A stretch of DNA of 64,000 nucleotides. Source: Sphingobium sp. (lineage in GTDB: Bacteria; Pseudomonadota; Alphaproteobacteria; Sphingomonadales; Sphingomonadaceae). The notes under the pieces were generated by a model. It saw only the letters and a list, made by a program, of their open reading frames with translations, was not told the DNA's origin and did no database searches. Made by a program: the position numbers and the translations under genes. Shown in pieces: positions 1 through 64,000 of the stretch. Numbering within the stretch: position 1 is the stretch's first letter; every line of letters starts with the position of its first letter. Location of the stretch: NCBI GenBank assembly GCA_023266575.1, contig JAHFPV010000001.1, forward strand, positions 283,152 through 347,151, in the 5' to 3' direction.

Positions 1-1
1 T

Positions 2-1708
2 CTGTTTCTGGCAGGGGCGATCGGCCTGACATTGTGGCTGACCGCGACCTTCCTGTGGCATGTTACCTACCGGCAGGGGATCAGCCTGGCGGTTATCCTG
101 TTCCTGGATCAGGATTTCCCCGCGCTCATCGTCCCGCTGCTTTTGCTGGCGCTTGCCGCGCCCTTTGCCGAAGGGCGCGGGATCATACTGCCGCGACCGA
201 CTGCGCGGATCGTCGTGCCTTTGATCGTGCTGATGGGGCTGGCCGCCTGGGCGGGCCATTATGCCCTGTTTCAGGATTATGCCATTTCCCGCGATGAGGA
301 GGTCGCCCGTTTCGCCGCCGCCTATATGCGCGAAGGGCTTTTTGCGCGCCCGATCCCGGTCGAATGGGAACCCTATCGCCGCGCGATCATGCCCGAATTC
401 TTCTCGCCCTTCGGCGCGGCGGATTATTGGACGGCCGCCTATCTGCCGGTGAACAGTGCGATCCAGGCGCTGTTCTGGCAATTGGGCGATCCCAATATGG
501 CGGGACCGGTGTTGCTCTTCACCGGGCTGTTCGCGCTCTGGCGCGTGGCGCTGCATCTGATGCCCGATCGCCCCGATGCGGTGTGGGTGACGGTGCTGCT
601 GGGCTGTTCGTCCAGCCAGTTGTGGATCACGGCGATGACGCCCTATGCCATGACCGGCCATTTTGCGCTCAACATGGTGTGGCTGGCGCTGGTGCTGCGC
701 GGCGGCGTGATCGGCCATGTCAGCGCGGGCCTCGTCGCGCTGGTCGCGGCGGGGCTGCACCAGTGGCATTTCCCGCCAATCTTCATCGCCCCCTTCATCC
801 TGTGGATGCTGCTTGCCCGCCGCTGGACGGTCGCGGCCTTCCACGCGCTGACCTTGGTGGCGATCGTCATCGTCTGGGCCAAGATCTGGCCCGCCTTCCT
901 GCTCGATATGCTGGGCGCACCCGCCGATGTGCGCCCGTCCGCCGGGGTAGCGGACAAAGTCGGCAGCCTGTTCCAGCGGCTGGGCGATCGCTGGCAACCA
1001 CTGGTCAATCTCAGCCGGTTCGTCGCCTGGAATAACATATTGATGGTCCCGCTGGCCGCGCTCGGCATCGCTGCGATGCGCTGGAGGCGGGCGATCCTGG
1101 GGCAGGAGATCGCGCTGCCGCTGGCGCTTGGCTGTGTCGCGGGGTGTGCGCTGGCGCTGGCACAGGGCTATGGATGGGGCTTTCGCTATGCTCATGGCTA
1201 TATCGGCCCCTTTTGCCTCTTGGCAGGCCTTGGCTGGGCGCGCTTCCGGCCGCAGGGCGCTCTCAGGCCGTTGCTTGTCGGCCTGTTCATCACCGGCCTT
1301 GCCAGCATCTTCCTGGTCTGGCGCACCCACGCATTCGTTGCGCCTTATGCCGCCAGCCACCGGCTGATCGATTCCAGCCAGGCCGATGTCGTGCTGGTCG
1401 ATCCGCGCGGCGGCCTCTACGTCACGGATCTGGTGCGTGGCCGCAACGGCGTGCCGGGCAAGCCGATGGTGATGAATCTGGGGATGCTGACGCTCGATCA
1501 GGTTGACGAACTCTGCGCATCCTATGTCGTCGAACTGTTCGACCGCGCCGAATTCCGGCCGCTGGGCGTGCCGCTGGCGCGCTGGAATCTGGGCCGGATG
1601 GACGCCCTGCGCGCGCATATGAAGGAAGAGGGCTGTGACAAGCCGGTCCAGCCGCCGTTGCCCGAAACATTCGAGGATGCGCTCAATGCAGCGGACAACG
1701 CCATGTGA
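2..1708 (+). CDS. Multi-spanning membrane protein, GT-C glycosyltransferase-like (5' partial)
   Basis: The frame is open to the left edge, so the N-terminus lies outside the window; a TTG at 32 is probably internal. The protein has about ten hydrophobic segments and ends in a soluble tail of roughly 130 residues. An acidic SRDEE motif follows an early membrane segment, as in the first periplasmic loop of GT-C (ArnT/GT39-type) sugar transferases. It is a clear paralogue of the membrane protein at 14878-16611, sharing YLPVN, ALWR, GLHQ, RFVAW and GWG(F/Y)RY blocks in the same order. Transfer of a lipid-linked sugar to a surface glycan is inferred from fold and neighbourhood; the substrate is unknown. 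Confidence 0.7.
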   Translation: MFLAGAIGLTLWLTATFLWHVTYRQGISLAVILFLDQDFPALIVPLLLLALAAPFAEGRGIILPRPTARIVVPLIVLMGLAAWAGHYALFQDYAISRDEEVARFAAAYMREGLFARPIPVEWEPYRRAIMPEFFSPFGAADYWTAAYLPVNSAIQALFWQLGDPNMAGPVLLFTGLFALWRVALHLMPDRPDAVWVTVLLGCSSSQLWITAMTPYAMTGHFALNMVWLALVLRGGVIGHVSAGLVALVAAGLHQWHFPPIFIAPFILWMLLARRWTVAAFHALTLVAIVIVWAKIWPAFLLDMLGAPADVRPSAGVADKVGSLFQRLGDRWQPLVNLSRFVAWNNILMVPLAALGIAAMRWRRAILGQEIALPLALGCVAGCALALAQGYGWGFRYAHGYIGPFCLLAGLGWARFRPQGALRPLLVGLFITGLASIFLVWRTHAFVAPYAASHRLIDSSQADVVLVDPRGGLYVTDLVRGRNGVPGKPMVMNLGMLTLDQVDELCASYVVELFDRAEFRPLGVPLARWNLGRMDALRAHMKEEGCDKPVQPPLPETFEDALNAADNAM

Positions 1709-1714
1709 AGCGGG

Positions 1715-3412
1715 CTACTGCCCCTTCACATAGACCCGCTTGCCGCCAATCCATGTTTCCAGCACCTGTGTGGCGCGAATGTCCGCCGCCTGCGCCGTCG
1801 AAATATCCCGGTCGATCAGCAGGAAATCCGCCCGCTGCCCCGGCACCAGACTGCCAAAGCGTTTCTCCGCAAACCCGGCATAGGCCGCCTGCCGGGTGAA
1901 GCCATCCAGCGCCGCCTCGAAACTTACCCTTTGCTGCGGCAACCAGCCGCCGACCGGCTCGCCCTTGGCGTCCTCGCGGCTCATGGCGACGGCGATGCCT
2001 GCAAAGGGGTTGGGGCTTTCCACCGGCACGTCGGACCCAAAGGCCAGCGGCACGCGATTGTCGAGCATCGCCTTCCATGCATAGGCACCCGCCAGCCGCG
2101 CCTCGCCCAGGCGCGCGGTCGCCATGCGCCAGTCCGACGCTTCATGCACCGGCTGCATCGATGCGACGATGCCGAACTGGGCAAAGCGGGGCAGGTCGGC
2201 CGGGCTGACGATCTGCGCATGTTCGATCCGCCAGCGTCGGTCGCCCTTATAGGTTTCCGCCAATTCCTGAATCGCGTCGAGTATCTCGCTATTCGCCGCG
2301 TCGCCGATGGCATGGGTGGCGATCTGGAAATTGTCCATCGCCGCCCGGCTCATGATGTTGCGCAATTGGGTGTCGGGGATCATCGGCAGGCCGCGCTGGC
2401 CCGGCGCATCGGCATAGTCGGCCTTGAGCCACGCCCCGCTCGACCCCAGCGCGCCGTCCAGCACCAGCTTGATCCCGCCCAGCCGCAGCCGGTCGTCATA
2501 CAGCCATGGCGTCGGTTCCGGCCCGGCGATCAGCGTCATATTCTCCAGCCCGGCGGCATAGGCCATGATCCGTACGCGCAGCGCCCCGCGATCGGCCGAG
2601 CGGCGGAATGCCTGCCAATCCTCTATGCTGGTCCCCATGTCGGCAATACCGGTGATGCCGGTCGCCAGCAGCGCGCGCTGCGCCTTTTCAAAGGCGATGT
2701 CGCGGTCCTTGGGCGCAGGCTCGGGAACGACCTTGGCGATCAGGTCCATCGCCTTGTCCACGAATACGCCAGCCGGCTTGCCCGCTGCCATTTCGATTCG
2801 ACCCCCGGCAGGCGCTTTGGTCGCGGCCGTCACGCCAGCCGCACGGATCGCGGCGCTGTTGGCCCAGCCAGCATGGCCATCGATCCGCTCCAGCCACACC
2901 GGAATATCGCTGACTGCCGCGTCCAGATCAGCCGCCGTCGGGAATCGACCCAGCCCCCATTGTTCCTGATTCCAGCCCGTGCCGATGATCCATTTGCGTC
3001 CCGCGCCATCCTGCGCATAGGCCCGGATTTTCGCCTGCGCTTCTGCCAGCGATGTCGTATTGGACAGGTCGAGCGTGATGAGGGACAGGCCCAAGCCCAT
3101 GACATGGCCATGGGCGTCGATCAGGCCGGGGATCAGCGTCTTGCCGCCTGCATCCATCCTGAACGACAGCCCCTTGGGCCGTTCGGGCCAGGGCTGGCCA
3201 CGCTTGGGCTTTTTGGGTTTATATTCCGGCTCCTGATAGCGGTCAGGCAGCAATTTTTCGACCTTGCCATCATCGTCGATCAGCAATGCGCGGAAATGCA
3301 CGATCTTGCCATTGGGATCGACCGCCATGCCGTTCACATTGTCGATCACGCCGGACGCGAAGGCGGGGAGGGTGAAGGTCATGGCGGCGAGGGCAATCAC
3401 CCACCTCGCCAA
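1715..3412 (-). CDS. Secreted amidohydrolase (YtcJ-like, amidohydrolase family 3)
   Basis: About 565 residues. The chosen TTG start at 3412 has an AGGAAG ribosome site six bases upstream and gives a good signal peptide ending AFAS-G; the ATG at 3382 would remove most of it. The frame stays open further upstream, but that part runs through a repeat and antisense to the next gene. The metal-site DAHGHV motif lies near residue 110, followed by conserved blocks of YtcJ-type hydrolases (IGDAANSEIL, IEHAQIVSP, FGSDVPVESPNPF). Members hydrolyse C-N bonds of amides or cyclic amides. The substrate is unknown and periplasmic action is inferred. It converges on the preceding gene with a 6-bp gap. Confidence 0.85.
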   Translation of the reverse strand: MARWVIALAAMTFTLPAFASGVIDNVNGMAVDPNGKIVHFRALLIDDDGKVEKLLPDRYQEPEYKPKKPKRGQPWPERPKGLSFRMDAGGKTLIPGLIDAHGHVMGLGLSLITLDLSNTTSLAEAQAKIRAYAQDGAGRKWIIGTGWNQEQWGLGRFPTAADLDAAVSDIPVWLERIDGHAGWANSAAIRAAGVTAATKAPAGGRIEMAAGKPAGVFVDKAMDLIAKVVPEPAPKDRDIAFEKAQRALLATGITGIADMGTSIEDWQAFRRSADRGALRVRIMAYAAGLENMTLIAGPEPTPWLYDDRLRLGGIKLVLDGALGSSGAWLKADYADAPGQRGLPMIPDTQLRNIMSRAAMDNFQIATHAIGDAANSEILDAIQELAETYKGDRRWRIEHAQIVSPADLPRFAQFGIVASMQPVHEASDWRMATARLGEARLAGAYAWKAMLDNRVPLAFGSDVPVESPNPFAGIAVAMSREDAKGEPVGGWLPQQRVSFEAALDGFTRQAAYAGFAEKRFGSLVPGQRADFLLIDRDISTAQAADIRATQVLETWIGGKRVYVKGQ

Positions 3413-3427
3413 TCCGCGCTTCCTTCT

Positions 3428-3507
3428 GTCATCCCGGACTTGATCCGGGATCCAGGACGCCACGCACAGCGCGGGAGACTCTGGATCCTGACTTTCGTCA
3501 GGATGAC
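3428..3507. repeat. Intergenic composite inverted repeat
   Basis: Outer arms GTCATCC (3428-3434) and GGATGAC (3501-3507) enclose two small hairpins (CCCGGA/TCCGGG and CCTGA/TCAGG) and a GATCCAG/CTGGATC pair, giving a cruciform-like structure of about 80 bases. It sits between two genes on the same strand. It resembles the palindromic intergenic elements common in sphingomonad genomes. Confidence 0.75.
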
Positions 3508-3525
3508 GACACAGCAAGATACTGC

Positions 3526-4395
3526 TCACGCCCGCGTAATCCTTCGCACCAATGCGCTGGTATCCTGCCGGTTGCCGCCCAGCGCCTGCACATCGGCGTA
3601 GAATTGATCGACCATCGCGGTCACCGGCAGGGTTGCGCCATTGGCCCGCGCTTCTTCCAGTGCCAGCCCCAGATCCTTGCGCATCCAGTCGACCGCAAAG
3701 CCGAAATCGAAACTGTCCTGCGCCATCGTTTTCCAGCGATTGTCCATCTGCCAGCTTTGCGCCGCGCCGCCCGAAATCGCCTCGAACACCGCGTCCAGGT
3801 CCAGTTCCGCAGCTTGTGCAAAGCGCAAAGCTTCGGCCAGTCCCTGCAACACGCCGCCGATGCAGATCTGATTCACCATCTTGGTCGTCTGGCCCGCGCC
3901 TGCGCCACCGACATGGACGATTCGCGCGGCATAGGCGTTCATGACGATCTTTGCGGCAGTGACTGCCGGTTCGCTGCCCCCGCACATGATCGACAGCTTG
4001 CCATTTTCAGCCCCCGCCTGACCGCCCGATACCGGCGCATCGACGCTATGGATGCCGCGGCTTTCGCCCTCCACGAACAATTGCCGCGCGATCCGCGCCG
4101 ACACTGTGGTGTGGTCGATGAACAGTCCGCCCGGCTTCATCGTGCGGAATGCGCCTTCGCGGCCCAGCGTCACCTGGCTAAGATCATCGTCGGTGCCGAC
4201 GCAGCTGATGACGATGTCCGCTTCCTCCGCTGCCTTGGCCGGACTGATCGCGACCATGCCGCCATAGGCCTCCGCCCAGCTTTTCGCCTTGCCGATGGAG
4301 CGATTGTAAACGGTGAGGCTATGCCCCGCCTTTGCCAGATGGCCTGCGATCGGGCCGCCCATGACGCCCAGGCCGATAAACGCGATATTAGCCAT
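3526..4395 (-). CDS. NAD(P)-dependent oxidoreductase, 3-hydroxyisobutyrate dehydrogenase family
   Basis: 289 residues, normal for the family. The start at 4395 places the Rossmann motif GLGVMGGP at residues 7-14. The substrate loop DAPVSGG and the catalytic-lysine segment GQTTKMVNQ are intact. Family members oxidise beta-hydroxyacids such as 3-hydroxyisobutyrate, tartronate semialdehyde or related compounds. The sequence does not decide between them, and no other valine-degradation gene is visible. It is divergent from threonine ammonia-lyase. Confidence 0.88.
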   Translation of the reverse strand: MANIAFIGLGVMGGPIAGHLAKAGHSLTVYNRSIGKAKSWAEAYGGMVAISPAKAAEEADIVISCVGTDDDLSQVTLGREGAFRTMKPGGLFIDHTTVSARIARQLFVEGESRGIHSVDAPVSGGQAGAENGKLSIMCGGSEPAVTAAKIVMNAYAARIVHVGGAGAGQTTKMVNQICIGGVLQGLAEALRFAQAAELDLDAVFEAISGGAAQSWQMDNRWKTMAQDSFDFGFAVDWMRKDLGLALEEARANGATLPVTAMVDQFYADVQALGGNRQDTSALVRRITRA

Positions 4396-4492
4396 ATGCC
4401 CCGTATATTTACTGCGCCAGACCCAGCCATAGGGCCAGTTTTCCGACAGTGCCAGTTTCTTCACGCGCAATTTTCCGCTAGGGGGCGGCTCC

Positions 4493-5740
4493 ATGAACAG
4501 CTTAGCCAAGATAGAGAGCGCCTTGCCGCTGCCGATAACCGTCGATGACATTCTTGCCGCGCGGACCCGGATTGCCGGTTCCATCGTCAAGACGCCGACG
4601 CTGATTAGTCAGACGCTCTCCAACATGCTGGGCTGCAACGTCTATCTGAAATTCGAAAATCTCCAGTTCACCGCCGCCTATAAGGAGCGCGGTGCGCTCA
4701 ACCGCCTGCTGCAACTGGATGATGCGGCCAAGGCGAAGGGCGTCATCGCCGCGTCGGCGGGTAACCATGCGCAGGGGCTGGCCTATCATGGCAAGCGGCT
4801 GGGCGTGCCCGTCACCATCGTCATGCCCACGACGACGCCCACGGTGAAGATCACCCAGACGCAGGGCCATGGCGCGACCGTGGTGCAATATGGCGAGAAA
4901 TTCGACGACGCCTATGCCCATGCCCGGTTGCTGGAGGTGGAGCAGGGCTTGACCTTCATCCATCCCTTTGACGAGCCGGACATCATGGCGGGGCAGGGGA
5001 CGGTTGCGCTCGAAATGCTGGAGGATGCGCCGGAAATCGACACGCTGGTCATCCCGATCGGCGGCGGTGGCCTGTTTTCCGGCATGGCGACAGCGGCGCG
5101 GGCGATGAAGCCCGACATCCGTCTGATCGGTGTGCAGGCCGAACTATATCCGTCCATGTATGATTTCATCAAAGGCGAAACCCTTGCCTGCGACGGCGAT
5201 ACGCTGGCGGAGGGCATCGCGGTCAAGCAACCGGGCGAACTGACCCGCCGCTTCGTCGAGCGGCTGGCGGACGACGTGCTGCTGGTTACCGAACGGCGGC
5301 TGGAAGAGGCGCTGAGCCTGCTGCTCCAGATCGAAAAGACCGTGGTGGAAGGGGCAGGGGCCGCGGGCCTTGCAGCGCTGCTGACCTATCGCGAACAATT
5401 TGTCGGGCGCAATGTCGGGCTGATCCTGACCGGTGGCAATATCGATACGCGGCTGCTGGCCAATGTGCTGCTGCGCGACCTTGCCCGGTCGGGCCGTCTG
5501 GCGCGGCTGCGGATCATCCTGCAGGACCGACCCGGCGCGCTGTTTCATGTTGCCAAGATTTTCGATCAGGAAGCGGTCAATATCCTTGAACTGGCGCACC
5601 AGCGCATTTTCACCAACCTGCCAGCCAAGGGGCTGAGCCTGGACGTCGAGTGCGAAACCCGTGATCGCGCCCATCTCCAGCGGCTGATCGCGGCACTGGG
5701 CGAGGCGGGCTATGAGGTCGCGCCGATTGAGGTCGCCTGA
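4493..5740 (+). CDS. ilvA: Threonine ammonia-lyase with C-terminal ACT domain
   Basis: 415 residues. This PLP enzyme deaminates threonine to 2-oxobutanoate, the first committed step to isoleucine. The cofactor lysine is K64 in AAYKERGA, where most homologues have SFKxRGA. The phosphate-binding GGGGLFSG and SAGNHAQG motifs are intact. Residues from about 330 form one ACT domain (RPGALFHVAKIF), as in the short 400-residue class rather than the long E. coli IlvA with two ACT-like modules. A GGGGGCGG stretch precedes the ATG. The ACT domain suggests amino-acid feedback. A catabolic TdcB-like role cannot be excluded. Confidence 0.93.
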   Translation: MNSLAKIESALPLPITVDDILAARTRIAGSIVKTPTLISQTLSNMLGCNVYLKFENLQFTAAYKERGALNRLLQLDDAAKAKGVIAASAGNHAQGLAYHGKRLGVPVTIVMPTTTPTVKITQTQGHGATVVQYGEKFDDAYAHARLLEVEQGLTFIHPFDEPDIMAGQGTVALEMLEDAPEIDTLVIPIGGGGLFSGMATAARAMKPDIRLIGVQAELYPSMYDFIKGETLACDGDTLAEGIAVKQPGELTRRFVERLADDVLLVTERRLEEALSLLLQIEKTVVEGAGAAGLAALLTYREQFVGRNVGLILTGGNIDTRLLANVLLRDLARSGRLARLRIILQDRPGALFHVAKIFDQEAVNILELAHQRIFTNLPAKGLSLDVECETRDRAHLQRLIAALGEAGYEVAPIEVA

Positions 5741-5853
5741 TACACGAACAGCAGTTTACTTTTCGTGGTAAACGCTCTTTTCATAGGGACGCGGCAACGG
5801 CATAGTCGGGACATGATCCACCCGCGCCGCCGCCACGAAGGGGATATTGGAGC

Positions 5854-6672
5854 GTGACTGCACCTTTTCGGTTTCCCCGTTTCTTCGTGACCAATCCTTC
5901 GCCCTGCCCCTATCTGCCGGGGCGGAGCGAGCGGAAGGTGTTTACCGAGCTGAATGGGGACAATGCCGCTGAACTGAACGATGCGCTGGGCCGGATAGGC
6001 TTTCGTCGCAGCCAGAATGTCGCCTATCGCCCCAGTTGCGCCGACTGTTCGGCCTGTGTGTCGGTGCGGGTCGTTACGGATGAATTTCGCCCCAACGCGA
6101 CCCAGCGCAAGCTGATCCGCCGCAATAGCGACCTGACCGTCACCGCGTGCAAGCCCTGGTCGACCGAGGAGCAATATGCGCTGCTCCAGCGCTATCTGTC
6201 CGCGCGTCACCCCGGCGGCGGCATGACCGAGATGGACGAGATGGATTTTGCCGACATGGTCGAACAGACCCCGGTCGACAGCCATATCGTTGAATATCGC
6301 GAACCTGGCATTGACGGGCGCGTCGGTAAGCTGGTCGGTGCCTGTCTGACCGACCGGCAGGGCGACGGCCTGTCGATGATCTACAGCTTCTTCGACACTG
6401 AGTTGGACAATCGTCCGGGGCTGGGCAATTTCATTATCATGGACCATATCCTGCGCGCTTCGGCGGCGGGGCTGCCCTATGTGTATCTGGGCTATTGGGT
6501 CGATGGGTCGCAGCGGATGCAATATAAGGTCCGCTATCGCCCACTTGAAAAATTGAGCCGGGCTGGCTGGGTTCGCTTCGATCCTGATGAACAGGATCAG
6601 GCTATTCGTGACGTGGCCCAACGGGATGAACCCCCGCTGCCAGTCGAACTGGCGAGCATGTTTCGCAAATAG
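5854..6672 (+). CDS. bpt: Aminoacyl-tRNA-protein transferase (arginyl/leucyl, Ate/Bpt family)
   Basis: 272 residues from a GTG start. The N-terminal cysteine block PSCADCSAC and the C-terminal YLGYWVDGS and YKVRYRP blocks are typical of the Ate1/Bpt family. Bacterial members transfer leucine (Bpt) or arginine from charged tRNA to proteins with N-terminal Asp or Glu, marking them for ClpS/ClpAP degradation. The sequence alone does not tell which amino acid is used. GGAG lies just upstream of the start codon. Confidence 0.92.
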
Positions 6673-6818
6673 CAGCCTGATTACATTGATTTCTGGCGAT
6701 TTTCATGCGCGCCAAGTAAATCCGACCAAAATGACAGGATGGTGAGGAGGTTATTTAACTTTCTGCGCTAGTCCTGCCATGATGAACGCAATGACGGCGA
6801 CATGGGCGGGGGCTGGCG

Positions 6819-9314
6819 ATGGATCGCTTTGCTGAACGCCGGTTTGACGACTTCCGGCGGGTGCTGGAAAACGGTCAACGCATTGATCATTCATTACCAT
6901 ATCGAAATGAAATACTCTTTTCGCCGGTCTTTGACCATCTGTCGCCTTCCGTGTCGCGCTGGATTGCTGATGCGCGGGGCCGGATATTGTCGACCGACCA
7001 GGATAGCGGTCTAACTGGTCGGACATGGCGCGCCTTGTTGGAGCGCGCAGACCGTCGCACCCTGCTGATGGCGGCGATTGCAGAGGAACAGCCACAGCCC
7101 CTGACCTTGCGCCTGCCGGGTGCTGACGGAGAGCGGCGCTGGTGCCTGATTCGTTTGCGGCGGATGACCGGTACGGATGCCCTTGTCCGCTATTATGGCA
7201 CGGTCGAGGATATTCACGATCGCCATGATCGTGACGCACGCGCGCTGCAAAGGGCGCTGGCCGAAAGCCGCGAACATTATCGCTGGTCGGTCGACCTCAG
7301 CCCGATGGTGCCATGGACTGCCGGACCTGACGGCGCGATCGAGGAAGTCGGGCCGCTGTGGCTGAACCTGACCGGCATGACAGCGCAGCAGGCGCTGGGG
7401 ACGGGCTGGCTTGCAGCACTGCACCCCGATGACCTGACCCGCACTGTCGCTGTGTGGAGCGCGCATCTGGAGTCCGGCGCGCCGATAGATGTCGATTATC
7501 GCATCCGGCTGCGCGACGGCGGCTATCGCTGGATGCGCGCCCGCGCAGCGGCGCGCCGCGATGCGCAGGGGCAGATCGTCCGCTGGTATGGGACGCTGGA
7601 GGATGTCCACGCACAAAAACTGGCCCAGCAGGCGTTGTCCGACAGCGAGGAACGTTCCCGCTTGGCTGTGCAGGCGGCGCGACTGGGCATTTGGGATTTC
7701 GACGCCACGACCGGGGAACGCCGCTGGTCGGCTGAATTTCGCCAGATGCTGGGCCTGAGCGAGGATCAGCCGGCGACCAGCGAACTGGCATTGTCGCTGG
7801 TCCATCCCGACGATCGCGAAACCCTGCGTGTCATGCTGGACGCGGTGGCGGCCGGGGCCGTGCCGCCGCATTTCGAGGCGACGCTGCGGGTCCACCGCGC
7901 CAATGATGGCGCCCTGCGCTGGATCAGGAGCAGTGGTTGGACCACGCGATCGGAATCGGGACGGGCGCTGCGCGTCATCGTCACTTTTCTGGATGTCACT
8001 GAACAGCGTGATGTGGAGGATCGCATCCGCTGGGCCGCCACGCATGACCCCATGACTCGCCTGCCCAACCGCGCCTTGTGGCAGGCGACGCTGGACGAGA
8101 TGGCGGAACGGCAGGCGCGCACCGGCAACCGCTTTGGCTTGTTGCTGCTCGATATTGACGATCTCAAGCGCACCAATGATTCGCTCGGCCATGATGCGGG
8201 GGACGCCCTGCTTTGCGCCTTTGCCCGGTGCCTTGCCGCCCTCGCGCCGCCCGATGCGGTGCTGGGGCGGCTGGGGGGCGACGAATTCGGCCTGATCGCG
8301 CCATCATTGACCGACGGCGCGGCGCTGGAGGCGTGGTGCGCCAAACTGATCGAGAGCCTGCGCATACCCCATGTCCACAATGGCCGATCGATCGATTGCG
8401 GGGTGAGCATTGGCGGCGCATTGTTCGGCGATCATGGCGACCGGGCGGCGGACCTGCTCAAGGCGGCCGACCTGGCGCTTTACGCGTCGAAAGCGTCCGG
8501 GCGTGGCCGTCTGACCCTGTTCCATTCCGACCTGCGGGCGCAGGCGCAGCAGCGCAGTTCGATGATCGGCATGGCAAGGAAGATCATCGCCGATCGGCTG
8601 GTCACCCCCTATTATCAGCCCAAGGTCGATATGCGCAGTGGCCGGGTGCTGGGCTATGAAGCGCTGTTGCGCTGGCACCATCCGCGTCTGGGCCTGCAAT
8701 TGCCGGGCAGCATAGCGGCGGGTTTTGAAAATGCTGAAATCGCCGTCGCGCTGACCGGGCAGATGCTCGACGCGGTGTTGCGCGATGTGCGCAACTGGTT
8801 GCAGGCCGGGCATGATCCCGGTCGGGTCGCGATCAATGCCTCCGCCGCGGATTTCGCCCGCGACGATTTCGCCGAACGCGTGCTGGAGCAACTCGCTTTG
8901 TTCGCGGTGCCGCCGGAGCATCTGGAAATAGAGGTGACCGAGACTGTTTTTCTGGGCCGGGGTGCGGGGCAGGTCGGGCGCGTATTGCGGCATTTTTCAG
9001 ATGCGGGAGTGCGCGTCGCGCTGGACGATTTCGGCACCGGCTTTGCCTCGCTCAGTCACCTGAAACAATATCCGGTCGATATCCTCAAAATCGATCGCAG
9101 CTTCGTGTCCAACATCGAACAGGATGCAGGTGACGCCGCGATCGTCGATGCCATCGTCAAGCTGGGCGGCAGTTTCGGCATGGATGTCGTCGCCGAAGGG
9201 GTGGAAAGCGCGGCCCAGGCCGATCGGCTGCTCGCCCATGGCTGCATCATCGGCCAGGGCTTTCACCTGGGCCGCCCGCAGCCCTTTGCCGTTATCACGC
9301 CACCCAGGGCATAA
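6819..9314 (+). CDS. PAS-PAS-PAS-GGDEF-EAL cyclic-di-GMP enzyme
   Basis: 831 residues with no membrane segment, so a cytoplasmic sensor. Three PAS-like modules lie at about 35-135, 150-265 and 275-395; the last two end in the EDVHAQ and LDVTEQ linkers typical of PAC motifs. The cyclase domain (405-565) has an intact GGDEF at 486-490, but the RxxD product-inhibition site is replaced by APPD. The phosphodiesterase domain (580-828) has EAL at 614-616 and the metal and catalytic segments NAS, EVTE, DDFGTG and KIDRSF. Both activities look possible. A GGGGG ribosome site precedes the ATG. Confidence 0.95.
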   Translation: MDRFAERRFDDFRRVLENGQRIDHSLPYRNEILFSPVFDHLSPSVSRWIADARGRILSTDQDSGLTGRTWRALLERADRRTLLMAAIAEEQPQPLTLRLPGADGERRWCLIRLRRMTGTDALVRYYGTVEDIHDRHDRDARALQRALAESREHYRWSVDLSPMVPWTAGPDGAIEEVGPLWLNLTGMTAQQALGTGWLAALHPDDLTRTVAVWSAHLESGAPIDVDYRIRLRDGGYRWMRARAAARRDAQGQIVRWYGTLEDVHAQKLAQQALSDSEERSRLAVQAARLGIWDFDATTGERRWSAEFRQMLGLSEDQPATSELALSLVHPDDRETLRVMLDAVAAGAVPPHFEATLRVHRANDGALRWIRSSGWTTRSESGRALRVIVTFLDVTEQRDVEDRIRWAATHDPMTRLPNRALWQATLDEMAERQARTGNRFGLLLLDIDDLKRTNDSLGHDAGDALLCAFARCLAALAPPDAVLGRLGGDEFGLIAPSLTDGAALEAWCAKLIESLRIPHVHNGRSIDCGVSIGGALFGDHGDRAADLLKAADLALYASKASGRGRLTLFHSDLRAQAQQRSSMIGMARKIIADRLVTPYYQPKVDMRSGRVLGYEALLRWHHPRLGLQLPGSIAAGFENAEIAVALTGQMLDAVLRDVRNWLQAGHDPGRVAINASAADFARDDFAERVLEQLALFAVPPEHLEIEVTETVFLGRGAGQVGRVLRHFSDAGVRVALDDFGTGFASLSHLKQYPVDILKIDRSFVSNIEQDAGDAAIVDAIVKLGGSFGMDVVAEGVESAAQADRLLAHGCIIGQGFHLGRPQPFAVITPPRA

Positions 9315-9320
9315 TGAAAA

Positions 9321-9346
9321 GGCCGCGCCCCTTGCAAGGCGCGGCC
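9321..9346. terminator. Rho-independent terminator between convergent genes
   Basis: A perfect 9-bp GC-rich stem, GGCCGCGCC (9321-9329) with GGCGCGGCC (9338-9346), has an 8-nt loop. AAAA precedes it and TTT follows shortly after. It begins six bases after the stop of the GGDEF-EAL gene and faces the RcnB-like gene, so it could serve both directions. Confidence 0.75.
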
Positions 9347-9368
9347 CTGATTTGTCGCCCTCAAGCGC

Positions 9369-10460
9369 TTATTTGCAGCGGCATGCCCGGCGCGTTGGTT
9401 TGCGATAGCCGACGCGCTGGGTGACGTAGGTCGTCGTCGTTGTCGTGGTGACCGCAGGCTCGATCGTAACGGTGGTCACGATCGGTGCCGGGTAATAATA
9501 GCCGCCCGATATATAGCCGCCACCACCATGGGTGGTGACATGCGCTGGTCCCTGCGCCCAGTGGGGCTGGCCTGCATAGGCTGGCGCATCATAATCCACG
9601 CCCGCGCCGCGCACTTCGCCCTCGAACCGGCCTTCATAGGTGCCACTGGTGCGCCTGCCATCGGCGGTCGTCCAGGTGCCGGTCCAGCGGCCTTCATAAT
9701 CATTCTGGGTGGTCACGCTGTCGTCGGCATAGCCATAGCCATAATCATAGCCCGCACCTGGACGACGCGGCGGCGGCGCAGCACCGCGGCGGGGGGCATC
9801 CTCCGCCTTGTCGATCACCGCGCCAGCGATCGCGCCAACGCCCGCACCGATCAGCGTGCCTGCGGTGCGATTGCCGCGCCCGGCGATGCGGTTGCCCGCA
9901 ACGCCGCCGACCACTGCGCCGATGGCCGCGCCGCCAAGGCCGTTGTCGGGCCGCCGATACGCATCACGATCATAATAATAGCCATCGTCGCCATAGCCGC
10001 CCTCATACCGGTCCCACGCGACGTTGCTGCGGCTGTCATAGACCCGGCCATAACGGTCGGTCATCACCGCATCGTCATAATAGCGCGACCAGCCATAGCC
10101 AGCGGCAGGGGCGGGCAGGCCATAGGCGCCGTAATTGCCGATATAATAAGAAGGGCTGATCCAGTAGCGCGGCAGGACATAGCCATAGACCGGGCGCTGA
10201 TAGCCGTTCCAGCCACCCGGCGCGCGCCAGCCAGCATACCAGCGACCATTCTGGCGCGGACCCCAGCGATGCCCGCCATTCCAGTTCATCCCCGGTCGGG
10301 GTGCATGGGTCATCGGCCGACCGCCGCCTTTCCATCCGCCGCCCGACCAGCCACCAGTCGTGCCGTGGCCCATGGCCGGGCCGCTGCCCGCCAGTGCCGG
10401 GCTAACTGCGCCCGCCAGCGCAATGCTCGCGCCCAGAAGGAGAAGGCCGGATGTCCGCAT
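9369..10460 (-). CDS. Secreted RcnB-domain / glycine-zipper envelope protein
   Basis: 363 residues. A signal peptide ends near PALA-G at 25. A Gly/Trp/Arg-rich stretch follows, then an RcnB-like block at about 95-140 (VLPRYW, YGLPAPAAGYGWSRY). A glycine-zipper 2TM segment lies at about 178-222 (GGAAIGAVVGGVAGNRIAGR). A possible lipid-binding-like beta module (WTGTWTTADGRRTSGTYEG) and a Thr-rich tail ending CRCK complete it. RcnB proteins are linked to Ni/Co homeostasis and glycine zippers to outer-membrane association. The function of this combination is not known. The tail's two cysteines are its only ones and might bind metal or pair. Confidence 0.8.
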   Translation of the reverse strand: MRTSGLLLLGASIALAGAVSPALAGSGPAMGHGTTGGWSGGGWKGGGRPMTHAPRPGMNWNGGHRWGPRQNGRWYAGWRAPGGWNGYQRPVYGYVLPRYWISPSYYIGNYGAYGLPAPAAGYGWSRYYDDAVMTDRYGRVYDSRSNVAWDRYEGGYGDDGYYYDRDAYRRPDNGLGGAAIGAVVGGVAGNRIAGRGNRTAGTLIGAGVGAIAGAVIDKAEDAPRRGAAPPPRRPGAGYDYGYGYADDSVTTQNDYEGRWTGTWTTADGRRTSGTYEGRFEGEVRGAGVDYDAPAYAGQPHWAQGPAHVTTHGGGGYISGGYYYPAPIVTTVTIEPAVTTTTTTTYVTQRVGYRKPTRRACRCK

Positions 10461-10476
10461 GGTTAACGCTCCCTGT

Positions 10477-10532
10477 TTTCCCGCGGCGGGAAAGCGCCAG
10501 GCGGGTCAAAATGCTAACGCTCTGTTTAGCAT
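10477..10532 (-). promoter_or_regulatory. Two palindromes upstream of the RcnB-like gene
   Basis: TTTCCCGC-g-GCGGGAAA (10477-10493) is a perfect 8-bp-arm palindrome lying 17 bp before the start codon. ATGCTAA-N8-TTAGCAT (10511-10532) has perfect 7-bp arms. They flank the expected promoter region and could be operators or leader hairpins. No regulator gene is adjacent. Confidence 0.4.
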
Positions 10533-10625
10533 GGCGATCCGCGCCTATCCATGAGTCGGAGGGTTAAATCCTGTCCCGAAACGGGGCGGAAATGCGCGAC
10601 TGTAGCGGGAAAGAGGGTTAACGCA

Positions 10626-11111
10626 TCAGCCGATCCGCGTCGCAATCCGCGCGACCAGAGCCCCCAGCCCCTGCGCATCATCCGAGTCGAAGCGGGCGGC
10701 AATCGGACTGTCGAGATCCAGCACGCCGATCACTTGGCCATCGACCATGACCGGCACGACGATTTCCGACGCGCTGGCTGCATCGCAGGCGATGTGCCCC
10801 GGAAAGGCATGGACATCAGCCACCAGTTGCGTCTCGCCCGTCGCTGCTGCCGTGCCGCATACCCCGCGCCCCAGCGGAATGCGGATGCAGGCGGGTTTGC
10901 CCTGAAACGGCCCCAGCACCAATTCGCCCCCGACCATGCGATAAAAGCCCGCCCAGTTGAGGTCGGGCAAATATTGCCAGATCAGCGCGGCGACATTGGC
11001 CATGTTGGCGACCTGATCCGGCTCGTCGCGCGTCAGCGCATCGGCGGCGAAAAGCAGGTCGGCGTAAAGCGTCGCCTTGTCGGCGGTATCGGTGGGAGCA
11101 AAGTCGAACAT
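10626..11111 (-). CDS. msrC: Free methionine-(R)-sulfoxide reductase (GAF domain)
   Basis: 161 residues forming a single GAF domain. It reduces free L-methionine-(R)-sulfoxide in the cytoplasm at the expense of thioredoxin. The three family cysteines are present at C75 (PACIRIP), C85 (GRGVCGTA) and C109 (HIACDAAS). Their spacing is identical to C84, C94 and C118 of the E. coli enzyme. SEIVVPV and GVLDLDSP complete the signature. Confidence 0.95.
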   Translation of the reverse strand: MFDFAPTDTADKATLYADLLFAADALTRDEPDQVANMANVAALIWQYLPDLNWAGFYRMVGGELVLGPFQGKPACIRIPLGRGVCGTAAATGETQLVADVHAFPGHIACDAASASEIVVPVMVDGQVIGVLDLDSPIAARFDSDDAQGLGALVARIATRIG

Positions 11112-11215
11112 GGGGCGGATATAGGCGCGGTAGCGGGGCAGGGCCAGAGGGTGGCAAGAAAGCGTTAACCAAATAAGTCTATCCCGATCGAAAGCCTGTC
11201 ATTTCGAGGGTGACG

Positions 11216-12487
11216 ATGTTCGTAGAAACCGCGCGAAACCTGTCCGACCTGCGTGGTAGTGCTCGCGCCATCGATGTGTCGATCGTCATGCCCTGCCTCG
11301 ATGAGGCGATCAGCCTGCCCCATTGCATCGCCAACGCCCGCCGAGCGCTGGACCTGATCGAGGCGCAGCATGGCCTGTTCGGCGAAATCGTGATTGCGGA
11401 CAATGGCTCCACTGACGGTAGCCAGCGGTTGGCGACCGATATGGGCGCGCGCGTCGTGGCCGTTGACCGGCGCGGCTATGGCGCAGCGCTGATCGGTGGC
11501 TGCGAGGGTGCCTGGGGGCGCTATTTGCTGATGGGCGATGCCGATGGCAGCTATGACTTCACCGATGGGGTGGCGATGATCGGCGCGCTGATGGGCGGCG
11601 CTGACCTGTGCATGGGATCGCGTTTCCAGGGCGGGATTGCGCCGGGTGCGATGCCGTGGAAAAACCGCTATATCGGCAATCCGGTGCTGACCGGGATCCT
11701 CAATCTCTTCTTCCGATCCGGCATAGACGATGCCCATTGCGGCCTTCGCGCGATCACCAAGGACGGCTTCATGACGCTCGGCCTGTCGGGCAGCGGCATG
11801 GAATTTGCCAGTGAAATGGTCATCAAGGCCAGTCTGCGCGACTTCACCATTGCCCAGGTTCCCGCCACCCTGTCGGTCGACCTGCGCGATCGCGCCCCGC
11901 ACCTGCGCCCCTGGCGCGATGGCTGGCGGCATCTGCGCTATCTGCTGATGCTCAGCCCGACCTGGGTGTTCGGGGTGCCGGCCGCGCTGGCCATGGGGCT
12001 TTCGGCGCTGGTCCTGATGGTGGCGATCGGCTTCTGGCTTGGCATTTTTCAGGGTGAGACCCCGTTCGGTGTCAGTTGGTCGATCGCCAGCGGCTTCATC
12101 TTCACCACTGGCCATCTCGCTTTGTTGATGGCCGTGGCCAGCCACCTCCATGGCGTCACCAAGGGCTATCGCCGCCTGCGCCCTGCTGTCAGTCGGCTGG
12201 GATCGTTGCTCCATCTGGAGGGGATGCTGGCGCTGGGGTTGGCCCAGATCGCAGCGTCGCTTGCTATTTTTGCTGCGACCGCCTGGTACTGGTCGAATCA
12301 TGGTTTCGTCGCATTGCCCAACCCGCTTCCGCTCGTGCTGGCGGGGATATTGGGCGCGACTGGCGCACAGACCATATTCGGGGGCTTTCTGCTTGCGATC
12401 ATGGTTGGTCACGATGCGCGATTTGTTGCGACGGATCACGCGCCTGCAGCAACGGTCTCGCTACATAACGCCCGGATGGCGGCATGA
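11216..12487 (+). CDS. Family 2 glycosyltransferase with C-terminal membrane domain (polyprenyl-phosphate sugar synthase-like)
   Basis: 423 residues from the ATG at 11216, which has GAGGG five bases upstream; the GTG at 11210 overlaps that site. The GT2 domain (about 22-240) contains IVMPCLDE, ADNGSTDGS and the metal-binding GDADGSYDF. Four or so hydrophobic segments follow. This is the layout of dolichyl/undecaprenyl-phosphate glucose or mannose synthases. Such enzymes load a sugar onto a lipid carrier, which a GtrA-type protein and GT-C transferases then use, and both types are nearby. It heads a three-gene operon with 4-bp overlaps. Confidence 0.88.
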   Translation: MFVETARNLSDLRGSARAIDVSIVMPCLDEAISLPHCIANARRALDLIEAQHGLFGEIVIADNGSTDGSQRLATDMGARVVAVDRRGYGAALIGGCEGAWGRYLLMGDADGSYDFTDGVAMIGALMGGADLCMGSRFQGGIAPGAMPWKNRYIGNPVLTGILNLFFRSGIDDAHCGLRAITKDGFMTLGLSGSGMEFASEMVIKASLRDFTIAQVPATLSVDLRDRAPHLRPWRDGWRHLRYLLMLSPTWVFGVPAALAMGLSALVLMVAIGFWLGIFQGETPFGVSWSIASGFIFTTGHLALLMAVASHLHGVTKGYRRLRPAVSRLGSLLHLEGMLALGLAQIAASLAIFAATAWYWSNHGFVALPNPLPLVLAGILGATGAQTIFGGFLLAIMVGHDARFVATDHAPAATVSLHNARMAA

Positions 12488-12891
12488 ATAGCGCGTTCCT
12501 CCGGCGCGGTCCGCGCTACATCATCATATCGTTATTCTGTATGGCGCTGAGCAATCTGATCCTGATCGGTATCGACCGTGCAGGACTATCTTATACCATC
12601 GGGGTGCTCAGCAGCGCGGCTATCCTCATTCCAGTGGGCTTCCTGTTGCAGGCGCGATTGACCTTCGCGACGTCCTGGTCATGGGATGCCTTTTGCAGAT
12701 ACGCCTTCGCCTTGCTGCTTAATATTCCATTGTCCTGGATTGCGTTGTTCCTGATCCACGACCTGGGCCGCATCGACATGCTCTGGGCGGCCCCCGCAGC
12801 CACCATCCTGCTATTTTTCTGGACATATTTGGTTAGCCACTGGGCATTGATTGCCCGTCCATCGACATCGCCTGAAGGGATACTTCCATGA
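12484..12891 (+). CDS. GtrA-family membrane protein
   Basis: 135 residues with four hydrophobic helices and a short cytoplasmic tail. Size and topology match GtrA, the presumed flippase of polyprenyl-phosphate sugars. Its start overlaps the stop of the GT2 gene (ATGA) and its stop overlaps the next start, implying translational coupling. The pairing with a polyprenyl-phosphate sugar synthase supports the call more than sequence motifs do. Confidence 0.8.
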   Translation: MNSAFLRRGPRYIIISLFCMALSNLILIGIDRAGLSYTIGVLSSAAILIPVGFLLQARLTFATSWSWDAFCRYAFALLLNIPLSWIALFLIHDLGRIDMLWAAPAATILLFFWTYLVSHWALIARPSTSPEGILP

Positions 12892-13733
12892 TTGCCAGCC
12901 ATGATCTGCTTGCTGAATTTGTCGCCCGTTACCCTGCACAACCCGCCACCGCGTTTTGGCGCGGGATCGAAATCGAACAGCTGGCACGCATTTTCGATTC
13001 CGCCGGCGTTGGGCTGGATCTTGGTTGCGGTGACGGCATCCTGACCGACATATTGTTCAAGCGCATAGGGATGACGCCGAATTTGATCGGTGTTGATATC
13101 GATCCGCTCGAAACCGAAGCAGCGGCTTCCTATGCTTTCTATGACCGTATCCATACCTGCGCGGCGCAAGCGATCCCTGAACCGGACGCGAGTATCGACT
13201 ATGTCATTTCCAACTCGGTTCTGGAACATATCCCTGACCTGGAAGGTGTGATCGCCGAAGTAGGTCGGGTTCTAAAGCCCGGTGGACGCTTTTACTTCAC
13301 CGTCCCTGCGCCCGGCTTTCACCAAAATCTTCGTGGCAGCATTGTTCCGGGCATTTCGCGCGAACGCTATCTGGATGATCTCGACAAGCGGTTGGCGCAT
13401 TTTCACTATCTGTCGGCGCTGGATTGGCATGATATGGCTGGCCGCCATGGTCTAGCGGTCGACAATGCGTCAGGATATCTCGACCAGACTGAAACCCGTC
13501 GCTGGGAAAATCTGTCGCGGGTGACAGGCGGCCTGCTCCATAGCCTCAGCTTTGGGCGGAGCCGTCCGATTGAAATCCAGCGCGCGCTCAAAATTCGCGA
13601 TCTTCAAAACCGGATGGCTTTGCCGGCGTCGCTGGCATCGGGCATCGCGAAAATGATTGCGACAGATGGGGAGCCAGATCAGTCGAGCGCGCAGTCCTGC
13701 TTGCTGGTTGTGGGTCATCGACCGCGCGATTGA
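12888..13733 (+). CDS. Class I SAM-dependent methyltransferase
   Basis: 281 residues. Motif I is VGLDLGCGDG at about 44-53. The acidic GVDIDPLE strand and the SNSVLEHIPDLEGVIAEVGR(V)LKPGG region follow, giving a complete Methyltransf_11-type fold. It is the last gene of the GT2-GtrA operon, so a glycan or lipid-linked sugar is a likely substrate by context only. The 3' end overlaps the convergent GT4 gene by about 19 bp. Confidence 0.88.
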   Translation: MIASHDLLAEFVARYPAQPATAFWRGIEIEQLARIFDSAGVGLDLGCGDGILTDILFKRIGMTPNLIGVDIDPLETEAAASYAFYDRIHTCAAQAIPEPDASIDYVISNSVLEHIPDLEGVIAEVGRVLKPGGRFYFTVPAPGFHQNLRGSIVPGISRERYLDDLDKRLAHFHYLSALDWHDMAGRHGLAVDNASGYLDQTETRRWENLSRVTGGLLHSLSFGRSRPIEIQRALKIRDLQNRMALPASLASGIAKMIATDGEPDQSSAQSCLLVVGHRPRD

Positions 13734-14881
13734 TCGCTATAGCTTGCCGCCACAGCTTTTATCGAACTTTCGACCGAAAGCCGCTCTGCATTGGCGGCGA
13801 ACCATGCGGACACAGAATGGCGCGCGGCGTCGCCTTTGCTATGAATACGGAGGATCGCCGCCGCTAATGCTTCTGGCGTTGCTGGATCGGCGATACAGCC
13901 GTTGATCCCGTCCTCTACCAGCTCGACTGCCGCATTGTCCGCACCTACGACGACGATCGCGGGCACGCCGCGCGTGGATGCTTCCACGACGACCAGCCCA
14001 TAGCCTTCGCGTTCGGACGGCTGGACGATGCACAGCGCCTGACGCATCGCCTGGTCCAGCACGTCGGCGGTGACGAAGCCGGGCAGGGTGATGGTGTCGG
14101 CCATACCCAGCGCCGCGATCTGCGCCTCGACAGTCGCACGTTCCGGGCCGTTGCCGAACAGGATCGCGCGCAGGTCCGGCACGCTGCGACGTGCGATGGC
14201 CAGCGCATCGACCAGCAGCGACACACGCTTTTCGACGATCATCCGGCCGGCATAGACGACCGTAGGGGGCGTGCGTGCGGGCTGGCGCTGACCCTCCGGC
14301 AGGGCTTGAGCCAGGCCAGGCAGATAGGTGATGATCCCGCGCAGCCCCAGATCGCGCAGGCGCGTTTCATGCAGGCGACTGAACACCTGCGCGCGCTGCC
14401 GGACCTTTGCGCAAAGATGCTGAATGATCCAGCCGACCCAGCCCAACCGCCCCAGATAGTCGCGCCAATAGTCCCGGCTCCATATTTCGAACCAGTCGCA
14501 GACAATGCGATAGCGGCCGAAAGGCTGGGCTGCCCATGCCGCGAGCAAGGCGAAATAGGGGAAGGAGCAGAGATGGATGACGTCATAGCGTCGTCCATGC
14601 CGGATGAGATGGGCGAGCACGCCCAGGCCGAAACGCAGCGGCGGCGCGATCCGTCTTTTGCCGTCGTTGTAGAGCGACATCCGCGGGGCGACGGCGATGA
14701 CGTCTATGCCAGGCAGGTCAGGCTCTGCGTCGGCGTCCCACTGGGTCATCGTCAAATAGGTGACCCGGTGGCCGTCCGCTGCCAGTCGCTCTGCCAGCGC
14801 CCGATACCAGCGTTCGGCTCCACCGATCGTCCAGGGGAACAGGCAATCATAGACTATGCAGATATGGCGCGGCTCCTTCAT
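13715..14881 (-). CDS. Family 4 glycosyltransferase
   Basis: 388 residues, GT-B fold. The N-terminal donor-cleft loop is IGGAERWYRALAERL, and the C-terminal domain carries AGRMIVEKR and the sugar-nucleotide motif PSEREGYGLVVVEAS (EX7E). The start at 14881 overlaps the stop of the upstream membrane protein (ATGA), so the two are coupled. It probably adds a hexose to a lipid-linked or surface glycan precursor. Confidence 0.92.
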   Translation of the reverse strand: MKEPRHICIVYDCLFPWTIGGAERWYRALAERLAADGHRVTYLTMTQWDADAEPDLPGIDVIAVAPRMSLYNDGKRRIAPPLRFGLGVLAHLIRHGRRYDVIHLCSFPYFALLAAWAAQPFGRYRIVCDWFEIWSRDYWRDYLGRLGWVGWIIQHLCAKVRQRAQVFSRLHETRLRDLGLRGIITYLPGLAQALPEGQRQPARTPPTVVYAGRMIVEKRVSLLVDALAIARRSVPDLRAILFGNGPERATVEAQIAALGMADTITLPGFVTADVLDQAMRQALCIVQPSEREGYGLVVVEASTRGVPAIVVVGADNAAVELVEDGINGCIADPATPEALAAAILRIHSKGDAARHSVSAWFAANAERLSVESSIKAVAASYSDQSRGR

Positions 14882-16611
14882 GGCCGTGGCGCTTTCGCTA
14901 TAGCGCATTGGGCCTGCAACGCGCGGAAATGAGATTGATCGCCCGGCTGCGCGTCGATCATCTGCCGAATCGGCGCCAGCTTGTCCGCGCCGACGAAGGC
15001 AATGCTCCGCTTGCGACACAGGGCCACTATCTGCTCCAACGTCAGGCTGCCTGCCAACAGCCGGATGGGGCGGTTGGACAGGTCGGCCCGATTGAACACC
15101 AGATCGCTGCCGAAGGCGACGGCACCTTCATCCACCACCACAATATCCTCTGGCATCCGGTCGATTGCTGTGGATAGCTGCGCATAGGGCAGCGTCAGCC
15201 GCGCAGCCATCCAGCCGTGCAGCGGCAGCAGCAACAGGAAGGTCGCGGCATTGCTCCAGACCCACAACCGTGGCCCCGGCCAGCGCCCTTGCAGGCTATG
15301 CCAACCCTGTGCGCCCAGCAGGCACAGGCTGCCGATGACACCGTGAAGGTAGCGATAGCCCCAGCCATGACCTTGAAAGGCCAGCAGCAAGCCGATCACG
15401 CCGATATGCAGCAATATTCCCGCCAGCAGCGGCCGCACCAGTGGCGCGCGCCAGGCAAGGCCAATGCCAGCCGCAGTCAGCGGAAGCGCCAGCAGATGCT
15501 GCCAGGCGACGAAGCGCAACAGGTTCATCGCCATCAGCCAAAGGCTGACCGGCCCAAGATCGCGCAGCATGGCGAGGATGCGGTCGACATAGCCCAGCCG
15601 GTCGCCGGTTGCGGATATCACCTGCATCGGCCCGCCCGCCCATGTCGCGGCAAGGTGCGGCCAGCTGAGCCAGAACAGGCCGATCGTCAGATAGGCTGCG
15701 CCATAGCTCAGCGCTGGACGCCAGCGGCGCTGCGCGACCAAGGCGATCAGGAACGGCAACACGAACAATGGGTGAAAGAGCGGCTGGTGCAGCCCTGTCG
15801 CGAGAAAGCCGATAAGGACCGCGCCCGCATGGTTCCACGCCCCGCCGCGCAGGAACAGTAGTAGCCAGACGAGATTGAGCGCCAGATGCGCCGCCATGGC
15901 GTGTGCGGTCATGCCCTGAATGACGACCTGTGACGATCCGGCGTAGAGCAGCAACGCAACCCCGCGCGCACCTGCATCGTTGGGCCACAGTCGCACCGCG
16001 ATCCGCCAGAGTGCCAGAGCGCCGATTGCGGTGAACAGCGGACTGGTAATCCCCTCATCGCCCAATGTCGCCAGCAAGGCGCGCGCCGCCGCGTTGACCG
16101 GCAGATATGCCGACACCCACGCCTGCCGGTCGGCGATCGGGAGGATGAAAAACTGGTTGAGCGCATCGGCCATTGGCCGCCAGTCGGGCGCAATCGGCCA
16201 GTTGAGTCGCCCGGCGGCAAAGATGGTCGCGTCGAAATGCGCCATCTGTTCGTCGCGGGTCAGGTCATGGCCTGCCAGCAGCCAGTGTTGTCCCGCCCGG
16301 CAGACCAGCAGCAGCCCCAGCGCGATCAGCCATGGCTGCTGCGCTAGTGCCGCCGTCCAGGCCGACCGCGAAGCCTGACCGGGCACCAGCCCGAAACGGA
16401 GCAAGAGCGCGACGGCGAGTGTTACGACCAGATCCTGCCGCACGAACAGGAAGGCACTGAACTGCCTTTTGTCATGCACCGGATCGATCAGCACACCGAC
16501 CATGGCGATCGCGAGCAGCAGGCCAAGCCCAACCGGCAGCCACAGCGCTGCTCGCCGCGTCCAGTGCGCTACCGCTGCATCCCCAACCCGGTCATTGCCC
16601 CCCAAGGCCAT
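14878..16611 (-). CDS. Multi-spanning membrane protein, GT-C glycosyltransferase-like
   Basis: 577 residues with about eleven hydrophobic segments and a C-terminal soluble region. It is a full-length paralogue of the edge gene at 2-1708. The acidic motif is TRDEQ (SRDEE in the other copy). YLPVN, ALWRIAV, GLHQPLF, RFVAWQHLL and GHGWGYRYLHG occur in the same order. It starts one base after the arfB stop and overlaps the GT4 gene by 4 bp. A role in transferring sugars across the inner membrane is inferred. Confidence 0.78.
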   Translation of the reverse strand: MALGGNDRVGDAAVAHWTRRAALWLPVGLGLLLAIAMVGVLIDPVHDKRQFSAFLFVRQDLVVTLAVALLLRFGLVPGQASRSAWTAALAQQPWLIALGLLLVCRAGQHWLLAGHDLTRDEQMAHFDATIFAAGRLNWPIAPDWRPMADALNQFFILPIADRQAWVSAYLPVNAAARALLATLGDEGITSPLFTAIGALALWRIAVRLWPNDAGARGVALLLYAGSSQVVIQGMTAHAMAAHLALNLVWLLLFLRGGAWNHAGAVLIGFLATGLHQPLFHPLFVLPFLIALVAQRRWRPALSYGAAYLTIGLFWLSWPHLAATWAGGPMQVISATGDRLGYVDRILAMLRDLGPVSLWLMAMNLLRFVAWQHLLALPLTAAGIGLAWRAPLVRPLLAGILLHIGVIGLLLAFQGHGWGYRYLHGVIGSLCLLGAQGWHSLQGRWPGPRLWVWSNAATFLLLLPLHGWMAARLTLPYAQLSTAIDRMPEDIVVVDEGAVAFGSDLVFNRADLSNRPIRLLAGSLTLEQIVALCRKRSIAFVGADKLAPIRQMIDAQPGDQSHFRALQAQCAIAKAPRP

Positions 16612-16612
16612 C

Positions 16613-17038
16613 TTACTCCACCCGCACCTTGCCGCGCCCCTGCTTGACGGTCGCGCGTTTCACCTTGCCCTCTACCCGGCGCTTTTGCGAGGCTTTGGTG
16701 GGTTTGGTCGGGCGGCGTTTTTTGGGGACGATGGTGGCTTCGCGGATCAGGGCGATCAGCCGGTCGCGGACATCCTGCCGGTTGAGCAGTTGCGACCGCG
16801 CGCCTTCGCTGCGCAGGATCAGTATGCCCTCGCGCGTCATCCGCGATCCCGCCAAGTCCGCCAGCCGATTTTTCACCGCGTCGGGCAGGCCGGGCGAGTT
16901 TGCCACGTCGAAGCGCAGCAATACCGCGCTGTCGGTGGTGTTGACATGCTGCCCGCCCGGACCCGACGCGCGGGTATAGGTTTCGACAATCTCGTCGCTA
17001 TCGATGGCGATCGAGCGGGTGATGGCGATGGCGACCAT
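16613..17038 (-). CDS. arfB: Alternative ribosome-rescue factor ArfB (peptidyl-tRNA hydrolase)
   Basis: 141 residues. The catalytic GGQ motif is at 28-30 within SGPGGQHVN. The basic Lys/Arg-rich tail from about 105 (KKRRPTKPTKASQKRR) enters the mRNA channel of stalled ribosomes. It lacks the stop-codon-recognition domain of RF1/RF2, as expected for ArfB. It hydrolyses peptidyl-tRNA on non-stop ribosomes. Confidence 0.95.
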   Translation of the reverse strand: MVAIAITRSIAIDSDEIVETYTRASGPGGQHVNTTDSAVLLRFDVANSPGLPDAVKNRLADLAGSRMTREGILILRSEGARSQLLNRQDVRDRLIALIREATIVPKKRRPTKPTKASQKRRVEGKVKRATVKQGRGKVRVE

Positions 17039-17068
17039 GGCGCAATTGTATCCGCTCGACCGCGCCGG

Positions 17069-17785
17069 TCAAAGCCCGGCTTCATCCAGCAGCGCTTGCC
17101 CGAATCCGGCGTCGGCAAAGGTGGCGGGCAGGGGAGCGGTCGCCTCCGCCGCTGGCTTGTCGCCGCGCGGGATGCTCAGGAACCGGCTGTGCAACAGCAT
17201 CGGCACGCCCCCTTCGCCATAGACCGGATCGCCGACGATGCCGAAGCCGAGGCCATGCAGCGCATGGACGCGAATCTGGTGGGTGCGGCCGGTCTGGGGC
17301 GTGAAGGCGATCAATGCACGGCCGTCCTTCTCCGCAACCTTGCGCCAATGGGTGACGGCGACCTTGCCCGCCTTGGCCGGGATCATGCGCCAGCCTTCGC
17401 TCGCGCTGCTGATCTTGGAGAGGGACAGTTCGATCGTGCCGCTTTCTTCGGCGGGGATGCCATCAACGACCGCGACATAGCGTTTGGCGACCGTCCCGGC
17501 CTCGAACGCGCCGGCGAAACGCTTGTGCGCCTTGGGATTGCGGGCGAGGAGCAGGCAGCCGCTGGTGTCGCGGTCCAGCCGGTGGACCGGCAGCGGCCAG
17601 CGGGCAAAGCCGAAGGTCAGCGATTGCAGGTGATTTTCGAGCGCGATCGATCCGTCACGCGGGGCATCGACCGGCAGGCCGGCTGGCTTGTCGAGAATGA
17701 TGGCCTCGCCATCGATGAAGAGAACATGGTCGGTAAGCAGGGCCAAGGGATAGGGGTCCGATCGGGAAACAGGGCAGGGGCGCAT
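17069..17785 (-). CDS. RluA-family pseudouridine synthase
   Basis: 238 residues. The catalytic aspartate lies in HRLDRDTSG at about residue 70. The conserved TGRTHQIRVH segment and GDPVYG also match. There is no N-terminal S4 domain, so it resembles the short RluA/RluC-type members that modify 23S rRNA or tRNA. The target position cannot be assigned from sequence. Confidence 0.92.
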   Translation of the reverse strand: MRPCPVSRSDPYPLALLTDHVLFIDGEAIILDKPAGLPVDAPRDGSIALENHLQSLTFGFARWPLPVHRLDRDTSGCLLLARNPKAHKRFAGAFEAGTVAKRYVAVVDGIPAEESGTIELSLSKISSASEGWRMIPAKAGKVAVTHWRKVAEKDGRALIAFTPQTGRTHQIRVHALHGLGFGIVGDPVYGEGGVPMLLHSRFLSIPRGDKPAAEATAPLPATFADAGFGQALLDEAGL

Positions 17786-17821
17786 TGACGCGCGCGTCCC
17801 GTCCTATAGGGCGTGGAGGCG

Positions 17822-18781
17822 ATGGAGCATAGGGGGGCGATCGATAAGGAAGCGGGCGACCGGCTCGATTGGGTCGATGTCGCGCGCGGTATCGGCATCC
17901 TTGCCGTCGTGATCGGCCATGTGTGGACGCGCGGGCCGGTGCGCGATGCGCTCTACAGCTTTCACATGCCGCTGTTTTTCATATTGTCGGGAATGCTGTC
18001 GCGGCCGCAGCCGGTCGTGCGTTTCACCCTGCGCCAGTTGGCGAGCCAGATGCGGCCCTATGCCATCTTCCTGACGCTGCTGATCGTCGCGGATCAGATG
18101 ATCGAGCCCATGAAGGGCGGGCGGCCGATTTTTCACCAATGGCCGGGCGATCTGCTGCCCATCCTGCTGGGCGGCTTCTGGCTGCGCGGGCCTTATACGA
18201 TTTTCTGGTTCGTCCCCTGCCTGATGGTCGCGCGCATCCTGTTCAATATCGCGCTGTGCCGTTGGCCCGATCCGTTCGACCGGGGCTGGGTGCTGTTGCT
18301 GGTTCCTGTCACGGGCGCGGCTTATGCGCTGGGCTGGATGACGCAGGCGTCGCCGCTGGGGTTGCTCGCCGTGCCGATGGCGTTCGTGTTGCTCTGGACA
18401 GGTGCGGCGTGGGCGCGGGTCGGCTGGCGCAACGCCATGTTCGGGCTGCTAGCGCTGCTGTCGTTGGCGGGCCTGGCAGGTTGGTTCCCGACGCTCAACA
18501 TGAAGGTCGCCGATTATGGCTGGCCGTTCTTGTCGATCGGGTCGGCGATCGCGACATCGCTGCTGATCGTCGCCATCGCCCGCCGCATCGCGCCCTATGC
18601 CGCACCGCTGGCGTCGCTTGGGCGCGCGTCGCTGGTGATCATGTATCTGCATGTGGCCTTCATCCACTATCTCTCGCCCTATATGGGCAAGACGTGGTTA
18701 CTGGCGATTGCGCTGATCGTGCCATATCTGTTGTGGCGGCTCATCGGCGCCTGTCCACCGGCAAAGCGCATTCTGCTGTAG
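17822..18781 (+). CDS. Acyltransferase family 3 membrane protein
   Basis: About 319 residues with roughly ten membrane segments. The N-terminal LDWVDVARGIGILAVVIGHV block carries the family histidine, and SFHMPLFFILSGML follows. Acyltransferase-3 proteins O-acetylate sugars of surface polysaccharides. The start is uncertain: GTG at 17813 or ATG at 17822, neither with well-spaced Shine-Dalgarno. It is divergent from the pseudouridine synthase gene. Confidence 0.87.
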   Translation: MEHRGAIDKEAGDRLDWVDVARGIGILAVVIGHVWTRGPVRDALYSFHMPLFFILSGMLSRPQPVVRFTLRQLASQMRPYAIFLTLLIVADQMIEPMKGGRPIFHQWPGDLLPILLGGFWLRGPYTIFWFVPCLMVARILFNIALCRWPDPFDRGWVLLLVPVTGAAYALGWMTQASPLGLLAVPMAFVLLWTGAAWARVGWRNAMFGLLALLSLAGLAGWFPTLNMKVADYGWPFLSIGSAIATSLLIVAIARRIAPYAAPLASLGRASLVIMYLHVAFIHYLSPYMGKTWLLAIALIVPYLLWRLIGACPPAKRILL

Positions 18782-18799
18782 TTGAGGCATATTGCCCCG

Positions 18800-18878
18800 C
18801 ATCCGTTCGTTTCGAGCGAAGTCGAGAAACGCTGGCGCTGCGTTACAGTTTCTCGACTTCGCTCGAAACGAACGGATG
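18800..18878. repeat. Perfect ~31-bp inverted repeat (CCGTTCGTTTCGAGCGAAG family)
   Basis: Arms 18800-18830 and 18848-18878 are perfectly complementary around a 17-nt spacer. It lies between the stop of the acyltransferase gene and the stop of aguB. The same core returns at 47058-47129, so this is a dispersed family. It may also act as a bidirectional terminator or RNA-stabilising stem, though no T-run follows. Confidence 0.85.
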
Positions 18879-18913
18879 TTGGTGCTTCAGCCTAAAATCG
18901 CCGTCAGTCTCGT

Positions 18914-19762
18914 TCAGATGTCCTGCGTGATCCGCCCGTAAAGGTCGGGTCGCCGGTCGCGGAAGAAGCCCATGCCTGCGCGGTGGGTGCGCGCCTGCGC
19001 CAGATCGAGCGTCGCGACCAGCGCGCCCAGATCCTTTGCGTCGGCTTCGGCCGCGAAATCGCCCCACTGATCGCTGATGAAGCTGTGGCCGTAGAAGGAC
19101 TGGCCATCCTCCTCGCCGATGCGGTTGGCGGCGATCACCGGCATACAGTTGGACACGGCATGGCCGATCATCGCCCGCCGCCACATTCGGCTGGTGTCGA
19201 GGTCCGCATCATAGGGTTCGGAGCCGATCGCGGTCGGGTAGAACAGCATTTCCGCGCCCATCAGCGCCATCACCCGCGCGCATTCGGGATACCATTGGTC
19301 CCAGCAGATGCCGACGCCGATCGTGCCATATCTGGTCGGCCATACCTTGAAGCCCGTATTGCCGGGGCGAAAATAATATTTTTCCTCGTAGCCCGGCCCG
19401 TCGGGAATATGGCTCTTGCGATAGACGCCCATAATCTCGCCCTGATCGTCAATCATCGCCAGCGAATTATAATGATGTTGCCCGTCGCGCTCAAAAAAGC
19501 TGGTCGGGATGTAGACGCCCAGATCCTTGGCCAGCTTGCGCATTTCCTGCACGGCGGGATGCTCGTCCACCGGCTGCGCCCGCGCGAACAAAGCCTCATC
19601 CTCGACCCGGCAGAAATAGGGCCCCTCGAACAATTCGGGCGGCAGGATGATCTTCGCCCCGCGCGCGGCGGCCTTGGTCACATGGGTCGCGACACGGGCG
19701 ATATTCTCGGCCATGTCGTCGGTGAAGGCGAGTTGTAGCGCGGCAACGGTTACTTTGGTCAT
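18914..19762 (-). CDS. aguB: N-carbamoylputrescine amidase
   Basis: 282 residues of the nitrilase superfamily. The catalytic Glu is in PPELFEGPY, the Lys in YRKSHIPDGPG and the Cys in GICWDQWYPE. It hydrolyses N-carbamoylputrescine to putrescine, CO2 and ammonia, following AguA. The start at 19762 is preceded at six bases by GGTGGG; an ATG six bases earlier overlaps the aguA stop. The two genes are coupled. Confidence 0.95.
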   Translation of the reverse strand: MTKVTVAALQLAFTDDMAENIARVATHVTKAAARGAKIILPPELFEGPYFCRVEDEALFARAQPVDEHPAVQEMRKLAKDLGVYIPTSFFERDGQHHYNSLAMIDDQGEIMGVYRKSHIPDGPGYEEKYYFRPGNTGFKVWPTRYGTIGVGICWDQWYPECARVMALMGAEMLFYPTAIGSEPYDADLDTSRMWRRAMIGHAVSNCMPVIAANRIGEEDGQSFYGHSFISDQWGDFAAEADAKDLGALVATLDLAQARTHRAGMGFFRDRRPDLYGRITQDI

Positions 19763-19764
19763 GG

Positions 19765-20751
19765 TCATCCCACCGAAGGCATTTGCTGGCTGCAACAGTG
19801 GAAGCTGCCGCCGCCCGACAATATGGCATCGCTGCGCAGGCCGACAATATCCCGTCCCGGAAAGAAAGGGGTAAGCGTATCGAGTGCCGCCTGATCATTG
19901 GGCCGGCCATAGATCGGCACGATGACGGCCGCGTTGCCGATATAGAAATTCATATAGCTGGCCGGAATAGCCTCCCCATCCACTATCACCAGCCCCGGCG
20001 AAGGGATGTCCACCACTGTCACGCCATGCGCTTTGGCGCGCGCCCGTGCATCGGCGTAGATCGCCACGTTGGGATCATCATCGGTCGTGGCGATCGGCAG
20101 GGCCAGCAGGCCTTCGCCCACGAAGCGCGCCAGATTGTCGACATGGCCATCGGTATGATCGTTCAGCAACCCGTCGCCCAGCCAGAGCATGTCGGAAAGG
20201 CCAAGGCTCCCGGCCAGCAACGTCTCTATCTTGCCGCGATCCAGATCAGGATTGCGATTGGGGTTCAGTAGGCATTGTTCGGTCGTCACGAACAGGCCGG
20301 TGCCATCGGTATCGACCGCGCCGCCCTCGAATATCCAATGTTGCGTCGATGTCGGCAGGCCGGTGGTCGCCGCCAGCCGTGCGCCTATATCCTCGTCGCC
20401 CGGCATCTGATATTTGCCGCCCCAGCCGTTGAAGTCGAAATCGACCAGCGCCCGCGCATTGCCATCCAGCACCGCGATCGGCGCGGTGTCGCGCAGCCAG
20501 ACGTCGCCTAATCTCTGTTCGACGATCGCGACGCCTGGCGCAACCAAGGCCCGCGCCGCGTCCGCATCGGCGGCATTGGCGACAACGAGCCGGACATGTT
20601 CGCCCTTGCCCCCGGCATGAAGTGCGCTGGCAAAGGCGGCGATTTGCGCTCGCGCTTCCTCGAACGCGCCGGGCCATTCGGCAGGGTTGGTCGGAAAGCC
20701 GATCCAGGTCCAGTCGTGCGGCGCCCATTCGGCAGGCATACGGAATGTCAT
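19765..20751 (-). CDS. aguA: Agmatine deiminase
   Basis: 328 residues, slightly short for the family. It converts agmatine to N-carbamoylputrescine and ammonia. The guanidine-binding DTAPI and DFDFNGWGGKY, the catalytic histidine region DHTDGHVDN, and the nucleophile cysteine near the C-terminus in SGGGSFHCCSQQ are all present. With aguB it forms a two-step putrescine route from decarboxylated arginine. No arginine decarboxylase is seen in this window. Confidence 0.95.
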   Translation of the reverse strand: MTFRMPAEWAPHDWTWIGFPTNPAEWPGAFEEARAQIAAFASALHAGGKGEHVRLVVANAADADAARALVAPGVAIVEQRLGDVWLRDTAPIAVLDGNARALVDFDFNGWGGKYQMPGDEDIGARLAATTGLPTSTQHWIFEGGAVDTDGTGLFVTTEQCLLNPNRNPDLDRGKIETLLAGSLGLSDMLWLGDGLLNDHTDGHVDNLARFVGEGLLALPIATTDDDPNVAIYADARARAKAHGVTVVDIPSPGLVIVDGEAIPASYMNFYIGNAAVIVPIYGRPNDQAALDTLTPFFPGRDIVGLRSDAILSGGGSFHCCSQQMPSVG

Positions 20752-20782
20752 CTGTCTGTCCTCACTCGGCAGTCGCGGCGAT

Positions 20783-20812
20783 GCGTGATATTATGGGGCG
20801 TGATATTATGGG
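20783..20812. repeat. Perfect 2 x 15-bp tandem repeat in a divergent intergenic region
   Basis: GCGTGATATTATGGG occurs twice head-to-tail (20783-20797 and 20798-20812), between the aguA start at 20751 and the DUF6265 gene start at 20866. Each copy contains a TATTAT hexamer that could act as a -10 element. Purpose unknown. Confidence 0.6.
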
Positions 20813-20865
20813 TCGGGGCGCTCCATAGCGTGGCGCGTCCGGTCTGGACAGGGGGAGAGCGGATC

Positions 20866-21309
20866 ATGCGCGCACTAATCATGAGCCTCATGCTGGCGAT
20901 GACGCCTTTGACGGCGCAAGCGGACGAGCTGCCCGGCTGGATTGCGGGGGCATGGGTCGAACGCAACGGTGAGAGCTGGTCGGAGGAGTATTGGTCCGGC
21001 CCGCGCGGCGGTATATTGCTGGGCGCGGCGCGCACGGGGAAGGGGGAGACGCTGGAATTCTGGGAACAGACCCGCATCCAGATCGACCCCGACGGCAGCA
21101 TCGCCTTTTATGCGTCGCCCAAGGGCGCGCGCGCCGCACGTTTCGCCATCGAATCGCAGAGCGCGACGGAGATCGTGTTTGCGGACGCCACCCATGATTA
21201 TCCCCAGCGCATCCGCTACTGGCGCGACGGCAAGCTGCTCAAGGCCGAAATCTCGAAGATCGACGGCAGCGAAAAGCAAAGCTGGTCCTATGCGCCGATG
21301 GGGGAGTAA
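20866..21309 (+). CDS. Secreted DUF6265-family protein
   Basis: 147 residues with a signal peptide ending near TAQA-D (about residue 20). The conserved core matches DUF6265: LPGWIAGAW, an EEYWSGPRGG block and THDYPQRI(R)Y. These are lipocalin-like beta proteins of unknown function. The ATG at 20866 has a GGGGGAGAG ribosome site; the longer open frame upstream has no coding character. Confidence 0.8.
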   Translation: MRALIMSLMLAMTPLTAQADELPGWIAGAWVERNGESWSEEYWSGPRGGILLGAARTGKGETLEFWEQTRIQIDPDGSIAFYASPKGARAARFAIESQSATEIVFADATHDYPQRIRYWRDGKLLKAEISKIDGSEKQSWSYAPMGE

Positions 21310-21331
21310 ACTGTCCTGCCAAATGAGCGAC

Positions 21332-21397
21332 GTGCTCCCGCGCAGGCGGGAGCCCATTTGAGACCTTGGAACTGGGCTCCCGCCTGCGCGGGAGCAC
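21332..21397. repeat. Perfect 25-bp inverted repeat between convergent genes
   Basis: Arms 21332-21356 and 21373-21397 are perfect complements around a 16-nt spacer. Each arm contains a smaller CTCCCGC/GCGGGAG palindrome. It lies between the stops of the DUF6265 gene and the M28 peptidase gene. It belongs to the intergenic palindrome type common in sphingomonads and may double as a terminator stem. Confidence 0.85.
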
Positions 21398-21407
21398 CGG
21401 GCAGCCC

Positions 21408-23096
21408 TTATTTCCCCGCCCGATCCTTGTCGCGGATGCCCCGGAATTCGTCGCCTTCGACCCAGTTGGGCCAGTCGCTGCCGGTCGCCAGGTCGCGGCC
21501 CACGCTATAGTAAAGCTTCAGGTCGGCCAGCACCCCGGTCCAGTCCCAATTGGGATCATATTCATCCTTGGGTCCATGATAGCGGTTCTTGGTATAATCT
21601 TCCGCCGCGGCCATGCCTGCTGCCGTGCCGCCATTGACCAGATCCTCGCCACCCTCGAAATAAAGCATCGGCAGGCCATGCTTGGCGAAGCTGAAATGAT
21701 CCGAGCGGTAATAATAGCCCTTCTCCGGGGTCGGCTCCAAAGTCGCGACGCGGCCCTGCGCGCCCAGCGCCCGGTCGAGATAGGCGTCGAGTTGCGATTT
21801 GCCCTTGCCGATCACCACGACATTCTTGGCAAGACCCGCGACCGAGAGTGCGTCCATATTTACGCCGCCCACGGTCTGGCTGAACGGGAACACCGGATTG
21901 CTGCCATAATAGGCTGAACCCAGCAGTCCGGATTCCTCCGCCGTCACTGCCAGAAACACCTGGCTGCGGTCGGTCGGCCCGGCCTTCACATTGGCCTGCG
22001 CCAGCGCCACCAGCGCCGCGGTGCCGGTCGCATTGTCGACTGCGCCGTTGCAGATGTCGTCGCCATCGGGTGCGGCCTGGCAGCGGCCCAGATGGTCCCA
22101 ATGGGCGCTGTAGAGGACATACTCGTCCGGTCGCGTCCTGCCGGGCAGCAATGCCACGACATTTTTCGACATATGTTTGCGCAGCTCATTGTCGAACGAC
22201 ACCGACGCCTTGACCGCGCCCAGCGGCACCGCCTTGAACCCCGGCTTTTTCGCCGCCGCCATCTGGGCGGTCAGGTCCAGCCCGGCGCTGGCGAACAGGG
22301 CCGCTGCCTTGTCCTTCTGTATCCAGCCGATCGCGGCGGAAAGGCCCGCATTACCGTCCGCGCTGTCGGCGACATGCTGCGCCCCGGTCCAGCTCGACTG
22401 CACGACATTCCAGCCATAGGCGGCCGGCACCGTGTCATGCACGATGATCGCGGCGGCTGCGCCCTGCCGCGCGGCTTCCTCATATTTATAGGTCCAGCGG
22501 CCATAATAGGTCATCGCCCGGCCATTGAACGGCCCGGTCAGCCCCGGCGTTTCATAATCGGGATCATTGACCAGGATGATGACCGTCTTGCCCTTCACAT
22601 CGACCCCGGCATAATCGTTCCACCCCTTTTCAGGCGCGTTGATGCCATAGCCGACGAACACCACCGGGCTGTCCTTGACCGCAATTTTCGGCTGGGTGGT
22701 GCGATAGGCGCCGACGACCATTTTCGGGCCATAGGTGGCGCTGACCGCGCTCTTCCCTCCGGTGAAGCTGAGCGGTGACACATTCTTCGCGTTGATCTCG
22801 ACCAGCGGCACATCCTGAAACCAGCTGCCCTTGTTGCCTGGTTTCAGGCCCAGCTTGCCGAACTCGGCGGCGAGCAGCGCCAGCGTCTTTTCCTCGCCCG
22901 CAGAACCGGGCGCGCGGCCTTCATAGCCGTCCGACGACAATTCCTTCACCAGCCGCTTCATCGTGTCGATCGACGGCTCGACCGCAGCCGGAGCCTTGGC
23001 GGATGCCGACGCAGGCGGCGCATCGGCACCGTCGCTGGTGCAGGCGGTGAGTGGCAGGGCCAGGGTGGCCGCAAGGGCCAGCAAAGACGTTCGCAT
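21408..23096 (-). CDS. M28-family metallopeptidase, lipoprotein
   Basis: 562 residues from the ATG at 23096, with GAGGG upstream. A lipobox, LTAC, places the mature N-terminal cysteine near residue 19, so it is probably outer-membrane anchored. A PA-like insert lies in the first half. The co-catalytic zinc set is intact: SAHWDHLG, GAVDNATGTAAL, TAEESGLLGS, VNMDAL and SDHFSFAKHG. Such enzymes are aminopeptidases acting on peptides outside the cytoplasm. It is divergent from an S9 peptidase gene, suggesting a shared role in peptide use. Confidence 0.93.
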   Translation of the reverse strand: MRTSLLALAATLALPLTACTSDGADAPPASASAKAPAAVEPSIDTMKRLVKELSSDGYEGRAPGSAGEEKTLALLAAEFGKLGLKPGNKGSWFQDVPLVEINAKNVSPLSFTGGKSAVSATYGPKMVVGAYRTTQPKIAVKDSPVVFVGYGINAPEKGWNDYAGVDVKGKTVIILVNDPDYETPGLTGPFNGRAMTYYGRWTYKYEEAARQGAAAAIIVHDTVPAAYGWNVVQSSWTGAQHVADSADGNAGLSAAIGWIQKDKAAALFASAGLDLTAQMAAAKKPGFKAVPLGAVKASVSFDNELRKHMSKNVVALLPGRTRPDEYVLYSAHWDHLGRCQAAPDGDDICNGAVDNATGTAALVALAQANVKAGPTDRSQVFLAVTAEESGLLGSAYYGSNPVFPFSQTVGGVNMDALSVAGLAKNVVVIGKGKSQLDAYLDRALGAQGRVATLEPTPEKGYYYRSDHFSFAKHGLPMLYFEGGEDLVNGGTAAGMAAAEDYTKNRYHGPKDEYDPNWDWTGVLADLKLYYSVGRDLATGSDWPNWVEGDEFRGIRDKDRAGK

Positions 23097-23248
23097 CAGG
23101 GCATATCCCTCAAAAAAATCATTGTTATACGATTGTGATGTCCCGTGATGCCATTGTGCGAGGGCAAGGGCAAGCAAGGGGATTGCGCCATTCTACGGCT
23201 TCGCTTAGCCCCTGAACCAACAGGAAGAATTTGGGGGCAAGGCGGGGC

Positions 23249-25228
23249 ATGATCCGTTTCGATAAGGCAATGATAACGGCGCTACTGGCGGCTGGAACCG
23301 CGCAGGGCGCACTCGCCCAGACCCAGCCTGATGACCTTGCCAAGGCCTTTGGCGCGCGGGAGACGGTGATCGACGGCAGCCTGTCGGCAGATGGGCAGAA
23401 GATCGCGCTGATCGCCGCCGGGCCGGGGCGCACGACGCGCGCCTATGTCCTGGACGCGAAAGAGGGTGCGGAGCCGGTCGTCATTGCGAATACCGACGGC
23501 AAGCCTAATTATCTCAGCCGCTGCGATTGGGTCGGGACCGACCGGTTGGCATGTCAGATTTATGGCGAACAGCGTTATAATGATGATGTCTATGGTGCCA
23601 GCAACATGTTCGCCGTGGATGCGAGCGGCGGCAATGCCAAGCTGCTAAGCCAGAGGCGCGGTGCGAATGCCTTGAACGTGGATTTTCGTGGCGGCACCAT
23701 CGTCGACCTGTTGCCGGCGGAAGACGGGCAGATATTGATGACCCGATCTTACGTGCCTGAGGCCAAGATCGGCAGTCTGGTCGAAAAGAAGCTGGATGGG
23801 CTGGGTGTCGACCGGATCGACACGCGCAGCGGTTCCAGCAAGCGGATCGAACAGCCGCAGACCTTGGCTGTCGCCTATATCTCCGATGGACATGGTGCCA
23901 TTCGCGTCATGGGGATTCAGGAGAATAAAGGGTCGGGATACGCGAAAGGAACCTACAAATTTCTCTACCGGCCGATTGGCAGATCGGGGTGGAGCGACCT
24001 GTCAGTCTATGACACGCGAGATAGAAGCGGTTTCTACCCGCTTGCCGTCGATGCAGACAAGAATATCGCCTACGGTTTTGAACGGACGAACGGTCGCAAC
24101 GCGGTTGTGACGATGGCACTCGACGGCAGTCTTGAGAAAACGGTGCTGTTCTCGCACCCTCGCGTCGACGTGGACGGATTAGTCAGGGTCGGGCGAGATC
24201 GGCGCGTCGTGGGTGTCAGCTATTCCGACGAATATAACGAAACCGTCTATTTCGACGACAAGATCAAATCGCTGGTGGCCTCGCTCGGCAAGGCGCTGGG
24301 CGGCAAGACTGCCCACATCAGCGACATGAGCAAAGATGGCAACCGTGTGCTCCTGTGGGCCGGGAGCGACGTCGATCCTGGGCAATATTATCTGTTCGAT
24401 CGCGCCGCTCGAAAATTGTCGCCGGTCATGCCGGATCGGCCCGAATTGGCTGGGCGGACTCTCGCCGTCATGAAGACCATCAGCTACAAGGCTGGCGATG
24501 GCACGATGATCCCGGCCTATCTGACCCTGCCGCCGGGCAAGGAGAGTGCCAAGGGATTGCACGCGATCGTCATGCCGCATGGTGGCCCGGAGTCGCGCGA
24601 CGAATGGGGCTTCGACTGGATGGTCCAATATTTCGCCGCGCGCGGTTTCGCGGTCATTCAACCGCAGTTCCGCGGTTCCTATGGTTTTGGTGAGTCCTGG
24701 ATTCTCAGCAACGGCTTCAAATCATGGCGTACGGCCATTGGCGACGTCGTGGATTCCGGGCGTTGGCTCGTCGCCCAAGGGATCGCGGATCCCGCGAAGC
24801 TGACCATCTTCGGCTGGTCCTACGGCGGCTACGCGGCTTTGCAGGCGCAGGCGATCGACCCTGCGCTTTTCAAGGCGGTGGTCGCGGTCGCGCCGGTGAC
24901 GGACCTTGGCGACATGTCGCGCCGCCGGCGCTTCTGGGGCGATTTCTTCCTGCAACAGGATTATTTGGGCAGCGGCAAGCTGGCCGAACAGGCTTCCCCC
25001 GCCAACCATGCCGCAGAGTTTCGCGCACCCGTCCTGATGTTCCATGGCACTGACGATGGCAATGTCGACATCAGCCAGGCAAAGATCATGCAAGGCAAGC
25101 TGGAAGGCGCAGGCAAGCGTAGCCAACTCGTCATTTATGATGGGCTGACCCACAGCCTGAACGACAGCGATGCCCGCGCCGATATGTTGCAGCAGAGTGC
25201 CGACTTCCTGCTCGCGGCGGGGAAGTAG
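23249..25228 (+). CDS. Secreted S9-family serine peptidase (prolyl oligopeptidase-like)
   Basis: 659 residues from the ATG at 23249 with GGCGGGG upstream. A signal peptide ends near GALA-Q. A beta-propeller makes up about 30-400. The alpha/beta-hydrolase domain begins near MIPAYLTLPPG, with oxyanion region MPHGGPESRD, nucleophile GWSYGGY, acid in GTDDGNVD and histidine in DGLTHSLND. It cleaves short peptides in the periplasm or outside. The closest type is the acylaminoacyl/dipeptidyl peptidase group, and the bond specificity is open. Confidence 0.93.
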   Translation: MIRFDKAMITALLAAGTAQGALAQTQPDDLAKAFGARETVIDGSLSADGQKIALIAAGPGRTTRAYVLDAKEGAEPVVIANTDGKPNYLSRCDWVGTDRLACQIYGEQRYNDDVYGASNMFAVDASGGNAKLLSQRRGANALNVDFRGGTIVDLLPAEDGQILMTRSYVPEAKIGSLVEKKLDGLGVDRIDTRSGSSKRIEQPQTLAVAYISDGHGAIRVMGIQENKGSGYAKGTYKFLYRPIGRSGWSDLSVYDTRDRSGFYPLAVDADKNIAYGFERTNGRNAVVTMALDGSLEKTVLFSHPRVDVDGLVRVGRDRRVVGVSYSDEYNETVYFDDKIKSLVASLGKALGGKTAHISDMSKDGNRVLLWAGSDVDPGQYYLFDRAARKLSPVMPDRPELAGRTLAVMKTISYKAGDGTMIPAYLTLPPGKESAKGLHAIVMPHGGPESRDEWGFDWMVQYFAARGFAVIQPQFRGSYGFGESWILSNGFKSWRTAIGDVVDSGRWLVAQGIADPAKLTIFGWSYGGYAALQAQAIDPALFKAVVAVAPVTDLGDMSRRRRFWGDFFLQQDYLGSGKLAEQASPANHAAEFRAPVLMFHGTDDGNVDISQAKIMQGKLEGAGKRSQLVIYDGLTHSLNDSDARADMLQQSADFLLAAGK

Positions 25229-25234
25229 CCACGT

Positions 25235-25275
25235 AAAAAAGGAGGCTGGCGCACAGTCCCGGCGCGCCAGCCTCC
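25235..25275 (-). terminator. Rho-independent terminator of wrbA
   Basis: A perfect 12-bp stem, GGAGGCTGGCGC (25241-25252) with GCGCCAGCCTCC (25264-25275), is followed on the minus strand by six T residues (25240-25235). It lies 80 bases beyond the wrbA stop. Confidence 0.9.
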
Positions 25276-25354
25276 TGCCGCTTGCCTTAACCTTTGGTAC
25301 GACCCGGAGGCTCGGCAGCTGCAATCGCTAGACGATGTGATCAGTCGATAACCG

Positions 25355-25954
25355 TCAGCCGTGCAGCTTGATCGCGGTTTCGGCGATGCGGCGGCCCTGA
25401 TAGCGGGCGCCGTCCAGTTCCTCTTCCGACGGCTGGCGGCTGCCATCGCCATCGGCCAGCGTGGTCGCGCCATAGGGCGATCCGCCGCGCACCTTGTCCA
25501 CGCCCATCTGGCCCTGGAAACCATAGTCCAGACCCACGATGGTCATGCCGAAATGCAGCAGGTTGGTGATGATCGAGAAGAGCGTGGTTTCCTGCCCGCC
25601 ATGCTGGCTGGCGGTCGAGGTGAAGGCACCGCCGACCTTGCCGTTCAATGCGCCACGCGCCCACAGCCCACCGGCCTGATCGAGGAAGGCGGCCATCTGG
25701 CTCGACATCCGGCCAAAGCGGGTGCCGGTGCCGATGACGATTGCGTCATAGTCCGCCAGTTCCGGGACGGTTGCGACGGGGGCATCCTGATCCAGCTTGA
25801 AATGGGCGTTCTTGGCGACTTCGAGCGGCGCGGTTTCGGGTACGCGCTTGATATCGACCTGAGCGCCAGCCGCGGCTACGCCTTCGGCAACGGCCTTGGC
25901 CATCGTTTCGATATGACCGTAGGAGGAATAATAGAGAACCAGAACCTTAGCCAT
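25355..25954 (-). CDS. wrbA: NAD(P)H:quinone oxidoreductase type IV, WrbA
   Basis: 199 residues with a flavodoxin fold. The FMN phosphate loop is [12 protein letters not shown]. The aromatic FMN contact block [12 protein letters not shown] and the [12 protein letters not shown] loop are characteristic of WrbA. It catalyses two-electron quinone reduction, limiting redox cycling. Single gene, followed by its own terminator. Confidence 0.95.
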
Positions 25955-26061
25955 GATGTGTCTCCTTATAGGGTGGAAAGAGGGTGCCGCCCGCGCAAGG
26001 GGAGGGGGAGGGTGCGCGGGCGGCGGCCGGCCCGTCCGGGGGGAAGGACGGGCCGGTAACT

Positions 26062-26781
26062 TCAGATGCTATCGACCAGGACGATTTCGGTGTCCTCGAT
26101 CGCGGTGATGGTGATGGGCGCGCCGCCGATGATCGCCGCGCCGTCCCGTGCCTCGAGCGTCTCACCGTCGATGCTGATCCGTCCCGTGGCGGGCACGAGA
26201 TAGAGGTGGCGGCCGTCCGCGCTGTCATAGGTTACGCTGTCGCCCGCCCGGATGGTTCCGCCGAGCAGGCGGGCATCGGCGCGGATGCGCAGGGCTTCTG
26301 TGTCCTCGTCATAGCCGCTGGCCAGCACAACCAGCTTGCCCGACCGATCATCCTTGGGAAACGGCTTGGCACCCCAGCTTGGGCTGCCGCCGCGTGCGCG
26401 CGGGATGACCCAGATCTGGAACAAAGTGGTGGTCTCATCCTCCAGATTATATTCCGCGTGACGAATGCCGGTGCCGGCCGACATCACCTGAACATCGCCC
26501 GCTTCGGTGCGGCCCTGATTGCCCAGGCTGTCCTTGTGCGTGATCGCGCCGGTGCGGACATAGGTGATGATTTCCATGTCGGCATGGGGGTGGGGCGGGA
26601 AGCCCGAACGCGGGCCGATCTCATCATCATTCCACACCCGGATCGCGCCCCAGTTCATGCGGTCCTCGTCATGATAGTCGGCGAACGAAAAATGGTGCCG
26701 TGCGTTCAGCCAGCCATGATCGGCATGGCCCAGCGACGCGAAGGGGCGGCGCTCGATACGGTTTGCGGTGTGCGTGTTCAT
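26062..26781 (-). CDS. Pirin-family protein (possible quercetin 2,3-dioxygenase)
   Basis: 239 residues from the ATG at 26781 with AAGGAT upstream. The N-terminal cupin carries the pirin metal ligands [20 protein letters not shown] and a glutamate in the same strand. A degenerate second cupin follows. Bacterial pirins such as YhhW have quercetinase activity; the natural substrate is unknown. It is divergent from a LysR regulator with paired GTTTC/GAAAC palindromes between, suggesting that regulator controls it. Confidence 0.9.
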
Positions 26782-26848
26782 ATCCTTGCCTTTCCGAATA
26801 TCGACCGGACATTCCGGCTTGCTTTCCGCTAATCTAGTCATCAGGATC

Positions 26849-26884
26849 GTTTCCGAAACACGCAGCATTGAAACGGATTGTTTC
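26849..26884. promoter_or_regulatory. Paired GTTTC/GAAAC palindromes between pirin and LysR genes
   Basis: GTTTC-c-GAAAC (26849-26859) and GAAAC-ggatt-GTTTC (26870-26884) are two perfect 5-bp-arm dyads in opposite orientation within 36 bp. They lie directly upstream of the LysR start (26888) and in the divergent promoter of the pirin gene. LysR operators are usually such dyads, so these are the candidate binding sites. Confidence 0.5.
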
Positions 26885-26887
26885 CCC

Positions 26888-27781
26888 ATGCGACTACCTG
26901 ATTTTGAGGCCTGGGCGATGTTCGCCGCCGTGGTCGAACATCGCAGCTTCACCGACGCGGCCAAGGCGCTGAGCGTGTCGAAGGCGACTGTGTCCAAGGC
27001 CGTGACCCGGCTGGAAGAGCATCTCGACACCAGCCTGTTCAACCGCACCAGCCGCCGTCTGGCGCTGACCGAAAGCGGCAAAAGGCTGGCCGATCACGCC
27101 CATCGTATTCTTGCCGAAGGACAGGCGGCGGAGGAGGCGGCGCGGGAAGAAACCGCCGATCTGTCGGGCGTCGTGCGGCTGGGCGCGCCGATGAGCTTTG
27201 GCCTGCAACGCATCGCCCCGCTGATTGCCCGCTTTACCCAGGAGCATCCGCTGGTCGACATCGACCTGCATCTGTCCGACGCGCATATCGACCTCATTGA
27301 AATGGGTCTGGACGCCACCATCCGTATCGCCGACATGCCCGACAGTTCGCTGCGGGCGCGGCGCCTGGCCGATGTGCATATCCATCTCGTCGCGTCGCCC
27401 GCCTATCTGGCAGTACGGGGAAGGCCAGTGCATCCTTCGGACCTGAGCGGCCATGACTGTCTGTGCTATTCCAATGTGACCACGCCCGACGTGTGGCGCT
27501 TTACGGGGCCGGGGCAGCAGAATGTGGTGGTGCAGGTCCGATCGCGCCTGACGGTCAACAGCGGGGACGCGATGCTTCCTGCGTTGCGCGCGGGGGTCGG
27601 CATTGCCCGACTGCCCGATTTTATCGTCGGCGAAGCGCTGGCCAATGGCGAACTGGAGGAGTTGCTGATCGACTGGCGCGCGCCGCCCTTTGGCCTCCAC
27701 CTCGTCACGCCGCCATCGCGGCTACGCCCCGCCCGCGTCGATGCGCTGCTGGATTTCATCACTAGGCATCACGGCTGTTGA
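26888..27781 (+). CDS. LysR-family transcriptional regulator
   Basis: 297 residues. The winged HTH spans about 2-60 with SFTDAAKALSVSKATVSKAV as the helix-turn-helix. The effector domain covers about 88-295. It is of the AaeR/DsdC-like short class often seen next to pirin and quinone-reductase genes. The start at 26888 gives the standard N-terminus; the frame is open further upstream without coding signal. Autoregulation plus control of the divergent pirin gene is the usual arrangement. Confidence 0.92.
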   Translation: MRLPDFEAWAMFAAVVEHRSFTDAAKALSVSKATVSKAVTRLEEHLDTSLFNRTSRRLALTESGKRLADHAHRILAEGQAAEEAAREETADLSGVVRLGAPMSFGLQRIAPLIARFTQEHPLVDIDLHLSDAHIDLIEMGLDATIRIADMPDSSLRARRLADVHIHLVASPAYLAVRGRPVHPSDLSGHDCLCYSNVTTPDVWRFTGPGQQNVVVQVRSRLTVNSGDAMLPALRAGVGIARLPDFIVGEALANGELEELLIDWRAPPFGLHLVTPPSRLRPARVDALLDFITRHHGC

Positions 27782-27797
27782 CGCTCGTTTCGCAGGT

Positions 27798-27900
27798 GAA
27801 TCTTTCTTGACTCGCAAGGAATCGTTTCGGCCTCAACTCTTTGTAAATAGATTCGTTTTTGGGCGACTCGTGGATTTCTGCGGGTTAGCGAAAAATTAAC
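27798..27900 (+). promoter_or_regulatory. ctrA control region: five GANTC sites and a CtrA box
   Basis: GANTC, the CcrM methylation site, occurs at 27798, 27809, 27819, 27850 and 27865: five in 72 bp. TTAG-N7-TTAAC at 27885-27900 matches the CtrA consensus TTAA-N7-TTAAC with one change. Caulobacter ctrA is likewise controlled by GANTC methylation and by CtrA itself. The start codon is 90 bp downstream of the box. Confidence 0.7.
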
Positions 27901-27989
27901 CTTTGTCCTTCAGAAGTTTTTTGGTTAATGAATTGATGCGGACGCCGTTCTGGTGGGGTGAACGGACCTGCGACACAAAGGGGCTTCAC

Positions 27990-28697
27990 ATGCGCGTGCT
28001 GCTGATTGAGGATGAACCGACCACCGCCAAGGCGATTGAGCTGATGCTCACGACCGAAGGTTTCAATGTCTATACGACCGACCTGGGCGAGGAAGGTCTC
28101 GATCTCGGCAAGCTGTATGATTACGACATCATCTGCCTGGATCTCAACCTGCCTGACATGCACGGCTATGACGTGCTGAAAAAGCTCCGCGCTGCCAAGG
28201 TGCAGACCCCGGTGCTGATCCTGTCGGGCATAGCCGAGATGGATAGCAAGGTCCGCTCCTTCGGCTTCGGCGCCGACGATTATGTGACCAAGCCCTTCCA
28301 TCGCGAAGAGCTGATCGCCCGTATCCATGCCGTGGTGCGCCGGTCCAAGGGCCATTCGCAATCGGTCATCCGCACCGGCAAGCTGGCGGTCAATCTGGAT
28401 GCCAAGACGGTGGAAGTGGACGGCAATCGCGTTCACCTGACCGGCAAGGAATATGCCATGCTGGAGCTGCTGTCGCTCCGCAAGGGTACGACCCTGACCA
28501 AGGAAATGTTCCTCAACCATCTCTATGGCGGGATGGACGAGCCGGAACTCAAGATTATCGACGTGTTCATCTGCAAGCTGCGCAAGAAACTGGCGCTGGC
28601 GTGCAGCGGCGACAATTATATCGAAACCGTCTGGGGCCGCGGCTATGTGCTGCGCGACCCGGAAGAGGCGATGGAAGAACAGGCCAAGGTCGCCTGA
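27990..28697 (+). CDS. ctrA: Cell-cycle response regulator CtrA
   Basis: 235 residues, OmpR/PhoB type. The receiver domain has the acidic pocket ED at 8-9, phospho-acceptor D51 ([11 protein letters not shown]) and Lys in TKPFH. The DNA-binding domain is nearly identical to known CtrA over [17 protein letters not shown] and [18 protein letters not shown]. CtrA controls replication initiation, division and motility genes in alphaproteobacteria. The last 20 residues diverge. The upstream region carries a CtrA box and GANTC sites. Confidence 0.96.
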
Positions 28698-28730
28698 CGC
28701 TTCGCGCCACACGCGCTTACCAGGGGGTGG

Positions 28731-28767
28731 AAAGGCCGATGATCTGTAAGGATCGTCGGCCTTTTCC
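28731..28767 (+). terminator. Rho-independent terminator of ctrA
   Basis: AAAGGCCGATGATC (28731-28744) pairs with GATCGTCGGCCTTT with one G-U, closing a 5-6-nt loop. The 3' arm ends in TTTT and the hairpin lies 34 bases after the ctrA stop. Confidence 0.85.
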
Positions 28768-28790
28768 GTTGTGGCTCGACTGAACTTGGC

Positions 28791-28825
28791 CTAAGATATT
28801 GTTCGATAAGGATACAATATCTTAG
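28791..28825 (+). promoter_or_regulatory. Perfect 12-bp-arm palindrome overlapping the esterase leader
   Basis: CTAAGATATTGT (28791-28802) and ACAATATCTTAG (28814-28825) are perfect inverted arms around 11 nt. The last bases touch the GGAGAG ribosome site of the esterase gene starting at 28834. It is AT-rich in a GC-rich background. It could be the operator of an unlinked regulator or a leader hairpin that masks the ribosome site. Confidence 0.6.
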
Positions 28826-28833
28826 GAGAGGCC

Positions 28834-29781
28834 ATGACGACCCGCCATCTGATCGACCCCGAAATCGTGCCCGTGCTGGATTTTCTGCCGGAACTGGATC
28901 TGAGCCATGACATATTGCCGATGATGCGGGAGGGCATGGCGGCGATGGAGGTGCCCGGACCAGTGGCGTCCCCCGACATCCGCTTGATTCCGGGCCGCGA
29001 TGGCGCGCCCGATGTGCCGCTGCATATCTTCAATGCCGATCCTGCCCGCCCGCCGCGTCCAGCCATATTGCACATCCATGGCGGCGGGATGGTGTTGGGC
29101 ACGGCCGATATGGCGAGCCGGTCGATCGGGCCGATGGCCGAAGCGATGGGCTTCGTCGCTGCCTCGGTCGATTATCGGCTCGCGCCCGAAACGGCCTTTC
29201 CGGGGCCGCAGGAGGATTGTTATGCCGCGCTCGACTGGCTGGTGGCGCAGGCTGATACGCTGGGTGTTGATCCCCAGCGCATTGTCGTGATGGGCGAAAG
29301 TGCGGGCGGCGGGCTGGCGGCGGCGCTGGCATTGATGGCGCGGGACCGGGGCGACATTGCGCTGGCCGGGCAGATACTGATCTATCCCATGCTCGACCAT
29401 CGTACCGGCGGGCCGGACTGCCGTTGGCAATCGGCCAGCACGGGCGAATTCATCTGGACACGCGCCTCCAACCAGTTTGGCTGGGGGGCATTGCGTGGCG
29501 ATTATGGCTCCGACGACCCGCGCAAGGGCTGGTTCTCGCCCGCTCTGGCGGATGATCTGGCTGGCCTGCCGCCGACCTATGTGGCGGTGGGTGCGCTTGA
29601 CCTGTTCCTTGACGAGGATCTCGATTTTGTGCGGCGGCTGGCCGGGGCAGGGGTGCCCGTGGAATGTCATGTTTATCCGGGCGCTATCCACGCCTTCGAT
29701 ATGATGGCGACCGCGCGGGTCGCGCAACGCGCTCAGCGTGATTTGACCGATGCGATCGCGCGGATGCTTGTCCTCGACTGA
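28834..29781 (+). CDS. Alpha/beta hydrolase, hormone-sensitive-lipase (HSL) family esterase
   Basis: 315 residues. The oxyanion motif HIHGGGMVLG lies near residue 85, the nucleophile in GESAGGG, the acid in DLFLDED and the histidine in GAIHAFD. There is no signal peptide, so it acts in the cytoplasm on short-chain or bulky carboxyl esters. A GGAGAG ribosome site is placed directly after the palindrome at 28791-28825. The native substrate is unknown. Confidence 0.93.
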   Translation: MTTRHLIDPEIVPVLDFLPELDLSHDILPMMREGMAAMEVPGPVASPDIRLIPGRDGAPDVPLHIFNADPARPPRPAILHIHGGGMVLGTADMASRSIGPMAEAMGFVAASVDYRLAPETAFPGPQEDCYAALDWLVAQADTLGVDPQRIVVMGESAGGGLAAALALMARDRGDIALAGQILIYPMLDHRTGGPDCRWQSASTGEFIWTRASNQFGWGALRGDYGSDDPRKGWFSPALADDLAGLPPTYVAVGALDLFLDEDLDFVRRLAGAGVPVECHVYPGAIHAFDMMATARVAQRAQRDLTDAIARMLVLD

Positions 29782-29784
29782 CGC

Positions 29785-29841
29785 AAAAAAAATGGGCCGA
29801 CGATCCTGTCTGGCCAAGATGGCCTTCTAAATCGTCGGCCC
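29785..29841 (-). terminator. Rho-independent terminator of the low-complexity secreted protein gene
   Basis: GGGCCGACGAT (29794-29804) and ATCGTCGGCCC (29831-29841) form a perfect 11-bp stem with an inner GGCCaagatGGCC hairpin. On the minus strand it runs into eight T residues (29792-29785). It may also stop esterase transcripts. Confidence 0.85.
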
Positions 29842-29907
29842 GGTCAGGCGGCGGGGCGGGATGCGACGGCTTGGAACTTGGCCGCCGCCCCCCTTTCCCC
29901 TGCGGGG

Positions 29908-30525
29908 TCAATCTTCCGCCTGACTTTCGGGAGCGGCACCGGTCGAACCGGCACCTTGTCCACCCCCAGAAACCTGGCCGCTGGCGTCGATCGATGCTGC
30001 GCCGTTCACAGCGCCAGTGGCGCTGCCAACGGCCGATCCAGCCCGATCCCGAACCGCGCCTGCGGCCTGTCCAGCCCGGTCCTTCGTTGCACTGACGGCG
30101 CCGCTTGCCCGATCCCGTACTGCGCCGACGCCGCTATCGGCCCGGTCACGCACATTGCCGACGGCATTGCGCGCATCGCTGGTGCCGAGCGTATCGACCG
30201 CCAGGCTGCCGCCCGCCGATCCGCTGGCCGAACCCGAAGCGCTGCCGCTGCGGCTCTTGTCCCTGCGGGTCAGCGAACCGCTGGCACTGCCATCGGCGCG
30301 GCCATTGCCAGACCCGCTAGCGCCGACCCGGCCATTGTCCAGGTCGATGCTGCGGTCGAGGCCAAGACCACCGCTGCCCGATCCGCCCAGCGCTCCGCCA
30401 AGGCCGCCGACCGATCCACCCAGCAGACCGCCACCGCCGCCGCTGCCGCCCAGCAATTGGGCCGAAGCGGGAACTGCGGTCAGCGTTGCGATACAGGCCG
30501 CCACGATCATGAACTTGCTCTTCAT
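29908..30525 (-). CDS. Secreted low-complexity protein with four 11-residue repeats
   Basis: 205 residues. The signal peptide ends VPASA-Q at 22-23 and the mature protein starts QLLGG. A Gly/Leu-rich segment spans 23-56 and a Ser/Gly-rich segment 68-108. Four contiguous hendecads then follow, of form (V/T)(R/K)DRAxxxxx(A/S): 125-135, 136-146, 147-157 and 158-168. Such 11-mers form amphipathic helices, as in LEA-like proteins. No enzyme motif or cysteine outside the signal peptide is seen. A promoter at 30591-30565 matches that of the neighbouring ECF sigma gene. Function unknown; a stress-induced envelope or surface protein is inferred. Confidence 0.75.
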   Translation of the reverse strand: MKSKFMIVAACIATLTAVPASAQLLGGSGGGGGLLGGSVGGLGGALGGSGSGGLGLDRSIDLDNGRVGASGSGNGRADGSASGSLTRRDKSRSGSASGSASGSAGGSLAVDTLGTSDARNAVGNVRDRADSGVGAVRDRASGAVSATKDRAGQAAGAVRDRAGSAVGSATGAVNGAASIDASGQVSGGGQGAGSTGAAPESQAED

Positions 30526-30564
30526 CGCTCATCTCCTTGTTGATTGTCGATGCGATGCAGGGAC

Positions 30565-30591
30565 AACGGGAGGAGGCAGGCATTTCATCCC
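30565..30591 (-). promoter_or_regulatory. Candidate ECF-sigma promoter for the low-complexity protein gene
   Basis: On the minus strand, GGGATGAAA (30591-30583), a 14-nt spacer and CGTT (30568-30565). Both elements and the spacing are identical to those in the 31936-31969 palindrome. The implied transcript start is about 30 bases before the start codon, which has an AGGAGA ribosome site. Confidence 0.6.
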
Positions 30592-30625
30592 GCGCAGGCG
30601 GAAAAAATGCGTAACAGACTAAAAA

Positions 30626-31864
30626 TCAGTCATTATTTCTGCATGTGGCGCAGATGATACCCTGGCCGAAGCCGCGCGCCTTGCCCATTGGCGCTTCTGC
30701 TTCGGCCCGCAGCGCGGTCAGGCTGCCCCGCGCCAGCAACCGCCCGGCGACGAGCGGCGCGGCAAAGCTGGTGCCGCGCACCGCGCCCTTGCCGCCATCG
30801 CTTCGCGCCGCGTTCATATCCGCCCCCGGCGCGGCAAAATCGACATGGGCGGCGGGCCCGGCTTCGGGTAGCAGCCGCCCGCGCCCGTCGATCCCCGTGA
30901 CAGCAATCACCCCGGCATAGGAGGCGGGATAGGCGGGGGGTGCGGCCGGGCCATCATTGCCGACGGCGGCGACCACGGTAACGCCCTTGTCGCGCGCCAG
31001 CCGGATCGCGCCTGCCAGCAGCGGATTGTCCGGCCCGACCAGACTGACCGTGACGACCGGCACCCCGCGCGCCGCCATCCAGCCCAGAGCGCGCACGATC
31101 GCAAAGGCGCCGCCGCCAGCCGGATCGTCGCCATAGACGTCAGCGACCAGCAAAGCCGCGCCCGGTGCCGCGCCGCGCACGCTGCCCGTGCCGCTGATCA
31201 GCGAGGCTACCGCCGTGCCATGGGCGCTGGCCCTTGGCGCACCGCGCGCAAAGCCGCGCTGTTCGATCGGCCCGCTCAGCGCCGGATGCCGCGCGACCCC
31301 GCCGTCGATCAGCCCTGCCGCGCCGCGACCGACCGTGCCGCTGCTTGCCAGTCCTCCCGCCGCCGCGCCGCTGGCTGACCCACCGGGGAAATAAAGATTG
31401 TCGGCGCTGGCCTGCGCCTTCGGGGCGATGCGGCGCACATCTTTCAGCGCCCGCGCCAGACTGCGACCCTGTGGCACTTGCAGCCGTGCGATGCTGAGGC
31501 CCAGCCCCTCCACCGCCTCGCTCTCTACGCCAAATCCCGCGGCCCTCAGCGCATCCAGACTGGCTGCATCCGCACCGGTCAGCAATATCACCCCGCGCCG
31601 TGCCGGCTCACGCCGGTCGTCCAGCTCGACCATATCGCCATGCCGCCGGAGCAGATCGCCGATCCGCGCCGCCCGCGCCGCGATCAACGTATCGGCCAGC
31701 CGTGCCGGAGATAGGCGCTCCAGCCCGCTGCTTTCAATAACGCCACCGACCTGGTCCAGCAAATCGGGTACGACCTGGCCTACCGGACCGCCCAGCAATT
31801 GCGCCTGCGCGCCCGGTGCGATCAGGATCAGCCCCGCGATCATCCATGGGCGGGTCAGTCTCAT
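30626..31864 (-). CDS. Secreted S8-family (subtilisin-like) serine peptidase
   Basis: 412 residues from the ATG at 31864 with GAGAG upstream. A signal peptide ends GAQA-Q, the mature protein starting QLLGG like the neighbouring low-complexity protein. A pro-region fills about 30-160. The catalytic triad is D187 (LIDGGV), H215 (ASAHGTAVA) and S366 (RGTSFAAP), with N303 in VGNDGP. The catalytic domain is short, about 220 residues. The tail carries two cysteines in CATC. It is divergent from an ECF sigma factor and appears to share its promoter palindrome. Its substrate might include the anti-sigma factor or the low-complexity protein, but this is conjecture. Confidence 0.9.
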   Translation of the reverse strand: MRLTRPWMIAGLILIAPGAQAQLLGGPVGQVVPDLLDQVGGVIESSGLERLSPARLADTLIAARAARIGDLLRRHGDMVELDDRREPARRGVILLTGADAASLDALRAAGFGVESEAVEGLGLSIARLQVPQGRSLARALKDVRRIAPKAQASADNLYFPGGSASGAAAGGLASSGTVGRGAAGLIDGGVARHPALSGPIEQRGFARGAPRASAHGTAVASLISGTGSVRGAAPGAALLVADVYGDDPAGGGAFAIVRALGWMAARGVPVVTVSLVGPDNPLLAGAIRLARDKGVTVVAAVGNDGPAAPPAYPASYAGVIAVTGIDGRGRLLPEAGPAAHVDFAAPGADMNAARSDGGKGAVRGTSFAAPLVAGRLLARGSLTALRAEAEAPMGKARGFGQGIICATCRNND

Positions 31865-31935
31865 GTCGCTCTCACCGGTCCTTTCGGGTGCATAATGATC
31901 CATCGCACAAATATTTCCGTTTTTTCTTCGGCTGT

Positions 31936-31969
31936 GGGATGAAACGACCGGGCAGGCCCGTTTCATCCC
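31936..31969. promoter_or_regulatory. Bidirectional ECF-sigma promoter embedded in a perfect inverted repeat
   Basis: GGGATGAAACG (31936-31946) and CGTTTCATCCC (31959-31969) are perfect inverted arms around 12 nt. On each strand this reads GGGATGAAA, 14 nt, CGTT, so one strand's -35 is the other strand's -10 region. The plus promoter faces the sigma gene (start 31993), the minus promoter the subtilase (start 31864). The same bipartite motif with the same spacing precedes the gene at 29908-30525. Confidence 0.65.
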
Positions 31970-31992
31970 CGGAACATGTGATTGGAGGCCCG

Positions 31993-32481
31993 ATGTCGTT
32001 CGAGCATGATTTGCTGGCGATCCTGCCCAGGCTGCGGCGCTTTGCCGCCAGCCTCTCGCGCGATCGTGCCGATGGCGACGATCTGTGCCAGGCCGCGCTG
32101 GAGCGGGCGCTCAAGGCGCGCGACCAGTGGCAGCCCGGCACCCGCCTCGACAGCTGGATATATAGGATCATGCGCAACCTGTGGATCGACGAAGCCCGCG
32201 CGCGTCAGCGGGCCGCCAAAACCTTTGCCCCGGCAGAAGCGGGCGAGCATGTCGGCCATGCAGGCGACCGGGATATAGAGGCGCATGTCCATCTGACCGA
32301 CGTCGACCGGGCGATGCAGGCGCTGCCCGACGAACAACGCGAGGCTATCGCGCTCGTGCTGGTGGAGGGGCTGTCCTACAAGGAAGCCGCCGCCGTGCTG
32401 GGGGTGCCGATGGGGACGCTGACGTCGCGGCTGGTTCGCGGGCGCGGGGCGCTAATCGAACTGATGGGGGAAGCGGCATGA
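31993..32481 (+). CDS. ECF-type RNA polymerase sigma factor
   Basis: 162 residues. Region 2 spans about 10-75 (DGDDLCQAALERALKARDQW, then SWIYRIMRNLWIDEARAR). Region 4 spans about 105-155 (LPDEQREAIALVLVEGLSYK, then GVPMGTLTSRLVRGR). There is no region 1.1 or 3. The ATG at 31993 has GGAGG upstream. It is coupled to an anti-sigma gene by a 4-bp overlap. Probable targets are itself, the divergent subtilase and the low-complexity secreted protein, from a shared promoter motif. Confidence 0.94.
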   Translation: MSFEHDLLAILPRLRRFAASLSRDRADGDDLCQAALERALKARDQWQPGTRLDSWIYRIMRNLWIDEARARQRAAKTFAPAEAGEHVGHAGDRDIEAHVHLTDVDRAMQALPDEQREAIALVLVEGLSYKEAAAVLGVPMGTLTSRLVRGRGALIELMGEAA

Positions 32482-33167
32482 CCGACATTGACGAAGCCAT
32501 GCTGATCGCGCTGGTCGATGGCGAATTGGACGAAGTGACCCGCCGCCGCGTCGATCGCGCTGTGGCGGATGATCCGGCGCTGGCGGAGCGACTGGCGATG
32601 CACCGCCGCTTGCGGGAGCGGCTGGCGGGCCATTATGCGCCGATCGCGCAGGAGCCGGTGCCGGGGGCGATGCGCGCGCTGGTGGAGGAGAGCGCCAGGG
32701 TCGTGCCGCTGGTGCGCCCGGCGCAGCGCTGGCGCGGTTGGGTGACGGGCGGGGCGATTGCTGCCAGTCTCGTTCTGGGCCTCAGCCTTGGCCGCCTGAC
32801 CGGCAGTGAGGGCGGCCCGATCGGCCTGCATGATGGCGTCATGGTCGCGCAGGGCGCGTTGGCGCAGGCGCTCGACACCCAGTTGGCGTCGGCGCAGGGC
32901 GACGCGGCGATCCGTATCGGCCTCACCTTTCAGCGCAAGGGCGGCGGCTGGTGCCGCAGCTTCGACGGCGCGGTCGCGGGCGTCGCCTGCCGCGAGGGCG
33001 ATGGCTGGTACGTGCAGCAGGCGTTGCCGGGTGCGGGGCAGGGGCGTGCCTATCGGCAGGCGTCCTCCAGCGACGCGCGGGTCATGGCGACGGTGGACGC
33101 GCTGATCGACGGTGCGCCGGTGGATGCAGCGGCGGAGGCGGCGGCGCGAGGGAAGGGGTGGCGTTGA
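32478..33167 (+). CDS. Anti-sigma factor, single-pass membrane protein
   Basis: 229 residues. The N-terminal part resembles an anti-sigma domain (MLIALVDGELDEVTRRRVDR). One membrane helix lies at about 88-106 (GGAIAASLVLGLSLGRL). A periplasmic domain of about 120 residues follows, with two cysteines (WCRSF and VACREG) that may form a disulfide. The ATGA overlap with the sigma gene implies stoichiometric production. It should hold the sigma factor at the inner membrane until an envelope signal arrives. Confidence 0.88.
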   Translation: MTDIDEAMLIALVDGELDEVTRRRVDRAVADDPALAERLAMHRRLRERLAGHYAPIAQEPVPGAMRALVEESARVVPLVRPAQRWRGWVTGGAIAASLVLGLSLGRLTGSEGGPIGLHDGVMVAQGALAQALDTQLASAQGDAAIRIGLTFQRKGGGWCRSFDGAVAGVACREGDGWYVQQALPGAGQGRAYRQASSSDARVMATVDALIDGAPVDAAAEAAARGKGWR

Positions 33168-33232
33168 AACCATTACCCGTTCGCCATCAGCTTGCCGAAA
33201 TACACCCCGGCTGAAGATTTAGTCCGTCGCGC

Positions 33233-36200
33233 CTAGACATGCGCCACTGCATGACCGGCGCAACAGGCCGCCCGGCTGGCTTCCACATAGTCCGCATCAT
33301 GCCACCAGATATGCTGGTGGGCGTCGGCCAGCATTGGTAGCACTGGCGTCAGGTCCGCTTGCGGCCTGACGCCCACGAACGGGGCCATCAGCGTGTCTGG
33401 CGTATGGATCACGCCGTTCGCCAACACCTGCCGCACATTAGCGACTGCGCTGACGTCCTGTAACGGATCGCCCTCGACCAAAATCAGGTCCGCCAGCATT
33501 CCGCGCGCGATCCGGCCGATGGGTTCGTTCAGAAACTCGCCCGACCAGCGCGTCGTCATCATCAGGGCGTCGAGCGGGGATACGCCATATTTCACCATGC
33601 CGCGCAGGTTGAGGTGCAGGCTGATCGCGGTCAGGTCTATGGGGGCGTCGGTGCCGGACAGGGGGTGCCATCCGGCTGCCAGCATCTGCTTGATCTGCGC
33701 GACCTGCCGCTCCAGCGATGCCAGCATCACCGGCCCGCCTTCGCCCGACATGGCTTTCACCCGCCCGGTCAGCTTGGCGAACTCCCACGATGGATAAAGG
33801 GTCGTGATCCGGGGGTCGCGGGTGAAGCTGTCATCCAGCCCCAGCAGCGCAGTGGCGGCGAACAGGGTTGGCGTCCGTCCGGCCTTCGCCGCCGAGAACA
33901 GGTCATTGACGTCATGATAGCCGCCGCCCAGCGCGGTGACCGTGCGAGAATAGCCGTAGCGGTTGGTCGCGCCGGTATGTTCCATGCAGTCCATGCCGCT
34001 GTGGAGCGCGGGATAATGATAATGGGACGACAGGTGCATCCCCATGCGGTGGGAGGCGTCGACTACCTCCTTTTGCGTATCGTGGCGCAGGCGGACATAG
34101 GTTTTGACCATGTCATAATCGAGCAGCCGCGCTCGCTCCAGTTCCAGCGCCATCTGCCCTGGCTCGGTCACAGGGCGCATGAAATTGTAGAAGATGCGCC
34201 CGCCGTCGATCGCCTCGCCAGTGGCGTAATGGCGCGCGGCGACGCGCCTGCCGCTCTGGATCGCCTCACGGTCCTCGACCATATGATAGGCTGGGCAACC
34301 GGGGGATCGGGTCGCGGTGATGCCCATCGCCAGCCACAGCCGCCCCATCCGGTCGCCATAGCCATAGCCCGCCATCTGCCGATGGGTGTGCATGTCGATC
34401 AGGCCCGGCATCAACGTCAGGTCTGGCGCGTCGATGAAGCGGGCATTGGCATCGGACGGCGCGCCCCCACCGTGCGGCGTGACCGCGGTGATGACGTTGC
34501 CGTCGATCACCACGTCCACGCCGCTTTTGTAGGTCGGGGACAGGGCGTCCCAGACCTTGCCAGCCCTGATGACGGTGCGACCCGAAGGCTTGGCATTGGC
34601 CCATGTCAGGCGGCATGGCACGGTCTGCGGCTTGCCGCCTGTGACCGGCACCAATCGCAATTTGCCGCCGCTTAGATACAGGAGCGACCGGGAATCACCG
34701 CTCCAGCTTGGCGCGTCGGCGAGTTCCGTGCTGACCTGGCGCGGCGTGCCGGTGAAGCGACCGTCCGGCGCGACCGGGGCGACCCATAGGGTGCTGGCGA
34801 ATATGAACGCCATCGACTTGCCATCGGGCGACCAGACCGGCCCGTCATGGCCGCGCGTGCCGAGCGACTTGCCATCGAACACCGGGCGATAGGTGCCTTT
34901 GCCCGTGGCCAGATCGACCGACAAGATCTGGCTTGATCCCTCACGATAGCGGCCCGTCACCGGCTTGAACGCGGCATAGGCGATGGTTTGACCATCCGGG
35001 CCGAAGCTTGGGCGTCCCGGTTCCCAGATCGCATCGAAGCGTTTGCGCACAGTGCCGGTCGCGACCTCCACCGTATGCAGCGCGCCTTCCTGATCCAGAA
35101 AGGCGATCAGCGTCCCGTCCTGCGACCAACTGCCCCAGGCGACCGCCTTGTCGGGGATGTTGGTCAACTGCCGTTCCTTGCCGGTACTGACGTCATGCAG
35201 CCACAGGTCGAGCGTGCCGCCCTGGTCGCAACTATAGGCGATGGTGCGGCCATCGGGCGACCAGGCCGGATCGCATTTGTGGAAGGCATCGCCGACGAGG
35301 ATGCGGGGCGCGCCGCCGACGGGCATCAGATACAGATCATTGAGCGCGGCAAAAACGATCTGGTTGCCATCGGGCGAGAGCATGGGCGCGGCGATGCCGA
35401 CCACCGGTTTGGGCGTGGTGGAGGTGAAGTCTCGCGCCTTCTTGGTGTAATCGGGTGTCGTGACCGGCACCTGCGTGGTGAACGGCACGATGCTCGCCTT
35501 GCCATCCTGCCATCGGCGCAGCTTGCCGCCGGAGCCGTAGAGGATCGCGCCGTCTGCGGTGAAGGCGGGTCGGAAGGGGTAGAGATCCTCTCCCGCGATC
35601 ACATCCTTGCCATCCACCACCAGCGTCACAGACCCCGGCTGGACGCGGGTATAGACGATGCGCCCGTCTGGCGCGAAGGCCGGGGCCATGATCGCGGAAG
35701 GGTTGAAGCGGTCGGGGGAGGGCGGCACCGATGCGATTTCGGTCACCGCGCCTGTTATGACATCGGCCACGACCAGTTTCGTGCCGCCCGCGACATAGGC
35801 GACGCGCTGGCCATCGGGCGACCAGCAGGGTTCGCTGTCATTGGTTGTGCCTTTTGACAGCGGCGTTACCCGGCCCGACGCCACGTCCAGCAGATAGATG
35901 GCATAGCGCCCGTCGGCCCGGTCGCTGGAAAAGGCGATGCGTTTGCCATCGGGCGACCAGCGCGGTTCGCGATCGTCCAGCAGCCCGTCCGTATGCTGGC
36001 GCATGTCGCGGCCATCGGCCGCGACCGACCAGATGTGGAAATTGCCGCTGCGATAGGATTGGAAGGCGATGCGCGTCCCGTCGGGCGACCAGTCGGGCTG
36101 GGCGAGATCGTCAAAATCGCCGGTCAGGCGTTTGAGCGGCCCGCCCGCGACTGGCATCGTCCATAATATGCCGAGCAGATCGAAGGCGATCCGGCTGCCG

Positions 36201-36373
36201 TCGGGCGACAAAGTGAGCGCGACATTGGTGGCGTCCTCGACGCTCACCATAGTCTCCTTGCCCGTTGCCGGGGCGCGGGCATCGCCCACCGCCCCGGCGC
36301 TCCCCGCAGCCAGCAAGCCGATCCCGCCCGCCGCGATCGCCTCGCGACGGCTGACGCCCGATCTGCTCGTCAT
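33233..36373 (-). CDS. Tat-exported beta-propeller amidohydrolase
   Basis: 1046 residues. A twin-arginine signal (SRREAIAAGGIGLLAAG) begins at residue 7. Around ten TolB/WD40-type blades with repeated WSPDGxxIAF fill about 45-640. An amidohydrolase domain follows at 650-1040 with DMHTHRQ, SSHYHYP and SGTDAPID metal-site motifs. The start at 36373 is 2 bp after the TonB-receptor stop, so one transcript is likely. Related fusions in sphingomonads and Bacteroidetes are thought to cleave imported peptides or amides. The substrate here is unknown. Confidence 0.9.
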   Translation of the reverse strand: MTSRSGVSRREAIAAGGIGLLAAGSAGAVGDARAPATGKETMVSVEDATNVALTLSPDGSRIAFDLLGILWTMPVAGGPLKRLTGDFDDLAQPDWSPDGTRIAFQSYRSGNFHIWSVAADGRDMRQHTDGLLDDREPRWSPDGKRIAFSSDRADGRYAIYLLDVASGRVTPLSKGTTNDSEPCWSPDGQRVAYVAGGTKLVVADVITGAVTEIASVPPSPDRFNPSAIMAPAFAPDGRIVYTRVQPGSVTLVVDGKDVIAGEDLYPFRPAFTADGAILYGSGGKLRRWQDGKASIVPFTTQVPVTTPDYTKKARDFTSTTPKPVVGIAAPMLSPDGNQIVFAALNDLYLMPVGGAPRILVGDAFHKCDPAWSPDGRTIAYSCDQGGTLDLWLHDVSTGKERQLTNIPDKAVAWGSWSQDGTLIAFLDQEGALHTVEVATGTVRKRFDAIWEPGRPSFGPDGQTIAYAAFKPVTGRYREGSSQILSVDLATGKGTYRPVFDGKSLGTRGHDGPVWSPDGKSMAFIFASTLWVAPVAPDGRFTGTPRQVSTELADAPSWSGDSRSLLYLSGGKLRLVPVTGGKPQTVPCRLTWANAKPSGRTVIRAGKVWDALSPTYKSGVDVVIDGNVITAVTPHGGGAPSDANARFIDAPDLTLMPGLIDMHTHRQMAGYGYGDRMGRLWLAMGITATRSPGCPAYHMVEDREAIQSGRRVAARHYATGEAIDGGRIFYNFMRPVTEPGQMALELERARLLDYDMVKTYVRLRHDTQKEVVDASHRMGMHLSSHYHYPALHSGMDCMEHTGATNRYGYSRTVTALGGGYHDVNDLFSAAKAGRTPTLFAATALLGLDDSFTRDPRITTLYPSWEFAKLTGRVKAMSGEGGPVMLASLERQVAQIKQMLAAGWHPLSGTDAPIDLTAISLHLNLRGMVKYGVSPLDALMMTTRWSGEFLNEPIGRIARGMLADLILVEGDPLQDVSAVANVRQVLANGVIHTPDTLMAPFVGVRPQADLTPVLPMLADAHQHIWWHDADYVEASRAACCAGHAVAHV

Positions 36374-36375
36374 GC

Positions 36376-39162
36376 TCAGAACTCCAGATTCAGGCGGCCA
36401 TAGTAAAAGCCCCCGCTCGTCCCATAGGGCGAATATTGATTGTAGAGCGAGAAGCCATTGCCCTGCAGCGCGACCGGCAGCTTGTTGGGATAGGTGTTGA
36501 ACAGATTGTTCGCGCCTGCCGACAATTTGATCCCCTTGCGCAGCTCGACCCCCAGTTCCAGGTCGAAGATGACCTTGGGATCGATCTTTGCATCCAGTGC
36601 GGCGGTGGTTGGATGCACCTGCGTGATCGTGCCGTATCGCGTCGCGCGCAGGTTCAGGCTGGCTGGCCCCTTGGTCCACAGGACATTGCCGATCAGCTTG
36701 TCGCGCGGCATCCCCTTGGTGAAATCGCCCTGCTTGGACCGGCCGATCAGCACGCCGACCCCGGCCAATTGCGGGGCAAGCGGGTCGATATGGGTGAAGA
36801 TCGTCTTGTTGAAATTGGCCGACAGGCTGATCATGGCATTGCCCAGATCACCCAAGTCCGCGCGATAGCTGCTGACGATATCCAGCCCGCGCGTCCGCGT
36901 GTCCGCCGCGTTGGAGAAATAGAAGCCGCCCGCCGACGATGTGATCCCCGCTGCCGCCAGCACGGCCCGCACGACCGGTCCCTGCAATGTTTCGGACAGA
37001 AGGATGCGGTCCTTGATCTTGATCTGATAGGCATCGACCGTGATGTTTAGGCGCGGGGCCGGGGTGATGACGATACCGCCGGAGAAGTTGGTCGATTTTT
37101 CCGCCTTTAGCGGTTGAGCGCCCAGCGCGATCGCGGCCTGCGAGTCTACGGGCAGCGCCGACACCGGCAGCAACACGCCGCCGACATTGATCGTGCTGGC
37201 TGACGAATAATGCTGTTGTTGCAGCGTCGGCGCGCGGAAGCCGGTGCTGGCAGTGCCACGGAAGGCCAGCCCCTCGAACGGGGCGATGCGGATCGATGCC
37301 TTGCCCGTGTCGGTGGTGCCGAAGTCGGAATAATCCTCATGCCGTCCGGCCAGCGCGACCTCGACCCCCTGAACGATCTTCTGTTCCAGGTTGATATAGG
37401 CGCTCCAGTTGTTGCGGCTCCATTTGCCCGCGGCAGAGAGCGGGAAGCCGGTCACGCCCTGCGACCCGGACGTGCGCAACACCCCTGCATTGGGACCGGT
37501 CGTGGAGCGATAGCCCCCGTCGATATAGGATTCCGGGTCACCCGCGCCGATCGCATAGCTGTTCCAGCGATATTCCGCGCCCACGGCGATCAGCAGTGGT
37601 TCGGCCAGCCCCACTTCCAGCGTCTTTTGCAGGTCGAGATTGCTGGTCCACTCCTTCGCCGTCACCGATCCGATATAGAGGTTGGTCGGGCTGGCCGGGC
37701 CAAGCGAGGCGTTGATGACGCTCGATTCGCGATATTTCACCCAGTTGCGCGAAAAGCTGCTCGACAGGTCATAATGGAGCGTGTCCGACAGGTCGCCGCG
37801 CAAGCCCCCGGACACCTGCAAATCCTCGTCATAAATATGCAGGTGCGGGCTATAGCCATTGGGGAAGAGTTCGGGGATGTTGTTAGGCGCATCGGGGAAA
37901 CGATAGGTCAGCCAGGCGTCCGAATGACGGCGCGAGGCTGTGCCGAACAGATAGAGTTCCACCGCTTCGCTGACCGGCAATGCGGCATCATAGGAAAAAT
38001 TGATCCCCGACACCTGCGGCTGGCCGCCCTTGTTGACGTTGCGATCGACGGTTGCCTCGCGCGGGTCGGCGACACCCGCCGCCGGGCCGGGATAGAGCGA
38101 CCCAATCTTGGCGTAGAATTGCCCCGGATTGAGCGCGCTGCGATAGGTACGCCCCTGAAGGAAGGCGTCCAGCGTCACATGGACATGGCCGCCATCGCCA
38201 ATGCCAAAGCCCTTGCTGACCTGAAACCGGCCCTGTTCGCCGCCGCCATCGGCGGTGCCGCCGCCCAGCAGCGACGCGCTGCCCGCTGTGTCGCTTTTCA
38301 GGATGATGTTCACGACGCCTGCGATCGCGTCCGATCCATATTGCGCCGACGCGCCATCGCGCAGCACCTCGATCCGTTCGATCGCGGTGGAGGGGATCAG
38401 GTCCAGGTCCGGCGGCGACTGGCCGTTCTGGGTGGTGCCGTTGATGAACAGGGTGGCGGTATTGTGCCGCCTCTTGCCGTTGACCAGCACCAGCAACTGG
38501 TCGCCCGCCAGCCCGCGCAGCGACAGCGTCTTGACCGCGAAACTTGCGCCCGCGCCGCTGTTCGACACGTTGATCGACGGCACCAGCGTGCCGAGCAGGT
38601 CGCGCACCGACTGCTTGCCGCTCGCCTCCAGATCCTTGGCACCCAGCACGTCGATCGGCGCCAGACTGTCGGCCACTGTCCGCGCGGTCGCGCGCGTGCC
38701 GGTGACGATGATCGGCGTTGAATCCTCGATCGGTTCGGGGGCAGGCGCGAGCGCGGCCGGGGCAGCGCTGCCCGCGACGCTCGCCTGCGCGAACTGGAGC
38801 GAAAGGGGGCTGCGTCGTGCGACGCTGCGGTTGGCGGGGGCGGCGAGCGCGATGACGCCAACACCGGCCTGTTCCATCTTCAGGTCCGTACCCGCCAGCA
38901 GCCGCGCCAGCGCGTCCTGCGTCGACAGCCAGCCCTGAATCCGGCGGCTGCGGATAGCCGCCACCTCATCATAGGGAAACAGGATGCGCACGCCCGACTG
39001 GGTTGAAAGCTGGCGCAGCGCGCTGCTGAGCGGCTGGACGTGAATATCGAACTTATGACGCTGGCTCAGCGCCAAATCCTGTTTTGCAGCTGCGAAGGCT
39101 TGGGAAGAAGGCACAAGGCAAGACGCCAGGCAAAGCCCGGTTAACGCATGAATAGCACGCAT
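36376..39162 (-). CDS. TonB-dependent receptor with N-terminal STN domain
   Basis: 928 residues. A signal peptide ends near QAFA-A (25). An STN (secretin/TonB short N-terminal) domain covers about 38-105. Plug domain blocks include IIVTGTR as a TonB-box region, VRDLLGTLVPSINVS, and IERIEVLRDGASAQYGSDAIAG. The 22-strand barrel ends in the terminal phenylalanine of GRLNLEF. STN domains often signal to a FecR-type anti-sigma factor, yet no fecIR pair adjoins. It is followed directly by the exported amidohydrolase, indicating uptake of an amide- or peptide-like ligand. Confidence 0.93.
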   Translation of the reverse strand: MRAIHALTGLCLASCLVPSSQAFAAAKQDLALSQRHKFDIHVQPLSSALRQLSTQSGVRILFPYDEVAAIRSRRIQGWLSTQDALARLLAGTDLKMEQAGVGVIALAAPANRSVARRSPLSLQFAQASVAGSAAPAALAPAPEPIEDSTPIIVTGTRATARTVADSLAPIDVLGAKDLEASGKQSVRDLLGTLVPSINVSNSGAGASFAVKTLSLRGLAGDQLLVLVNGKRRHNTATLFINGTTQNGQSPPDLDLIPSTAIERIEVLRDGASAQYGSDAIAGVVNIILKSDTAGSASLLGGGTADGGGEQGRFQVSKGFGIGDGGHVHVTLDAFLQGRTYRSALNPGQFYAKIGSLYPGPAAGVADPREATVDRNVNKGGQPQVSGINFSYDAALPVSEAVELYLFGTASRRHSDAWLTYRFPDAPNNIPELFPNGYSPHLHIYDEDLQVSGGLRGDLSDTLHYDLSSSFSRNWVKYRESSVINASLGPASPTNLYIGSVTAKEWTSNLDLQKTLEVGLAEPLLIAVGAEYRWNSYAIGAGDPESYIDGGYRSTTGPNAGVLRTSGSQGVTGFPLSAAGKWSRNNWSAYINLEQKIVQGVEVALAGRHEDYSDFGTTDTGKASIRIAPFEGLAFRGTASTGFRAPTLQQQHYSSASTINVGGVLLPVSALPVDSQAAIALGAQPLKAEKSTNFSGGIVITPAPRLNITVDAYQIKIKDRILLSETLQGPVVRAVLAAAGITSSAGGFYFSNAADTRTRGLDIVSSYRADLGDLGNAMISLSANFNKTIFTHIDPLAPQLAGVGVLIGRSKQGDFTKGMPRDKLIGNVLWTKGPASLNLRATRYGTITQVHPTTAALDAKIDPKVIFDLELGVELRKGIKLSAGANNLFNTYPNKLPVALQGNGFSLYNQYSPYGTSGGFYYGRLNLEF

Positions 39163-39339
39163 GATCTGTTCCCCTGGAAGGCAGCATCTGGGCTGCTCTG
39201 TCCCTTTGAAACGAAGCAAAGGTAGCAATCCGCTATGCTTTTCCCAAGGTCGCAACCATGGAATGTTTCTCAACAGCTTATGACTGATGCAGAGGCTATT
39301 TGGTGATGCTGCAATGCAAAAATATTAATGCGGACCAGC

Positions 39340-40110
39340 TCAGTCGTTGGTCTGGAGAAACCAGCGATCCGTGCCTTGCAGGCCAATTGCGGTCAGTCGC
39401 CCCGAATAATAGGCGCCGGTGTCGATGCCGATCCGGTTGGGCTGAAGATCGACATCATCCGTGATGCTATGGCCATGCACGATCATCCTGGGATGTGCGC
39501 CGCCATGGTCCAGAAATTCGCGCCTGATCCAGCGCAGGTCCGCGCCGTTTTGCGCCTCTATCGGCACCCCCGGCCTGATCCCGGCATGGACGAACAGATA
39601 ATCGTCCATTTCGACCTGATCGGGCAGGGCGTCGAGAAAATCGACATGCTCGCGCGGCACATGGTTCAGCATCCATGTCGCAATTTCTTCATCGGTCATG
39701 ACATGAAACAAGATCGGGTCCAGTCCGTAACTGGCCAGCGTGGCGGCGCCCTCCATCCGGCGAAAGACCGGCACTGCCCGCACTTCGCCCCGTGCCGCCA
39801 GGACGAAAATTTCCTCATGATTGCCCTTCAGGCAGCGCACATCGCCGCCCGACGCGACCATGGCCATCACCCGGTCGATCACTTGCCGCGACGATGGACC
39901 GCGATCGACCAGGTCGCCGAGCAGCACGATGTGCGGGGGCATGGCACCCCGCTCGGCATCGTCGCGCGCGATCAGTATCAGCAGGGCGTCGAGCAGGTTG
40001 GCGCGGCCATGCACATCGCCAATCGCATAGACGCGGCGGTCGCCCACACTCGGCGGAGGCGATGCCTCAGTCGGCGTCCCGCGTGCCAGCCATGTCCGCA
40101 ACCATTTCAT
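39340..40110 (-). CDS. Metallophosphoesterase (ApaH/PrpE-like serine/threonine phosphatase family)
   Basis: 256 residues. The complete di-metal signature is present: GDVHGR, GDLVDRGP, KGNHEE, VHAGIRPG and HGHS. The size suits a bacterial protein phosphatase or dinucleoside tetraphosphatase; which one is not decided. It is the last gene of a tightly spaced run that begins at UPF0262. Confidence 0.9.
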   Translation of the reverse strand: MKWLRTWLARGTPTEASPPPSVGDRRVYAIGDVHGRANLLDALLILIARDDAERGAMPPHIVLLGDLVDRGPSSRQVIDRVMAMVASGGDVRCLKGNHEEIFVLAARGEVRAVPVFRRMEGAATLASYGLDPILFHVMTDEEIATWMLNHVPREHVDFLDALPDQVEMDDYLFVHAGIRPGVPIEAQNGADLRWIRREFLDHGGAHPRMIVHGHSITDDVDLQPNRIGIDTGAYYSGRLTAIGLQGTDRWFLQTND

Positions 40111-40131
40111 GGGTCACAGTCTGGCACGTCG

Positions 40132-40686
40132 TCACAGGCGCGGCAACGTCACGCCCTGTTGCCCCATATATTTCCCCGCCCGGTCGGCATAGCTGACCTC
40201 GCACGGCTCATTCCCTTTCAGGAACAGGAACTGGCACGCGCCTTCATTGGCGTAGATTTTGGCGGGCAGGGGCGTCGTGTTGGAAAATTCCAGCGTCACA
40301 TGCCCCTCCCAGCCCGGCTCCAGCGGGGTGACGTTGACGATGATGCCGCAGCGGGCATAGGTCGATTTGCCGAGGCAGATCACCAGCACGTCGCGTGGCA
40401 CCCGGAAATATTCGACCGTGCGGGCCAGCGCGAAGCTGTTGGGCGGGATGATGCAGCAGTCGGTCTTGCGATCGACAAAGCTGTTGGTGTCGAAATTTTT
40501 GGGATCGACGATGGTGCTGTCGATATTGGTGAAAATCTTGAACTCGTCGGCGACCCGCGCGTCATAGCCATAGGAGGACAGGCCATAGCTGATACAATTG
40601 TCGCGCCGCTGGCTCTCCACGAACGGCTCGATCATGGCGTTGGTCAGCGCCTGTTCGCGAATCCACTTATCCGACAATATCGACAT
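40132..40686 (-). CDS. dcd: dCTP deaminase
   Basis: 184 residues from the ATG at 40686; the frame's upstream extension lies inside cdd. It deaminates dCTP to dUTP for thymidylate synthesis. Family blocks [29 protein letters not shown] (with the catalytic glutamate directly downstream in GHVTLEFSN) and GACQFLF are intact. The neighbour cdd feeds the same dUMP pool. Confidence 0.97.
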
Positions 40687-40693
40687 GGGATGT

Positions 40694-41152
40694 TCAGTTC
40701 TTCCTGACAGGAGTGATGCCCAGGTCGGCGGGACCAAAGGCATGGGGCAGCAATGCTGCGACTGTATGTTCGACGATCTGCGCGCCGTCGGGCGTCGCGC
40801 AATAGATGGCCAGCGGGCGTCCGGCTATCTGTTCGGCTTCGTTCATGACCTGGCGGCAGCGGCCGCAGGGGGTGACGATCGCCGCGCCAGCGCCATCCAT
40901 CGCCCCGCCGACCACGGCGATGGCGGCGACATCGGCGAAGCGCCCCTGCGCATTGACGGTCGCCAGCGCAACCGTTTCTGCGCAGAGAGACAGGCCGTAA
41001 CTCGCATTCTCGAAATTGCAGCCGGTGACTATGCTGCCATCGGTCAGCCGCACCGCGGCGCCCACGGCAAAGCGGCTATAGGGCGCATGGGCATTGGCCA
41101 TCGCCGCGCGCGCCGCCGTCACCAGTTCCGCAATCTCTGCCTCGCGCGTCAT
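40694..41152 (-). CDS. cdd: Cytidine deaminase
   Basis: 152 residues. Zinc ligands are the cysteine in SLCAETVAL, with the catalytic glutamate, and the two in TPCGRCRQV. It deaminates cytidine and deoxycytidine in pyrimidine salvage. The start at 41152 overlaps the upstream GH25-like gene by 4 bp (ATGA), and dcd follows after 7 bp. Confidence 0.96.
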
Positions 41153-41817
41153 GGCGCCACCACATCCCATCTGACCGGACCGTCGATCCCGTCGATATGC
41201 CGCATGTCGCTGGCTGTCCACATCACCCAGCGCCTTGTGGCATAATCGGGAGGGAAGAAATTGCCGTCCAGCCATAAGGTTCGGTTGATGCCGGAGCCGA
41301 CATCATAACGCTTGTCGAAATCCTCGGTCACGTTGAGCAGCACCGTCTTGCCCGCATGGCTTTCGACCAGATTGACCAGCGTGTTCAACTCCGACAGCAA
41401 CAGGTCGCGGCCCGGCCGCGCGGTGCAGGTCGGGTCGAAGGCCAGCCGGATGACTGGGGGCAGGGCGGCGTTATCGCGCGGCACGGTGGTCATGAAACGG
41501 GTCGCCTGATCGCTGGCGAGGCGGCACAGGCTGAATTCCAGCATCGCGCCATAACGCATCCCGGCGGTGCGTACCCCGCGCCAGTTGGCGGCGAAAGCGG
41601 GGTCGCGCCAGTCGGCACCCTTGGCCGCGCGGATATAGGCGAAGTCCGCCCCCTGCGCCGCCAGCGTGCCCCAGTCGATCGGGCCATTGTCGGAACTGAC
41701 GCTCAGCCCCTGCACCGGATAGTCGCCCCGGTCCGGCGCCCAGTTGCGGGCATAGAGGAACAGCGCCAGCGCCAGCGCCGCGATCAGCGCCAGCGTCAGC
41801 CCGACGCGGACCAGCAA
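41149..41817 (-). CDS. GH25-like lysozyme-fold protein lacking catalytic acids
   Basis: 222 residues from a TTG start preceded by GGGGGG. A membrane anchor or uncleaved signal lies at 3-22 and the GH25 domain follows. The family's first-strand GxDVS reads GLSVS (S39 for Asp). The DxE that follows LPPV is replaced by R124 and A126. Fold markers remain (NGPIDW, FAYIRAAKGADWRDPAF, NW). It therefore looks like a non-catalytic GH25 relative, perhaps peptidoglycan-binding. It is coupled to cdd by overlap. Confidence 0.75.
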   Translation of the reverse strand: MLVRVGLTLALIAALALALFLYARNWAPDRGDYPVQGLSVSSDNGPIDWGTLAAQGADFAYIRAAKGADWRDPAFAANWRGVRTAGMRYGAMLEFSLCRLASDQATRFMTTVPRDNAALPPVIRLAFDPTCTARPGRDLLLSELNTLVNLVESHAGKTVLLNVTEDFDKRYDVGSGINRTLWLDGNFFPPDYATRRWVMWTASDMRHIDGIDGPVRWDVVAP

Positions 41818-41846
41818 TCCCCCCAGAGTCAGCCGTCCGATTGTCC

Positions 41847-42329
41847 TTACCCCTTGATATGCAACACGCAGATCAGCGTGAACAGGCGGCGGGCGGTGTC
41901 GAAATCGACCGCGATTTTGCCCTCCAGCCGCTCGCGCAGCATTTCTGCTGCATCATTGTGGATGCCGCGCCGGGCCATGTCGACCGTCTCGATCTGGGCG
42001 GGCGAGGCATTGCTGATCGCCTGATAATAGCTGTCGCAAATGGCGAAATATTCGCGGATCGGCCGGCGGAAGCGGCCCAGTCCCAGAATGACGGCTTCGA
42101 GCGCGCTGTCATCCTCGCGGTTAATCTCTATCACCAGCCGCCCGTCCTCGACCCGCAGCACGACCTTGTATGGGCCGGCATAGCCGTCGGCATGAACGCG
42201 CTGCGGCGCGAACATATTATCCTCCAGCAGGTCGAAGATCGCGATGCGCCGTTCCTGTTCGACGTCGGCATTGCGCCACAGGATCGTCCGCTCGTCGAGC
42301 TTGATGTCTATGATGCGCGGGTCGGCCAT
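41847..42329 (-). CDS. UPF0262 family protein
   Basis: 160 residues. Recognisable UPF0262 blocks are IIDIKLDERTI, QERRIAIFDLLEDN and LGRFRRPIREYFAICDSYY. The family is restricted to alphaproteobacteria and has no known function. It is the first gene of the run that includes the GH25-like gene, cdd and dcd, and is divergent from dnaB. Confidence 0.88.
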   Translation of the reverse strand: MADPRIIDIKLDERTILWRNADVEQERRIAIFDLLEDNMFAPQRVHADGYAGPYKVVLRVEDGRLVIEINREDDSALEAVILGLGRFRRPIREYFAICDSYYQAISNASPAQIETVDMARRGIHNDAAEMLRERLEGKIAVDFDTARRLFTLICVLHIKG

Positions 42330-42451
42330 ATTGCGATCAGCCTCAGTGCGGCGGCAGGCCGCGAAATGCAAGGGGGAGTTATCCACAGCTACCCATCGTC
42401 GTTTCGACCTTGGGCCTTGCACAGGAACGGCGGGCGGAGGAATAGAGAGCC

Positions 42452-43939
42452 ATGGTCGAACTGGTGAAAATGAATCCCGCCGCCGAAACCGGCGCGCCTG
42501 AACTCCCTCGCAATGTGGAGGCGGAAGCGGCGCTGCTCGGCGCGCTGATGATCGACAACCGGCTGGCGGAGGATGTGCAGCTCAAGATCAAGGCGGAGCA
42601 TTTTTTCGAGCCGATGCACGGTCGCATCTATGATGCGATCATGAAGCTGCTGGACCGCGACATGGTCGCCAATCCGGTGACGCTCAAACCCATGCTGGAT
42701 CAGGACCCGGCGCTCAAGGAATTGGGCGGCGCGGGCTATCTGGCGCAACTGACCGGCAATGGCGCGGCGCTGATCGGCGCGCGCGATTTCGCGTCGCAGA
42801 TCTACGACCTCGCCTTGCTACGACAGCTTGTCAGTGTTGGCAGGGAACTGGTTGAAAATGCAATGGATACGAGCGAGGATGTCAATCCCCGCGAACAGAT
42901 AGAGGCAGCCGAAGTCGCGCTCTACAAAGTATCCGAAGGGGAGGGCGAAAGCGGGTCGGTCAAGAGCTTCCTTGCCGCGTCGACCGCCGCCGTGCAGGTT
43001 GCCGAACGCGCGCTCAACAGCGGCGGGCATGTGTCGGGTATCACCACTGGGATCAACAGCCTGAATGCCAAGATCGGTGGTCTGCACAATTCGGACCTCA
43101 TGATTCTGGCGGGCCGTCCGGGCATGGGCAAGACCTCGCTGGCCACCAACATCGCCTATAATGCCGCGTCCCGCTGGCTGCGCGACAATGCCGACGGTAT
43201 TCCGCCGGAAAAGAATATGGGGGCCAAGACGGCCTTCTTCAGCCTCGAAATGTCGGCTGACCAGTTGGCGACCCGCGTGCTGGCCGAACAATCGGGCATC
43301 AGCGGTGAAGCGCTGCGCATGGGCAAGATCAGCCGGGCCGATTTCCAGAACCTGTCCCGCGCCGCGCGCGAGTTGCAGGAACTGCCTTTGTTCATCGACG
43401 ATACGCCGGGCCTGACCATCGCCGCGCTGCGTACCCGCGCGCGCCGCTTGAAGCGCCGCCATGATGTTGGCTTCATCGTCGTCGACTATCTCCAGCTGTT
43501 GCAAGGGACGGGTCGCGGCAATGAAAATCGCGTCAACGAGATTTCGGAAATTTCCCGTGGTCTCAAGACCTTGGCGAAGGAACTTCATGTGCCGGTGTTG
43601 GCGCTGTCGCAGCTCAGCCGCGCGGTCGAACAGCGGGAGGACAAGAGGCCGCAGCTATCGGACCTGCGCGAATCCGGCTCGATCGAGCAGGACGCTGACA
43701 TGGTCTGGTTCGTGTTCCGTGAGGATTATTACGAAGCGGCCAAGGAGCCCAAGGTCGAGGATGAAGCGGCTTACGCCATCTGGCGCGAAAATATGGACCG
43801 CATCTATGGCCTGGCCGAAGTGATCGTCGCCAAGCAGCGCCACGGCTCCACCGGCCGCATCCGCATGAAATTCGACGCCCGCATCACGCGCTTCTCCGAC
43901 GTGGCGGACGACAGCTATCAGGATCTGGATTACGAGTAA
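42452..43939 (+). CDS. dnaB: Replicative DNA helicase DnaB
   Basis: 495 residues. The N-terminal primase-interacting domain (about 20-120) begins PRNVEAEAALLGALMIDNRL. The RecA-type motor has Walker A GRPGMGKTS, Walker B FIVVDYLQL, and motifs H3/H4 around LSQLSRAVEQR and DLRESGSIEQDAD. No intein is present. It unwinds DNA at the replication fork as a hexamer. Confidence 0.97.
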   Translation: MVELVKMNPAAETGAPELPRNVEAEAALLGALMIDNRLAEDVQLKIKAEHFFEPMHGRIYDAIMKLLDRDMVANPVTLKPMLDQDPALKELGGAGYLAQLTGNGAALIGARDFASQIYDLALLRQLVSVGRELVENAMDTSEDVNPREQIEAAEVALYKVSEGEGESGSVKSFLAASTAAVQVAERALNSGGHVSGITTGINSLNAKIGGLHNSDLMILAGRPGMGKTSLATNIAYNAASRWLRDNADGIPPEKNMGAKTAFFSLEMSADQLATRVLAEQSGISGEALRMGKISRADFQNLSRAARELQELPLFIDDTPGLTIAALRTRARRLKRRHDVGFIVVDYLQLLQGTGRGNENRVNEISEISRGLKTLAKELHVPVLALSQLSRAVEQREDKRPQLSDLRESGSIEQDADMVWFVFREDYYEAAKEPKVEDEAAYAIWRENMDRIYGLAEVIVAKQRHGSTGRIRMKFDARITRFSDVADDSYQDLDYE

Positions 43940-43949
43940 GAAGTTCCTT

Positions 43950-44060
43950 CCCGGCACGGGGAGGGGAACCACGAAGTGCTGGAGGGGGCGTGCTGCTTGG
44001 CGCAGCGCTGATACGCCATCCCCCTCCGTCGGGCTGCGCCCGCCACCTCCCCGTGCCGGG
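43950..44060. repeat. Intergenic inverted repeat with 15-bp arms
   Basis: CCCGGCACGGGGAGG (43950-43964) and its exact complement (44046-44060) flank about 80 bases. The spacer has its own weaker pairing (GGAGGGGGCG with CCCCCTCC). It fills almost the whole gap between the convergent stops of dnaB and the DUF885 gene. Confidence 0.8.
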
Positions 44061-44069
44061 GAGGATTAT

Positions 44070-45863
44070 TCAGCCCTTCGCCCTCGCCGCAACCCTTGCC
44101 TCCAGCATCGACAGCGGCATCGCGCCTTCCTCAAGAATGGCGTGGAACTGCTTGATATCGAAGCGGTCACCCATCGCTGCCTGCGCCGCGGCGCGCGCCT
44201 TGCTCCATACGCCATGGCCGACCTTGTAGCTGGTCGCCTGGCCCGGCTGGGTGCAGTAACGCTCCACTTCACGCTGGCAGCGTGCCTGGGTGAAGCCGGT
44301 CTTTTCAACCATATAGGCGGTGGCCTTCTCACGGCTCCATTGCTTGCTATGAATGCCTGTGTCGACCACCAACCGCGCCGCGCGGAACAGGAAGGATTGC
44401 AGATACCCCGCCCGGTCTAGCGGGGTGGCATAGCCCTTCAGCTCGTCCGACAGCTGTTCGGCATAGAGCGCCCAGCCTTCGCTATAGGCGCTCATGAAGG
44501 CGGTCTTGCGTAGCATGGGAATGTCGCCCGCCGTCTGCGCGGTCGAAATCTGGAGGTGATGCCCCGGCACCCCTTCATGATAGTTGAGTGCAGGCAGCGT
44601 ATATTTGGGCCAGTCGCCTATCGCCTTCAAATTGATGAAGAAGATCGCCGGGCGCGACCCGTCCAGCGCCGCGCGATTATAATAGCCGTTCGACGCGCCA
44701 TCCTGAATCTCGACCGGCACCGCGCGGATTTCGAGCGGCGTATCGGGAATGGTTGCAAAGGCCTGCGGCAATTTCGCCTGCATCAGCTTGGCTTCGGCAT
44801 TGAGCGCGGCGATCAGATCGGCGCGCCCCTGCGCCGTGTCGGGATAGACCTGCGACGGATCGGCGTTCAGCGCCGCCAGCCGTTCGCCGATCGTCCCCTT
44901 GGTATAGCCCGCGCCTTGCAGGATCGTGTCAAGCTGCGCGCTGATGTCGGCAACCTGCTCCACCCCCATCGCGTGGATGTCCGCCGCCGACAGGTCGGTG
45001 GTGGTCGCGCTCTTCAATGCGGCGGCGTAAATCTCCTCGCCGCGCGGGGTGCGCCATACGCCATCGCCCGCCGTAGTCTTGCCGCGCAGCCCCTCGATCA
45101 TCGCGATCTGCGCGTCGAGCGCGGGGTAGATGCTTTTCTCGACAATCGCTGCCGCCGGTCCCTGCCAGTCGCCCGCTATCCCCTTGGCCGCCGCGCGCTT
45201 CACCAGCGACTGGACCAGGCTGCTGCTGGCGGCAGGCTGATCGCGCAGCTTCTTCATCTGCCCCAGCGTCAGGTCCAGTGACCAGCCGGGTGCCAGATAG
45301 CCGCGCGCCGCCTCGTCCCGCTGCATCGCGCTATCGGTGCGCAGGTTGCGGGCGAACGCTTCCAGCCGCGCCAGATAGGCGTCGCCGTCCGCCGCCACAT
45401 TGATGGTGTGGGCGGTGTTCAGGAAATCGGGCGTCGAAAAATAGCTGCCGCCCTGCTGGAAGATACGATAGGGGCGCACTGCACTGTTCAGGCCAAATGT
45501 CGCCGGGGCTACCGTCTGCTGCCCAAGCGAATAGAGGATGACGTCAAGGTTCAGCCGCTGCGGAGCGGACAGGCTGGCGGACTTAAATCCCTCCAGTTCC
45601 TTGATCGCCGCCTGCGTTGCGGCCAGCCGCTTCATCATCGCCGACTTGCTATTGTCGTCCAGTTGGCTCTTCGCTCCCGCCCGCGCGCCCTTGTCCAGCC
45701 CCAGGCTGGTGACGAAGCTGGGCGAGAGGTCCAGTTGCCGCTCGAAAATGGCGGTGAAGGCCGCCGACAGCCGCGCATCGTCGCTGCCCTGCGCGAAAGC
45801 GCGGGGGGCAGCTACGGCGATGGCAACGGCGCCGGAGGACAGCAGAAAATCACGACGGTCCAT
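44070..45863 (-). CDS. DUF885 family protein, probable exported metallopeptidase
   Basis: 597 residues. The N-terminus MDRRDFLLSSGAVAIAVAA is a twin-arginine signal. The DUF885 signature NYHEGVPGHHLQ, an HExxHH-like zinc site, lies near residue 430, followed by the SAYSEGWALYAEQL block. Relatives are collagenase- or carboxypeptidase-like; the substrate is unknown. Single gene. Confidence 0.9.
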   Translation of the reverse strand: MDRRDFLLSSGAVAIAVAAPRAFAQGSDDARLSAAFTAIFERQLDLSPSFVTSLGLDKGARAGAKSQLDDNSKSAMMKRLAATQAAIKELEGFKSASLSAPQRLNLDVILYSLGQQTVAPATFGLNSAVRPYRIFQQGGSYFSTPDFLNTAHTINVAADGDAYLARLEAFARNLRTDSAMQRDEAARGYLAPGWSLDLTLGQMKKLRDQPAASSSLVQSLVKRAAAKGIAGDWQGPAAAIVEKSIYPALDAQIAMIEGLRGKTTAGDGVWRTPRGEEIYAAALKSATTTDLSAADIHAMGVEQVADISAQLDTILQGAGYTKGTIGERLAALNADPSQVYPDTAQGRADLIAALNAEAKLMQAKLPQAFATIPDTPLEIRAVPVEIQDGASNGYYNRAALDGSRPAIFFINLKAIGDWPKYTLPALNYHEGVPGHHLQISTAQTAGDIPMLRKTAFMSAYSEGWALYAEQLSDELKGYATPLDRAGYLQSFLFRAARLVVDTGIHSKQWSREKATAYMVEKTGFTQARCQREVERYCTQPGQATSYKVGHGVWSKARAAAQAAMGDRFDIKQFHAILEEGAMPLSMLEARVAARAKG

Positions 45864-45899
45864 GGCTGGGACTCCCTTATCTTTGAATAAGGGAGACTC

Positions 45900-46811
45900 T
45901 TAAGCCGCTGATGCGATCCGTCCAGAGGCTTGTAATATTGTTGCGTGCGGTTCGGCCTGCTTGGGCAGCACCGTGGCGGCGGGCGTCAGCAGATAGGCCT
46001 CCAGCAGGTCGAGGATATGGCTATCCTCCTGCGCATCGAATTTGCGCGCGAACAGGTCCGGGCTGAGCGTCAGCCGCAGCGCGTCGCGGGTCACGAATGT
46101 CCGGGGGCGTAGCTTGATGTCGCCATCGGGAATCCAGTCGATCGTACGCAGATCGTCATTGACCTGTTTGTCAGGGGCAAAGGCGTTCATCATCACCGTC
46201 TGGAAAAAGCCTTCGTCAGCAATCAGCGTGCGGCGGTAGAAATTCTTGAATTTCAGCGCGGCGGGGTCGCTACAGACAAAGGCGCAGAAATCGCGGGTGA
46301 CCGCCTTCCACTGGGTGCCGATATAGGGGGTGATCCCCGCCATGCGGCGGCGCGGGATGCCGGTGCGGACGATGCGGTTGAACGCTTCGATGAAATAATG
46401 GCTCAGCCGGTTCATCGTGTCGGGGCGGACGGCCTGCTGCGGCACGGCGCGGATGAACTCGGTCCCGTCATGCTGTGCCAGATAGTCGGCGATGTAAGCC
46501 TGCGATTTGAGCGGGAAATCCTGCCCGCTCAAATTGATGAAATAGCGCCAGTCCGCGCCCATCTCCAGCAATTTGGCCATGCCACGCAGTTCGGCATCGA
46601 CCAGACTATATCCGCCCCACAGCATCTTGCGCGACGGCAGCATTGCGACATTGGCGTAGGGTTTGAGGAACGCGGCAACATCCGCCTGCATCGTAGCGCC
46701 CGACCGGTGATCGACATGGATCAGATAATGATTGCCCGGCACATAGATGGCGCGGAACATACGCTTGAACTGTTCGGGGAAGCGGTGGACGAGGATGAGA
46801 TAGGCGATCAT
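45900..46811 (-). CDS. GT14-family glycosyltransferase (core-2/I-branching type)
   Basis: 303 residues. The core-2/I-branching (Pfam Branch) blocks YLILVHRFPEQFKRMF, YLIHVDHRSG and the signature FINLSGQDFPLKS are clear. Relatives are beta-1,6-N-acetylglucosaminyl- or xylosyltransferases. A GTG at 46820 is an alternative start. It stands alone, next to a 354-bp gene-free stretch. The acceptor, perhaps capsule or O-antigen, is not known. Confidence 0.87.
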   Translation of the reverse strand: MIAYLILVHRFPEQFKRMFRAIYVPGNHYLIHVDHRSGATMQADVAAFLKPYANVAMLPSRKMLWGGYSLVDAELRGMAKLLEMGADWRYFINLSGQDFPLKSQAYIADYLAQHDGTEFIRAVPQQAVRPDTMNRLSHYFIEAFNRIVRTGIPRRRMAGITPYIGTQWKAVTRDFCAFVCSDPAALKFKNFYRRTLIADEGFFQTVMMNAFAPDKQVNDDLRTIDWIPDGDIKLRPRTFVTRDALRLTLSPDLFARKFDAQEDSHILDLLEAYLLTPAATVLPKQAEPHATILQASGRIASAA

Positions 46812-47165
46812 GCGGGGCACACTCCATCAGGCGCGCATCGGTCGGGTGACCGATGCGGTGCAGGTGTTTCCAGCCTTTTGGAAAATCATCGAAGCGAGAG
46901 GTTCGACCGGCATAGGGGGTTCAGGTCGAAGCGAGGCCGCCCCGGCCATATGCCGAGAACGGCATATGGGGATGATGCACCGCGATTCTTAGGGGTGCGC
47001 GTAAATGAGGGAGAGCATCCCCCCGAACCCCTCTCCAGCGCCGGACGTTATTCACTTCCTCCGTTCGTTTCGAGCGAAGTCGAGAAACTGCGCGCGACCG
47101 TTCTCGACTTCGCTCGAAACGAACGGAGGTTGAGGCTCAATCTGAAGTAAGGCTAATCCAGACGA
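46812..47165. other. Gene-free region with a 10-bp-arm hairpin
   Basis: No open frame with coding character was found. It contains CCATATGCCG-agaa-CGGCATATGG (46946-46969), a perfect stem-loop with no following T-run, and the long inverted repeat listed separately at 47058-47129. It lies downstream of cysH and upstream of the GT14 gene, so the GT14 promoter should be here. Confidence 0.6.
47058..47129. repeat. Perfect 29-bp inverted repeat, same family as 18800-18878
   Basis: Arms 47058-47086 and 47101-47129 are perfect complements. The core CGTTCGTTTCGAGCGAAG is identical to that in the repeat near aguB. It is located 37 bases beyond the cysH stop. Confidence 0.85.
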
Positions 47166-47951
47166 TCAGAATACCGGCATGTTGGCGGGATCTTCGGGAT
47201 CGACCACCGGGATCGGCGTGACGGGCGAGTGGATGCCGCATTCCACCTTGTCCCAGCCACGCCAGCGGCCCGCGCGCGGGTCCTCGCCCGGCTGCACCTT
47301 GGACGTGCAGGGTTCGCAGCCGATCGACAGATAGCCCTGGGCCTCCAGCGGATGGCGGGGCAGGGCGTGCTGCGCGAAATAGGCCTCCAGATCATCCTTG
47401 GTCCAGTCGCCCAGCGGATTGATCTTGAGCCGCCCATCCTCGACCTCGAAGCGGGGCAGATTCTGCCGCGTGATCGACTGGAACGCCTTGCGCCCGGAAA
47501 TCCAGGCGTCGAGGCCTTCCTTGGCGCGCTTCAATGGCTCGACCTTGCGAATGTCGCAGCAGCCATCGGGATCATAGGACCAGCGCAGGCCGGTCTCGTC
47601 CTTCTTCGCGATCACTTCGGCGATCGGCGTCACGGTGCGGCTGTCGGTAAAGCCGAAAGCGTCGATCAGCGTGTCGCGATAGGTCAAGGTTTCGGCGAAC
47701 ATCTTGAGCGTATCGACAAAGATCACCGGAACGGTCGGGTCCGCCTGCGCCACCAGATGCAGCAGCACCGCGCTTTCGGTGCCGAAGGAGGATACGACCG
47801 CGACATTCCCCGCCAGCCCTTTGGCAAAGACGGTCTTGAGCATGTCCAGCGTGCCGACACCGTCAAACCGCGCGTTGAGCGCGTCCGCGTCACCCTGCGT
47901 AAAGGCGGGGCGGGCGTCGATGATGTCGAGCGTGCGGGCGGCTTCAGCCAT
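47166..47951 (-). CDS. cysH: Phosphoadenylyl/adenylyl-sulfate reductase (CysH, iron-sulfur type)
   Basis: 261 residues. It reduces activated sulfate to sulfite with thioredoxin. The PP-loop-like VVSSFGTESAVLLH lies at about 52-65. Two cysteine pairs, DGCCDIRKVEPL and GCEPCTSKV, would ligate a 4Fe-4S cluster. This marks the APS-using (or dual) class rather than the cluster-free E. coli PAPS reductase. The catalytic cysteine is near the C-terminus in KVECGIH. It starts 8 bp inside the DUF934 gene, last in the sulfate-assimilation operon. Confidence 0.94.
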   Translation of the reverse strand: MAEAARTLDIIDARPAFTQGDADALNARFDGVGTLDMLKTVFAKGLAGNVAVVSSFGTESAVLLHLVAQADPTVPVIFVDTLKMFAETLTYRDTLIDAFGFTDSRTVTPIAEVIAKKDETGLRWSYDPDGCCDIRKVEPLKRAKEGLDAWISGRKAFQSITRQNLPRFEVEDGRLKINPLGDWTKDDLEAYFAQHALPRHPLEAQGYLSIGCEPCTSKVQPGEDPRAGRWRGWDKVECGIHSPVTPIPVVDPEDPANMPVF

Positions 47952-48384
47952 TTTGTGTCTCCGGGTGCCGCTTGGCCCAAATGGGGCTGCGGCCATCGAT
48001 CGCCTTCTGATAGACGTCATCATAACGATTGAGCGCGCGTTCGACGGCGGCATCGTCCAGCGCCTTGGCAGGATGGAAGCTGTCAAAGCCGCAGCGGCGC
48101 ATGGCCACGATCTGATCGACCAGCACGTCGCCCACCGCGCGCAATTCGCCGGTATAGCCGGCCTCCCGCACGATCCGCGCCGCCGAATAGCCGCGCCCGT
48201 CGCCAAAACCGGGGAAATTCACCTCAATCAGCGAGATACGGTCCAGATGGGGCAGCAATTCGCGCGCATCCTCGCCCGGCTCGATGCGGACGGCGGTGGC
48301 GTTGGACTGGCCGGTGAAGGATTCGACCGTCACGGCGGGTTCCTGCGTGGACTCGCCGTCGCGGAAGGAGAGAAATTCAACCAT
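47944..48384 (-). CDS. DUF934 family protein of the sulfate-assimilation operon
   Basis: 146 residues. The DUF934 blocks RIEPGEDARELLPHLDRISL, GFGDGRGYSAARIVRE, LRAVGDVLVDQ and GFDSFHP are intact. The family occurs almost only between sulfite reductase and cysH in proteobacteria. It is thought to assist sulfite reduction, but the mechanism is unproven. It overlaps cysH and follows cysI after a 119-bp gap filled by a repeat. Confidence 0.9.
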   Translation of the reverse strand: MVEFLSFRDGESTQEPAVTVESFTGQSNATAVRIEPGEDARELLPHLDRISLIEVNFPGFGDGRGYSAARIVREAGYTGELRAVGDVLVDQIVAMRRCGFDSFHPAKALDDAAVERALNRYDDVYQKAIDGRSPIWAKRHPETQNG

Positions 48385-48394
48385 CTTACAATTC

Positions 48395-48490
48395 CCGTTC
48401 GGGCTGAGCGAAGTCGAAGCCTTTGCCAGAGCGAAGCGAAGGCGCTTCACTACGTTCAGCGGAACCCTTCGACAGGCTCAGGGCGAACGG
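48395..48490. repeat. Inverted repeat inside the sulfate-assimilation operon
   Basis: An imperfect inverted repeat: CGTTCGGGCTGAGCGAAG near 48396 and its near complement CCTTCGACAGGCTCAGGG with CGAACGG ending at 48490. It lies between the cysI stop and the DUF934 start. It differs from the other repeat families in the window. Confidence 0.75.
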
Positions 48491-48503
48491 CTGTTGTGTA
48501 TAA

Positions 48504-50135
48504 TCAACCATAGATCGCCTCCTTAAAGGGCTTCATGCCGATGCGGCGATAGGTGTCGAGGAAGCGTTCGCCGCTTTCCCGCTCGGCGAGATAAATGTCG
48601 GTGACCTTCTCGATCGCATCGACCACGCCATCTTCGGAAAAGCCCGGCCCAGTGATCTGGCCCAGCGAGGCATCTTCCGCGCCCGATCCGCCCAGCAGCA
48701 GCTGGAAATTTTCCACGCCGCGCCGGTCCACGCCCAAAATGCCGATATGCCCGGCATGATGATGGCCGCAGGCATTGATGCAACCCGATATCTTGAGCTT
48801 CAGTTCGCCTATCTCCGCCTGCCGCTCCGCCGCGGCAAAGCGTGCCGCGATCTTCTGCGCCAGCGGGATCGACCGCGCATTGGCGAGCGCGCAATAGTCG
48901 AGGCCGGGGCAGGCGATGATGTCGGTGATGAGGTCCAGATTGGCCTCCGCCAGCCCCGCTGCGACCAGCTTCTGCCAGACGGCGTAAAGGTCCGCCTTCT
49001 TCACATGGGGCAGCACCAGATTCTGCGCGTGCGTGACGCGCAGTTCATCGAACGAATAGGCTTCGGCGAGGTCCGCGACCAGACCAATCTGTTCCGCAGA
49101 CGCATCGCCGGGGATGCCGTCGATCGGCTTTAGGCTGATATTGACGATCGCATAGCCGGGTGCCTTGTGCGCCGCGACCTGCCGGTCCACCCACAGGGCA
49201 AAGGCGGGGTTGCTGCGGTCGATATCGTCGCTCAAGCCGCTTTCATAAGCGGGCGCGGCGAAGAAGGCGCGGATGCGGGCCAGTTCCTCAACCGGCGGAT
49301 TGAGGCCCAGTTCACGCATATGCGCAAACTCTTCCTCGACCTGCCGCTTATATTCCTCGACGCCGATTTCATGGACCAGTATCTTGATCCGCGCCTTATA
49401 TTTATTGTCGCGGCGACCATAGCGATTATAGACGCGCAGGCAGGCTTCCAGATAAGAGATGATCTCATCTTCAGCGATGAAGTCCCTGATAAGCGGTGCA
49501 ACCATTGGCGTGCGCCCCATGCCGCCACCGGCATAGACTTCCGCGCCGACGACACCGTCCCGCTCGACCAGTTTCAGGCCGATGTCATGCAGCCGCATCG
49601 CCGCGCGATCATCGTCGGACGCGATCACCGCAATCTTGAACTTGCGCGGAAGATAGGTGAATTCCGGGTGGAAGCTCGACCATTGGCGCAGCAATTCGGC
49701 CCAGGGGCGGGGGTCCGCTACCTCGTCGGCGCTGACACCGGCATATTGGTCGGACGAGATATTGCGGATGCAATTGCCCGATGTCTGGATGGCGTGCATC
49801 TCGACCGTCGCCAGTTCGGCCAGAATGTCGGGCGCATCGGCCAGCTTGATCCAGTTATATTGCAGGTTCTGGCGCGTGGTGAAGTGGCCATAGCCCTTGT
49901 CATATTTGCCCGCAATCTCGCCCAGCTTGCGCATCTGCTTGCCGCTCAGCGTGCCATAGGGGATGGCAACGCGCAGCATATAGGCGTGCAGCTGGAGATA
50001 GAGGCCGTTCATCAGCCGCAGCGGCTTGAACTGGTCCTCGGTCAGGGCGCCGGTAAGGCGGCGCTGGGTCTGGTCGCGAAATTCCTCGACGCGGGCGTCG
50101 ACGATGGCCTGGTCATAGCTGTCATAACGATACAT
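48504..50135 (-). CDS. cysI: Ferredoxin-type sulfite (nitrite/sulfite) reductase
   Basis: 543 residues. Two ferredoxin-like half-domains are visible (FTTRQNLQYNWI and THAQNLVLPHV). The siroheme-4Fe-4S cysteines lie in CPGLDYC and SGCINACGHH near 410-455. The operon and the upstream SUMT gene, which supplies siroheme, indicate sulfite reduction to sulfide. There is no cysJ flavoprotein, so ferredoxin or another donor is expected. It starts 3 bp after DUF2849. Confidence 0.93.
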   Translation of the reverse strand: MYRYDSYDQAIVDARVEEFRDQTQRRLTGALTEDQFKPLRLMNGLYLQLHAYMLRVAIPYGTLSGKQMRKLGEIAGKYDKGYGHFTTRQNLQYNWIKLADAPDILAELATVEMHAIQTSGNCIRNISSDQYAGVSADEVADPRPWAELLRQWSSFHPEFTYLPRKFKIAVIASDDDRAAMRLHDIGLKLVERDGVVGAEVYAGGGMGRTPMVAPLIRDFIAEDEIISYLEACLRVYNRYGRRDNKYKARIKILVHEIGVEEYKRQVEEEFAHMRELGLNPPVEELARIRAFFAAPAYESGLSDDIDRSNPAFALWVDRQVAAHKAPGYAIVNISLKPIDGIPGDASAEQIGLVADLAEAYSFDELRVTHAQNLVLPHVKKADLYAVWQKLVAAGLAEANLDLITDIIACPGLDYCALANARSIPLAQKIAARFAAAERQAEIGELKLKISGCINACGHHHAGHIGILGVDRRGVENFQLLLGGSGAEDASLGQITGPGFSEDGVVDAIEKVTDIYLAERESGERFLDTYRRIGMKPFKEAIYG

Positions 50136-50138
50136 GGT

Positions 50139-50435
50139 TCAGATCACCCACTTGCCGATGTCGGCTTCGGTTGGTTGTTCGACTAGGTCGGGGCGCACGG
50201 TCGGGCCGAAGGCGCGGATGCGGTCCTTGATATGGGCCGGGCGCACGCCATCCTCGCCAAGGGTCGCGTCGATCACATAGGCACCCACGACCCGCAGCGC
50301 GGCTTCCTCCGCGCGCGCCAGATCATCGCCATGCGCGCCAACATCGGCCGCATCGCCCACCTGCCGCGACCAGCCATCGCCCGCCCACCAGATGACGTCG
50401 CCCGATGCCAGATCATTACCCGTCAAAATCTTCAC
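50139..50435 (-). CDS. DUF2849 family protein
   Basis: 98 residues from a GTG that overlaps the SUMT stop (GTGA). KILTGNDLASGDVIWW opens the domain. DUF2849 is a short alphaproteobacterial family found between cobA/cysG and cysI; its function is unknown. Position implies a role in sulfite reductase assembly or electron supply. Confidence 0.87.
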   Translation of the reverse strand: MKILTGNDLASGDVIWWAGDGWSRQVGDAADVGAHGDDLARAEEAALRVVGAYVIDATLGEDGVRPAHIKDRIRAFGPTVRPDLVEQPTEADIGKWVI

Positions 50436-51244
50436 GAACGCATCTCCGCCCCATATTCCTGTCTTTGCGCCCATCCCGCCAGCACGTCCTGTGCCAGCGC
50501 GTAGCGCGCTACCTCTCCCACAACGATCAGCGCCGGGCTGACCACCGCCTCCCGCGCCACCATATCGCCAAGGTCGGCGAGCAGGGTGCGCAGCGTGCGC
50601 ATATCGGCCCGCGTGCCATTTTCTAGCACCGCGACCGGTAAGGCAGGCGACACGCCGTCGGCGATCAGCTTGTCGGCAATCTGCGCCGCCGTCGCCACGC
50701 CCATATAGATGACAAGCGTGCGACCCTGACCAGCTAGGCCAGACCAGTCCTGATCGCGCAGTCCCTTGCACTGGCCCGCCACGAAGGTGACCGCGCTCGA
50801 TGCGTCACGATGGGTCAGCGGCAGTTGTGCCTGCGCCGCCGCGCCGATGGCGGCGCTGACGCCCGGCACGATTTCCGCCGGCACGCCCGCCGCCCGGCAC
50901 GCTTCCATTTCCTCGCCGCCGCGCCCGAAAATGAACGGATCGCCGCCCTTCAGCCGCACGACAGACTCGCCCGCCAGCGCAAAGCGCACCAGCAGCGCGT
51001 TGATCGCCTCCTGCGGCATCGAATGGCGGCTGCGCTGCTTGGCGACGCTGATCAGTTCTGCATCGGGCGACGCCAGCGCGAGAATCTCGTCCGACACCAG
51101 CCCGTCATGCACGATCAGCCGCGCATCGCGGATCAGCCGCACCGCCTTGATCGTCAGCAATTCCGGGTCGCCCGGCCCCGCGCCGACCAGATGGACGGTG
51201 GCGGGTACAACAGGATCAGATACAGGGTCAGCCATGCTCGGCAT
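50432..51244 (-). CDS. cobA: Uroporphyrinogen-III C-methyltransferase (SUMT)
   Basis: 270 residues, a single-domain SUMT without the CysG dehydrogenase part. VHLVGAGPGDPELLT opens the domain, followed by VRLKGGDPFIFGRGGEE and PGVSAAIGAAA. It makes precorrin-2 with two SAM, here most likely for siroheme of the downstream sulfite reductase. ATGs at 51244 and 51235 are both possible; neither has a strong ribosome site. First gene of the five-gene operon. Confidence 0.94.
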   Translation of the reverse strand: MPSMADPVSDPVVPATVHLVGAGPGDPELLTIKAVRLIRDARLIVHDGLVSDEILALASPDAELISVAKQRSRHSMPQEAINALLVRFALAGESVVRLKGGDPFIFGRGGEEMEACRAAGVPAEIVPGVSAAIGAAAQAQLPLTHRDASSAVTFVAGQCKGLRDQDWSGLAGQGRTLVIYMGVATAAQIADKLIADGVSPALPVAVLENGTRADMRTLRTLLADLGDMVAREAVVSPALIVVGEVARYALAQDVLAGWAQRQEYGAEMRS

Positions 51245-51318
51245 GTGGACAATGCGCAGGCGAAGTTCAATTCAGAATGGGTATGTCGGGGATTAGGAAA
51301 TCTTGTCCGGGCAGGGCG

Positions 51319-52752
51319 TCAATCGCCCATCGCGCTGATATCAATGTCCTTCAGCCCGACGCCGATCGAGGCGCGCGGCTGCTCGATTTCCGCCGACACC
51401 ACCGGATAGGCGCAATAATCGGCGGCATAATAGGCGCTTGGCCGGTGGTTGCCGGAAGTGCCGACGCCCCCGAACGGTGCAGAGGAGGATGCCCCATTGG
51501 TCGGGCGATTCCAGTTGATCACCCCCGCGCGGACATTGGCCCAGAACTGATTATACTGGTCAGGCGTTCCGCCAATCAGCGAGGCGGACAGGCCATAGCG
51601 CGTATTGTTCGCCTCCGCGATCGCATCGCCAAATTCAGCGACGCGGATGACCTGGAGCAACGGCCCGAACAGTTCGACATCGGGCCGTTCCGTCATGGCG
51701 GTCACGTCGATGATCGCGGGGCTGACGAAGGGCAGGCCCTTTTTGGGCCGCACCATATGCTTGATCGGCTTGCCGCCATTGCTCATCAGCCACAGGAAAC
51801 TCTCGGTCAGCCCATCAGCGGTCGGATTGTCGATCACCGGACCCATATAGGGCGTGGGGTCGGCATGGGGATGGTCGACGATCAGCCGGTCGGCCAGCTT
51901 CTTGACCTCCGCGATGAAGGCGTCGGCGATGCTGTCTTTCACGATCAGGCGGCTGGCCGCGGTGCAGCGCTGCCCGCTCGACAGGAAGGCGGACTGCACC
52001 ACCAGCACGGCGGCGGCGTTGATTTCGGGCGTATCCCACACGATGATGGGATTGTTGCCGCCCATCTCCAGCGCCAATATCTTGGATGGCTGCGCGGCGA
52101 ACTGCCGGTTGATCGCGATGCCGGTCTGCGCCGATCCGGTGAACAAGATACCGCCGACATCGGGATGCGCCGCCAGCGCCTTGCCCGCGTCCGGCCCGCC
52201 CAGCAACAGCCGCATCGCCTCGATCGGCACGCCAGCCTCATGATAGAGCTTCACCAGCATCTCGCCCACCGCCGGGGTTTTCTCCGACGGTTTGAACACC
52301 ACCGCATTGCCCGCCAGCAGGGCCGGGACGATATGGCCATTGGGCAGATGGGCGGGGAAATTATAAGGACCCAGCACCGCCATCACGCCATGGGGCTTGT
52401 GCCGCACCGATTGCCGCGCGCCCAGTGCCGCCTCCAGCCGCTTCTGTCCGGTGCGTTCGGAATAGGCGGCGACCGAAATGTCGACCTTGGCCATCACGCC
52501 CGCCACTTCGGCATGGGCGTCCCACAGCGGCTTGCCGGTTTCGCGCGCGATCAGGTCCGCCAGCGCATCCTCGTTCCGCCGCACGACATTGACGAAGCGC
52601 CGCAGCGTTTCGATCCGGTAGGCGATGGGCTGCGCCGCCCAGCGCGGCCACGCCGCCCGCGCCCGCGCAACCTCCGCCTCCACATCCCCCGCCTCGCCCT
52701 GCCAGAGCAGGACGCCGGTGGCGGGTTCATGGGATGTCAGGGTTGCGGCCAT
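51319..52752 (-). CDS. astD: Aldehyde dehydrogenase, succinylglutamate-semialdehyde dehydrogenase-like (AstD)
   Basis: 477 residues. The AstD-type core is clear: VLGPYNFPAHLPNGHIVPAL, LFTGSAQTG, catalytic glutamate in ALEMGGNNP and cysteine in SSGQRCTAASR. AstD oxidises N-succinylglutamate semialdehyde in arginine catabolism. No other ast gene is visible here. A second AstD-like gene lies at 59819-61225, and which one is the true AstD is open. Confidence 0.85.
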   Translation of the reverse strand: MAATLTSHEPATGVLLWQGEAGDVEAEVARARAAWPRWAAQPIAYRIETLRRFVNVVRRNEDALADLIARETGKPLWDAHAEVAGVMAKVDISVAAYSERTGQKRLEAALGARQSVRHKPHGVMAVLGPYNFPAHLPNGHIVPALLAGNAVVFKPSEKTPAVGEMLVKLYHEAGVPIEAMRLLLGGPDAGKALAAHPDVGGILFTGSAQTGIAINRQFAAQPSKILALEMGGNNPIIVWDTPEINAAAVLVVQSAFLSSGQRCTAASRLIVKDSIADAFIAEVKKLADRLIVDHPHADPTPYMGPVIDNPTADGLTESFLWLMSNGGKPIKHMVRPKKGLPFVSPAIIDVTAMTERPDVELFGPLLQVIRVAEFGDAIAEANNTRYGLSASLIGGTPDQYNQFWANVRAGVINWNRPTNGASSSAPFGGVGTSGNHRPSAYYAADYCAYPVVSAEIEQPRASIGVGLKDIDISAMGD

Positions 52753-52827
52753 GGCGCTGATATGGCGGAAAAAGGTTAAGGAAGGAAGGGGGCGGGGCGG
52801 GAAGCAAAAAGCGGGAATTTTCTCTAC

Positions 52828-52918
52828 CCGTCATTCCCGCGAAAGCGGGAACCCATGTCTCTTCATACCATTGGATCGTGGGATGCACGATGGGTCCCCG
52901 CTTTCGCGGGGATGACGG
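52828..52918. repeat. 29-bp inverted repeat with two wobble positions
   Basis: Arms 52828-52856 and 52890-52918 are complementary except for two G/T-compatible positions. Each contains CCCGC-GAAA-GCGGG or its counterpart. It is located upstream of the AstD-like gene, at the edge of a lower-GC stretch. Confidence 0.8.
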
Positions 52919-52973
52919 AGGTGTGTGGGGAGCGGACTGTCGGCTTTCAAAGCGATTGCCCGGTAGGCTTCCG

Positions 52974-53168
52974 TCAGTTGCGCTCGCTATCTATAAGATC
53001 GTCCGGTTTTCTAAGCTTGCCTTGGAAAACTGCTTTCGCGACCGGCCAAACGCAAACCATCAATATGGGCAGTGGAGTCAAAAGCACGATCATCCACCAC
53101 GGTGACGCAAAATGTGCGACAATGACCATCCACAACGTAAAGATCACTGACCAAAACAAACCTTCCAT
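52974..53168 (-). CDS. Small membrane protein, unknown function
   Basis: 64 residues with two hydrophobic helices (about 4-19 and 23-45), Trp-rich, and a charged tail. Base composition is lower in GC than the neighbours. No family recognised. The ribosome site is weak. Confidence 0.5.
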   Translation of the reverse strand: MEGLFWSVIFTLWMVIVAHFASPWWMIVLLTPLPILMVCVWPVAKAVFQGKLRKPDDLIDSERN

Positions 53169-53239
53169 CGGAACTTTGTATCAAAGCGCAGAATGTCTGC
53201 AAGTCGGCGTTATGAATGTCGCGCTTTGGCCGAAATTGC

Positions 53240-53482
53240 TTAGTCGGCTTTCTTGCTTGGTATGGAAAATTGATGCTCGCTGAAAATCTCAACCCTTGCC
53301 CATTCGGGGCCTTCATTCCATATCGAAACCCACTGATCAGGATGAACATCGATAGAATGGGGATACCCGTCTTCGAGAGTAACAATCGCTTCGCCGCCAA
53401 CCGGGACCTCATGCTGGTCACAGACAGGTTCGATAAAGATCGTCAGGGGCGTGGTTAGATAGTTTCGTATTGGAAGCCTCAT
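53240..53482 (-). CDS. Small hypothetical protein
   Basis: 80 residues, acidic and Trp/Pro-containing (VHPDQWVSIWNEGPEWARVE), with the look of a compact beta domain. GC is lower than in adjacent genes. It is 71 bp upstream of the small membrane protein on the same strand, so the two may be one transcript. No family recognised. Confidence 0.5.
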   Translation of the reverse strand: MRLPIRNYLTTPLTIFIEPVCDQHEVPVGGEAIVTLEDGYPHSIDVHPDQWVSIWNEGPEWARVEIFSEHQFSIPSKKAD

Positions 53483-53574
53483 GCCTGCGATGCTCCGGCT
53501 TATTGGAATGTCAGGTTAGGGGATTGATTCCTGACGATTAAAATGTCTGCAAATGGTCATCCATTGCCAATCCA

Positions 53575-54963
53575 TCAACGGGCTACCCCATACGCCGCGC
53601 CCATCCGCCTTACCGCCGCGACCTTCGCGTGCAGCGGCCCCCAGTCATCCCCCTCCGCAATCGCGGCCCAGATTGCCTCGACCTCGTCAATGTGCATCGA
53701 GCAGGGTGCTTCGTCCGCCCAATAGTCATGATCCCGCGCCCCTTGCACAGCCTCAAACCCTGCCACAGCATCCCGAAACGCCCCCCAGGCCGCATCGCTA
53801 TAATCCGCGCCTTCGCGCTGAACCCCGCCGCGCCAGTCATGGAAGAAGCGGTCGATTCCGGTCCCGGTCGTCACCATCCCCCGCACCGCCGCCTCGACCA
53901 TCGCGTTGACGTCGTCCCCCTGCACAACCCCCAGCCGCCAGCAAAAGCGCCGCGCCATAGCCTCGCCGTACAAAGCCGGAAACCGCTCCAGCTGCGCGAT
54001 CAGCGGCTCGGCCTCGACCAGCGCGCGCAGCGACACCGCCAGTTGCGCGACGTCCCAATGGATCGCTTCGGCCTGCCGCCCGAACGCATAGAGGCCCTGA
54101 TGATCGAAATAGGCGGCGGTAAAGCCTGCGTCCCACAAGGGCGTGAAGCGCCATGGGCCATAGTCGAAACTCTCACCCGTCACGTTGATATTGTCGCTGT
54201 TCAGAACGCCATGGACGAACCCCGCGATCATATAGCTTGCCGCCAGATCGGCTGTCCGCTCGACCACCCGGCCCAGCAGTTGCGCGGGCGGATTGTCGCC
54301 CGGCACTTCACCATAGAGCCGCGTCAGAGCATAGTCGGTCAGTCGTTCCAGCAGCGCCTTATCCTCATGAAAGGCCGCCCGCTGGAAGCTACCGATGCGG
54401 ATATGCGAATGGGACAGGCGCACCATCGCCGCGCCGCGCGTGGGTGATGGTTCGTCGTTACGCTCCAGCGCCTCGCCCGTCTCGATGATCGAGAAGGTGC
54501 GCGACGTCGGCACGCCCAGCGCCACCAGCATTTCGGTCGCCAATATCTCCCGCACCCCGCCTTTCAGCGTCAGCCGCCCGTCGCCAAAGCGGCTATAGGG
54601 CGTCTGGCCGCTGCCCTTGGTACCCAGGTCCATCAGGCGCCCCGCATCGTCCCGCAATTGCGCGAACAGGAATCCGCGCCCGTCGCCAATGTCGGGATTA
54701 TAATGGCGGAACTGGTGGCCATGATATTTCAGCGCCAGCGGCCGTGGCAGCGATCCCTCCAGCGGCGCGAACCGCCCGAAATGCGCGATCCATTGTTCAT
54801 CGCTCAGCCCGTCCAGCCCCACCGTGGCCGCCGCCCGGTCGTTGCGGAAGCGCAGGATCGTCTGCGGAAAGTCCGCCGCGCTCACCGGATCGGCGATGTC
54901 GGGCATCAGCGCATCGATTTCGCTGGCGGGGCTATATTTGGCGGCTTGCGGGATATGGTTCAT
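53575..54963 (-). CDS. selO: SelO family protein AMPylase (YdiU)
   Basis: 462 residues, pseudokinase fold. SelO transfers AMP to Ser/Thr/Tyr of proteins involved in redox control. YHGHQFRHYNPDIGDGRG and LGTKGSGQTPYSRFGDGRLT form the nucleotide site, and GFVHGVLNSDNINVTGESFD, then DYGPW, the metal-binding loop. It ends without the C-terminal selenocysteine/cysteine tail of the long eukaryotic form. It is divergent from an alpha/beta hydrolase gene. Confidence 0.94.
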   Translation of the reverse strand: MNHIPQAAKYSPASEIDALMPDIADPVSAADFPQTILRFRNDRAAATVGLDGLSDEQWIAHFGRFAPLEGSLPRPLALKYHGHQFRHYNPDIGDGRGFLFAQLRDDAGRLMDLGTKGSGQTPYSRFGDGRLTLKGGVREILATEMLVALGVPTSRTFSIIETGEALERNDEPSPTRGAAMVRLSHSHIRIGSFQRAAFHEDKALLERLTDYALTRLYGEVPGDNPPAQLLGRVVERTADLAASYMIAGFVHGVLNSDNINVTGESFDYGPWRFTPLWDAGFTAAYFDHQGLYAFGRQAEAIHWDVAQLAVSLRALVEAEPLIAQLERFPALYGEAMARRFCWRLGVVQGDDVNAMVEAAVRGMVTTGTGIDRFFHDWRGGVQREGADYSDAAWGAFRDAVAGFEAVQGARDHDYWADEAPCSMHIDEVEAIWAAIAEGDDWGPLHAKVAAVRRMGAAYGVAR

Positions 54964-55000
54964 AAGGCGATATGGGGGAGCGACACCTGAAGGATCAAGC

Positions 55001-55870
55001 TTGGTCGACTATAGCGACGCATATTGGTGGTCCCCCGATGGGCTGCGGCTGCATTACCGGGACTATGCCGGGGGTCATGATGGCCGCCCGCCACTGCTGT
55101 GCCTGCCGGGCCTGACCCGCAATGCGCGCGATTTCGAGCCGCTGGCCGCGCGGTTTGCCGGCGACTGGCGGCTGATCTGCCCGGACATGCGGGGGCGCGC
55201 GACAAGCGCCCAGGCCAAAGACCCGATGACCTATGTGCCGCTGACTTATTTACAGGATATCAGCCGGTTACTGGCCGATCTTGCCATCACCCGTTTCGTT
55301 GCGGTTGGCACGTCGCTGGGCGGACTCATTACCATGCTGGTCGCCGCGACCCACCGCGAATGGCTGGCGGGCGCGCTGCTCAACGATGTCGGCCCGGCGC
55401 TGGACGAAGCGGGCCTGGCGCGCATCCGCACCTATGTCGGCGTCAATCAGTCGCACCCCAGCTGGGTTCATGCCGCCCGCGCGCTGGAGGAGGGCAATCG
55501 CGACGTCTATCCCACCTATGGCCTGGAACAATGGCTGGCCATGGCCAAGCGCCTCTATCGCCTGAACAGCGCGGGCCGGATCGTGCTGGACTATGACATG
55601 CGCATCGCCGAACCGATCCGCGCCATGGGGAGCGAGGCGGGCGTCGATATGTGGCCGGTCATGGCGGCCTTCCGCGATATTCCAACGCTGTTGCTGCGCG
55701 GCGAACGATCCGACCTGCTGAGCGCAGAGACGGCGCAGCGAATGGTGGCCGACATCGGCGCAAAGGCGGAACTGGTGACGGTGCCGGGTGTCGGCCATGC
55801 CCCCGCGCTGGACGAGCCGGAAAGCATCGCCGCGATCGACCGGTTGCTGGCCCGCGTCCTGCATGGCTGA
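55001..55870 (+). CDS. Alpha/beta-fold hydrolase
   Basis: 289 residues from a TTG with AAGGA six bases upstream; no ATG in frame is near. The oxyanion region is LPGLTRNARDF, the nucleophile lies in GTSLGGLI, the acid in GERSDLLS and the histidine in GVGHAPAL. It resembles bacterial esterases and C-C hydrolases of the haloalkane-dehalogenase/BioH-like group. Its stop overlaps the following GT4 start by 8 bp. Substrate unknown. Confidence 0.88.
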   Translation: MVDYSDAYWWSPDGLRLHYRDYAGGHDGRPPLLCLPGLTRNARDFEPLAARFAGDWRLICPDMRGRATSAQAKDPMTYVPLTYLQDISRLLADLAITRFVAVGTSLGGLITMLVAATHREWLAGALLNDVGPALDEAGLARIRTYVGVNQSHPSWVHAARALEEGNRDVYPTYGLEQWLAMAKRLYRLNSAGRIVLDYDMRIAEPIRAMGSEAGVDMWPVMAAFRDIPTLLLRGERSDLLSAETAQRMVADIGAKAELVTVPGVGHAPALDEPESIAAIDRLLARVLHG

Positions 55871-56996
55871 CAGTCAGCCGCACATATTGCACGTCCATGG
55901 CAGCTTCACTCTGGGCGGCAAGGAAGCACGCGCCATCCGCCTGATGAACATCTGGGGCGACAAGGCGCGCCACAGCATCGTCAGCGCTGCGCCGGATGCA
56001 CTCGGCGCCCGCGCGGCGATCGACCCGGCTGTTCAGGCGGATTTCCCCGCATCCCCCCCGTTTGCCGGTCGTCCGGGGGTAGGGCGTTTTCGCGATATAG
56101 CTAACTTCTTGAAAAAATACGATTTAATTCTGACCTATAATTGGGGGGCGATGGACGCTGCGATGGCGCACAGAGTGTCCAGCTCAGTGTCGGCCATGCC
56201 GCCGCTCATCCATCATGAAGATGGTTTCAACGCCGATGAAGCCGCCGGTCTCAAGCCCCAGCGCAACCTCTATCGCCGTGTCGCCCTCGGTCGCGCCAGC
56301 GCGCTGGTCGTTCCCTCCGTCCGGCTGGAGGGTATCGCCCGGCACGTCTGGAAACAGCCCGCGGCCAAGGTTCATCTGATCCGCAACGGCATCGACACCG
56401 CCCGCTATGCCGACCCGCCAGCGCCCGACGCCATTCCCGGCCTGCGTCGGTCGCCGGGCAAACTGCTTGTCGGAACACTGGCGGGGTTGCGTCCGGTCAA
56501 GAATATCCCCCGCCTGGTCCGCGCGGTCGCCGCGCACAAGGATCGGCTGCAACTGGTGGTCGTAGGGGAGGGGCCGGAACGCGACGCCATATTGGCGCAA
56601 GCCGCCACCCATGGTCTCGACGATCTCCACATGGCGGGCTTCATGGACCGGCCCTGGCGCTTCGTCGGCCTGTTCGATATTTTCGCGCTTTCTTCGGACA
56701 GCGAACAATTCCCGATCTCGCTGGTGGAGGCGATGGCGGCGGGCTTGCCGGTTGCCTCGATGGATGTCGGCGACGTCATCAATATGGTCGCGCCGGAGAA
56801 TCGCGCTTTCGTTGTACCGGACGAGGCAGGCCTGGCCGCAGCGCTTGGCGCGCTCGCCGCCGACCCTGACCTGCGCGGCCGGCTGGGCGCTGCCAACCGC
56901 GATCGCGCCGTCCGCGACTATGCCGAACAGGCGATGGTCGATGCTTATGCCAAGCTGTACGGGGAGGCACTGGCCAGCCCCGACATTTTGCGCTAA
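55863..56996 (+). CDS. Family 4 glycosyltransferase
   Basis: 377 residues, GT-B fold. The N-terminal loop HVHGSFTLGGKEARAIRL binds the acceptor side. The C-terminal domain has GTLAGLRPVKNIPRLVRA and SDSEQFPISLVEAMAAGLPV (EX7E). Overlap with the preceding hydrolase gene suggests coupled translation. It probably acts on an envelope glycolipid or polysaccharide. Confidence 0.92.
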   Translation: MADSQPHILHVHGSFTLGGKEARAIRLMNIWGDKARHSIVSAAPDALGARAAIDPAVQADFPASPPFAGRPGVGRFRDIANFLKKYDLILTYNWGAMDAAMAHRVSSSVSAMPPLIHHEDGFNADEAAGLKPQRNLYRRVALGRASALVVPSVRLEGIARHVWKQPAAKVHLIRNGIDTARYADPPAPDAIPGLRRSPGKLLVGTLAGLRPVKNIPRLVRAVAAHKDRLQLVVVGEGPERDAILAQAATHGLDDLHMAGFMDRPWRFVGLFDIFALSSDSEQFPISLVEAMAAGLPVASMDVGDVINMVAPENRAFVVPDEAGLAAALGALAADPDLRGRLGAANRDRAVRDYAEQAMVDAYAKLYGEALASPDILR

Positions 56997-57083
56997 GGCG
57001 CGCGGAAATTCGTCAATCACTGCAAAGGCTGCTATAGCAGTGGCCTTTGCCCGGTCGGGTCCGGTGTCGCTTTTTCGCGGGAG

Positions 57084-58493
57084 ATGTCGTTGTTCAAGGG
57101 GTTGAAGCCTATCGTCTATGGTGGCCGCGAAGTCTGGCCGCTGGTCGAGGGCGGCAAGGGCGTTGCGGTGTCCAACCATGCCAGTTCGGGTGCCTGGGCG
57201 GCGGCTGGCGGCATCGGTACGGTGTCGGCGGTCAATGCCGACAGCTATGACAGTTTCGGCAATGTCATCCCCCAAATCTATCATGGCCGCACCCGCCGCG
57301 ACCGCCATGAAGAACTGGTCGCCTACGCGATTGACGGCGCGGTCGAACAGGTGAAGCGCGCCTATGAAATTGCCGGTGGCAAGGGCGCGATCAACATCAA
57401 CGTCCTGTGGGAAATGGGCGGAGCGCAGCGCGTGCTTCACGGCGTGCTGGAGAGGACCAAAGGCATGGTCGCGGGCGTCACCTGCGGCGCGGGTATGCCC
57501 TACAAGCTGTCGGAAATCGCAGCCTCCTACAATGTCAGCTATCTGCCGATCGTCTCCTCCGGCCGCGCCTTCCGCGCGCTCTGGAAGCGCGCCTATTCCA
57601 AGGCGGCGGAATGGCTGGCGGCGGTGGTCTATGAAGATCCCTGGCTGGCCGGGGGCCATAACGGCCTGTCCAACGCCGAAGACCCTAAAATGCCGCAGGA
57701 TCCTTATCCCCGCGTCCGCGATCTGCGGGCAACCATGCGCGAAGGCGGCATTTCGGATGATGTGCCGATCGTGATGGCGGGCGGCGTTTGGGCGCTCAAG
57801 GACTGGAACGACTGGATCGACAATCCCGAATTGGGCGCAATCGCGTTCCAGTTTGGCACCCGCCCATTGCTGACGCAGGAAAGCCCGATCCCGCAGGCGT
57901 GGAAGGCGTTGCTGACCGAGCTGAACCCCGGCGACATTCTGCTGCACCGTTTTTCGCCCACCGGCTTCTACAGCTCGGCGGTGCGCAATCCCTTCCTCCG
58001 CAGCCTGGAAGCGCGTTCGGAACGGCAGATCGCGTTCAGCACCGAACAGGCGGGCGACCATACCCACCAGCTCGACGTGGGCGTGAAGGGCAAGCATTTC
58101 TGGGTGACGCTGGGTGACCTCAATCGTGCGCGGGAGTGGTTCGGGCAGGGCTTTACCTCCGCGCTCAAGACGCCGGACAATACGCTGGTGTTCGTCGGCG
58201 ACGAAGAGCGGGCGGTGATCCGCAAGGACCAGACCGACTGCATGGGGTGCCTTAGCCAATGCGCCTTCTCCAGCTGGATGGATAGCGAGACCAACTCGAC
58301 CGGTCGCCTGGCCGATCCGCGCAGCTTCTGCATCCAGAAGGCATTGCAGGAAGCCGTCCATGGCGGCGATCTGGACCAAAATCTGGTGTTTGCTGGCCAT
58401 GGCGCTTACAAGTTCAAGCAGGACCCTTTCTACTCCAACGGCTTTGTCCCGACCGTCAAGCAACTGGTCGACCGTATCCTGACGGGCGACTGA
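57084..58493 (+). CDS. Nitronate monooxygenase-like flavoprotein with C-terminal cysteine cluster
   Basis: 469 residues, longer than the usual 320-380. The FMN-binding TIM barrel of the nitropropane-dioxygenase/FabK group is seen through SNHASSGAWAAAGGIGTVSA, GVTCGAGMPYK and IVMAGGVWALKDW, then GTRPLLTQES. An extra C-terminal part carries C386xxC389xxxC393 and C416 (DCMGCLSQCAF, SFCIQKAL). This spacing could hold an iron-sulfur cluster. Alphaproteobacterial homologues are annotated as nitronate monooxygenase without a known substrate. Its stop overlaps the DUF2093 start. Confidence 0.83.
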   Translation: MSLFKGLKPIVYGGREVWPLVEGGKGVAVSNHASSGAWAAAGGIGTVSAVNADSYDSFGNVIPQIYHGRTRRDRHEELVAYAIDGAVEQVKRAYEIAGGKGAININVLWEMGGAQRVLHGVLERTKGMVAGVTCGAGMPYKLSEIAASYNVSYLPIVSSGRAFRALWKRAYSKAAEWLAAVVYEDPWLAGGHNGLSNAEDPKMPQDPYPRVRDLRATMREGGISDDVPIVMAGGVWALKDWNDWIDNPELGAIAFQFGTRPLLTQESPIPQAWKALLTELNPGDILLHRFSPTGFYSSAVRNPFLRSLEARSERQIAFSTEQAGDHTHQLDVGVKGKHFWVTLGDLNRAREWFGQGFTSALKTPDNTLVFVGDEERAVIRKDQTDCMGCLSQCAFSSWMDSETNSTGRLADPRSFCIQKALQEAVHGGDLDQNLVFAGHGAYKFKQDPFYSNGFVPTVKQLVDRILTGD

Positions 58494-58705
58494 TGGCGGA
58501 TATTCAGGGGTTGGCGGTGCTGCATTATGACACGCCGCATTTCGATGTCGTGCGGCCGGGGCAGTTCGTCCTGTGCGCGGTGTCCGGCGCGCGGATCGAT
58601 CTGGACGATTTGAAATATTGGAGCGCGGAATTTCAGGAAGCCTATCGTGGGCCGCAGGAGGCAACCGATTCTTACCTGCGCCATCGCGGCCCGGCTTTTC
58701 GCTAA
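58493..58705 (+). CDS. DUF2093 family protein
   Basis: 70 residues. The signature FDVVRPGQFVLCAVSGARI, then LDDLKYWSAEFQEAY, matches DUF2093, a small alphaproteobacterial family with a zinc-ribbon-like feel but only one cysteine here. TGATG overlap with the preceding gene implies co-translation. Function unknown. Confidence 0.85.
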   Translation: MADIQGLAVLHYDTPHFDVVRPGQFVLCAVSGARIDLDDLKYWSAEFQEAYRGPQEATDSYLRHRGPAFR

Positions 58706-58765
58706 TCCTGTAAACGTGCGACCAAAGATAGCGTTCAAGGGCCGCTAAATGCGGCTTATCGCAGG

Positions 58766-58851
58766 CATGGGCGGCTTCGTCGCAATTTTGATGTTTCAGT
58801 TCGGTAAAAACTGATGTAATCTTTCTATCGAGGCGACGAAGATCGCCCATG
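58766..58851 (+). promoter_or_regulatory. Long leader stem-loop upstream of the 29-residue ORF
   Basis: 58766-58783 pairs with 58833-58851: two 8-bp helices (CATGGGCG/CGCCCATG and TTCGTCGC/GCGACGAA) separated by a small internal loop, closing 49 nt. The 3' arm ends two bases before the GGAAGGA ribosome site of the miniprotein, so it could control translation. Confidence 0.55.
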
Positions 58852-58868
58852 GTGGAAGGATGTTTTTG

Positions 58869-58958
58869 ATGTCTCGTATCGACGTCTTTGGTGATCGTAT
58901 CTGCATCGTGTCGAGCCTGCTGATCGTCGGCTGGTTTCTCTACAGCACGATCTTCTGA
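58869..58958 (+). CDS. 29-residue single-helix membrane miniprotein
   Basis: ATG at 58869 and TGA at 58956-58958, with GGAAGGA about eight bases upstream. The peptide has a polar N-terminus (MSRIDVFGDR) and one hydrophobic helix at about 11-29 (ICIVSSLLIVGWFLYSTIF). A terminator hairpin follows 28 bases after the stop and a long leader hairpin precedes it, making a self-contained unit. Size and hydrophobicity resemble type I toxin peptides or small membrane regulators. No family recognised. Confidence 0.6.
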   Translation: MSRIDVFGDRICIVSSLLIVGWFLYSTIF

Positions 58959-58985
58959 TCCTGTCGCGCTGGAGCGACGCAGGCC

Positions 58986-59010
58986 GGGCCGGTGCAGCTG
59001 GCCCTTTTCT
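58986..59010 (+). terminator. Rho-independent terminator after the miniprotein
   Basis: GGGCC (58986-58990) and GGCCC (59000-59004) enclose nine bases; TTTTCTT follows directly. The short stem is GC-only and well placed after the 29-residue ORF. Confidence 0.7.
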
Positions 59011-59070
59011 TGCGTCTGAAGCGTGGCCACAGTTGGTTCAACGCTGATCTCCACGATAAGAGGCAATCTC

Positions 59071-59451
59071 ATGTTCAGTCACGTCATGGTCGGTGCCGAT
59101 GACATCGACGGTGCCAAAATCTTTTACGATGCGCTGTTTCAGGCGGTCGGCGGCAAGCCTGCCTTTACTGATGATGAGGGTCGCCTGATCTACATGCATA
59201 ATGGCGCGCTGTTCATGGTGAGCAGGCCGATCGACGGCCAGTCCGCCAGTTGCGCCAATGGTGGAACGATCGGCTTTACCATGGCTTCGCTCGAACAGAC
59301 CGACGCCTGGCATGCAGCCGGTGTCGCAGCAGGCGGGACGACCTGCGAAGATCCGCCGGGCATACGCGAACGCAGCTTTGGCAACCTCTATCTTGCCTAT
59401 CTGCGCGACCCGTCGGGCAACAAACTCTGCGCCGTTCACCGCATCGGTTGA
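59071..59451 (+). CDS. VOC (glyoxalase/bleomycin-resistance) family protein
   Basis: 126 residues with the paired beta-alpha-beta-beta-beta modules of the VOC superfamily. FSHVMVGADDIDGAKIFYDAL opens the first; LRDPSGNKLCAVH closes the second. It resembles small glyoxalase-like proteins of unknown substrate; metal ligands are only partly recognisable. A terminator follows at 59530-59560. Confidence 0.87.
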   Translation: MFSHVMVGADDIDGAKIFYDALFQAVGGKPAFTDDEGRLIYMHNGALFMVSRPIDGQSASCANGGTIGFTMASLEQTDAWHAAGVAAGGTTCEDPPGIRERSFGNLYLAYLRDPSGNKLCAVHRIG

Positions 59452-59529
59452 TCGCAAAGCGCCATAAAAGCCAGCGTTATACTGCCCCCAAGCAAAGCTA
59501 TTTAGACATTCCCAACTACATCGCTAGAT

Positions 59530-59560
59530 AAAGTCGCAAGCATCATGCTTCGCGGCTTTT
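59530..59560 (+). terminator. Rho-independent terminator after the VOC gene
   Basis: AAAGTCGCAAGC (59530-59541) pairs with GCTT-c-GCGGCTTT (59547-59559) with one bulge and one G-U pair around a 5-nt loop. It ends in a run of four T. Confidence 0.6.
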
Positions 59561-59656
59561 GAAGGATCAGCTTGCTCCGCGTCACCAACGGCTAAAGCGC
59601 ACGGTGCCAAAGCGTCCACGCCCGGTTTCGTGTTCCCTTGATGAAAGGAGAAAACG

Positions 59657-59812
59657 ATGACCAGTAAAGCCAGCGGTTCCCGCCAGTCGCGTGTCGCCGA
59701 AAGCGCGCCGCGCGTCACCATCCCCCACAGCAGCTGGTCGCGGATCGACCGATCGCGCGGCGGCACCGCGTTGATCGCACCCGATGATTTCTGGGCGCGG
59801 TTGGCGCTGTAA
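59657..59812 (+). CDS. 51-residue basic small protein, unknown
   Basis: ATG at 59657 with a strong AAAGGAG ribosome site six bases upstream; TAA at 59810-59812. Ser/Arg-rich N-terminal half (KASGSRQSRVAE), then HSSWSRIDRSRGGTA and a conserved-looking end LIAPDDFWARLAL. No membrane segment or known family. The stop is 6 bp from the convergent stop of the downstream dehydrogenase. Confidence 0.55.
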   Translation: MTSKASGSRQSRVAESAPRVTIPHSSWSRIDRSRGGTALIAPDDFWARLAL

Positions 59813-59818
59813 GCGCGC

Positions 59819-61225
59819 TCAGTCCAGCCCGTTGACCGGAACCGCCTGCACCCCGTTCGCTTCAAAACTGGCGATCGGATAGGCGCAATAATCGGCGGCA
59901 TAATAGGCGCTGGGCCGATGATTGCCCGATGCACCCAAGCCGCCAAAGGGCATGTTGCCCGCCGCGCCCGTGGTTGGCCGGTTGCGGTTGACCACGCCAG
60001 CGCGGCTTTCCTCCACCATCCGGTCCCACAGCGCTGCGTCCTGCGAGATCAGCCCGGCGGACAGGCCAAAAACGGTGGCGTTGGCGACCCGCATCGCTGC
60101 ATCGAAATCCGGCACCCGGACCACCGACAGCAAGGGCGCGAAAATCTCTGCATCGGGACCATCCACACCGGTCATGTCGATCAGGCCGGGGGCGACGAAG
60201 GCGGCGCTGCGCCCCTCGACCCCGGCGAAAGGCCGGATCACTTGTGCGCCGCGCGCGATCAGGTCGCTGACGGCGCGATGGGCGGTGGCGGCGGCCTGAT
60301 CCGACACCAATGGTCCCATGAAGGCATCGCCTGCCTCGTTCCATGCTGCGATCGGCAGTCGTGCTGCCAGCGCGTCGACGGCTGCCACGATCTGGTCGCC
60401 TATTGTGCCTTCAGGCACGATCAGCCGCCTGGCGCAGGAGCAGCGCTGGCCGGTGGTGATGAAGGCGGAATTGATGATGATCGAGGCCGCTTCGTCCGGG
60501 CTGTCCCAGGCGATCAGCGGATTATTGCCGCCCAGTTCCAGCGCCATGATGACATGGGGCCGGTCCACCAGCGCGCGGCGCAGGGCCGCGCCAGCGCCCG
60601 CCGATCCGGTAAAGAGCAGCCCGTCAATATCGCCCGCCACCAGCGCTTCGCCGGTGGCCCGGCCACCCTGCACAACGCTCAGTAGTCCGTCGGGCAATCC
60701 TGCCGCTGCCCAGGCGTCTGCCATCGCCGCGCCGGTGGCGGGCGCGATCTCCGATGGCTTGAACAGCACAGCATTGCCCGCGATCAGGGCGGGGACGATA
60801 TGGCCGTTGGGCAAATGGCCGGGGAAATTATACGGACCCAATACCGCCATCACGCCATGGCCGCGATGGCGCAGCACTGCCCGGCCAAAGGGCATGTCGC
60901 TAGCGCGCTCCCCGGTGCGTTCGGCATGGGCGGCGACAGAGACCTCGGCCTTGGCGATCATCGATCCGATTTCTGCGTCGCTTTCCCAGAGCAATTTGCC
61001 CGTTTCACGCGAAATAAGCTCGGCCAGCGCCGCCCGCCGTTCGCCCAATACCTTGGCATAGCGCCGCGCGATGGCGATACGATCCTCCACCGCCAGCGCG
61101 CGCCAGCCGGGCAGGGCGGCCCGTGCCGTTGCGATCGCCCGGTTACAGGCAGCGGCATCGGCAACCGGTCCTTCCCACACCAGTTCGCGCGAGGCCGGAT
61201 CGAAGGATTGCAGCACCATGTTCAT
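59819..61225 (-). CDS. AstD-like aldehyde dehydrogenase coupled to hglS
   Basis: 468 residues, clear paralogue of the gene at 51319-52752. VLGPYNFPGHLPNGHIVPAL, LFTGSAGAG, catalytic Glu in ALELGGNNP and Cys in TTGQRCSCARR are all present. The ATG overlaps the hglS stop (ATGA). By family it would oxidise N-succinylglutamate semialdehyde. Coupling to a 2-oxoadipate dioxygenase raises the alternative that it handles a lysine-derived semialdehyde such as 2-aminoadipate 6-semialdehyde. Confidence 0.83.
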   Translation of the reverse strand: MNMVLQSFDPASRELVWEGPVADAAACNRAIATARAALPGWRALAVEDRIAIARRYAKVLGERRAALAELISRETGKLLWESDAEIGSMIAKAEVSVAAHAERTGERASDMPFGRAVLRHRGHGVMAVLGPYNFPGHLPNGHIVPALIAGNAVLFKPSEIAPATGAAMADAWAAAGLPDGLLSVVQGGRATGEALVAGDIDGLLFTGSAGAGAALRRALVDRPHVIMALELGGNNPLIAWDSPDEAASIIINSAFITTGQRCSCARRLIVPEGTIGDQIVAAVDALAARLPIAAWNEAGDAFMGPLVSDQAAATAHRAVSDLIARGAQVIRPFAGVEGRSAAFVAPGLIDMTGVDGPDAEIFAPLLSVVRVPDFDAAMRVANATVFGLSAGLISQDAALWDRMVEESRAGVVNRNRPTTGAAGNMPFGGLGASGNHRPSAYYAADYCAYPIASFEANGVQAVPVNGLD

Positions 61226-62238
61226 GCCCCCGCGCTGGTCATCGCGAAAATGCCGGTCGCATTGCCAGTGTCGAACGCCAGGTCCAGCCTGCCCGTCGTA
61301 GGATCAATGTCCCGGCTGATAAATTCGTAGAAGGAGCCGGGCACGTCGCGCAATTCGCCATCGCCGAACAGCCGCTCCACGCTGTCGGCGCGGAATGCGG
61401 TCTGGCGCACCCGGCCTGTCGCTGAAATCTCCAGCTTTTCCTTGATCGGCTGACCGTCCGCTTTCAGCCGGTCTGCCAGCGTGGCGACATCGGCCACGCG
61501 GTCGGTCGCATGGTTGAAGGCATTACCTTCGGTCGCGATCCACGCCGCCTCGTTGGAGCGGGACAGGAGCGTCTGATAATCGGCAAAGCTTGGCATGTCA
61601 TGCTGCCGGTCGAACGCGGCGACGATCCCCGGCAGCGCGGCTGCCGCTTCGTTCAGCGTCACCGCTTCACCGGCATCAAAACGCGCCAGCACCCTTTGCT
61701 CAGCCTCACCCAGCGGGTCGCGCGACGTGCCGAACACCCGTGCCGCCACCGCGCCAAATTCTGCGTCGAACCGGTCGACATGCAGTTCGGACAGGAAGAA
61801 TTGCGGTATCGCCTCCGGCCTGTCGGCATGAACATAGGCGCGCCCGGTCATGCGCAGCCGATCGAGCGGATAGATGGCCGCCATTTGATAGCCCAGCGGC
61901 CGCAATATGCGGGTGAAAGCATCTTCACCGCCGGGCAGTGCGCCGGTAGGGCCATGGGGCAGGCGTATCGTCCGCAAGGCGCCATGGTCGAACGTCACCC
62001 GACCGCCGCGCTCGACCGTGTCGGCAACATAGGCTGCGCCGCTTTGCACCCGTTTCAGCAGGTCATCGAACAGCGCGATGTTCATCGCCATCGCAAAGGC
62101 TGCGCGCGATACGGTGGGGCCACGCTCCGCCAGCAAGGCAGGGTCGATCGCCAGCGCGTTCAGCGCCTGCCGTCCCGCCGCTTCGCCCAGCGTCGCCAGC
62201 GTCAGCGCAACGACATGGCTATCATTCTCATTCGACAT
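61222..62238 (-). CDS. hglS: 2-oxoadipate dioxygenase/decarboxylase (HglS, DUF1338)
   Basis: 338 residues. DUF1338 enzymes are iron-dependent and convert 2-oxoadipate to D-2-hydroxyglutarate in bacterial lysine catabolism. Likely metal ligands are H85 (VTFDHGALRT), H243 (NAFNHATDRV) and E305 (GSFYEFISRD), corresponding to the His-His-Glu triad of the Pseudomonas enzyme. Other family blocks are RPLGYQMAAIYPLDRL and FFLSELHVDRF. It heads a two-gene operon and is divergent from a LysR regulator. Confidence 0.88.
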   Translation of the reverse strand: MSNENDSHVVALTLATLGEAAGRQALNALAIDPALLAERGPTVSRAAFAMAMNIALFDDLLKRVQSGAAYVADTVERGGRVTFDHGALRTIRLPHGPTGALPGGEDAFTRILRPLGYQMAAIYPLDRLRMTGRAYVHADRPEAIPQFFLSELHVDRFDAEFGAVAARVFGTSRDPLGEAEQRVLARFDAGEAVTLNEAAAALPGIVAAFDRQHDMPSFADYQTLLSRSNEAAWIATEGNAFNHATDRVADVATLADRLKADGQPIKEKLEISATGRVRQTAFRADSVERLFGDGELRDVPGSFYEFISRDIDPTTGRLDLAFDTGNATGIFAMTSAGA

Positions 62239-62251
62239 AGGTGGCTCCCGG

Positions 62252-62304
62252 TGACAGGCGCATTATCTCAGCCTATGCAGGATTTTCCAAATGGTGACCT
62301 GTCA
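62252..62304. promoter_or_regulatory. Separated dyad between hglS and the LysR gene
   Basis: TGACAGG (62252-62258) and CCTGTCA (62298-62304) are perfect inverted half-sites 39 bases apart in the divergent promoter region, 20 bp from the LysR start. Spaced dyads of this kind could bind a LysR tetramer. Confidence 0.35.
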
Positions 62305-62324
62305 TCTGTTGATGCGAGACGCGA

Positions 62325-63224
62325 ATGAACGACCATCGCAAATGGCTACCCTCCATGACCGCGCTGACCAGTTTCGAGGCGGCGGTGCGTCATGGCGGCT
62401 TTTCGCGTGCGGGCGAAGAGATTGGCCTCACCCAGAGCGCGGTCAGCCGCCAGATCGCGCAGCTGGAGGAGTGGCTGCAAACCCCGTTGTTCGACCGGGT
62501 GGGACGGCGCGTGCGGCTGAACGAGGCGGGTCGCGCCTATGCCGACGAACTGCTGCCCGCGCTCGACCGCATCCGCCGGGCCACATCGCGCATGGCGACG
62601 CGGCGATCGCCCACGGCGCTAAAGATCGCGACCCTGCCCAGTTTTGGGATGCGCTGGCTCGCCCCGCGATTGCCGCATCTGAGCGCCCTGCACCCGCAAC
62701 TGGTGGTGGATTTCGCCGCCCGCTCACAACCGTTCGATTTCGGGCCGGAGGAATTTGACGCCGCTATCCATTTCGGCATGCCGGAGGAATGGCCCGGCGC
62801 AACGACGGATTTTCTGTTTCGCGAGGAAGCGGTGCCGGTCTGCGCGCCAGGCTGGCTGGCCGCACACCCATTGCGACATCCCGCCGATCTGCTGACCGCT
62901 CCCTTGCTCAGCCAGAGTTCGCGGCGTGACGCCTGGTCACGTTGGTTCGCGGCGGCAGGGGTGGAGGCGGGGACGCTGCCGCCCGGTCCAGCCTTTGAAC
63001 ATTTCCTGATGCTGGCGCAGGCGGCGGCGGCGGGGGCAGGGGTGGCGCTGATCCCCAGCTTCCTGATTAGGCCGGAGCTGGATGCGGGAACCCTCGTCAT
63101 CCCCTTCGCCCGGCCATTGTCGAGCGACCAGGCCTATTATCTCGCCCGCCCGCTGGACGCACCGGCCCATCCGGCGCTCAGCCAGTTTCGCGACTGGATA
63201 GTGGATCAGGCCAAGGCGGCCTGA
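62325..63224 (+). CDS. LysR-family regulator (GcvA-like)
   Basis: 299 residues. The HTH lies at about 20-45 (GGFSRAGEEIGLTQSAVSRQ); the effector domain has the GcvA/AmpR-type AIHFGMPEEWPG block. It is divergent from the hglS-dehydrogenase pair, which it probably controls in response to a lysine- or arginine-derived metabolite. Its stop is 5 bp from the convergent SPOR gene. Confidence 0.92.
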   Translation: MNDHRKWLPSMTALTSFEAAVRHGGFSRAGEEIGLTQSAVSRQIAQLEEWLQTPLFDRVGRRVRLNEAGRAYADELLPALDRIRRATSRMATRRSPTALKIATLPSFGMRWLAPRLPHLSALHPQLVVDFAARSQPFDFGPEEFDAAIHFGMPEEWPGATTDFLFREEAVPVCAPGWLAAHPLRHPADLLTAPLLSQSSRRDAWSRWFAAAGVEAGTLPPGPAFEHFLMLAQAAAAGAGVALIPSFLIRPELDAGTLVIPFARPLSSDQAYYLARPLDAPAHPALSQFRDWIVDQAKAA

Positions 63225-63228
63225 TCCT

Positions 63229-63999
63229 TTACATTTTCTTCGGGATACAGTCCGCGCCTGCCGCCTTGATCCGGCTGCACAGACGGCTGGCGTCGTCGCT
63301 GCTGGCGACCGGCCCGGCCTGCAAGCGTGTCACTGCGCCTGCCTTGACCAGATAGGGTTGATAGGCGGACAGGCCGCTGACCTTGCCCGTCAACTGGCCC
63401 CACAGGCCGCGGGCGCGGCCTTCCTCGCCGAACGCGCCGAGTTGGACCCGCCATCCGCCCGATTTGGCGGGGGCAGGAACGGTGCTGGCAGGACGGGGCG
63501 CTGGCGGCGTCGGCTTGGGCTTGGCCACCGCGACTTGTGGCGCCGGAGCGGGCTTGGCAACAGCAACCTGCGGCAAGGGCTTGGGTTTGACCGGAACCGG
63601 CTTGGGGGCAGGCGGCGCGGGCACCGGCTGGCCGATGGTCGATGGCGGCAACTCGGTCGTTCGTACGCTCGATGGCGTCGGGCGAACAGGTGCGGGACTG
63701 GCCGATGCCAGCGCGCCGCCCTTTTCCGATTGTTCCAGTGTTGCTGCCAATGCCAGACCCTGCTTGCGCTGATCTTCGGGAATATATTTGTCCATCTGCT
63801 CCAGGCTGGTCGTCGCCTGTGCCAGGCCAGATGTCGACGCGCGGGTCATCAGCGCATAGGCGCGCACCCAGTCCTTGCCGATCAGGTCGCCGTTGAACAG
63901 CGCGGTGCCGACAATATATTGCGCACGCGGCTCACCCCGCACGGAAGCGCGCTGGAGATAGGGCATGGCCCCCGCCCGGTCGCCTTGCTGGAACATCAG
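63229..63999 (-). CDS. SPOR-domain protein with Sel1-like repeats (5' partial)
   Basis: At least 256 residues; the frame is open through the right edge, so the true start is outside and the ATG at 63996 is probably internal. Sel1/TPR-like helices (AQYIVGTALFNGDLIGKDWV) occupy the first ~80 residues. A Pro/Lys/Val-rich linker with repeated QVAVAKP follows at about 120-170. A C-terminal SPOR domain from about 175 (WRVQLGAFGEEGRAR) binds denuded septal peptidoglycan. A division-site envelope role is inferred. Confidence 0.85.
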   Translation of the reverse strand: MMFQQGDRAGAMPYLQRASVRGEPRAQYIVGTALFNGDLIGKDWVRAYALMTRASTSGLAQATTSLEQMDKYIPEDQRKQGLALAATLEQSEKGGALASASPAPVRPTPSSVRTTELPPSTIGQPVPAPPAPKPVPVKPKPLPQVAVAKPAPAPQVAVAKPKPTPPAPRPASTVPAPAKSGGWRVQLGAFGEEGRARGLWGQLTGKVSGLSAYQPYLVKAGAVTRLQAGPVASSDDASRLCSRIKAAGADCIPKKM

Positions 64000-64000
64000 C

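Follow-up and report, generated by a model that had tools for sequence, protein, structure and literature searches.

An ECF sigma factor gene, a probable anti-sigma factor gene, a divergent subtilase gene and a gene for a Gly-rich secreted protein are arranged about a symmetric site of 34 bp in the DNA analysed here (the window, meaning the whole stretch of 64,000 nucleotides; Table 1). P0001 is a short protein with sigma-70 regions 2 and 4 only, as is typical of ECF sigma factors. P0002, encoded downstream, is assigned mainly by position; its NCBIfam anti-sigma match is weak (E 3.8e-5, 23 bits against a cut-off of 225), and a Pfam search returned no match. The subtilase P0003 is taken to start at 31864, where the N-terminus resembles a signal peptide; a longer minus-strand ORF of 446 aa that starts within the palindrome was set aside. 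P0004 has no family match in Pfam or NCBIfam. Just past the likely signal-peptide cut, P0003 (31864-31780) and P0004 (30525-30440) have QLLGG in common, possibly as a shared processing or sorting tag. Elsewhere in the window, two closely similar perfect hairpins at 18800-18878 and 47058-47129 (arms of 31 and 29 nt) are perhaps a repeated terminator or REP-like element.

Table 1. Genes and predicted promoter elements of the locus, in window coordinates
Feature	Position	Strand	Basis
ECF sigma factor P0001, 162 aa	31993..32481	+	Sigma70_r2 1.7e-14, Sigma70_r4_2 3.3e-14
Probable membrane anti-sigma factor P0002, 229 aa	32478..33167	+	Position, weak match, hydrophobic stretch by eye
Secreted subtilase P0003, 412 aa	30626..31864	-	Peptidase_S8; signal peptide by eye
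Gly-rich low-complexity secreted protein P0004, 205 aa	29908..30525	-	Signal peptide by eye
Symmetric site, 34 bp: two interlocked divergent ECF promoters (predicted)	31936..31969	.	Sequence
Predicted sigma promoter -35 (GGGATGAAA)	31936..31944	+	Pattern match, arm conservation
Predicted sigma promoter -10 (CGTT)	31959..31962	+	Pattern match
Predicted subtilase promoter -35 (GGGATGAAA)	31961..31969	-	Pattern match, arm conservation
Predicted subtilase promoter -10 (CGTT)	31943..31946	-	Pattern match
Predicted third promoter, same type, non-palindromic, upstream of the Gly-rich secreted protein	30565..30591	-	Pattern match, conservation

The symmetric site is composed of the arms GGGATGAAACG (31936-31946) and CGTTTCATCCC (31959-31969), which are 100% complementary and are separated by a spacer of 12 nt (31947-31958). 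A sequence-only reading of the window had placed an inverted repeat exactly here and had read it on both strands as GGGATGAAA-N14-CGTT. Both points are correct: the pattern matches exactly at 31936-31962 (+) and, offset by 7 bp, at 31943-31969 (-). Its only other exact match in the window, at 30565-30591 (-), is the non-palindromic third copy described in the same reading. The genome search proposed there as a check finds these three exact matches only in the 3.62-Mb genome; allowing a single mismatch adds three sites, and the reversed control has one. The final AA of the sigma-side -35 and the CG that follows form the predicted -10 of the subtilase promoter, and the two -10 elements (31943-31946 and 31959-31962) are 12 bp apart. 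Because the AA that closes each -35 is read on the other strand as the TT of the opposing -10, the arms must take the form AAACG/CGTTT with a 12-nt spacer. By analogy to the 9-nt spacing past CGTT at the SMa0142 promoter of Sinorhizobium meliloti (PMC6180224), the sigma transcript is predicted to start near 31971 and the subtilase transcript near 31934, about 37 bp apart and beyond the arms; a third-site transcript would start near 30556.

The statistics of the window cannot carry the case for this site, since chance alone would produce such repeats. The window has 23 listed inverted repeats, of which the palindrome is one, and about 0.5-1.2 perfect 11-bp inverted repeats with a gap of at most 30 are expected in 64 kb. 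With up to two mismatches the promoter pattern has four window matches against a shuffle mean of 1.26, and four are reached in 5 of 100 shuffles. Across genomes, the exact palindrome with any N12 is found in 38 stretches of a species-level genome collection, with about 0.01 expected in 257 Gb, and 37 of the 38 lie between homologues of the ECF sigma/anti-sigma pair and a divergent subtilase. The sole exact palindrome outside this gene context (L009 5516-5549, Bifidobacterium contig) is a hairpin whose 14-bp arms enclose a loop of 6 nt, and its surroundings have no sigma or subtilase matches.

Fused and non-fused loci

Loci chosen by sigma similarity, and not by the site, give an account of how often the interlocked (fused) form occurs. 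A sigma protein search of 147 genomes of the order matched 71 at E 1e-25 or better. All 21 with a match at E 1e-46 or better, a cut chosen after a gap was noticed in the list (the next match is 1.1e-38), have a divergent subtilase and the site, with 0-5 mismatches of 22 and a 12-nt spacer; nine other loci examined alongside have 9-11 mismatches to the site. Close relatives with the genes but without the arms, named beforehand as an outcome that would count against the two-promoter reading, were looked for, and none of the 21 is such a case. The locus is far from universal, as 126 of the 147 genomes are without a sigma match at this cut.

The order matches and a class-wide search (386 genomes, up to nine candidates scored per genome) provide 85 loci selected by sigma alone, fetched from among the listed sigma matches. 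Of these, 25 are fully interlocked with a 12-nt spacer, always with N14 between -35 and -10 in both directions, and 60 are not fused. The 25, with 37 loci selected for the exact palindrome, make up 62 fused loci, of which the 25 unselected ones are those that bear on conservation. Among the non-fused loci, 28 of 60 combine a match to a divergent subtilase with a score of at least 15.4 for the sigma-side site. In 20 of the 28, the best opposite-facing site scores at least 18 and is non-overlapping, with an offset of -33 to -181 (fused loci, +6); of the remaining eight, L113 has a reverse site that overlaps but is weaker (score 17.1, offset -3). The scoring weights were set after the sequences had been inspected, and scores of at least 18 occur in 0.07-1.6% of 400-nt Markov sequences. 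The subtilase match of the 28 loci begins at least 374 bases from the sigma start, a distance that could hold an intervening gene. The -35 is GGAAT in 41 non-fused loci scoring at least 17.5; among fused loci GGAAT occurs in L109, a diverged second copy of the system in one genome (G110), which is likewise fused and combines a GGAAT arm with a GGAAG arm.

The 55 fused rows of a sigma tree built from 115 proteins form one side of a single branch (SH-aLRT 95), and each row on that side has the fused site. The tree is unrooted and was built by a quick method without bootstrap, with seven partial or near-duplicate fused loci left out. The fused form appears to be derived, descended from a separate back-to-back pair, because GGAATA is the cross-species ECF26 -35 given in the sections of PMC6180224 drawn on here and the non-fused form is spread over many families. 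On the same tree, the locus of a MAG contig labelled Stagnimonas (Nevskiaceae; L020) nests among sphingomonad sequences, a placement that may reflect transfer or misbinning.

Residue 144 of the sigma factor (window 32422-32424) directly precedes the SR of the region 4 helix and is a candidate -35 specificity residue. It is Met in 41/41 non-fused GGAAT loci scoring at least 17.5 and Thr, Asn or Ser in all 55 fused loci counted, one of which is GGAAT; in five non-fused loci with another -35 it is Thr in three and Met in two. As evidence, the link of residue 144 to the -35 was set aside: it is confounded by ancestry, with one independent pair on supported branches and four on all branches.

Third site and extent of the proposed regulon

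The third site precedes a Gly-rich secreted gene whose product has AQ(L/I/V) at the signal-peptide junction (by eye). This arrangement is present at 47 of the 62 fused loci, with 30 from the palindrome-selected set of 37 and 17 from the unselected 25. The total includes L008, which has two identical promoter cores and was read by the script in flipped orientation. Six of the seven selected misses have at most 1303 bases of sequence on the third-site side, and the seventh (L034) has the third site and no ORF by the rule of the script. In eight of the unselected loci (L081, L082, L084-L087, L109 and L143) no third site was found at the usual place. In four genomes (G080, G035, G097 and G119) the -35 is GGAAG in place of GGATG at 11 of 12 locus sites, the third site included, and GGACG at the twelfth. 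This shift is a concerted change and counts as a single event within one genus. A further promoter of the same type is located at +1743, +1794, -2402 and +1750 from the palindrome in L080, L084, L085 and L087, respectively, where it precedes a secreted protein of 113-115 aa, by sequence a probable extra member of the regulon.

The pattern GGATKAAA-N14-CGTT, surveyed in 20 genomes with T-type sites (the four GGAAG genomes left out), has 58 matches, 51 within 2.5 kb of the locus and seven elsewhere, with one in the reversed control. A degenerate palindrome, written after the sites were known, is found in 20/147 order, 5/386 class and 10/397 phylum genomes (the three samples overlap). All matches are at sigma loci found by the protein search, and the control gives 0. 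The degenerate pattern fails to match the G080 locus and the first G110 locus, both fused, and is absent from G757, G766 and G821, which are congeners of G205 and G405.

Arm variation, alternative readings and proposed mechanism

In the 50 arms of the 25 unselected fused loci, positions 2-4 and 8-11 (GGA and AACG) are invariant and position 7 is constant in 49. The two arms of a locus agree at positions 1 and 6 as shuffling predicts (P 0.24 and 0.45); at position 5 they agree in 24 of 25 loci, and 0 of 5000 shuffles reach this value (uncorrected for relatedness). Such variation would be expected of two -35 elements read by one protein, and not of a hairpin or a symmetric operator. Positions 10-11, which are part of the opposite -10, are CG in all 50 arms; the same two bases are free in 44 standalone third sites, retrieved by a search pattern that left both unfixed. 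This invariance of CG only inside the palindrome supports the proposal of the sequence-only reading that each arm serves as -35 one way and -10 the other way. The -35 and -10 of the subtilase side are nearly as conserved as those of the sigma side. Exact palindromy is not itself conserved, because the arms are letter-identical in only 6 of the 25 loci; within positions 2-11 they differ in 10. Thus, the conserved property seems to be two interlocked promoters, not the exact palindrome. The spacers of the unselected fused loci have no complementarity that would extend the pairing of the arms.

Operators are usually shaped in this way, as an inverted repeat between divergent genes, and the palindrome could on this ground be bound by a dimeric regulator, with the promoters located elsewhere. 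Operator symmetry should resist change, yet the arms lack the symmetry expected of a dimeric operator, with the differences and the few identical pairs counted above. Upstream of the third gene lies a single, asymmetric copy in which -35 and -10 are spaced identically, and the separate sites of relatives agree in elements and spacing. An operator is improbable. A terminator or attenuator hairpin of RNA or DNA, in which the arms would pair as an 11-bp stem with a 12-nt loop, is more improbable by far: the arms often differ (in 10 of the 25 loci within positions 2-11), pairing does not continue into the spacer, and the predicted transcripts start beyond the arms, so that the hairpin would be in neither RNA. 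Both readings were rejected on the behaviour of the arms.

Another rival is that the site works as a promoter in the sigma direction alone, the other arm being kept for another purpose or firing weakly. The sigma-side -35 starts at -51 to -75 from the sigma start in fused loci and at a similar -43 to -95 in non-fused loci scoring at least 17.5, and the sigma side could therefore be the older, main promoter. The near-equal conservation of the subtilase-side elements argues against one-way use, as does a scan of the 62 fused loci that detected no other subtilase-facing site of the same type between palindrome and subtilase. S. meliloti, moreover, has a sigma factor that induces its divergent protease (PMC6180224). 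One-way use is given a slim chance, equal to that of the operator.

The 34-bp site is, with high probability, a pair of interlocked divergent promoters for the adjoining ECF sigma factor. RNA polymerase carrying the P0001 sigma factor would bind the site in either orientation. In one, the left arm would act as -35 and CGTT at 31959-31962 as -10, leading to transcription of the sigma and anti-sigma genes and, thus, to positive feedback together with its own brake. In the other orientation, the opposite strand of the same stretch would be read and the subtilase gene transcribed. The third copy of the promoter would drive the Gly-rich secreted protein, giving a compact, nearly single-locus regulon. 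Both promoters are predicted to depend on this sigma factor and to start transcription at the sites given above. Since each open complex would melt the -35 of the other direction, occupancy is expected in one direction at a time, and mutual exclusion of the two directions would follow from the overlap.

A more tentative proposal, held at somewhat less than even chances, is that the site is a dedicated orientation switch, in which each binding of the holoenzyme commits either to feedback, through sigma and anti-sigma, or to output, through the subtilase. If so, feedback and output would be coupled and self-limiting through competition, and the interlock of -35 and opposite -10 would represent a separate type of promoter maintained by selection across sphingomonads and Caulobacteraceae. 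The site provides a strongly conserved and minimal natural case of what is predicted to be a single promoter read both ways by one sigma factor. An obvious site at which to look for polymerase competition is an autoregulated ECF promoter; single base changes in an arm can test whether such competition is regulatory, with the non-fused relatives as a ready comparison.

Comparison with known systems

No description of this interlocked architecture was found in the literature searched (openly licensed papers). One of the nearest known systems is that of S. meliloti RpoE6, for which the statements here draw on selected sections of PMC6180224. Similarly to the present locus, it includes an ECF sigma factor, a downstream anti-sigma factor and a divergent serine protease. 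Overexpression of the ECF26 sigma factor RpoE6 induces the protease gene SMa0142 (log FC 4.7), the promoter of which, GGAATAGA-N13-CGTT, has a start mapped 9 nt past CGTT; with its GGAAT-like -35 and CGTT -10, it resembles the sites described here. The mapped promoter of rpoE6 itself resembles RpoD/RpoH promoters, and autogenous regulation is still argued for by the authors, as the downstream anti-sigma gene ecfR6 rises. Unlike S. meliloti, where the rpoE6 promoter as given in those sections is without the protease motif, the present locus has both directions sharing 34 bp.

The ECF26-type gene order is found in the window, with the Peptidase_S8 protein P0003 divergent and P0002 anti-sigma-like by position and weak match. 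Compared to the ECF26 motif (-35 GGAATA, -10 GT), the window agrees at the -10 and differs at the -35 (GGATGAAA). The suggested closeness to ECF26 comes from gene order and from the motif of non-fused relatives. As the -35 here is mostly GGATG, GGATT or GGAAG and that of ECF26 in the cited sections is GGAATA (PMC6180224), the pairing of sigma factor and motif rests on conservation and concerted change.

Bidirectional sigma70 promoters of Escherichia coli offer the second comparison, for which parts of Warman et al. 2026 (PMC12825309) are the source. In such a promoter the two directions have one -10 between them, the starts are often separated by 18, 10 or 23 bp, and only one polymerase fits at a time. 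In five that were tested, basal transcription is too low for competition, which arises once one direction is activated. As in E. coli, the site here is one short pseudo-symmetric stretch that is predicted to serve both directions. The palindrome does not have the shared -10 and the starts 10-23 bp apart of the sigma70 type: the -35 instead interlocks with the opposite -10, the predicted starts are about 37 bp apart, and, unlike the sigma70 case, one dedicated ECF sigma factor is predicted to be used for both directions.

The third comparison is with more distant, back-to-back relatives of the fused loci (L095, L131, L136, L137 and L149 among them), which have the same kind of motif, the sigma/anti-sigma pair and a subtilase further out. 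Unlike the fused loci, these have one promoter each way without overlap. The interlocked architecture is a variation on two known things, the autoregulated divergent ECF promoter and the bidirectional promoter.
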